DNA from: a virus
Virus record (IMG/VR): IMGVR_UViG_3300010334_000207
Coordinates: 1 to 28,415 of that record
Length of the DNA: 28,415 nt
Reading direction: 5' to 3' (one strand)
Position 1 is the first letter of the stretch, and each line of letters begins with the position of its first letter. The notes under the pieces were generated by a model. It was not told where the DNA came from. It worked only from the letters and a program-made list of their open reading frames with translations, and made no database searches. Both the position numbers and the translations under genes were made by a program. Positions 1 to 28,415 of the stretch are shown here, piece after piece.

Positions 1-519
1 ATTTGGCATCTGAATTATGTCCATTGACGGCGCAAAGAAAGCCGAATCACCACCATGACGAATGATTGCTCCGGTTTTGGCGATACGTTCATCCGCTTCA
101 ATGATTGAGTTAAACGGCTTGTCTACTGTACTTGGTGCAGCAATAGTTACGCCGTCAACCTGACTGGCATTAAATACGTAATAACTCTTTAGCAGATTGT
201 AAGATTCTAAATTGCCGGTCACTTTGCATTCTTTAGTGACTGGACTAAAGAAAACAATCTTAGTGCCCTTTTCGCCTTTTTTGACATTGCAGCCTAAAGA
301 TTGCCATTGCTTGAATGATGCCCAAATCGGCGTATCGAATCCGCTAACCATTGACGATAAACCTAGAATAAGTCGGTTGATGCCCTGATACGGCTTTTGA
401 CTAATGAAATTCTTATCGGCGGTCGAATCGGCTTTCCATGGTTTTATCCATGGTGTTGCGCCGGATTCCAATTGTTTGATGATTGAATCTGTTACCTCTT
501 GATAGATTGCTTTTGACAT
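1..519 (-). CDS. ArdC-type antirestriction protein, N-terminal part (cut by left edge)
   Basis: Reading leftward from the ATG at 517-519, 173 codons stay open to the window edge, so the C-terminal part is missing. The N-terminus (YQEVTDSIIKQLESGATPW, residues 6-24), a conserved PWKA, WASFKQWQSLGCNVKKGEKG (66-85) and YYVFNASQVDG (113-123) match the N-terminal ssDNA-binding domain of ArdC-like proteins. In that family a metallopeptidase domain follows, here outside the window. ArdC from conjugative plasmids protects incoming DNA from restriction; the phage role is inferred to be similar, possibly with delivery alongside the DNA. The start is supported by AAAGGTG upstream of the ATG. The gene is divergent from the structural block. 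Confidence 0.85.
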   Translation of the reverse strand, partial: MSKAIYQEVTDSIIKQLESGATPWIKPWKADSTADKNFISQKPYQGINRLILGLSSMVSGFDTPIWASFKQWQSLGCNVKKGEKGTKIVFFSPVTKECKVTGNLESYNLLKSYYVFNASQVDGVTIAAPSTVDKPFNSIIEADERIAKTGAIIRHGGDSAFFAPSMDIIQMPN

Positions 520-566
520 AGTTTTCACCTTTAGGAAATAGGTTAATTATTGTGTTGCTGATTGCT

Positions 567-594
567 ATTATATAGATTAGATAGGTTAATGCAA
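567..594 (-). promoter_or_regulatory. Candidate sigma-70 promoter for the ArdC gene
   Basis: On the minus strand there is a perfect TATAAT (567-572) with TTGCAT (589-594) 16 bases upstream. The -10 is consensus; the -35 matches at only three of six positions. The expected start near 560 would give a leader of about 40 bases before the ArdC ATG at 519, which has its own Shine-Dalgarno. It is the only good -10 seen in front of this gene. Confidence 0.5.
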
Positions 595-602
595 CTGCAG
601 TT
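593..602. promoter_or_regulatory. 10-bp palindrome overlapping the ArdC -35 box
   Basis: AACTGCAGTT is a perfect 10-bp palindrome. It overlaps the -35 box of the ardC promoter candidate, a position where a bound dimeric regulator would block transcription. No second copy was seen next to it, so an operator role is inference only. Confidence 0.25.
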
Positions 603-751
603 ATATTTATATTTAAAATATACGCTTTGTATTTATAAAAGATATTATAAAGATATCATACTAACTATATATATATATAGTAGTGATATATCTATACATA
701 ATCTACTTATACTGTAAATGATATATATTAAGCATCAATACACTCTAAGCG

Positions 752-784
752 GATAGCAGGAGAGACTGTTAACTCTCTGCTATC
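752..784. other. 12-13 bp hairpin in the non-coding region
   Basis: GATAGCAGGAGAG (752-764) pairs with CTCTCTGCTATC (773-784), leaving one bulged G and an 8-base loop. No T-run follows on either side, so a standard intrinsic terminator is unlikely. It may be a structured RNA element, a protein-binding cruciform, or part of a packaging or replication site. Confidence 0.55.
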
Positions 785-878
785 GAACATTTAACAATTG
801 GCTAGGGTCATTGGGTACTGATGCATCACGCAATAGCACGCATACAATGGCATCAGACAGCCTGTAGCAGCACAATCA

Positions 879-898
879 GGGCATGGGCATGGGCAGGG
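879..898 (+). other. G-quadruplex motif
   Basis: Four GGG tracts (879-881, 885-887, 891-893, 896-898) are separated by CAT, CAT and CA. This fits the G3N1-7 consensus for a three-layer quadruplex. It lies in the non-coding region, about 95 bases after the hairpin and 170 bases before the terminator. Confidence 0.5.
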
Positions 899-912
899 TA
901 AAGTAAACGCTT

Positions 913-924
913 ACTAACGTTAGT
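913..924. promoter_or_regulatory. 12-bp perfect palindrome
   Basis: ACTAACGTTAGT is self-complementary over 12 bases and can be extended by one G-T and one T-A pair on the outside. Its size and two-fold symmetry suit a dimeric DNA-binding protein. No nearby promoter was recognised, so the role is unknown. Confidence 0.3.
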
Positions 925-1071
925 GAGTGCCCACCAACTTGGTCTCGAAGCCCTTGGAGTCGGTGCCCCTTTCGTTTCTCCCCCCAAAAAAAATATGTGT
1001 TTTTCCTAGATTCTGGTAATCTTCTTTTAGATTTTCCTTCTGTGTGTTCGACCGCCCTCCTCCGGGGCTTT

Positions 1072-1099
1072 AGACCATCCTTGCGGTGGTCTTTTTTTT
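1072..1099 (+). terminator. Rho-independent terminator facing right
   Basis: AGACCA (1072-1077) pairs with TGGTCT (1087-1092), the stem continues inward as CC (1079-1080) with GG (1085-1086), and eight T follow (1092-1099). A weaker GCCC/GGGC hairpin lies just upstream. No plus-strand protein gene precedes it within 550 bases, so it ends either a non-coding transcript or read-through from the left. It would insulate the late genes beginning at 1136. Confidence 0.75.
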
Positions 1100-1135
1100 C
1101 GTCTATAGTGTGTATATTGGTTAGAAGGGATAGAT

Positions 1136-1348
1136 ATGATTAACTTAGAAGTAGATAAGACGGTGCCGTTGCCGGAGGGGAAGAAGAGGTATCCGTATGC
1201 CAGCATGGAAGTCGGCGATAGTTTTTTCGTCGACTCTGGAAAGTTGCAGGTGGTGTGTAATGCGAACTATCGGGCATCTAAGCGGTTAGGGATGCAATTC
1301 ATAGCTAGGAAGGAACCAGAGGGAGTAAGGGTATGGAGAACGACGTAA
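1136..1348 (+). CDS. Small phage protein, DUF7303-like
   Basis: A 70-residue protein starting at an ATG with GAAGGGA upstream. It carries YPYASMEVGDSFFV (residues 19-32) and an ANYRASKRLGMQF...RVWR block (43-68). This pattern is familiar from small phage proteins of the DUF7303 type, which have no known function; the family label is from memory. It is the first gene of the rightward block, right after the terminator at 1072-1099, and overlaps the next gene by 16 bases. A structural or regulatory role in packaging is possible but unsupported. Confidence 0.75.
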   Translation: MINLEVDKTVPLPEGKKRYPYASMEVGDSFFVDSGKLQVVCNANYRASKRLGMQFIARKEPEGVRVWRTT

Positions 1349-1539
1349 GGGATGAGGATTCAGGTGTCTTGAAGTTTGATGTAGACATGACCGTAGATAC
1401 GTTTTTAGACCAGTACATGATTTGGCGTATGAAAGATGTATTGCGGTATGAGGAGGACCCTAGAGTTCGTAGGGCTTGCCATGAGTTGTTGGCTTACATG
1501 AGTGTTCAAGGGGAAAGCAATGACGGAAGCGATGAATAA
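1333..1539 (+). CDS. Hypothetical acidic protein, 68 aa
   Basis: The family is not recognised. The ATG has AGGGAG/TAAGGG upstream, inside the end of the preceding gene. The product is acidic at both ends, with a central helical stretch rich in Trp, Met and Arg (about residues 24-55) and an acidic tail. It overlaps both neighbours, so it is translated as part of the same polycistron. It sits in the small-gene cluster before the large terminase, where a small terminase subunit is usually found, but nothing specific links it to that role. Confidence 0.65.
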   Translation: MENDVRDEDSGVLKFDVDMTVDTFLDQYMIWRMKDVLRYEEDPRVRRACHELLAYMSVQGESNDGSDE

Positions 1540-1726
1540 CTTAATGCCTCTAGCGATGGAGGATGTTAAGAAGGCGTACATGGAGAAGGTCTACACGATG
1601 AGCCATGCTGAACTCTTTCATGAGTTAATGCGTGTTCATACAGCGTCGGCTAAGTTACTTCGTGATGCTCATGATGAGAATGAGCGTTTGAAAGACAGTC
1701 TTGAACGGCTTAAAACATTTAACTGA
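1520..1726 (+). CDS. Hypothetical helical protein, 68 aa
   Basis: The start was set at the ATG at 1520, which has AAGGGG six bases upstream, rather than the in-frame GTG at 1502. The product is almost entirely helical in appearance. Its C-terminal third (about residues 40-66) has spaced Leu and charged residues suggesting a short coiled coil. The family is not recognised. It overlaps the previous gene by 20 bases and the next by up to 26. Small helical oligomeric proteins just before TerL can be small terminase subunits, so it is one of two weak candidates here. Confidence 0.6.
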   Translation: MTEAMNNLMPLAMEDVKKAYMEKVYTMSHAELFHELMRVHTASAKLLRDAHDENERLKDSLERLKTFN

Positions 1727-1961
1727 TACATACGCTGAAGAACTCTTACTGTCTCGCACTCTTTTGAAGAACGAGATGTTAAGGGCTACGTTAGCTATTA
1801 CTCCAACGGACAAGAGGAAACTCTTAAAGACTTGGGGTGAGATGTATAAGCCTGAGATAGTTGATGAGCTGCTTCGTGTTGCAAAGGACAAGGATGCGCG
1901 GCACAAGATAGCAAACTGGAACCTTGGGCAATTCAACAGCGAACGACGAAAGTCTAAATGA
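1701..1961 (+). CDS. Hypothetical protein, weak small-terminase candidate
   Basis: An 86-residue helical, basic protein in the gene slot directly before the large terminase, with an ATGA overlap (1958-1961). The longest frame begins at a TTG inside the preceding gene and has no clear Shine-Dalgarno. The first in-frame ATG is at 1776, which would give a protein of about 61 residues, so the start is uncertain. The segment TPTDKRKLLKTWGEMY (about 34-49) looks like a DNA-binding helical unit. Position suggests the small terminase subunit; no sequence motif confirms it. Confidence 0.55.
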   Translation: MNGLKHLTDTYAEELLLSRTLLKNEMLRATLAITPTDKRKLLKTWGEMYKPEIVDELLRVAKDKDARHKIANWNLGQFNSERRKSK

Positions 1962-3718
1962 AGTTTAATCTGAAACAGTTTTACCAGTTCTGCTCTGAGT
2001 TAAAGATTGAAACCAAAGAGCAGGGCTTACGCAAGATGGATAACCTTCTCGGCACTCAGACATACGTTATGGATGAGATTGCTACTGGACTAGATAACGG
2101 TATCCATTTCTTTGTCATTCTTAAAGGCCGTCAGCTTGGCATCACTACAATCAGTCTAGCCCTAGACTTATACTGGCACTACATCAATGCGGGGTTAAAT
2201 GGAACGCTTGTTACAGACACAGAAGAAAACAGAGATATGTTCCGAGGAACGCTTGGAGCCTATATGGATGGTTTACCTAAAGAGTACAAAATACCCATAC
2301 TTGCACACAATAGAAACTCGCTTTCCCTCAAAAACCGCAGCCGTATCTTTTATCAAGTCGCTGGGCTTAGGGCGAAAGGAAGCCTTGGTCGTGGCAAGGG
2401 TATCACCTTTCTTCATGGAACAGAGACGTCATCGTGGGGAGACGAAGAAGGACTAGCATCCTTGCTTGCCTCTCTTGCAGAGACAAACCCTAAACGTCTT
2501 TACATCTTCGAGTCTACTGCTCGCGGCTTTAATATGTTTCACGATATGTACGTGACAGCTAAGAGAGCGAGAACGCAGAAAGCAATCTTCTGTGGCTGGT
2601 GGCGCAACGAGTTTTATTCTGCTGCGCCTGATACAGATGTCTACAAAGTCTATTGGGACGGCAAACTTACACCTGAAGAAAAAGAATGGACGCGAGATAT
2701 TAAGAAGCTCTACAACTACGAAATCAATTCCAGACAAATGGCGTGGTGGCGTTGGAAGATGCTTGAAGGCATTAAAGACGATGCCCTAATGTATCAGGAG
2801 TTCCCGCCAACGGAAGACTATGCGTTCGTCATGACCGGCACATCTTTCTTTTCAAACTCACGGTGTACTGACGCCATGAAGATTGCTAAGAAGATTGATT
2901 GCGACAACTATCGCTATGCAATGGGTGTCAACTTCCAAGATATGCAAGTCTTAAAGTCTACTGACCGCCTGTCTACCTTAAAGGTATGGGAAGAACCATT
3001 AGACACAGCCTACTACGTTATTGGGGCAGACCCTGCTTACGGTTCATCTGATTGGGCAGATAGATTCTGTATTCAAGTCTTCCGTTGCTATTCTGATGGC
3101 ATGGAACAAGTCGCAGAGTTTGCAACTTCAGAGATGAACACGTATCAGTTTGCTTGGGTCATTGCTCACTTGGCTGGTGCTTACAAGAACTCTACGCTTA
3201 ATCTTGAGGTCAATGGTCCGGGTCAGGCGGTGCTAAACGAGATTAAGAACTTGCGTCGTCAAGCTGCAAGCATGGGCAACAAAATGGGCAAGGACTTGAT
3301 GGACGTCTTTGGTTCCATGTCGAACTATATCTGGCGGCGTAACGACACTATGGGCGGTATCTCTAACTCGCTTGGCTGGCTAACAACAGCAGCAACCAAA
3401 GAGCGAATGATGAGTTACACCAAAGATTTGTTTGAGCGCGGTATGTTAGATGTCTATTCCGTAGACACCATTGAGGAGATGAAGACCATCATCCGTGATG
3501 GCGCATCTATTGAGGCTTCGGGTAGAAACAAGGACGACCGGGTAATGGCGATGGCCTTAGCTTGTGCTGCGTATTCAGAGCAGGTTCAGCCTCAGTTAAT
3601 TCAACGCAAACTAAGCCGAAAAGTATCCAGAGAATTAGAAAGCAAGACGCCTGAACAATTGTCTGTAGGCAAAGGTGTATCCAACTATTTGAAAGCGATT
3701 GGTGTCTATGGCGCATAA
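1958..3718 (+). CDS. terL: Terminase large subunit (TerL)
   Basis: A 586-residue DNA-packaging motor protein. An ATPase domain comes first: a Walker A-like GRQLGITT (57-64), a Walker B-like ITFLHGTETSSWGD (149-161, with E156 the likely catalytic Glu), and FESTARG (184-190) as the coupling segment. An RNase H-fold nuclease domain follows: D358 in VIGADPAYGSSDW, E417 in LEVNGPG and D528 in DDRVMAMALA form the metal-binding triad. In the cell it docks on the portal, translocates DNA into the prohead and cuts the concatemer. The start overlaps the previous stop as ATGA. The length is normal for the family. Confidence 0.95.
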   Translation: MKFNLKQFYQFCSELKIETKEQGLRKMDNLLGTQTYVMDEIATGLDNGIHFFVILKGRQLGITTISLALDLYWHYINAGLNGTLVTDTEENRDMFRGTLGAYMDGLPKEYKIPILAHNRNSLSLKNRSRIFYQVAGLRAKGSLGRGKGITFLHGTETSSWGDEEGLASLLASLAETNPKRLYIFESTARGFNMFHDMYVTAKRARTQKAIFCGWWRNEFYSAAPDTDVYKVYWDGKLTPEEKEWTRDIKKLYNYEINSRQMAWWRWKMLEGIKDDALMYQEFPPTEDYAFVMTGTSFFSNSRCTDAMKIAKKIDCDNYRYAMGVNFQDMQVLKSTDRLSTLKVWEEPLDTAYYVIGADPAYGSSDWADRFCIQVFRCYSDGMEQVAEFATSEMNTYQFAWVIAHLAGAYKNSTLNLEVNGPGQAVLNEIKNLRRQAASMGNKMGKDLMDVFGSMSNYIWRRNDTMGGISNSLGWLTTAATKERMMSYTKDLFERGMLDVYSVDTIEEMKTIIRDGASIEASGRNKDDRVMAMALACAAYSEQVQPQLIQRKLSRKVSRELESKTPEQLSVGKGVSNYLKAIGVYGA

Positions 3719-4508
3719 TCAATTAACCATCGTATCTGTTCACGGACATACAGATGGGTCATCCACCTTGCCGTCCATTATCCGCAGTATGCGGGAACTA
3801 CCGGGGTCCAAAGGGCTGTTAATTTCTCCAGCCAAGCCAGCCAACATTCCAGACCATATTGAATGGAAGCATTGCTTTCCTTTCGACTACCGGGGTTACA
3901 GCACATTTATCATGCATTGTCTGCATGAGTTCATTACTACAGACTTTTGCCTGATTGTGCAAGATGATGGGTGGGTTTTGGACGGCACCAACTGGAGAGA
4001 TGATTATTACACCTACGATTACATTGGCGGCATTACTCATGCTGGTCTGGTGGGCAACACACTACATCTAGGCTTTGAGTGGACTAAGTTTGAAGACCCG
4101 GTTCTTGTCTTAAACGGCGGCTTTTCCTTGCGTAGCAAAAGGTTCCTAGAGGCTCCAAGTAAGCTAGGCATTGTTCAAAACTATTCTCATGACATTCATC
4201 TATGGAATGAAGACATACAACTGTCTTGCCTAAAGCGTGGACTCTTTGAGTCCTTGGGATTCAAGTATTCACCTAACGAGGTGGCTAAATACTTCTCGCT
4301 AGAACACATAGCTCCCAAGTTTCATGACGATATGGACTTTTCTAAACTCCTTGGTCATCATTCAACCACCCGTAAGCTAATCCGAGACAATGAAATACTT
4401 CTCCCGATAAGCATACAAAGCGCATACCGAGAAACAGAGTTCTTGAACTTCCTTCAATCTAAAGGATACATCCTTAACTATGTCGCAGCAGGTTCTGACC
4501 AAACGTGA
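3708..4508 (+). CDS. DUF5672-like glycosyltransferase
   Basis: A 266-residue protein starting at the ATG at 3708, inside the end of terL; a TTG three codons earlier is less likely. FCLIVQDDGWVLD (80-92) carries a DxD-like QDDG, followed by YDYIGG (103-108), NGGFSLRSKRFLE (136-148) and an acidic NED (167-169). This order is that of DUF5672, a GT-A-fold glycosyltransferase-like family. The substrate is unknown; capsid, fibre, DNA or host-envelope sugar transfer are all possible. Its place between TerL and the portal genes, within the late block, suggests a product made with the virion rather than an early enzyme. Confidence 0.8.
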   Translation: MAHNQLTIVSVHGHTDGSSTLPSIIRSMRELPGSKGLLISPAKPANIPDHIEWKHCFPFDYRGYSTFIMHCLHEFITTDFCLIVQDDGWVLDGTNWRDDYYTYDYIGGITHAGLVGNTLHLGFEWTKFEDPVLVLNGGFSLRSKRFLEAPSKLGIVQNYSHDIHLWNEDIQLSCLKRGLFESLGFKYSPNEVAKYFSLEHIAPKFHDDMDFSKLLGHHSTTRKLIRDNEILLPISIQSAYRETEFLNFLQSKGYILNYVAAGSDQT

Positions 4509-4887
4509 ACTAATGACGCAAATGCGTCGTTTCATTAGAGACAAGGAGCGCGGCATCTCTATGAAGCTCTTTGCTGACTTGTGTGGCGTCAACAAAGCCC
4601 ACCTGCTTGACGTCTTCTGGTATCGAGTCGAACCCTTGACCGAATATATCCAGCGCAGAGTCGATAAAGGCTACAAGGCGTGGAAGAACGGCGAGGTAGC
4701 TATTATGCAAAATCGCAACCGTAGCAAATACGTTGAGTACCGCAGAGAAGCTAAACCACGAATTATGCCCACTACTGGCCTACAAATGATTAATGGCAAG
4801 ATAGGGATTAGATTGGGTATGAGGAATATAGACGATTATTCACAACCACCATTATTTGAAGGGGATAACAATGGCAGTTCTACATGA
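4480..4887 (+). CDS. Hypothetical basic protein with helix-turn-helix-like segment
   Basis: A 135-residue protein beginning at an ATG inside the preceding gene (29-base overlap) with only a weak, distant AAAGGA upstream. The segment SMKLFADLCGVNKAHLLDVF (27-46) resembles a helix-turn-helix, and the N-terminal two-thirds is rich in Arg and Lys. The C-terminus is short and acidic. The family is not recognised. DNA binding is a plausible inference, perhaps in packaging or late regulation given its place between the terminase and portal genes. Confidence 0.65.
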   Translation: MSQQVLTKRELMTQMRRFIRDKERGISMKLFADLCGVNKAHLLDVFWYRVEPLTEYIQRRVDKGYKAWKNGEVAIMQNRNRSKYVEYRREAKPRIMPTTGLQMINGKIGIRLGMRNIDDYSQPPLFEGDNNGSST

Positions 4888-5368
4888 TTACAAATGTCCA
4901 AGGCACGGCTATTTTGAGAGCCGCAAAGCGCAATGCCCTATGAAAGACTGCGTTGACGAGGTAGCTATTGTCTATTTGCAGCCTGTTGGCATGATGTCTG
5001 ACGGAACAAAGAAGAACGATAAGACCATTAAGCAGCTTGCAATGGATTTTGACATGACTAACGTCAAATCGACCCGTGCTGGCGAAAATCAGGCTGGATA
5101 CTTCACCAGAAAGAACAAAACCTCTAAGAAACAGCTTAAAGAGGAGGCAGCAGAAGCAGAACGCCGTGCTAACGAGCCTAAACCAAGAGACGCCGCTATT
5201 TGGGGCGGCGATGGACGATATAGCATGGGCAGCCTGTTAAAAGGTGGGGCTGTGCGCTCAGTTATGGGAGAATCGGTCGGAATAAACCCCAAAGACGTTG
5301 GGAACTTGACAGGACCTATGGCGGCGAGTTATGTTGCCGACCATGAGAATCTACAGGTAAAGCCTTAA
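4871..5368 (+). CDS. Zinc-ribbon-like small virion or assembly protein
   Basis: The start was placed at the ATG at 4871 because AAGGGGATA lies just upstream; this gives 165 residues. Near the N-terminus C9, H12, C22 and C27 are spaced as a possible zinc site (CPRHG, CPMKDC). The middle is a Lys/Glu/Ala-rich helix (about 75-100) and the C-terminus is Gly-rich. No family was recognised with confidence. It overlaps the previous gene by 17 bases and its stop abuts the portal start. Head assembly or packaging are plausible on position. Confidence 0.65.
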   Translation: MAVLHDYKCPRHGYFESRKAQCPMKDCVDEVAIVYLQPVGMMSDGTKKNDKTIKQLAMDFDMTNVKSTRAGENQAGYFTRKNKTSKKQLKEEAAEAERRANEPKPRDAAIWGGDGRYSMGSLLKGGAVRSVMGESVGINPKDVGNLTGPMAASYVADHENLQVKP

Positions 5369-6973
5369 ATGCGGATACCAACCAACGACGATGAACGCGA
5401 GTATTTTTATCGTGACTTAATACAAAAGTGCATGGTGTCTCTAGCAGAGCGCAAAGGGGATTATGCCTCTCTGCGCTCTTGGTTTTTGTTCGGTGGTGGT
5501 CCTGATGAGAACCCTGCTCTGTTCAACAAAATATATCCGCACGTTGACCAGCTAACATCGTTTCTCTATTCAGCAGAAACAACTCGCTTCTCAATCAATG
5601 TTGGTGCCGCTGTTTCAGACATGGAACACATCAAGATTCCAAAGCTGACATCTGCGCTAAATGATGAGTGGCTAAACTCAAACGCTGACCAAGTATTTTC
5701 TTCTGCTCTAACGTGGGCGTTAGTCTACAACACAACATTCGTTAAGCTAGTCGTCAACAACGGTATTCACCCATACATGGTAGACCCTAGTTCAATGGGT
5801 GTTCTGCGTGAAGACGTAACCTATACCGACAGACAAGAAGCAATAGTACAAAGCTATTACATTACAAAATCCGATTTGTATAATCGATTGTATAGTCACC
5901 CTAAGCGCGAAGAAATTGTTAAACGTGTTCAAACATCAATGAACACTAAGACAGATGATTTGCCTGAAGGTCTTGACCGTCTAATTATCTCTACGTCTAA
6001 TCCAACCATCTACGGTAACGTCAACTTAGACTTGTACGGGTCTAACCGATACAAAGCCCGTGTTGCTGAAGACACGGTGAAGATGTATGAGTTGTGGGTG
6101 TGGAACGATGAGACTAAAGATTACCAAGTAGTCACGATGGCTGAGCCCGACATATTTATTTATGACCGTCCGGGCGCATCAGTCTTCTTGCGCGGTGAAT
6201 GTCCATTTATTCAAATATGTCCTAACCCACAATACGATTACTATTGGGGTCAAAGTGAAGTAGCTAGACTGAACTTGTTGCAAGCTGTACGAAACAATCG
6301 CATGTCAGAAATATTGGATATATTGTCCAAGCAAGCCTCTCCTCCAAAAGTGTTCTCTGGCTTTATGGGTATCACGGATGAGAAAGCATTTGCGTTTGAC
6401 CGACCCGGCGCGTTCGTCTCTAGCGATATGCCTAACGCAAAGGTTGATTCAGTTGCGCCAGAGATGCCGTCGTCTTTATTTGAGGTCATCCATGAAATTG
6501 ATGCAATGTTTGCAGAGGCAAGTGGAATATCAAGTGTTCTGTCTGGTCGTGGTGAGCAGGGTGTACGCTCCGCTGGTCATGCTTCTCAGTTGGCCCGCCT
6601 TGGAAGTTCTCGCGCAAAGAAACGCGCCTTAATCGTAGAAGACAGCTTAGAAAAGGTAGCAACGCTGTATCTAAAGCTAATGCAAGCCTACGACAATACG
6701 CATTTCACAGACGAAAACGGAAACAAGTTTATTGCAGAGCAATTTACCAAAGATTATGTAGTGAAAGTGGACGCTCACTCCAATAGCCCAATATTTACCG
6801 AAGACATGAAAGATTTGGCGTTTAATCTGTACAAAACCCAAGCTATTGATAAAGAATCTTTGCTTGACTTGTTAGAGCCGCCAATGAAACAATTGTTAAT
6901 AGATAAATTGAAAAAGCGTGAGAAAGACAAAGCAAATCAACCGCAACCTCAAGAAAAGCCAAAGGGTGAATAA
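5369..6973 (+). CDS. Portal protein
   Basis: A 534-residue protein following the terminase, with a profile typical of podovirus portals: an N-terminal region that includes FNKIYPHVDQLTSFLYSAE, an internal GQSEVARLNLLQAVRNNRM helix region, then SGISSVLSGRGEQGVRSAGHASQLARLGSSR and a charged C-terminus rich in Lys, Gln and Pro. Twelve copies form the vertex ring through which DNA enters and leaves, and on which terminase and later the adaptor dock. The start follows directly on the previous stop with GGTAAAG upstream. Its TAATG end is shared with the next ORF. Confidence 0.9.
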   Translation: MRIPTNDDEREYFYRDLIQKCMVSLAERKGDYASLRSWFLFGGGPDENPALFNKIYPHVDQLTSFLYSAETTRFSINVGAAVSDMEHIKIPKLTSALNDEWLNSNADQVFSSALTWALVYNTTFVKLVVNNGIHPYMVDPSSMGVLREDVTYTDRQEAIVQSYYITKSDLYNRLYSHPKREEIVKRVQTSMNTKTDDLPEGLDRLIISTSNPTIYGNVNLDLYGSNRYKARVAEDTVKMYELWVWNDETKDYQVVTMAEPDIFIYDRPGASVFLRGECPFIQICPNPQYDYYWGQSEVARLNLLQAVRNNRMSEILDILSKQASPPKVFSGFMGITDEKAFAFDRPGAFVSSDMPNAKVDSVAPEMPSSLFEVIHEIDAMFAEASGISSVLSGRGEQGVRSAGHASQLARLGSSRAKKRALIVEDSLEKVATLYLKLMQAYDNTHFTDENGNKFIAEQFTKDYVVKVDAHSNSPIFTEDMKDLAFNLYKTQAIDKESLLDLLEPPMKQLLIDKLKKREKDKANQPQPQEKPKGE

Positions 6974-7137
6974 TGGCTACTAAACCAGACTATGCACCAA
7001 AATCTGACCAGCCAAGAACATCGGCTGGAGATGTAAAGAGGACTGAAGCTGCGCCATCTTTTCAATACAGGGTGACGGGCATAAAGTCTTATAACCCCCG
7101 TCAGGCAAGAAATACGGGACGTATGGGCGATAGATAA
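6973..7137 (+). CDS. Small basic hypothetical protein, 54 aa
   Basis: This ORF starts in the TAATG formed by the portal stop and has AAAGGGTGAA upstream, so translation is probably coupled. The product is low in hydrophobic residues, rich in Arg, Lys, Ser and Gly, and probably disordered; the tail (RQARNTGRMGDR) is strongly basic. No family is recognised. Several small basic ORFs follow in a row (7156, 7369, 7479), suggesting a related role such as DNA or RNA binding. Confidence 0.6.
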   Translation: MATKPDYAPKSDQPRTSAGDVKRTEAAPSFQYRVTGIKSYNPRQARNTGRMGDR

Positions 7138-7155
7138 AAATTTAATAGGTGAATA

Positions 7156-7359
7156 ATGGCTAGTGAGAAAAATATGGCTAACGCCATCAGAAGTGCAGGT
7201 AATGCAGCAATTAGTGGAAGAGATGTAGTAAAAGCTGCTATATCTGCCGCAGCAAGAGATGCTGGGCAAGACCGAGAGCCTTCAGAAGCATGGATGCGAG
7301 GAATGCACAGTCCCGAACCCCGTAAGTTAGATAGACGGGGAAGAGCACTTAAACGATAG
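7156..7359 (+). CDS. Small hypothetical protein with basic tail, 67 aa
   Basis: The ATG has ATAGGTGAA upstream. The N-terminal half is an Ala-rich amphipathic helix candidate (about residues 5-38) and the C-terminal part (PRKLDRRGRALKR, 55-67) is basic. The family is not recognised. It stands ten bases before the first 13-codon mini-ORF in the same polycistron. Confidence 0.65.
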   Translation: MASEKNMANAIRSAGNAAISGRDVVKAAISAAARDAGQDREPSEAWMRGMHSPEPRKLDRRGRALKR

Positions 7360-7368
7360 GAGTACACC

Positions 7369-7410
7369 ATGTACAAAAAGCACAAGCGCGGTCGTAAGAC
7401 ACGCCGTTAA
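7369..7410 (+). CDS. 13-residue Arg/Lys mini-protein, copy 1
   Basis: A 14-codon ORF, MYKKHKRGRKTRR, with ATAGGAG five bases upstream of the ATG. Eight of 13 residues are Lys or Arg, plus one His. The layout GGAG-N4-CCATG and the TAATT after the coding part recur at 7479, so the two look like a tandem duplication. Very basic mini-proteins can condense DNA, as the longer J proteins of microviruses do; that is an analogy only. Expression is not proven, but the strong ribosome site and the duplicate argue against chance. Confidence 0.6.
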   Translation: MYKKHKRGRKTRR

Positions 7411-7478
7411 TTCCCCGCAAGGGATGAGGTATGGCTGACTTCCTCTTCTAAGTTGGCCGCTGCTTATTGGAGAAAACC

Positions 7479-7520
7479 ATGGCACGCATGAAACGTAAAG
7501 GCCGTAAAGGTCGTAAGTAA
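7479..7520 (+). CDS. 13-residue Arg/Lys mini-protein, copy 2
   Basis: A 14-codon ORF, MARMKRKGRKGRK, with TTGGAGAAAACC before the ATG. Eight of 13 residues are Lys or Arg. It has the same length as copy 1, a start 110 bases downstream and a matching ribosome site. The 68 bases between the copies hold only a six-codon ORF at 7431. It is followed at once by the hairpins and promoter at 7526-7597. Role as for copy 1: DNA or RNA neutralisation is inference. Confidence 0.6.
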   Translation: MARMKRKGRKGRK

Positions 7521-7525
7521 TTAGT

Positions 7526-7567
7526 CCCTTGTGGATTAAGCCCAAGGGGGAGGGGACATACTCCCCC
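7526..7567 (+). promoter_or_regulatory. Mutually exclusive hairpins (attenuator-like or mRNA-end structure)
   Basis: Three arms are visible: CCCTTG (7526-7531), CAAGGGGGAG (7543-7552) and CTCCCCC (7561-7567). The middle arm can pair with the first (six bp) or the third (seven bp, GGGGGAG with CTCCCCC), but not with both fully. No T-run follows. The structure lies right after the second mini-ORF and before a promoter, so it may end, protect or attenuate the upstream message. Confidence 0.5.
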
Positions 7568-7569
7568 AC

Positions 7570-7597
7570 TTGACATTTGCTGATAGTCTGGTCTAAT
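7570..7597 (+). promoter_or_regulatory. Sigma-70 promoter inside the late block
   Basis: A perfect TTGACA (7570-7575) is followed after 16 bases by TCTAAT (7592-7597), five of six matches to the -10. It lies in one of the few real gaps of the late block, 30 bases before the next start at 7627. It would give independent transcription of the scaffold/capsid segment by host RNA polymerase. Confidence 0.7.
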
Positions 7598-7600
7598 CGC

Positions 7601-7612
7601 GTCTAGTTAGAC
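7601..7612. promoter_or_regulatory. Palindrome at the expected transcription start
   Basis: GTCTA-GT-TAGAC is a perfect inverted repeat with a two-base centre, starting four bases after the -10 of the promoter at 7570-7597. The position covers the likely start site, as an operator would. It could also form a small 5' hairpin on the message. A ribosome site (AGAGG) follows for the gene at 7627. Confidence 0.4.
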
Positions 7613-7626
7613 GATAGAGGTTATTT

Positions 7627-8154
7627 ATGAGCGTACCACCCGATAAGTTAATGGAAATGATTGGCAAGCAACAAGGGAACCCTTCCGAGAACCCTGCTGC
7701 TGATAACACCGCGATGTCTGATTCGACAACGGCTCCTATGTCTGCGCCGATGTCTACACCAGAGCCTAAGATGGGAAATCGTGAAGGTGCGCTAGTCAAT
7801 ATTTCAATGGCAATGGATTTGATTGAACAAGCCTTGCCAAGTCTAGGTAGTGAATCACCAGAGGGTCAAAAAGCATTGAACGCTATTCGTGCGTTGAGCG
7901 GTTTGATTGGTCCTCGCAAGCAAAAGACAGGTGAATTACAGCAATCTGAAATTATTCAAATGTTGCAAAACTTACCTCAAGCTGGCGGTGCAACGCCTGA
8001 AGGTAAAGCAATGTCACAAGCACCAATGATTCCCGGTATGTCACCTAGCGGTATGCCTCCTCCTCCAATGCCTAGTGGCGGCGGTGCTGGCGGTCCTCCT
8101 CCTAGCGCACCTCCCGGCGCACCACCCGGCGGTATGCCTCAACCACCTATGTAA
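7627..8154 (+). CDS. Hypothetical protein with Pro/Gly/Met-rich tail, 175 aa
   Basis: First gene after the internal promoter, with AGAGG upstream of the ATG. Residues 1-50 are Pro, Ser and Thr rich; 55-120 look helical; the last 40 or so are a low-complexity run of Pro, Gly, Ala and Met. The family is not recognised. It lies two genes before the scaffold candidate, in the region where head-assembly accessory proteins are coded. The Pro-rich tail is probably disordered. Confidence 0.7.
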   Translation: MSVPPDKLMEMIGKQQGNPSENPAADNTAMSDSTTAPMSAPMSTPEPKMGNREGALVNISMAMDLIEQALPSLGSESPEGQKALNAIRALSGLIGPRKQKTGELQQSEIIQMLQNLPQAGGATPEGKAMSQAPMIPGMSPSGMPPPPMPSGGGAGGPPPSAPPGAPPGGMPQPPM

Positions 8155-8164
8155 AGGAAATATT

Positions 8165-8350
8165 ATGGACCTGTTTAAACCAAGAGGTGCTAATAGCCCT
8201 CGTCGCCCTACAGACAACAACCAGCAAAACGGTGTTGTTACTAACCCACCACGTTTTGAGCAGTTTGGCGGTTTGTCTGGCGGCAATGCAATTGGCACGA
8301 AGAACAAAATGGGCGTTCAAAAGCCCGGCGATGGAAAAAAAGTAATCTAA
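8165..8350 (+). CDS. Small hypothetical protein, 61 aa
   Basis: The start was set at the ATG at 8165 because TAAAGGAAATAT lies directly upstream; a longer frame from 8075 would run through the previous gene's Pro-rich end and is unlikely. The product is polar, basic, Gly and Asn rich and probably disordered. The family is not recognised. It lies between the 175-residue protein and the scaffold candidate. Confidence 0.65.
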   Translation: MDLFKPRGANSPRRPTDNNQQNGVVTNPPRFEQFGGLSGGNAIGTKNKMGVQKPGDGKKVI

Positions 8351-8368
8351 TTTTATTAGGGGATAAGA

Positions 8369-8899
8369 ATGAGTCTCGAAGATATGTCTTTTGAACAGCG
8401 CGACCAAATGGCGTTGTTGATGGAAGAACTTTCACACAATCCAAGTACAAGAAAAGATATTTTGCGTTTGACGAAGCAAATCAAACCAGACCTTCTTATT
8501 CCTGAGTTGGAAATTGAAAATACAACCAAATCGTATGTCGATAAGCTAGAGCAGCAGCTTATGGCGCGTGATGCAAAAGACAGAGAACAAGACGCTTTGC
8601 GTGACCTTGAGTCTCGCCGTAATAAGTTAATGAAAAAAGGTTTAGTAGAACGTGAAGAAGATGTCTATGAAGTGGAAAAAATTATGCTTGAAAAAGGCAT
8701 AACTAACCATGAATCGGCAGCGGAATACTGGCAATGGATGAAGCAATCAGCTACTCCAACGCCAACCGGTTACAACCCTTCAGCGGTTAGCAAGTTCGAC
8801 TTAGGTAAATACTATAAGAACCCGCAAGCCGCAGCAAGAGATGAAGCATCAAAAGCACTCCAAGAGTTACGTCAAAACAAACGTCCTATTGGATTTTAA
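8369..8899 (+). CDS. Probable scaffolding protein
   Basis: A 176-residue, highly charged, helical protein placed directly before the major capsid gene, the usual site of the scaffold. Residues 45-110 are dense in Glu, Lys, Arg and Leu and look like a coiled coil. The C-terminus (about 135-176, FDLGKYYKNPQAAARDEASK and onwards) is a basic helical segment of the kind that binds capsid subunits. Scaffolds guide prohead assembly and then leave. The ATG has TTAGGGGATAAG upstream. The call rests on position, length and composition, as scaffolds share little sequence. Confidence 0.65.
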   Translation: MSLEDMSFEQRDQMALLMEELSHNPSTRKDILRLTKQIKPDLLIPELEIENTTKSYVDKLEQQLMARDAKDREQDALRDLESRRNKLMKKGLVEREEDVYEVEKIMLEKGITNHESAAEYWQWMKQSATPTPTGYNPSAVSKFDLGKYYKNPQAAARDEASKALQELRQNKRPIGF

Positions 8900-8932
8900 T
8901 TAATTAGGGGATAAAGTTTTTAGGAGATAACC

Positions 8933-9934
8933 ATGCCTATTGGTGGCGGTATCGTTCCAGCAACGGGTAGTACGCAATTTACCGAGTTGACATACGTCAC
9001 GCGGCGTGCGTTTATTCCGAAGCTAGTTGTTCAATTATATAACTCAACACCGTTAATGGCGGCTCTGATTGCTAACTCGCAACAGGCTTCCGGTGGTGTT
9101 TCTTCAATAACCGTTCCCGTTCAAGGCGCACAGTTTGTGAACGCACAATGGTCTGACTACTCTGGTTCATTTAACCAGCCAGCAGTTCAGCAAGGTGCTT
9201 TCAACGCTGAGTTTGACCTGAAGCTGATGATTGCTCCAGTACCGTTCCTCGGTATGGAAGGTGCAGTTCAGCAAGACGCTGCAATCATTCCTTTGATTGA
9301 AGCTCGTATGAACGATGCAACAAACGTGATGATGGATGCAATGGCAACAGCCTTGTATAACAACAGCACGAACACGCAACAGTTCACAGGTTTGCCAGCA
9401 GCAGTTTCTGCTTCCGGCACCTACGGTAACATCAGCCGTTCTGCTTACACTTGGTGGCAGTCAAAAGCCTACACAGCAGGTAACGTGAACCCAACCCGTC
9501 AAAACATTCTTCAGTACATCTCTGGTACCGTTAAAAACGGTGCTGAAGTGCCTACGTTTGGTGTTTGCGGTTTTGGTACATGGACTCTGTTGGCACAAGA
9601 CTTTGTCGGTCAAGAGCAATACGTTATCACTCCCGGTCACGGTTTTGATGGCGATGCTAATGGTCCTCAAGCTGGTTTCCGTGCTTTGATGGTTGCCGGT
9701 GTTCCTATTTATCCTGACCCATACTGTCCAGAAGGTACGGTTTACTTCCTGAACACTAACTACCTCTCGCTCTACATCCATGAGCAAGGTTCGTTCGTGT
9801 TTACAGGTTTTGAATCGACCCTGCCTAACTGGCAGATTGGTTATGTTGGTGCTGTCTTGATGATTGCTGAGTTGGTTTCAACTAAGCCAAAGTCAATGTC
9901 AGTTGTGTCGGGTTACAACTCTCTAAGCATCTAA
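8933..9934 (+). CDS. Major capsid protein
   Basis: A 333-residue protein with a strong ribosome site (TTAGGAGATAACC). The N-terminal FTELTYVTRRAFIPKLVVQLY (about 16-36) and the later AGFRALMVAGVPIYPDPYC, followed by a Trp/Gly-rich C-terminal strand region, fit an HK97-fold capsid protein of podovirus-like phages. It forms the icosahedral shell. An N-terminal delta domain is not obvious, consistent with a separate scaffold gene at 8369. Order (portal, scaffold, this gene, small decoration-type proteins, adaptor) supports the call. Confidence 0.85.
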   Translation: MPIGGGIVPATGSTQFTELTYVTRRAFIPKLVVQLYNSTPLMAALIANSQQASGGVSSITVPVQGAQFVNAQWSDYSGSFNQPAVQQGAFNAEFDLKLMIAPVPFLGMEGAVQQDAAIIPLIEARMNDATNVMMDAMATALYNNSTNTQQFTGLPAAVSASGTYGNISRSAYTWWQSKAYTAGNVNPTRQNILQYISGTVKNGAEVPTFGVCGFGTWTLLAQDFVGQEQYVITPGHGFDGDANGPQAGFRALMVAGVPIYPDPYCPEGTVYFLNTNYLSLYIHEQGSFVFTGFESTLPNWQIGYVGAVLMIAELVSTKPKSMSVVSGYNSLSI

Positions 9935-9944
9935 GGAGCTAACC

Positions 9945-10277
9945 ATGTCATTAAGTACCAATAAAATCACGCTTGCTGGCGCACAGACCAACACCGCTGG
10001 TGCCTATTTTTTAACTACTACTTTGTCTGCTGTTAATACAGGCAATGGTACGGTTATTCCTGCTGGTGTTTATCTGATGTTTCCACAAGTAAATGTTAGC
10101 GTTATTGCTTCTACAAGTAATACTGCCAACTCTACTTTGATGGCAGCCAATACTGGTGGCGTTATCATTTCTGATGGTGTCAACGTATTTGCTAAGTCAA
10201 GCTACGCAAGCGGCGACACAGTAACTCTGTTGGCTACCAACGGTGGTCAAAACGTAAGCAGTACCTACGTATCGTAA
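9945..10277 (+). CDS. Candidate head decoration protein, 110 aa
   Basis: A small Ser/Thr/Asn/Ala-rich protein of beta character with no Cys and few charges, starting 10 bases after the capsid stop with TAAGGAGC upstream. Small beta-rich proteins directly after the capsid gene often coat the shell. No family motif was recognised. A minor fibre-like role is an alternative. Confidence 0.55.
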   Translation: MSLSTNKITLAGAQTNTAGAYFLTTTLSAVNTGNGTVIPAGVYLMFPQVNVSVIASTSNTANSTLMAANTGGVIISDGVNVFAKSSYASGDTVTLLATNGGQNVSSTYVS

Positions 10278-10286
10278 GGGGGCATC

Positions 10287-10739
10287 ATGTCTAATTCTGA
10301 TGCCGTATCGCAGCTATACCTTGACAGTTTTAGTTTTGGTCGTCTTGGTGTTCTTCGCGGTACAACGCTAAACACCGCTGGTAACGCAGTTATCACCATT
10401 CCAATTTTGGGTGGTGGCTTAACTAACGGCGGTGGTATAGCTAACTCTGGTGGCATTATTGTTCGTAGAGTTACGATTCAAAATGGTTCCGGTAACGTGT
10501 CTAATGCAAACGTGAGCATTTCTACAACTGCAGACGGAGCAAATTTAATTACGGCTAATACCGTATTAACTGCCATGTCTACTGTTGGTCGTTATGTTGA
10601 TATTAATGCAGCGTCACCATTCACCAGCAATGTTGTAGCCGGTAACGTAACCCAATGTTTGTATGTGAATATTAATGCTATCGCTAACAATGCGAATACC
10701 GTTGATATTTGTGTATATGGCGATGTTGTGAGCTTCTAA
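10287..10739 (+). CDS. Hypothetical beta-rich virion protein, 150 aa
   Basis: The ATG has AAGGGGGC upstream. The product is beta-rich, with a Gly-rich loop (LGGGLTNGGGIANSGG, about 41-56) and repeated Asn/Val/Ala strands. Composition and place suggest a second decoration or head-surface protein, or a small structural protein at the head-tail join. The family is not recognised. Confidence 0.55.
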   Translation: MSNSDAVSQLYLDSFSFGRLGVLRGTTLNTAGNAVITIPILGGGLTNGGGIANSGGIIVRRVTIQNGSGNVSNANVSISTTADGANLITANTVLTAMSTVGRYVDINAASPFTSNVVAGNVTQCLYVNINAIANNANTVDICVYGDVVSF

Positions 10740-10741
10740 TT

Positions 10742-11074
10742 ATGCAAACCGTCTATGTGACAAACAAATGGGAAAAACCCATAACTTTTAACTACAATTT
10801 TGTGCCATACACATTCCCTGTTGGTGAAAGTGTAGAAGCTCCGTTAGAGGCTGTTTGTCACATATTCGGGCATAATGACCCTGATAAAGAACCGTATATG
10901 GCGCGGTTGGCTATGATTCATACGAAAGCAGATATTCCCAAGGGTTTAAAAATTCTTGAGAAAATTTTGATTACGGACCAGCCGCCAAAGAAAGGCCACT
11001 CGTTATCCCCGGTGGTTGAAAGAGTACCCCTGCCGCCTAGTGCGGTTGGGGGAAAAGTCAATGATGAAGTTTAA
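10742..11074 (+). CDS. Hypothetical virion-associated protein, 110 aa
   Basis: The start was set at the ATG at 10742, just after the previous stop; a longer in-frame extension would overlap the previous gene. The N-terminus is a beta-type segment (VTNKWEKPITFNYNFVPYTF, residues 6-25), the middle has CHIFGH (39-44), and the C-terminus is Pro and Lys rich. The pattern is familiar from proteins coded between capsid and adaptor genes in uncultured phages, without known function. The ribosome site is weak, so translation may be coupled. Confidence 0.65.
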   Translation: MQTVYVTNKWEKPITFNYNFVPYTFPVGESVEAPLEAVCHIFGHNDPDKEPYMARLAMIHTKADIPKGLKILEKILITDQPPKKGHSLSPVVERVPLPPSAVGGKVNDEV

Positions 11075-11086
11075 TGTGGAACATAA

Positions 11087-11944
11087 ATGGCGCAAACGCT
11101 AGACAGTTACATTACTTCAGTACGATACCTGCTTCACGATGCAAACGCCAATTTCTACACCAATAATCAATTAACTGATTACATCAATGGTGCAAGAGCG
11201 CGTGTTGCTCGTGACACAGGATGTCTACGCACGGTTCAAACACTTCAAATACCTGCCGCTCCCGTTGCTCAAGATAGTTATTACGTAACGCCTATTCTTT
11301 GGCAAGAAGGACTTACTGTTAATAACAATGATTACGTATTTTCAAATATTTTTGTTTATAAAGTAGTAAATGGTGGAGTATTAGGAACTGCACCAAATTA
11401 TCCTAATGCAACTAATGTTTATCCACCTTCAGGACCTATATTTAGTGGCGAGGATGTAGAACTTTATTATGCTGGACCTTCTGAAGTAATTAATTATTTA
11501 ACTTTACCGTCTGGCGTATTAACTCTGGACGTAGTTAATATTAATCTTTATTGGGGAAATTCAAGAATACCTTTGCGGTACATGGCTTGGACTGACTTTA
11601 ACGCACAACTGCGTTACTGGCAAAACCGCATAGGAACACCGGTTGCTTACAGCATTTATGGGCAATCTCAAATATACATTGGACCCGTTCCTGACATATC
11701 TTACACGGTTGATTTAGATACGGTCTTGTTGCCGACAGATTTAGTGGCTCTTACCGACGTAGATACAATTAATGACCCGTATTCTAGTCCCGTTAAGTTT
11801 TATGCTGCTTACCTCGCTAAATATTACGAACAATCGTTTGGTGAAGCTGAAATTTATTTAAATCAGTACAAACAACAGATTCAAGCGGTTCAGGCGTCCG
11901 TCTACACTAGAAGGTTGCCAGACCCATACTCTAGAGCGTACTAA
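11087..11944 (+). CDS. Head-tail adaptor (connector) protein
   Basis: A 285-residue protein. The N-terminal helices (SYITSVRYLLHDANANFYTN, residues 7-26, then QLTDYINGARARVARDTG) and the C-terminal helices (SPVKFYAAYLAKYYEQSFGE and the following Tyr/Gln-rich segment, from about 232) bracket a beta-rich middle. This is the layout of the adaptor proteins that sit below the portal in short-tailed phages and offer the tail its docking site. Bases about 11320-11580, coding the middle domain, are more AT-rich than the ends, hinting at a domain with a different history. Confidence 0.75.
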   Translation: MAQTLDSYITSVRYLLHDANANFYTNNQLTDYINGARARVARDTGCLRTVQTLQIPAAPVAQDSYYVTPILWQEGLTVNNNDYVFSNIFVYKVVNGGVLGTAPNYPNATNVYPPSGPIFSGEDVELYYAGPSEVINYLTLPSGVLTLDVVNINLYWGNSRIPLRYMAWTDFNAQLRYWQNRIGTPVAYSIYGQSQIYIGPVPDISYTVDLDTVLLPTDLVALTDVDTINDPYSSPVKFYAAYLAKYYEQSFGEAEIYLNQYKQQIQAVQASVYTRRLPDPYSRAY

Positions 11945-11947
11945 GCT

Positions 11948-13933
11948 ATGGCAGCGGCAGAACAAAAAAAATCATACGAAGTATTTAAAAACTTTCGTGG
12001 CGTAAACACGAAAGCTAATCGCACGGCTATTGGTGACGATGAGTTTTACTGGCTTGAAAATGTCATGCCTATTGGTTATGGCAATTTAAAGATTACGCCT
12101 ACGTATGACAATGTTGGAAGCATTACGTTTGCATCAACAGTTGTAAATTTTGCTTCAGCTAACATTGGTCTAACAGATTACTTAGTAGCTTTTCAAAGTG
12201 ATGGTAGCTGCGAATACGTAAACTTGACAACTAATGTCAAAGGCACGTTAGCTGCTGCTGGTACGTTTACAACTACTGGCGGCATTAATGTTAGCCAATG
12301 GAAAAACGATAGGCTGTTAATTATCGACCCTGTAAAGGGTTACTTTACGTGGGATGCAGTTAATTTAGTTTCTATTGGTGGTGTTGGAGCAATTGGCATA
12401 GTAAAAGGTGGAACAGGATATACGTCTGTTCCTTCTGTAGTAATTTCTGCTCCAAATCAAACAAATGGAATACAAGCAACAGCCAACGCCACAATATCAG
12501 CTAATGCCGTTTCTTTTATAACTTTAAGTGATGCTGGTTCTGGATATACATCTCCCCCAACCATAACAATAGTTGGTGGTGGAGGAACAAATGCTAATGT
12601 TATTGCTAGTGTCTATACATTTGCACAAGGAACAGTATCTGTTTTAATGACAAACAACGGTACGGGTTATACCAATTCATCAAATATTTCTTTAACAATT
12701 ACTGGTGGTGGTGGAGCAAACGCAACAGGAATACCTATTATTTCTGGAAACATTGTTACTCAAGTCATAATGACTAACAATGGAACGGGTTATACAAATC
12801 AAGCAAATATATCCGTATCTATTACTGGTGGTGGCGGCTCTAACGCTACTGCTAAAGCAATTATTAATACAGGCACCAATTCAGGAATTCAGTCGTTTTC
12901 TGGACGAGTATGGATTTCTAGCGGAAGAACTATTTATTATTCTGCTGCTGGCTCATACAGCGATTTTGTAACGGTGTCATCAAGTTCATTAGTTCTTACC
13001 GATGCTACGTTGCACGGCAACATTATTCAATTATTGTCAGCCAATAACTTTTTATACATTTTTGGCGACGACAGCATCAACGTAATTTCAGATGTTAGAG
13101 CTACTACTGCTGGAACCACATTATTTACAAACACAAACGTAAGCGCATCAGTAGGTACTAAATTAAAGTATGCAATTTTTCCATACTTCCGTTCTGTGTT
13201 GTTTATGAACGATTATGGTGTTTATGCGCTTGTCGGCTCTACAACGTCAAAGATTTCTGACCCGTTAGACGGAATATTTCCAAATATTGATTTTACTAAT
13301 GGCTCAGTTAATGGTGGTCAAGTTCTTCTAAACAATATTTTGTGTTCTGCGTTTAATTTTAAATACACAGGTGGTTTAGGAACATCAACTGATGACAGAT
13401 ATATTCAAGCTGTATTCTTTGAAAAGAAGTGGTTCTTTACAAGCGCAGGAAACAATTTACAATTTGTAACGTCAGTACCTGTTGGAGGAAGAATTACTCT
13501 GTTTGGTACTGATGGAACGTCGTGCGTAAAGATGTATGCAAACACAACCGCATCAATAAACAGTTATGTTCAGACATCTTTAAACCCAATGAAAGACCCA
13601 ATACGCACTAAACAAGCGTTAAAGGTTGGTGTTGAAGCTACGTTGTCTGCTGGCTCTAATATTAATTTAACTGTTGATTCTGAATCTGGTTCATCTCCTG
13701 TTATTTATTTGCCCTCAACTATTAATTGGATTAATAATTTTGGTGGAATTATTCCTTGGGTAAATAATGTTGGAACAGAAATAGGGTGGACTACTGGTGG
13801 TACTGGATACACATTATATAAAACTGATGCAAAGCAATACGGAAAATATTTAGGAATGACCGTTAAATCAGTTACACAAGGAATTGTATATAACGGATTT
13901 GAATACGAACACGAATTAAGAACGAGGTTTTAA
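11948..13933 (+). CDS. Tail hub / stabilisation protein (P22 gp10-like)
   Basis: A 661-residue protein after the adaptor. The N-terminus (FKNFRGVNTKANRTAIGDDE, residues 13-32, then WLENVMPIGYGNLK) is the signature of large beta-rich proteins that close the portal vertex in many aquatic podoviruses and recall P22 gp10. Four copies of a 41-43-residue Gly-rich repeat lie between about 154 and 308 (see 12407-12868). The C-terminal half is beta-rich with YNGFEYEHELRTRF at the end, a common ending for this group. It starts three bases after the previous stop with a weak ribosome site. Confidence 0.75.
   Translation: MAAAEQKKSYEVFKNFRGVNTKANRTAIGDDEFYWLENVMPIGYGNLKITPTYDNVGSITFASTVVNFASANIGLTDYLVAFQSDGSCEYVNLTTNVKGTLAAAGTFTTTGGINVSQWKNDRLLIIDPVKGYFTWDAVNLVSIGGVGAIGIVKGGTGYTSVPSVVISAPNQTNGIQATANATISANAVSFITLSDAGSGYTSPPTITIVGGGGTNANVIASVYTFAQGTVSVLMTNNGTGYTNSSNISLTITGGGGANATGIPIISGNIVTQVIMTNNGTGYTNQANISVSITGGGGSNATAKAIINTGTNSGIQSFSGRVWISSGRTIYYSAAGSYSDFVTVSSSSLVLTDATLHGNIIQLLSANNFLYIFGDDSINVISDVRATTAGTTLFTNTNVSASVGTKLKYAIFPYFRSVLFMNDYGVYALVGSTTSKISDPLDGIFPNIDFTNGSVNGGQVLLNNILCSAFNFKYTGGLGTSTDDRYIQAVFFEKKWFFTSAGNNLQFVTSVPVGGRITLFGTDGTSCVKMYANTTASINSYVQTSLNPMKDPIRTKQALKVGVEATLSAGSNINLTVDSESGSSPVIYLPSTINWINNFGGIIPWVNNVGTEIGWTTGGTGYTLYKTDAKQYGKYLGMTVKSVTQGIVYNGFEYEHELRTRF
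12407..12868 (+). repeat. Four in-frame GxGYT repeats, 41-43 residues each
   Basis: Repeats begin at residues 154 (12407), 197 (12536), 238 (12659) and 279 (12782) of the tail-hub protein. Each has G-[TS]-G-Y-T, a short hydrophobic strand ending in I or V, and all but the first then have GGGG-x-NA. Copies 3 and 4 are nearly identical in protein and similar in DNA, suggesting a recent duplication; copies 1 and 2 have diverged. They probably form a beta-rich inserted domain. Confidence 0.8.
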
Positions 13934-13934
13934 T

Positions 13935-14561
13935 ATGACAGTACCTTATACATTTGCTGGCGCAACGTCATCAATTCCATTATCTCAATTGGATGCAAAC
14001 TTCTTAACGTATGTGACTTTAGGAACTACTCAATTTCAGTTGGGAGATACTGTTACTACAGTGAATGGTTTAAGTTTTTCTAATATAACTGTTAATGCTA
14101 CAACGTCTTATGACGCTATAAGAATTAACCAAACAGGAACAGGTAATTCGTTTGTTGTTGAAGATGCTGTAAATCCAGATTCAACTCCGTTTGTTATTAA
14201 TACTGACGGCAATGTTTCTATTGGAACGACAAGCACATTATTAAAACTTAGTGTAACTGGCTCTGTTGGATTCAATGCTCCAGTAACTGTAACGGCATCT
14301 CCTTATACAGTTTTATCAACGGACAATTGGATTATTGTTAATAGAGCTGGAACTGTAACTGTTACTTTACCTGCGGCTGCTTCTTGGACTGGTCGAATAA
14401 TAACAATCAAAACCATTCAATCTGCGGTTTTTTCTGCCACATCTAACGTAGTTCCTATTGGTTCTGCTACTGCTGGAACGACAATATTGGCACCTACCGC
14501 TGGAAAATTTGCTACGTTAGTTAGTGATGGAACTAACTGGGTAATTATGCAAGCTAACTAA
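13935..14561 (+). CDS. Tail fibre-like protein, 208 aa
   Basis: Starts with GAGG upstream in the end of the previous gene. The N-terminus (MTVPYTFAGATSSIPLSQLDANF) is a typical short virion-attachment segment. The middle holds strands with IGTTSTLLKLSVTGSVGF (about 96-113), as seen in fibre shafts. The last 90 residues (TVLSTDNWIIVNRAG, then TVTLPAA, WTGR, TLVSDGTNWVIM) form a beta domain that recurs at the C-terminus of many phage fibre proteins. It is likely part of the host-recognition apparatus with the next three genes. Confidence 0.7.
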   Translation: MTVPYTFAGATSSIPLSQLDANFLTYVTLGTTQFQLGDTVTTVNGLSFSNITVNATTSYDAIRINQTGTGNSFVVEDAVNPDSTPFVINTDGNVSIGTTSTLLKLSVTGSVGFNAPVTVTASPYTVLSTDNWIIVNRAGTVTVTLPAAASWTGRIITIKTIQSAVFSATSNVVPIGSATAGTTILAPTAGKFATLVSDGTNWVIMQAN

Positions 14562-14570
14562 GGAATAAAA

Positions 14571-14900
14571 ATGGGACTTAATGCGTTTACAAAAACTGGA
14601 AACACAATTACTTTTTTGGCTGCAACTACTGCGCCAACGCCAGTTCAATGTTTGTCTACTACGTTAGGCGGCAACCAATACCGTGTTATTAACACCGGAA
14701 CAGTAACTGTATTTCTTGGTTATGGACAAGATTCGGCTAATGCAACAACAAACGCGAATGTTGTTACTACAACAGGACAAGCATTTCCTTTGTTACCAAG
14801 CACGGATGAAATTTTGACGTTTGTGCCTAATGCTTACTTTACGGCAAAGACAGCAAGTGGAACCGCAACAATTTACATTACGCCGGGCGATGGCCTGTAA
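14571..14900 (+). CDS. Small beta-rich tail/fibre-associated protein, paralogue of 24426
   Basis: A 109-residue protein with TAAGGAATAAAA before the ATG. It is beta-rich and ends with GTATIYITPGDGL. The gene at 24426 codes a protein of similar size ending GTGTIYVTPGEGL, with similar internal features (RVINTGTVTVFLGYG here, RVHNGTAAEIFIRLG there). The two look like paralogues 9.8 kb apart. Position among fibre genes suggests a trimeric fibre tip or fibre chaperone-like subunit; function is inferred only. Confidence 0.65.
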   Translation: MGLNAFTKTGNTITFLAATTAPTPVQCLSTTLGGNQYRVINTGTVTVFLGYGQDSANATTNANVVTTTGQAFPLLPSTDEILTFVPNAYFTAKTASGTATIYITPGDGL

Positions 14901-14909
14901 GGAGTAGTT

Positions 14910-15398
14910 ATGTTAAAAACAGCGGGTAGCTCTGGTGGAGGTGGCTCTGGAACAGTAACCTCAATTGATACTGGCACGAATTTGACTGGTGGACCAATTA
15001 CGTCTAGCGGAATAATTAATTTAGCTTCTAGTATTTCTAATATTACTTTTGCCAATTCAACTGTTAATAGTTCCAGAATTAATCCTAGATTTTTAAGCGC
15101 AGCAAACGCAACAACATTAGCACCAGACATTTCGGCGTATGACCAATATAACTTAACGGCTCAAGACAAAGCGTTGACTGTTTCTGCTCCTATTGGAACA
15201 CCATTAGACGGCAATAAATTAATGGTAAGGATTACTGGAAACTCAAGTGCTTATGCAATAACGTGGAACGCAACATATACCGTTATTGGCGTTACTTTGC
15301 CGACGACTACTGTAGCAACTAAAACAATATACGTTGGCAGTATATATAACGCGACTAACACCCGTTGGGATGTTGTTGCTGTAACGACACAGGCTTAA
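14910..15398 (+). CDS. Tail fibre-like protein, 162 aa
   Basis: Strong TAAGGAG before the ATG. The N-terminus has a Gly/Ser linker (GSSGGGGSGTVTSIDTGTNL), a motif frequent in phage fibres, followed by LTGGPITSSGIINLASSI. From residue 70 a beta domain begins (SAYDQYNLTAQDKALTVSAP, then GTPLDGNKLMVRITGN) that is also common at fibre ends, and it finishes with RWDVVAVTTQA. Small size suggests a tip or branch piece rather than a whole fibre. Confidence 0.7.
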   Translation: MLKTAGSSGGGGSGTVTSIDTGTNLTGGPITSSGIINLASSISNITFANSTVNSSRINPRFLSAANATTLAPDISAYDQYNLTAQDKALTVSAPIGTPLDGNKLMVRITGNSSAYAITWNATYTVIGVTLPTTTVATKTIYVGSIYNATNTRWDVVAVTTQA

Positions 15399-15401
15399 AT
15401 C

Positions 15402-16223
15402 ATGGCAACAATTACAAGGGTAATTACAACTTCTGGTCCTTTTGTAATACCTGCGGATTTTGCTTCTGGTGGAACTTTGCAAGTTGAATGTTTTGGACCG
15501 GGAAATGGTAATGGAACTGGCGGTAGTTCTGGAACCGGTGGCGGCGGTGGAGCATACGCTAAAACAAATGCAATTACAGGATTAGCGGCCGGCAATACTG
15601 TTTATATACGAACTGGTAATGTTTCCGATTCATGGTTTAACAAAACGGCTAACTCTGCTCCTGTGCTTACAACAAATGGTTGTTTGGCAAAAGGTGCTTC
15701 TGGAACATCAGGAGGTTCGGCTGTTCTAAGTGTTGGCGATTTAAAATATGCTGGTGGTGATGGTGGCGGCATTTCAGCAGGTGACCCTTACGATTTTTAT
15801 GGTGGAATAGGTGGTTGCGCCGGACCTAATGGAGCGGGAGCAAGTGGTGGCCCAACAGGAACGGGTGGAGGAGGAGGAGCTAACGGAGGAAGCGCAAGCA
15901 CTTCTAGCACAGGCGGTAATAATAGATTGGGAGCCGGTGGAGGAACATCAGGAAATAACGGCAGTAATGGCGGTGGTGGCGGCAAAGGAGCTGGCGGTGC
16001 TCCAGAATTAATTTATACGGATTCTCTTTCTTCTGTTCAGTATGGTCCTTGCGGTGGTAGCGGTGGCGGTGACGGTAGCGGCGGGAATCCTACGGGTTCT
16101 GGTGGCGGTGGGGCGTGTAGAGCGGCTGACATTAATACAGCAGCTAGTCAATATGGCATAGTTGTTCTTACTTACACATCATCATCAGCAGCTAGTACAA
16201 GTAACTTTTTTATGTTTTTTTAA
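15402..16223 (+). CDS. Glycine-rich tail adhesin candidate
   Basis: A 273-residue protein that begins as a beta domain (TRVITTSGPFVIPADFASGG, then LQVECFGPG) and continues as a long Gly/Ser/Asn/Ala region (about 30-245) with many GGGG and GTGG clusters and Cys residues (for example in NGCLAKG, GGCAGP, GPCGG, GACRA). Gly-rich sandwiches with variable loops are used by some phage receptor-binding adhesins (such as S16 gp38). The same kind of Gly-rich fold appears in other fibre tips. It is the last of the fibre genes, fitting a receptor-binding role. Start support is weak. Confidence 0.6.
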   Translation: MATITRVITTSGPFVIPADFASGGTLQVECFGPGNGNGTGGSSGTGGGGGAYAKTNAITGLAAGNTVYIRTGNVSDSWFNKTANSAPVLTTNGCLAKGASGTSGGSAVLSVGDLKYAGGDGGGISAGDPYDFYGGIGGCAGPNGAGASGGPTGTGGGGGANGGSASTSSTGGNNRLGAGGGTSGNNGSNGGGGGKGAGGAPELIYTDSLSSVQYGPCGGSGGGDGSGGNPTGSGGGGACRAADINTAASQYGIVVLTYTSSSAASTSNFFMFF

Positions 16224-16231
16224 TTTGATAT

Positions 16232-16312
16232 ATGACGTTAAAAAAAACTTCTTTAGAAGATGACACTCGCATTGTAAATATACAAAAAATGGAAGTTAAA
16301 AATGGAAACTGA
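16232..16312 (+). CDS. Possible 26-residue ORF (doubtful)
   Basis: Starts at an ATG after the adhesin stop and overlaps the next gene by 11 bases. The product (MTLKKTSLEDDTRIVN...) is short and polar. There is no Shine-Dalgarno upstream, and the next gene has a good ribosome site within this ORF, so it may be just leader sequence. Confidence 0.25.
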   Translation: MTLKKTSLEDDTRIVNIQKMEVKNGN

Positions 16313-16535
16313 ATTGACTTTTAAGATTGCTATAACGTGCGTTGGAGCCTTGGGTGGCTGGATGCTTAAAGTTATTTGGGAATCCATTAAAGACGTAAAG
16401 CATGAATTAAAAGAGTTAAGCAAAGAGATGAATCAAGACTTTGTTCGCAGAGATGATTTTACAGAAACTATTTTGCGTATTGAGAATATGTTTAACCGTA
16501 TTTTTGACAAGCTAGATAACAAGGCTGACAAATAA
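16302..16535 (+). CDS. Single-pass membrane protein with coiled-coil tail
   Basis: A 77-residue protein with an N-terminal hydrophobic helix (TFKIAITCVGALGGWMLKVI, residues 6-25) and a long charged helical tail (26-75: WESIKDVKHELKELSKEMNQ, then RIENMFNRIFDKLDNK) suited to a coiled coil. GGAAG lies upstream of the ATG. Such proteins are often found near tail or lysis genes and may be holin partners, spanin-like or membrane anchors for the virion's internal proteins. The lysis cassette here is 8 kb downstream, so a lysis role is uncertain. Confidence 0.65.
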   Translation: METELTFKIAITCVGALGGWMLKVIWESIKDVKHELKELSKEMNQDFVRRDDFTETILRIENMFNRIFDKLDNKADK

Positions 16536-16876
16536 TGAATATGAGTACGCTCTCCTCTGTTGAATACGGGAATGATGAGTCCCTTGGAGAGTTTTTGTTT
16601 GAAAATGGATTACAGCACAAGTTATTTCAAGAAACCTTTATGGATGCTGGCATTTCGGTGCCTATTTACCCCATTATTGACGCTCAAACAAGCAACCTAG
16701 ATGACTGGTTATTGGCTCATCAAGTCGAGCATCAAGCGTTTGCGGGGCTGTTAGGATTGAACAATCCGTTCAATATGTTGGACGTTGACTTTGATAATGA
16801 GTCAGATTTTTACGATTGGATAGCGAGTCATTTGTACATTCACGAACAAATTGCTGCCGCGCTGAATCTTTCTTAG
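16535..16876 (+). CDS. Hypothetical acidic protein, 113 aa
   Basis: Shares one base with the previous stop (TAATG). A second ATG two codons later is also possible. The protein is acidic and rich in aromatic residues and His, with two similar segments: DDWLLAHQVEHQAFAGLLGL (about 56-75) and YDWIASHLYIHEQIAAALNL (about 93-112). These look like an internal duplication of a W-x3-H-x3-H-type helix. The pattern recurs next to tail genes in other aquatic phages; function is unknown. Confidence 0.65.
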   Translation: MNMSTLSSVEYGNDESLGEFLFENGLQHKLFQETFMDAGISVPIYPIIDAQTSNLDDWLLAHQVEHQAFAGLLGLNNPFNMLDVDFDNESDFYDWIASHLYIHEQIAAALNLS

Positions 16877-16885
16877 GAATTAAAA

Positions 16886-16927
16886 ATGTTCTCCCCGCCC
16901 CAAAAAAAATCAGTTTTTAGGAAATAG
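16886..16927 (+). CDS. 13-codon mini-ORF before the internal virion genes
   Basis: MFSPPQKKSVFRK, with TTAGGAATTAAAA upstream of the ATG, stands between two genes. It ends five bases before the ATG of the 780-residue protein and covers that gene's ribosome site, so it could act as a translational leader. It contains a C-run followed by eight A; a slip there would hit a TAG at 16918 in the frame of the next gene, so it is not a frameshift fusion. Its length equals that of the two mini-proteins at 7369 and 7479. Real expression is uncertain. Confidence 0.35.
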   Translation: MFSPPQKKSVFRK

Positions 16928-16932
16928 CAAAA

Positions 16933-19275
16933 ATGGCAACAAAATCCAATCCCGCATATAAAACCAGCAATGGTCAAATAGATTATTCCAAGTACATTTC
17001 TGGACTTGAGCAACGAATTAAGAATATTAATGCAGAAAAAAGTATGGTATTAAGCGGCGGCGGCGGCGGGATGAATCAGTTAGGTGCTATTCAAAATCAA
17101 ATAAATAAAGTTATAGAATATGTAAACAATCCTACTTCTGAAGCTGGTTTATCTTATGAAAAACTATTTTTTCAAGAAACGGCACAAATGTATGGATATG
17201 AAGCAACTTTTGGTCATCCTGAAGCTGACGGATACAAAAATACTCTTATAAAACAAGTAAATTTTTTTAAAAACGTCAGAAATACATCTTTAATAGACAT
17301 ACAAAAAGATGCAAACACGTATGTAAATATGGGAGTTGAAGGAGCAAAAAAAGATGCAGAAGAAATAAAAAACAAAATGGAAGGAAATTGGTTTGACAAA
17401 CTTGTAAATGTTGCTTTAGCAGTTGGAATAGGCGCAGCAACTGGTGGTATAGGCTCAGCTTTGGCTGCTGAAATAGGGGTTAGCGTGGCTGTAGGCGAAG
17501 CTATAGTTTCTGCTTCACTTGGCCTAATTCAAGGGCAATCTCCACAAGATATTGTTAAAGGAATTATTGGTTCTGTTGCGGCTAATGAAGTTGCCGGAGC
17601 ATTAAAAAGTGTAAACGCAGAAATTGTTAAAGCTGGACCTAATGTTATTTCTCCTGAAGTAGCTTCTGCTTTAGTTAATGCTGAACGTCAAGTTGTTAAT
17701 GCCGCAATAACTGGTCAAGATATTGGTAGGGCTGCGTTAGCTGGTGCTGCCGGTGGTGCTGTTGCTTCAGCATCGTCATTGCTTACAGACAGCAAGGCTT
17801 TACAAAAAGCCTCTGGTGAGTTTGTACAAAACCTAGCTGCTGGAAAAACTACAGAACAAGCATTAACGGGTGCATTAACTGGATACCTTGTATCTTCAGC
17901 AAAAGAAAAAGATGACGCTGAAAAAGCAATTAAACAGCAAGTAAGTAAAAGTATAGAAAAAGTTAATTGGGCAGAACTAAGTGATGCTGAAGCAAGATTT
18001 TTACAAAATACTTATGCTCAGCTAAAAATAGCTGGACAAGATGTATATGATATTTCTACATCACCGAGTAAAGATGGATGGCCTAAAGTTTTTCCGGGAA
18101 CAAATGCTCCAGAAGTATATGACCCATCCAAAACTCATGGAGATGTATTTACTTTAAATGATAGTGGAAAATCATATTTAGTTAGACATATCACTATGGA
18201 GGATGGTGAAGAATATTATGTTTATTACGACAAATCTACAAATAAAATTGGTGCTAGACCAATTAATTTTGAAATGTCTGATGCGGCAGGGGGAACAGGT
18301 TCTTCAAAAACTATAGATATAGATTTATCTGACGTAAAAATTCAACCAGACCAAAAAATAGATAAAAATGGTCAATTAATAAATAATAAAAATGAAGCTA
18401 CTGGTTTTTATGTAGATGACAAGGGAACATTAATAGATTCTAAAGATACGTCTTTTAAAATTCAAGGTTATGTTGACCCGTCTACATTTACTTCAAAAGT
18501 TGATGCTGTTGGTTCTGTTTCTAAAACTTTGCCAGCAGATTTTAAGCCAATACAAACAAGAGATGAGCAATTATTAGCTTTAGTAAATACTGGTGCTGGA
18601 ACTAGCGGCGGTAAAGGTGGGGGTACAAGTGGAAGCGCAGGAAATGTATCCATTAGTACCGGAGGCACAGGTACAGGTAATACAGGAAACGTAACAATAG
18701 GAAATGCTACTACCGGCAACGCTACCACAGGAAACGCTACCACAGGAAACGCTACCACAGGAAACGCTACTACCGGCAACGCTACCACAGGAAACGCTAC
18801 CACAGGAACAGGTAATGTTGTTGTTGCTGGAGGTGGTAAAGGCGGTGGCACAGAAAACGTAACACTTATTACTAATCCAATTTTAAGTGGTAAAACTACT
18901 GGAAAAACAGGTCTTGACAACGATAGAGTTGATACAGATACAAAAACTTTGCCGGAGGTTGTTGTTACTGGCAATCTTGATGAAGAAGAACCATTAGATG
19001 ATACAAAAACTACAGAAGACGACTCAACAAAATCAAAAACAAACGACACTATTTTATTAAGTTTGTTAAATAAGCCATTACAAAAAAGTTTTCCTTTTGG
19101 TTCTAGCCCAACACAAACTAATGCTTCACCGGGTAGTCAAGCGTTAGCTCAGGCGTTACGTGTTGGTGATGCTGGTGCGCCGGTGTTTGGCGGTGACAAA
19201 GATAAGAGTAAGCGTTCAGGATGGAATAGAGAATCATTACGTTATATGGGTAATTCAGGAGACTCAAATGGGTAA
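16933..19275 (+). CDS. Internal virion protein (ejection type), 780 aa
   Basis: Large protein opening the internal protein module. Residues 1-155 look helical; 158-260 is a long Ala/Gly/Val hydrophobic stretch (for example VALAVGIGAATGGIGSALAA) able to insert in membranes; 260-350 is again helical; 360-550 is mixed with DUF-like beta segments; 550-650 is Gly/Thr/Asn low complexity with seven GNATT repeats; the C-terminus is acidic then basic. Length, hydrophobic middle and position before two further long helical proteins fit a protein ejected with the DNA to cross the envelope. No enzymatic domain was recognised. Confidence 0.65.
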   Translation: MATKSNPAYKTSNGQIDYSKYISGLEQRIKNINAEKSMVLSGGGGGMNQLGAIQNQINKVIEYVNNPTSEAGLSYEKLFFQETAQMYGYEATFGHPEADGYKNTLIKQVNFFKNVRNTSLIDIQKDANTYVNMGVEGAKKDAEEIKNKMEGNWFDKLVNVALAVGIGAATGGIGSALAAEIGVSVAVGEAIVSASLGLIQGQSPQDIVKGIIGSVAANEVAGALKSVNAEIVKAGPNVISPEVASALVNAERQVVNAAITGQDIGRAALAGAAGGAVASASSLLTDSKALQKASGEFVQNLAAGKTTEQALTGALTGYLVSSAKEKDDAEKAIKQQVSKSIEKVNWAELSDAEARFLQNTYAQLKIAGQDVYDISTSPSKDGWPKVFPGTNAPEVYDPSKTHGDVFTLNDSGKSYLVRHITMEDGEEYYVYYDKSTNKIGARPINFEMSDAAGGTGSSKTIDIDLSDVKIQPDQKIDKNGQLINNKNEATGFYVDDKGTLIDSKDTSFKIQGYVDPSTFTSKVDAVGSVSKTLPADFKPIQTRDEQLLALVNTGAGTSGGKGGGTSGSAGNVSISTGGTGTGNTGNVTIGNATTGNATTGNATTGNATTGNATTGNATTGNATTGTGNVVVAGGGKGGGTENVTLITNPILSGKTTGKTGLDNDRVDTDTKTLPEVVVTGNLDEEEPLDDTKTTEDDSTKSKTNDTILLSLLNKPLQKSFPFGSSPTQTNASPGSQALAQALRVGDAGAPVFGGDKDKSKRSGWNRESLRYMGNSGDSNG
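18700..18804 (+). repeat. Seven tandem 15-bp repeats coding GNATT
   Basis: Seven copies of a 15-base unit (GGMAAYGCTACYACM) code residues 590-624 of the internal virion protein. The copies differ only at synonymous third positions, and a pattern of variants recurs (units 1-2-3 match 5-6-7 except for one base), suggesting growth by a larger duplication. Being a multiple of three, changes in copy number would keep the frame. Confidence 0.9.
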
Positions 19276-20305
19276 ACAACTAGCAAAGCTGTTAAAGGCT
19301 GACATTCAAGATTCTAGCGATTTAAAGTCGATTGCTAAGATGCTTGCCGGTAAAGGTCGGGGCAAAGACACCATTCTTGCTCATATAACGCCTAGAGAAG
19401 CCGAGGTTCTTAAAGAGGCTGGTGGCTCTGGAACAACAAATCCTGAAACTGGATTGCTAGAGTTTGAGGGTGGTTTTGAGGGAGGAGTAGAACCAGATAC
19501 AGCATTTGAAGGCAGCATAACTCAACCTTCTTATGATTATCAAGCTCCTTTAAACGCAGCGGAAAGTTCATTTGCGGTTAATTATGACACTCCAGCACAA
19601 GAATTAACTCCTTCTGGTATTGACCCTGTTTATTATCAAATGCAACAGCAATATGGAGGAATGGCTGATATACCTCAATCAGCACAATCAGCGGCTATAA
19701 GAGGACCGGGTGATTCGTACATGGCTAATCAGGCTTTATATGGAACTCGCCCCGGTGAATCCGCTCTTATGCAACAAACTGGAGAATCTCCTAAAGCAAA
19801 AACTGCTGGTGAAGACAAGCCGTTTTTAAGCAATGAGCAAATGGTTCGTCTTGGTTTATCTGGTGGCTTGGGTGTGTACGGAGCAATTCAAAACAGAAAA
19901 GCAGCAGAGCAGAATAGAAAAGCTGCTGGTGAGCAAAAAGCTATTGCTAAACCGTATCAAGACCAAGGCAAACAATTAATAGAAGCAGCACAGCACGGTG
20001 AATTGACAGCGGCTGGTCAGCAACAGCTACAGGGTCTACAGGCTCAATTAGCGCAGGGTGTTGAGTCTAGGGGTGGTGTTGGTGCGGCTCAAGCTGCAGC
20101 TCAAGCACAGGCTTTCCGTAACCAATTGCTGCAAAACCAGTATGACTATGGATTGAAAGTTTCTCAGATTGGCGACAACATTGCTTTGGGTGCTATTAGA
20201 ACGGGTATGCAGCTTGACCAACAATTGAATCAGGCTAACATGGCGTTCTACACTCAGCTTGGTAGCTTGGCTGTTGGTGTTCCAACTTATAGAAGGGAAG
20301 CATAA
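19268..20305 (+). CDS. Internal virion protein, 345 aa
   Basis: Start at the ATG at 19268, overlapping the previous stop; an upstream in-frame extension lies within the prior gene and is unlikely. The N-terminal GRGKDTILAHITPREAEVLK (about 31-50) followed by GGSGTTNPETGLLEF is a pattern often seen in phage internal or tail proteins. The middle is Pro/Gln/Tyr rich and the C-terminal 140 residues are helical, Gln and Ala rich (QNRKAAEQNRKAAGEQKAIA and onwards). Likely ejected with the 780-, 492- and 666-residue proteins. Confidence 0.65.
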   Translation: MGKQLAKLLKADIQDSSDLKSIAKMLAGKGRGKDTILAHITPREAEVLKEAGGSGTTNPETGLLEFEGGFEGGVEPDTAFEGSITQPSYDYQAPLNAAESSFAVNYDTPAQELTPSGIDPVYYQMQQQYGGMADIPQSAQSAAIRGPGDSYMANQALYGTRPGESALMQQTGESPKAKTAGEDKPFLSNEQMVRLGLSGGLGVYGAIQNRKAAEQNRKAAGEQKAIAKPYQDQGKQLIEAAQHGELTAAGQQQLQGLQAQLAQGVESRGGVGAAQAAAQAQAFRNQLLQNQYDYGLKVSQIGDNIALGAIRTGMQLDQQLNQANMAFYTQLGSLAVGVPTYRREA

Positions 20306-21783
20306 TGGCTGACCCAATGTCTCCTGAAGCAAAGGCTTTAACAAAGCAGCCTAAAGCCTTTACGTTGCCGCCAGTTCCTGAGTTATCTGCCCTTAATGCA
20401 AATTTAGGCAGCACTCCGGGCGTGTCTGATTTTCCATCTAAACGTAAAGAGTTTAAAACTTCTACTGATGTTTCAGCGGAACAGGAAAAACAATTTGGAA
20501 AATTAGGCCAAGTTGAAGCTCCAATTATGGCGGCTCAACAAGCCCAAGAACAATACAAAGCAACTGCTGAAGCAGATATTGCTCGTCAAAGCAGGGAACA
20601 ATCTCAAGATATTGAGGCTGGTTTAGACCTTGTTCGTGAAAAGTTTCCCCATGAACAATTTAAGCCAACACAAGAAAATATGCAGAGTCTAGCTACTTTG
20701 TTTAGCTTGGTTGGCATGATTGGTGTTTCTATGGGCGGTGGTGGAAAAAGCTCATCAATGGGCGCATTGAACGCTATGACCGGAATGATGGCTGGCTGGC
20801 AAAAAGGACGTAAAGATTTGTGGGAAAAAGAAAAAGCAGAGTTTGATAAGAACATGGCTAAGACTAAAGCCATTCTTGATGATGCTTACAAAGATGCTGA
20901 CCGTGCTTACAAAACATTGGCTTACAACCGTGAGGAAGCAATGGCATTAGCTAATGAATCTGTTGCTAAACTTGGCGGTCAAGTTGGAAAGCAAATTTTA
21001 GAAAAGCAAGGTATTGAGCGTTATATTAATTACCTTGACGGCGTTCGTAAAGATTTAAAACACGCTGAAGATTTAGCTTCTAAAGAAAGAATAGATGCTG
21101 AACGTGAAGACAGGAGAGATGCTAGATTGCTTTCTAGTCAAGCTCATTCTGAACAAATGCAACAAAATTCGTTTAAGCAAGCGTTTGATTTGTTAGCTGC
21201 AAAATTAGAGCAAAAAGAAAATAAACCTGTAAAAGAAAAAGAAGCTCAACAAATTGAGGGATTAACTTCTTTGTCTCAAGAATTAAGACAGCTTGAAAAA
21301 GAATTTAAACCAGAATATGCGAGTCTTGGTGTATTTGGTTTTGGTGCTGACGCATCAATGGAATACAAACGACGAACAGGAAAAGATGCTGACGCAGCAG
21401 CAGTTTCATGGTGGTCTAAATATGACCGTTTGCAAGCACCTAATAGACACGCCTTGTTTGGTGCAACATTGACAGGAAACGAATTAAAAAATTATCAAGA
21501 CTTTACTGCTAAAAAGTCTGATAAACCAAATATTGTAAGAAATATGTTGCTTGACCAAGCAGATAATGCTGAAGCGGTAGCCTTGGGCAGAACAAAGGCT
21601 TTGAGAGATTCCGGTTACAAGGTTCCTGAAATAAGACCAAGAAGTTTCTTAGGTACTTATCAGAGCGGTGAAAATGTTTCTGAATCTCAAAAACCAGTTC
21701 CAACACAATCAGATATAGATTACGCAAGAAATAATCCTAATGTTCGTCAAAAGTTTATTGATAAATTTGGAAGGGAACCGTAA
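20305..21783 (+). CDS. Internal virion protein, 492 aa, coiled coil
   Basis: Joined to the preceding gene by TAATG. After a polar N-terminus come a short hydrophobic Gly/Met segment (ATLFSLVGMIGVSMGGGGKS, about 131-150) and a long charged helix rich in Lys, Glu, Asp and Ala (about 165-330). Near the C-terminus NRHALFGATLTGNELKNYQD (about 375-394) is a pattern seen in ejection proteins. It probably builds a trans-envelope conduit with its neighbours. Confidence 0.65.
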   Translation: MADPMSPEAKALTKQPKAFTLPPVPELSALNANLGSTPGVSDFPSKRKEFKTSTDVSAEQEKQFGKLGQVEAPIMAAQQAQEQYKATAEADIARQSREQSQDIEAGLDLVREKFPHEQFKPTQENMQSLATLFSLVGMIGVSMGGGGKSSSMGALNAMTGMMAGWQKGRKDLWEKEKAEFDKNMAKTKAILDDAYKDADRAYKTLAYNREEAMALANESVAKLGGQVGKQILEKQGIERYINYLDGVRKDLKHAEDLASKERIDAEREDRRDARLLSSQAHSEQMQQNSFKQAFDLLAAKLEQKENKPVKEKEAQQIEGLTSLSQELRQLEKEFKPEYASLGVFGFGADASMEYKRRTGKDADAAAVSWWSKYDRLQAPNRHALFGATLTGNELKNYQDFTAKKSDKPNIVRNMLLDQADNAEAVALGRTKALRDSGYKVPEIRPRSFLGTYQSGENVSESQKPVPTQSDIDYARNNPNVRQKFIDKFGREP

Positions 21784-23783
21784 TGGCTGACCCTAAACAA
21801 ATTCCGGATTGGGCAAAAGACACAACGTCTTCTGTGCCGGACTGGGCTAAAGATTCTTCACCTAAGACTAAAACAGAGCCGTCCCAATTTGAGCAGGTTG
21901 GGGATTTTTTTAAAGGCATGACATTGCCTATAGCTGGAGCAGCTCAATCTATTCCTTATGAGCCTATACAAAGGAAAGCTGCTGAATATGTAAAAGATGT
22001 TGAATCCAAGCCTGAGTACGTTGCGCCGGGTGGTTCTATAGGTGGTCGAACATTAGGAAAAGGAATAACAACGGCAGCCGCTGGACTTATTCCTATTGGA
22101 AAAGGATTAGACCTAACCGCTGGATTGTCAACTATTCCTAAATTTTTATCTAGAACTTTAGGTGGTGCTGCTGTTGGTGGAGGGTCTGAAGCATTGTTAG
22201 CTGAATCCCCTGATTACAGCGACATTGGAAAGAAAAAAGCGGAAGCTGGATTGCAAGGTGCGGTTGTTGGTGGCGTCTTGTCTGGTACTGTTCCTTTGCT
22301 TGGTCAGATAGCTTCTAAAGGATATACATACGTATCTAAATTAATGGACCAAGCGTTTGGTGGCGATGTTAAACGTATGGCTGCTGCTTTACGTGATTAC
22401 GCTAAAAAAACTACAGGGGCAGAAGCTGAGGCAGCCAAAAAACTTGCTGATGAAGCAGAGCAAAAAGTTAGCATAGCTGAAAAATCTTCCGCTAGACAAG
22501 CGCGTCGAGGTGAAGAAGCGTACAAAGAATTACCGGGTACAACTACGCAAAAAGAAGCTGGTCGTTTTAGACCTGTTCCAGCTTCTGAGCAATCTGTTGG
22601 TGATGAAATTAGAGCATACGTTAATAATAAACTTAAATCGTTAAAAGATGCGCGTAACGCAAGAGCAGAAAAAAACAAAGGTAAAGCATTTGATTTTGCT
22701 GCTGAAAAAGAAATGAACAAACAAAAAGTAGCTGATACTTTGGCATTTAAAGAGATGGAAGCGGCATTGCAAAAAGCCAGACAATCAGAAGCTGGTTTGT
22801 CTAACGCTCCCGGCAGTATTGGAAATCAAATACGTGAGATTGAGCGTTTAATTACAGGGAGACAAGTTGACCCTTCTTCCGGTGTTGTTGTTGGAAAAGA
22901 CGTTAGTTTTGAAGGATTAGAAAAAGTTAGGCGTTTATTGAAAGACCGTCAGTACGGAGTTCCCGAAACTGGATTTGACGCTATTGGTCAAGCAGAAGCA
23001 GGTAAATATGCCGATATGCTGACAAAAGCGATGAAAGAATTTACTACAAAGCCCGGCGAAAAAGTTTCTTTGCTAGAAAAGTTTTTAACTCAATACAAAC
23101 AAGATTCTGAACCTTTACGTGTATTTGGAACTAAAGTTGGAAAGATTTTTGAAGAACAATTGCCGGGAGTTAAAGGTTATTCAAAAGTAGCTTCTGAAAA
23201 CATACCTTCTAAATTATTTGCTAACCGAGAATCTTATCAAGGTTTGGTTGAGGCTTCAGGAGGGAATAAACAATTTGCTGAAGCTCAAGCTAAAAAATAC
23301 TTTACGTCCAAGATGGAACAATTAGCTAGTGACCCTGCAAAGTTAGAAAAGTTTATTAGAGACAATAGAACTATGTTGAATTTAACTGGAGCAAGAGACA
23401 TGGCTGAAAAGTATTATGCTCAAACAGCTAAAGCGGCTAAACGCTCAGAAGCCGGTACATCTATTGCTAAAGAAGCCGGTGACGTAACTAAAAAACAAAG
23501 AGTGTTACAAGAAGATTTTGATAAATTAAATTCTGATTTAAATACAGCAAAAAAACCAGAAGAAATTGTTGGTCTTTACAAAAACCTTGCTAAAAAATTA
23601 TATGGCGAAGGAAAGATTAATAAGCGTCAATACGAAACTATGAATTTGGAATCTGACCGATTGACAAAACAAGTAACTGATACAGAACAAGCTAAAAAAC
23701 AACTTGCCTCTTTATCAGGAAGAATTCTTGGTTATGGCGTTGCTGGTGGTGCTGCTTACGGCGCAATTCGTTACGGGGAATAG
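21783..23783 (+). CDS. Internal virion protein, 666 aa
   Basis: Third long gene of the ejection module, joined by TAATG. It begins with two copies of a [IV]PDWAKD motif (residues 7-13 and 18-24), which may be a packaging or docking signal. A Gly/Ala hydrophobic part (about 85-190, for example GGRTLGKGITTAAAGLIPIG) could enter membranes. From 190 on it is a long Lys/Glu/Ala helix region with little else. No lytic transglycosylase motif was found, so it is not the cell-wall opener. Confidence 0.65.
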   Translation: MADPKQIPDWAKDTTSSVPDWAKDSSPKTKTEPSQFEQVGDFFKGMTLPIAGAAQSIPYEPIQRKAAEYVKDVESKPEYVAPGGSIGGRTLGKGITTAAAGLIPIGKGLDLTAGLSTIPKFLSRTLGGAAVGGGSEALLAESPDYSDIGKKKAEAGLQGAVVGGVLSGTVPLLGQIASKGYTYVSKLMDQAFGGDVKRMAAALRDYAKKTTGAEAEAAKKLADEAEQKVSIAEKSSARQARRGEEAYKELPGTTTQKEAGRFRPVPASEQSVGDEIRAYVNNKLKSLKDARNARAEKNKGKAFDFAAEKEMNKQKVADTLAFKEMEAALQKARQSEAGLSNAPGSIGNQIREIERLITGRQVDPSSGVVVGKDVSFEGLEKVRRLLKDRQYGVPETGFDAIGQAEAGKYADMLTKAMKEFTTKPGEKVSLLEKFLTQYKQDSEPLRVFGTKVGKIFEEQLPGVKGYSKVASENIPSKLFANRESYQGLVEASGGNKQFAEAQAKKYFTSKMEQLASDPAKLEKFIRDNRTMLNLTGARDMAEKYYAQTAKAAKRSEAGTSIAKEAGDVTKKQRVLQEDFDKLNSDLNTAKKPEEIVGLYKNLAKKLYGEGKINKRQYETMNLESDRLTKQVTDTEQAKKQLASLSGRILGYGVAGGAAYGAIRYGE

Positions 23784-23785
23784 TA

Positions 23786-23995
23786 ATGGCTAAGAAACAA
23801 AAGGGGATAAATCCAGAACTTGAGACAGCAATTGCTCAAATGTTAATTACTGTAATGAATGACCCTATGGCGTCCATTACAGACAAGACAAAGGTTTTGG
23901 ATAGGGCGTTGAAGCTGGAGGCAATTAAGTTGAAGTTGTCGGACGATGAGTGGGGTTCTGGCTTTGGTGTAGACGATGAGGATGATAAGGATTAG
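23786..23995 (+). CDS. Small hypothetical phage protein, 69 aa
   Basis: GGGGAATAG precedes the ATG. The helical core (DPMASITDKTKVLDRALKLE, residues 26-45, then AIKLKLSDDEWGSGF) and the acidic tail (DDEDDKD) form a pattern often seen next to ejection or lysis genes in aquatic phages. Its function is unknown. Position between the last internal protein and the membrane protein leaves both assembly and lysis roles open. Confidence 0.7.
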   Translation: MAKKQKGINPELETAIAQMLITVMNDPMASITDKTKVLDRALKLEAIKLKLSDDEWGSGFGVDDEDDKD

Positions 23996-24026
23996 ACTGT
24001 GAATCTCTTACATTTAGGGGATATTC

Positions 24027-24248
24027 ATGGACGGAGTTACTTTAGTCACTATTGCTTTGCGCGTCATCTCAAACCGGCTCATCACGATTTTGGCACTACT
24101 GACGTCGTTTGGTTTAGGATGTTGGACAATGTGGGACCCAAAATGGGAACGGGTAACAACCCTAGCGATATTTGTACTATTCAGTTACCTTCTAGTTAAG
24201 GTTGAAGAAAGGAAAGATGATGGAAGACAAATTACACAAGAGGCATAG
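24027..24248 (+). CDS. Two-helix membrane protein, holin-like
   Basis: 73 residues with TAGGGGATATTC before the ATG; a frame starting at 23999 was rejected because it lacks this site. Two hydrophobic helices are seen: LITILALLTSFGLGCWTMW (18-36) and VTTLAIFVLFSYLLVKV (43-59), followed by a charged tail. That fits a class II holin or a holin antagonist. It sits four genes before the endolysin at 24928, and a second holin-like gene lies at 24764. Which of the two makes the lesion cannot be told from sequence. Confidence 0.65.
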   Translation: MDGVTLVTIALRVISNRLITILALLTSFGLGCWTMWDPKWERVTTLAIFVLFSYLLVKVEERKDDGRQITQEA

Positions 24249-24426
24249 CGATTTAAATCAGCAGACTTCTACGGCTGTTCGTGTTCCGTTGCCAAGAGAC
24301 GCCAGCAAAGACGGTCAGAACAATGTTAAAAAGATGCCGGCGGGTTTTATTGGCGTTTGGGATTTTGGCAATGGTGAGCAGACTAAACGCAGCCCGACTA
24401 CAGGTGGCGGCAAAAAGGTGTACTAA
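24217..24426 (+). CDS. Small hypothetical protein, 69 aa
   Basis: Overlaps the end of the membrane-protein gene by 32 bases. Two adjacent ATGs (24217, 24220) follow AAGGAAAG; the second has the better spacing. The product is hydrophilic with KKMPAGFIGVWDFGNGEQ (about 42-59) and a basic Gly/Lys tail. The family is not recognised. It ends one base into the next start (TAATG). Confidence 0.6.
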   Translation: MMEDKLHKRHSDLNQQTSTAVRVPLPRDASKDGQNNVKKMPAGFIGVWDFGNGEQTKRSPTTGGGKKVY

Positions 24427-24767
24427 TGGCTAATAACATTGCGTTTCAACCGATGGGTAAAACCACTCGGATAAATGTAACAACAACGGCAAACACAGTT
24501 GCTATTTTGTCTGACAGTCCCTCTAATCAAGTGAGGGTTCATAACGGAACTGCGGCTGAAATATTTATTCGTTTAGGTACGGCTAGTACGGATGATGCTG
24601 TCATTCCTACGGCGGGAACTCCTGCCTATGGTGTGCTTTTGCATAACAATACAACGGCTATTCTTACTGCGCCTAAACAAGCAACAAATACAGCGGTGTT
24701 GTATGTATCAGCAATTATTGCTAGTGGTACAGGAACTATTTATGTGACTCCGGGAGAAGGATTATGA
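24426..24767 (+). CDS. Small beta-rich virion protein, paralogue of 14571
   Basis: 113 residues, beta-rich, ending GTGTIYVTPGEGL. It matches the end of the protein coded at 14571 (GTATIYITPGDGL) and shares RVHNGT-type and IFIRLG-type strands. Being in the lysis region rather than the fibre cluster, it is displaced from its paralogue by nearly 10 kb. A minor virion component is the likeliest role. It is linked to its neighbours by TAATG and ATGA overlaps. Confidence 0.65.
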   Translation: MANNIAFQPMGKTTRINVTTTANTVAILSDSPSNQVRVHNGTAAEIFIRLGTASTDDAVIPTAGTPAYGVLLHNNTTAILTAPKQATNTAVLYVSAIIASGTGTIYVTPGEGL

Positions 24768-24931
24768 TGAATTATTTTTTAGCTAGAGCAAAAGAAGCGT
24801 CTTCATGGCGCGGTGCTATTCTGTTTCTAACAGCCGTTGGTGTTCCAGTTGCTCCAGAATTACAGACGGCTATTGTTTCCGCTGGCCTTGGCCTTGCTGG
24901 TTTGATTGGTGTAATTACCGCTGACAAATGA
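24764..24931 (+). CDS. Holin, 55 aa
   Basis: Starts at a double ATG after GGGAGAAGG, in an ATGA overlap with the previous stop. The sequence (SWRGAILFLTAVGVPVAPEL, then TAIVSAGLGLAGLIGVITAD) has two short hydrophobic helices and a WRG...PE...GL..LIGV.T.DK pattern typical of small phage holins directly before an endolysin. It overlaps the endolysin start (ATGATAA). Holins form inner-membrane lesions that release the endolysin. At 55 residues it is at the short end. Confidence 0.75.
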   Translation: MMNYFLARAKEASSWRGAILFLTAVGVPVAPELQTAIVSAGLGLAGLIGVITADK

Positions 24932-25359
24932 TAAACAGCCGGAGTTTAGATGACTTGCTGCCGCTGGTTAGAAAGCGTGTAGAAGCGTTTATTAAGGCTG
25001 CTAAAGACTCCGGTATTGATTTGCTAGTAACCAGTACATATAGAGACAATGAAAGCCAAAACGCCCTCTATGCTCAGGGCAGAACGACTGCTGGGAAGAT
25101 TGTCACGAACGCAAAGGCTGGTGAATCTTTTCATAATTATCGGTGCGCTGTTGACGTTGTGCCTATTGTTTCTGGCAAACCCCGATGGGATGCGAAAGAC
25201 GAGGTTTGGCAAACGATTGGCAGACTCGGCAAAGAAGCAGGATTAGAGTGGGCAGGTGATTGGAAACGCTTTAAAGAGTATCCGCACTTTCAATACACAA
25301 GCGGACTTACTCTTGCTGAATTAAAACAACAGAAAATTTCAGACGAATCAATCGTTTAA
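24928..25359 (+). CDS. Endolysin, M15 peptidase (VanY/L-Ala-D-Glu type)
   Basis: 143 residues. TSTYRD (35-40) holds the conserved Arg; H69 and D76 in FHNYRCAVDVVP are zinc ligands; H120 in YPHFQYT is the third ligand; W108 and D111 lie in LEWAGDW. This matches the M15 D-Ala-D-Ala carboxypeptidase / L-alanyl-D-glutamate endopeptidase fold. It cuts peptide stems of peptidoglycan at lysis. No signal peptide is seen, so release depends on the holin coded just upstream (ATGATAA overlap). Confidence 0.9.
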   Translation: MINSRSLDDLLPLVRKRVEAFIKAAKDSGIDLLVTSTYRDNESQNALYAQGRTTAGKIVTNAKAGESFHNYRCAVDVVPIVSGKPRWDAKDEVWQTIGRLGKEAGLEWAGDWKRFKEYPHFQYTSGLTLAELKQQKISDESIV

Positions 25360-25415
25360 CACAGAATTAACAATTGTATGTTAGGTTTCCGGTAATTCTT
25401 AACTTGGAAACTGCC

Positions 25416-26375
25416 ATGAGTGCAAAAATTTCTGATGATGAGTTTTTGAGTTTATGGAAACAATACGGAAGCGTTAAAGAAATTGCTCAAGTTACCGGAT
25501 TAACTCTTAGAGGAGTTAATTGGCGAAGACGAAGCCTTGAAGAAAAGTTAGGTGAGAAATTATTAGCCGTTAGTTCTCGAAGTCCAGACTTTCAAGTAAC
25601 TTACCCTGATAATGGCGTAAGAACAAAAGTAAAAATTAAAGACGGCGTCATCATGGTGGCATCAGACTGTCACTATTGGCCGGGAGTTATATCATCTGCT
25701 CATAGAGCATTTGTCCATCTAATCAAAGAAATCAAACCTAACATTATTTGCCTTAACGGTGATGTGTTCGACGGTTCCTCTATTAGTCGTTACCCTGCTG
25801 CCGACTGGCAAGCCTTGCCAACGGTTAAGCAAGAGTTGGAAGCGTGTCAAGAGCGCGTAAATGAAATTGAGGCTGTTGCAAGCGGTGCTAAATTAATGTG
25901 GACATGGGGAAACCATGACCTAAGATTTAATGCGAGGCTATGTCAGCAAGTAGGCGATACCTTCAAAGGTATGGAGGGTTTTAATCTTAAAGATTATTTC
26001 CCTTTTTGGAAATTCCAAACGTCAATTATGGTCAATGATAATTTGATGATTAAACATAGATGGCATAACGGAATTCACGCTGTCTATAACAATATTTTGA
26101 AATCAGGGGTGTCTTTCTGTACTGGGCACCTTCATAGTTTAAAGGTAACCCCATTCTCAGATTATGCGGGTGCCCGGTATGGCATCGATACAGGGACATT
26201 AGCTCCTATCTATGATGATGGCTTTGCGTACATGGAAGATTCCCCCCGCAACTGGCGTTCAGGAGGAGCGGTGCTAACAATTTATAAAGGCAAACTTATG
26301 CCGCCAGAGCTGTTTGAGGTGATGGACGAGGACGCTGGTTTGGTCTACTTCAGGGGTCAGGTTTTCAAAGTTTAA
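25416..26375 (+). CDS. Helix-turn-helix plus calcineurin-like metallophosphoesterase
   Basis: 319 residues from the ATG at 25416 (TTGGAAACTGCC upstream); a TTG-started form 14 codons longer is possible. Residues 5-45 look like a helix-turn-helix (FLSLWKQYGSVKEIAQVTGL). The rest is a metallophosphoesterase: D84-C-H86, NGDVFDG (114-120), WGNHDLR (164-170), H217 in RWHNG and GHLHS (237-241) form the two-metal site. Substrates in phage relatives are unclear; cyclic nucleotides, nucleotides and DNA ends are options. A 56-base gap with an AGAATTA/TAATTCT inverted repeat precedes it. Confidence 0.85.
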   Translation: MSAKISDDEFLSLWKQYGSVKEIAQVTGLTLRGVNWRRRSLEEKLGEKLLAVSSRSPDFQVTYPDNGVRTKVKIKDGVIMVASDCHYWPGVISSAHRAFVHLIKEIKPNIICLNGDVFDGSSISRYPAADWQALPTVKQELEACQERVNEIEAVASGAKLMWTWGNHDLRFNARLCQQVGDTFKGMEGFNLKDYFPFWKFQTSIMVNDNLMIKHRWHNGIHAVYNNILKSGVSFCTGHLHSLKVTPFSDYAGARYGIDTGTLAPIYDDGFAYMEDSPRNWRSGGAVLTIYKGKLMPPELFEVMDEDAGLVYFRGQVFKV

Positions 26376-26446
26376 TCTGTCATAATTGTTGTGTACGATA
26401 ATTTTACCCACTTAGATTGGGTTGTCACTTTACTACGGAGATTATC

Positions 26447-26764
26447 ATGCTTGCAACATTTACAGTTACTTTTGATTTTGAGCAGTTTTTAAATTTATTA
26501 AATTTTGATTTAATTGAAGAAGATTCAAATGAGTCTGATGAATCTGACGATGAATTTACGTATGATGAAGACGGCAACATCTGGTTTTATGACGAAGAAT
26601 TAGATGTTTGGTTCTATTTTGATGAAGACTTGGATGACTGGGCTGAGTACGATGAAGATGGCACAGTTTGGTATTTAGACGAAGAATCAGATATTCTTTA
26701 CTACTTTGATGATGAAGTTGAAGATTGGGTTGACTCTGAAGAGTTAGAAGAAGACGAAGAATAA
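26447..26764 (+). CDS. Extremely acidic repeat protein, 105 aa
   Basis: Start at the ATG at 26447, with ACGGAG six bases upstream. 45 of 105 residues are Asp or Glu and there is no Lys, Arg or His. After an N-terminal aliphatic/aromatic segment (1-22) and an acidic linker, two ungapped 29-residue repeats follow (39-67 and 68-96; see 26561-26734), rich in Trp, Tyr and Phe, then an acidic tail. Such a charge pattern can mimic DNA or bind basic proteins; both are inference. No family is recognised. A 71-base gap precedes it and a hairpin follows. Confidence 0.75.
   Translation: MLATFTVTFDFEQFLNLLNFDLIEEDSNESDESDDEFTYDEDGNIWFYDEELDVWFYFDEDLDDWAEYDEDGTVWYLDEESDILYYFDDEVEDWVDSEELEEDEE
26561..26734 (+). 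repeat. Two 29-residue acidic/aromatic repeats
   Basis: Unit 1 (26561-26647) and unit 2 (26648-26734) align without gaps; 15 of 29 residues are identical, and most others are conservative. Both start YDEDG, continue W-x2-DEE-x-D, YFD, and end D-W-x-[ED]. Within each unit a shorter pattern of about 9-11 residues (aromatic, three acidic, aromatic) is also visible. Confidence 0.85.
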
Positions 26765-26776
26765 TAATTGTTTTAC

Positions 26777-26810
26777 GGGTATATATCGGTATGTATTCCG
26801 GTATATACCC
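26777..26810 (+). other. 13-bp hairpin between acidic and basic genes
   Basis: GGGTATATATCGG (26777-26789) pairs with CCGGTATATACCC (26798-26810), with one G-T pair, and an 8-base loop. It is followed by ATTTATTAAATG rather than a T-run, so it is not a standard terminator. It lies 20 bases before the ATG at 26831, which itself has no clear Shine-Dalgarno, so a role in translation control or mRNA stability is possible. Confidence 0.6.
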
Positions 26811-26830
26811 ATTTATTAAATGGTCTTTAT

Positions 26831-27055
26831 ATGTCTAAAAGCACTAATCTATCGGTTGGTCGAGGTGAGAAGAAATCAGTTTCTCAAGGCGCAGGGCTGA
26901 CCGCCAAAGGTCGAAAAAAATATAACCGAGCCACAGGAGCAAACCTAAAAGCACCACAGAAATCAGGACCAAGACATAAATCATTTTGCGCTCGCTCTAA
27001 GAACTGGAAGGGTGAACGTGGTAAAGCCGCTAGACGTCGTTGGGGGTGTAGATGA
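26831..27055 (+). CDS. Small basic protein, DUF6321-like
   Basis: 74 residues from the ATG at 26831. The pattern GAGLTAKGRKKYNRATGANL (20-39), KAPQKSGPRHKSFCARSKNW (40-59) and a tail GERGKAARRRWGCR (61-74) matches DUF6321-type proteins, found in many phages and some large viruses; the name is from memory. Two Cys (53, 73) and many Lys/Arg suggest nucleic-acid binding. Function is not established. The ribosome site is weak and a hairpin sits just upstream. The stop is in an ATGA overlap with the next gene. Confidence 0.75.
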   Translation: MSKSTNLSVGRGEKKSVSQGAGLTAKGRKKYNRATGANLKAPQKSGPRHKSFCARSKNWKGERGKAARRRWGCR

Positions 27056-27204
27056 AACCGGGATTATACGCAAATATTCATGCCAAGCGCAGACGCATAG
27101 CCAAGGGTTCTGGCGAACGCATGAGAAAAGTTGGCAGCAAGGGTGCGCCGACAGCAGCAAACTTTAAAAGAGCAGCAAAGACGGCACGAAAAGGTCGTCG
27201 TTAA
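27052..27204 (+). CDS. Small basic protein, 50 aa
   Basis: Starts in an ATGA overlap with the preceding basic gene. The sequence MKPGLYANIHAKRRRIAKGS, then GERMRKVGSKGAPTAANFKR and a basic tail, is a pattern common in small phage proteins and usually coded next to a DUF6321-type protein. About a third of its residues are Lys or Arg. A nucleic-acid-binding role is inferred from composition. Confidence 0.75.
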   Translation: MKPGLYANIHAKRRRIAKGSGERMRKVGSKGAPTAANFKRAAKTARKGRR

Positions 27205-27224
27205 TCAAATCATAGGGGATAACT

Positions 27225-27740
27225 ATGTCGCATCCAGCACAACTGGCTTTTATAGCCAGCGTTAAGGAACGCTTTCCTGATATGTTTGTGCGTAAATCTG
27301 TCCTAGAAGTGGGCAGTTTGAACGTCAACGGCACAATAAGAGACTTTTTTGAGCAATGCACCTATATCGGCGTAGACCTAGCTAGAGGTGCCTGTGTGGA
27401 CGTTGTAGCTAAAGGTGAAGACTTAACCTATAGCGATGGCTCTTTTGACGTTGTAGCCTCTTGTGAGTGTTTTGAGCATACTCCTAAGTGGGCTAGGATA
27501 TTCAATAACATGGCTAGGATGTCATCCAAGCTAGTGTTCTTTACGTGCGCTACTACCGGCAGACCTGAACATGGCACGAACAAGACTAACCTTGGGGACT
27601 CCCCGTTCACGGCTCACGACTACTACCAGAACATAACGGAAGAAGATATTCGTAGAGATTGCGACTTGGGTCAGTTCTATTACTATGAGTTCAGCACGAA
27701 TGAAGACGTTAAAGACTTGTACTTTTGGGGCTTTAAGTAA
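27225..27740 (+). CDS. SAM-dependent methyltransferase, class I
   Basis: 171 residues with TAGGGGATAACT before the ATG. SVLEVGSLNVNG (25-36) is motif I for AdoMet binding, YIGVDLARGACVDVV (47-61) holds the acidic D51, and FDVVASCECFEHTPKW (74-89) is the post-II region typical of Methyltransf_11-type enzymes. There is no target-recognition domain or DPPY motif, so it is not a standard DNA methylase. Small molecules, sugars or proteins are likelier substrates. It ends convergent with the minus-strand nuclease gene (8-base overlap). Confidence 0.85.
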   Translation: MSHPAQLAFIASVKERFPDMFVRKSVLEVGSLNVNGTIRDFFEQCTYIGVDLARGACVDVVAKGEDLTYSDGSFDVVASCECFEHTPKWARIFNNMARMSSKLVFFTCATTGRPEHGTNKTNLGDSPFTAHDYYQNITEEDIRRDCDLGQFYYYEFSTNEDVKDLYFWGFK

Positions 27741-28086
27741 TATCAGCGACTAAGTACCATTCGGTTATGTAGTCTTTAAACTCTATCAAGCCCTTGCCGG
27801 ACTCAATACATTGACCATCCGGCAAAACCCGCCAAAAACTTCCTACCCGCATCCCGTTCTCAGTATCCCCAGAAACAACCAGAACGGTTGTTTTCGGCAG
27901 CCTTGAGAGGGCTTTTAAGAGGATTTCTTGGCCTTTGCTTATCTTCTCCCCGTCTCGCTTCCATTCACCGAACAAGAAGTGTCCCTTGCGCTCCAGAACC
28001 ATGTCTAGATTAGACGGCACTACCTTGCCAAGTAAGCCTGACAGCTCCCCAAAATCAACATGGGGAGCATACTTGTCGCGCATCAT
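27733..28086 (-). CDS. PD-(D/E)XK-like nuclease
   Basis: 117 residues, reading left. PSNLDMVLERKGHFLFGEWK (24-43) has the Asp at 28 and the E-x-K (41-43) of the PD-(D/E)XK fold, followed by a helix with QEILLKALSRLP (53-64) and a strand TVLVVSG. The short length is like that of VRR-NUC and Holliday-junction-resolvase-like phage nucleases. It probably acts in phage DNA processing. The start has two adjacent ATGs (28086, 28083) overlapping the stop of the upstream gene. Confidence 0.65.
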   Translation of the reverse strand: MMRDKYAPHVDFGELSGLLGKVVPSNLDMVLERKGHFLFGEWKRDGEKISKGQEILLKALSRLPKTTVLVVSGDTENGMRVGSFWRVLPDGQCIESGKGLIEFKDYITEWYLVADIT

Positions 28087-28415
28087 GGCGTTTGTAGCAA
28101 CTGGCCTTCAAACGCATACGTGCCAACGTGAGCAAGTTGAACCCAAGGAGCAGCCCATACCTTAAATCCATTGTTACGGGCTTTCTTGCAAAAGTCATAG
28201 TCCTCAGACAGCAGCAGTTTAGATTCCGGCTCAATCTGAGTAGCAAAGAACTCATGAATAGTTTCACCGTTTTGCTCGTTCTGCAAATCCAGTACGTTAT
28301 TCAAATACATGGGAACCTTGCCGATTAAACCTTCAAACACTTCTCGCTTAATTAGCATGAATCCTGTGCCGCCGTTCCAAATCTCAACGGGTGCGTTAAT
28401 TGGCACCGTTACCTC
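28083..28415 (-). CDS. Glycosyltransferase, C-terminal part (cut by right edge)
   Basis: The frame is open from the right edge of the window to the TGA at 28083-28085, giving about 110 residues, so the N-terminus is missing. EIWNGGTGFMLIKREVFEGL contains the conserved Gly-rich acceptor loop, and LLLSEDYDFCKKARNNGFKV followed by WAAPWVQLAHVGTYAFEG is the C-terminal catalytic region of GT-A-type phage glycosyltransferases. Substrate is unknown. It overlaps the nuclease start (ATGATG), so the two are co-translated in a leftward operon. Confidence 0.75.
   Translation of the reverse strand, partial: EVTVPINAPVEIWNGGTGFMLIKREVFEGLIGKVPMYLNNVLDLQNEQNGETIHEFFATQIEPESKLLLSEDYDFCKKARNNGFKVWAAPWVQLAHVGTYAFEGQLLQTP

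Follow-up and report, generated by a model that had tools for sequence, protein, structure and literature searches.

Genomic context of the mini-ORFs

Between the portal gene and the scaffold-position gene of this virus lie two open reading frames (ORFs) that each encode 13 residues, eight of them Lys or Arg. The questions are whether such short ORFs are genes and, if so, what their products and the surrounding RNA do. The window (the whole 28,415-base virus record) carries on the + strand a terminase large subunit gene (1958-3718), a portal gene (5369-6973) that matches SU10_portal (PF23899) and portal families of PHROG, ORFs of 54 aa (6973-7137) and 67 aa (7156-7359), the two mini-ORFs, a scaffold-position gene (7627-8154) whose 175-aa product is rich in Pro and Met, a gene for a 176-aa protein (8369-8899) and a major head protein gene (8933-9934; phrog_9953). 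The initial annotation placed the mini-ORFs in a late operon, a label that is plausible from this order, in which the mini-ORFs come after terminase and portal and ahead of the head genes and the major capsid protein. A promoter-like sequence, TTGACA-N16-TCTAAT (7570..7597, + strand), precedes the next head gene; it is absent from the list of a promoter scan that demands A at -10 position 2. ARAGORN detects neither tRNA nor tmRNA.

Several other features of the window and its relatives can be recorded here. The 67-aa ORF, which lies between the 54-aa ORF and mini-ORF1, is missing from the close relatives read, and in one relative (L025) ORF1 and the hairpin behind it are separated by a different extra ORF; small genes seem to hop into the spot around mini-ORF1. 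An extremely acidic, Asp/Glu-rich ORF with WY-repeats adjoins a basic 75-aa DUF6321 protein (PF19846) (26417-26764 and 26828-27055). A 780-aa ORF (16933-19275) contains tandem TTGNA peptide repeats at about 18468-19049, a region that is also open on the opposite strand as a 193-aa ORF.

Mini-ORF1 (7369..7410, + strand) encodes MYKKHKRGRKTRR and mini-ORF2 (7479..7520, + strand) encodes MARMKRKGRKGRK. Both end in TAA, their starts are 110 nt apart, and GGAG Shine-Dalgarno sites precede them (7359..7362 and 7469..7472, + strand). These coordinates, peptides, compositions, spacing and sites agree exactly with those first reported. On both strands of the window, no ORFs but these two combine a length of 12-16 aa with a Lys/Arg share of at least 53%. 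Second-order Markov simulations give an expected chance count of 0.005 such ORFs per window even with no GGAG requirement, and 0 of 200 simulations produced one with a GGAG site. The shared CCATG context and downstream TAATT, to which the initial annotation also pointed, are present at both mini-ORFs in the window; they are unconserved in relatives and incidental.

Conservation and selection

An IMG/VR portal search and two further portal searches yielded 85 unique portal-to-scaffold regions. At least one mini-ORF is found in 84 of these regions and two or more in 70, counts that do not represent independent events; the relatives are all metagenomic, and the set is dominated by loci near the window. 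Equivalent GGAG-preceded ORFs are thus recovered from the interval in which the initial annotation proposed to look for them, and close relatives show neither the absence nor the non-synonymous scrambling that it had named as counter-evidence. The peptide sequences vary (ORF1: MYKKMKRGRKTRR, MYGKKSKRGRKSCR, MRKHSKKSRKTRR and MTRKAHKKMRKHKR; ORF2: MARKARKGRKARK, MRKARKGRKSRK, MARKARKHKGRKARK, MARARKHKRK and MARRGRKAHKGHKARKGRKARK) while length, mostly 12-15 residues, and charge are kept. Net charge averages 7.7 and 7.9 for the peptides of the two mini-ORFs, Asp or Glu is present in only 11 of 292 peptides, and both ORFs have a conserved basic C-terminus (RK-x-R/K-R/K).

Substitutions between neighbouring sequences are mostly synonymous, and only in the true frame. 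There pN/pS is 0.35 for ORF1 and 0.38 for ORF2, compared with 1.6-2.1 in shifted frames; these are rough values, the compared pairs being drawn from a minimum-spanning tree that was built on the adjacent sequence. The ORFs were chosen with a Lys/Arg filter, the effect of which is small because almost all regions passed it. In an IMG/VR scan with ORF2 back-translated into a 42-base pattern that allows both boxes of Arg codons, all 79 of the matches listed fall at this locus, in the interval that the portal and scaffold-position genes of the phage group enclose. A scan with the ORF1 pattern returned 79 contigs, and all 47 of those newly fetched are syntenic. The argument that the mini-ORFs are not chance ORFs is therefore upheld by the simulations and by a synonymous excess specific to the true frame. 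On this comparative evidence, ORF1 and ORF2 are real, translated microprotein genes under selection that annotation has overlooked.

The initial annotation considered them too short for standard gene callers, and two GenBank relatives (MW202753 and MW202825) carry the mini-ORFs unannotated. In these records reverse-strand hypothetical genes (UOF81572, UOF81573 and UOF82412) have been called over the mini-ORF region (L136 4740-5038, L137 5779-6039), and these look like spurious calls. Pfam gives no match for a 22-aa homologue, and the 13-mers fall below the 20-residue limit of family tools. At one locus (L182), ORF2 starts with ATA rather than ATG within the last 190 bases before the scaffold-position gene, and the remaining peptide matches that of L181; the ATA is either a natural start-codon variant or an error.

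Translation signals and codon choice

The translation signals are kept as well. A GGAG site, mostly 6-8 nt from the start codon, precedes ORF1 in 129 of 138 relatives and ORF2 in 138 of 154. The start is ATG in 286 of 292 mini-ORFs, and the stop is TAA in 97% of ORF1 and 100% of ORF2 sequences. CGT and CGC make up 99% of the Arg codons of ORF2 (611 codons) and 82% of those of ORF1, compared with 78% in the capsid gene, 61% in the portal gene and 55% in the terminase gene. The preference in ORF2 holds even in lineages that swap CGT and CGC freely. This bias suggests that ORF2 is strongly translated and speaks against a rare-codon attenuator. Lys codons of the mini-ORFs show no shift toward the capsid-gene preference, so the argument for expression is one of Arg codons only.

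RNA structures flanking ORF2

The initial annotation overlooked the RNA structures around ORF2. A hairpin, P1 (TCCC-CGCAA-GGGA; 7412..7424, + strand), begins 1 nt past the ORF1 stop codon, and in relatives mostly 1-4 nt past it. P1 is followed by PK1 (7426..7459, + strand), an H-type pseudoknot with the helices P2 (7426-7429/7442-7445) and P3 (7432-7441/7450-7459). PK1 ends about 7-11 nt 5' of the ORF2 ribosome site, which in the window lies 9 nt 3' of it. A second H-type pseudoknot, PK2 (7524..7567, + strand), follows ORF2 and has the helices a (7524-7528/7553-7557) and b (7546-7552/7561-7567). Arm a competes with a local hairpin in the single-sequence fold of the window itself. In four compact relatives (L062, L066, L068 and L077) there is no promoter after PK2, which leaves about 11 nt between the end of PK2 and the ribosome site of the following head gene, an arrangement like that of PK1 and ORF2.

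Folding of single sequences gives energies that lie only modestly on the low side (z about -1.2 to -1.8), and the case for structure is therefore one of covariation. When 51 deduplicated loci are aligned on sequence alone, the PK1 pairs are formed in 82.8% of cells (at most 57% for slid versions of the pairing), double changes occur in 11 of 15 pairs, and the covariation score is 0.293, compared with 0.128 for shuffled alignments and at most 0.158 for every slid version. An earlier set of 29 sequences agrees. The long stem of PK1 is rewritten on both sides, being GGCTGACTT/AAGTTGGCC in the window, GGGCGCAT/ATGTGCCC in L077, TTCTGCTC/GAGTAGAA in L069 and TGCCGCTC/GAGTGGCA in L135. PK2 also shows covariation across relatives, with a score of 0.366 versus 0.160 for stem b. 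In each of the four PK1 and PK2 helices, the fit of an arm to its own partner exceeds that to foreign arms (0 of 2000 permutations). Compensatory changes in both PK1 and PK2 thus show conserved RNA structures on either side of ORF2. Rfam gives no match at the gathering threshold in 8 loci and, for the window, a single weak unrelated hit (E 2.5). A generic pseudoknot finder, applied for presence or absence, produced random hits in ORF-less loci and was therefore excluded from the evidence.

Distribution across clades

In clades with portals 63-74% identical, one or both mini-ORFs are missing; on fragmentary contigs, an ORF was scored as absent only if the next gene could be seen. Neither ORF is present in the L372-L394, L438-L463 and L480 types. 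ORF1 occurs alone in L422, L465 and L469 (e.g. MNKTAKRGRKCRR), with a promoter directly after it and no structure. ORF2 occurs alone with PK1 in L486-L491 (MARKGRKSRKMCK) and alone without PK1 in L494 (MRKGRKCRK). The L191/L358-L371 clade has a single ORF of 18-25 aa at the place of ORF1 (MYGKGMKPMKKPPMRTGKRK), with an ordinary terminator, and L050 is a mosaic with three mini-ORFs and no PK1. PK1 is retained without ORF1 in the L035, L064, L075 and L169 types, where P1 comes after the 54-aa gene. The more distant portals thus show that ORF1, ORF2 and PK1 are separable. Among the sequences read, PK1 is found solely ahead of ORF2 and is missing from the ORF1-only and ORF-less loci. PK1 belongs to ORF2, in a position expected of a translational operator. 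No comparable ORF occupies this place in seven capsid relatives that are more distant (22-30% identity).

Two relatives of this phage (L191 and L192) occur in metagenome-assembled genome contigs labelled Balneolaceae (JAGYJQ010000016.1) and Alphaproteobacteria (JAJTEE010000020.1), and phage contigs with portals 100% identical to theirs occur in IMG/VR. These labels are possibly host hints or the result of mis-binning. A host is not established from the two hits, as the binning of phage contigs is unreliable.

Proposed function of the mini-ORFs

The explanation that we favour, with about even confidence, is that the mini-ORFs encode accessory, nucleic-acid-binding polycationic microproteins and that ORF2 is under a pseudoknot leader acting like the T4 gene 32 operator. 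On the comparative evidence, a large group of uncultured podovirus-like phages has ORF1 and ORF2 as microprotein genes within its head-gene cluster. Their products are polycations, mostly of 12-15 residues, that carry a net charge near +8 and hardly any acidic residues. Charge is the only consistent property of the peptides, and nucleic-acid binding is therefore their simplest function, although charge by itself does not prove it. The peptides would bind DNA or RNA late in infection, in an accessory role. Translation of ORF2 would be controlled by P1 and PK1, together most likely an operator or standby structure for translation, possibly an autogenous one like the leaders of T4 gene 32 and rpsO. 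Covariation and position together put an H-type pseudoknot 5' of the ribosome site, as in such operators. More speculatively, PK2 may be an insulator or stabiliser for the ORF2 message on its 3' side, or a control element for the next gene. Counting against this explanation are ORF2 without PK1 in L050 and L494, the unshifted Lys codons and the lack of mini-ORFs from whole clades.

It is unlikely that the peptides are instead structural, either packaged to neutralise the charge of the genome, like the J proteins of microviruses, or located at the portal or terminase. The position of the mini-ORFs between the portal and other head genes, the net charge of about +8 and the capsid-like choice of Arg codons are all as expected of such a role. 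However, among clades that share the portal and scaffold-position genes, some have no mini-ORF, some have one, and some have a longer and less basic ORF, and neutralising about 35 kb of DNA would probably take thousands of copies. Sister clades share the portal gene but are missing one or both ORFs, so that a head part that is universal, or required by all heads of the group, is improbable.

Less likely still, ORF1 and ORF2 could be leader peptides on which the position of the ribosome opens or closes P1/PK1 and PK2, controlling downstream genes. Attenuation and the repY-repZ system of IncI/IncB plasmids are precedents for control of this type. P1 mostly starts directly behind the ORF1 stop codon, and the pseudoknots come after both ORFs, but PK1 persists where ORF1 is gone and ORF1 persists with no structure behind it (L422, L465 and L469). 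An attenuation leader has a run of rare or regulatory codons, and its codons rather than its peptide are conserved. Here the amino acids are conserved, the codons vary and the Arg codons are common, which weakens the attenuator reading.

Arrest of the ribosome near its own stop codon by the nascent basic peptide, acting in cis, is very unlikely: the conserved basic C-termini, the fixed TAA of both ORFs and the structured RNA immediately downstream would suit it, but the mini-ORFs are very short beside known arrest peptides, and in some lineages the ORF is followed by neither a structure nor a nearby gene. That only the RNA is conserved and the ORFs arose by chance has next to no probability, for although PK1 and PK2 are conserved RNA structures, the idea is contradicted by the simulations (0 expected) and the frame-specific synonymous excess, the peptide-pattern hits are syntenic, and ORF1 and ORF2 are retained where the RNA is lost.

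Comparison with known systems

The J proteins of microviruses (phiX174, alpha3) are tiny, very basic and encoded among head genes, and the mini-ORF peptides resemble them in all three respects. The analogy drawn in the initial annotation holds as a likeness of function and no further. J proteins have roughly 24-40 aa and are an essential, DNA-binding virion part of ssDNA phages, whereas the mini-ORF peptides, known from their genes alone, have mostly 12-15 aa, belong to a dsDNA tailed-phage gene set (terminase, SU10_portal PF23899 portal and tailed-phage major head protein) and are lost in sister clades. Arginine-rich peptides of the lambda N type with boxB are similar in that a short Arg/Lys stretch stands beside a small hairpin, and some P1 loops are GNRA. 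A boxB-like P1 was rejected, as GNRA tetraloops are called in just 17 of 75 distinct hairpins; there is also no partner domain, and no boxA was seen.

Like catalogued small-protein families, the mini-ORFs are unannotated small genes recognised by conservation, but they are at or under the usual length limits. The GMSC catalogue of microbial small ORFs accepts ORFs from 30 nt (PMC11364881), and the peptides may therefore already be listed there as bare sequences. Conservation shows that genuine phage genes can have as few as 12-13 codons, a length at or under the usual limit of detection. Annotation of phages overlooks whole families of such microgenes, with reverse-strand calls in their place here, and two pseudoknot RNAs absent from Rfam come with them, one tied to a microgene.

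The closest parallels to PK1 are the pseudoknot operators ahead of the nucleic-acid-binding protein genes T4 gene 32 and rpsO (S15) (PMC3014915). PK1 is similar in being an H-type pseudoknot 5' of a ribosome site, with a product that is likely to bind nucleic acid. It differs from the gene 32 operator in sequence, in its product (a 13-mer rather than a single-stranded DNA-binding protein) and in distance, the gene 32 pseudoknot lying 67 nt 5' of the start codon and PK1 ending 7-11 nt from the Shine-Dalgarno site. It is doubtful that this tailed-phage group directly translates protamine-like 13-mers that condense DNA or form a ribonucleoprotein with their own pseudoknot leader; if it does, these would be among the smallest known phage genes, carrying their own RNA operator. 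According to a 2010 review, the T4-type gene 32 pseudoknot is perhaps the sole viral case in translational autoregulation (PMC3014915), and PK1 and ORF2 would serve as a compact second test case beside it.
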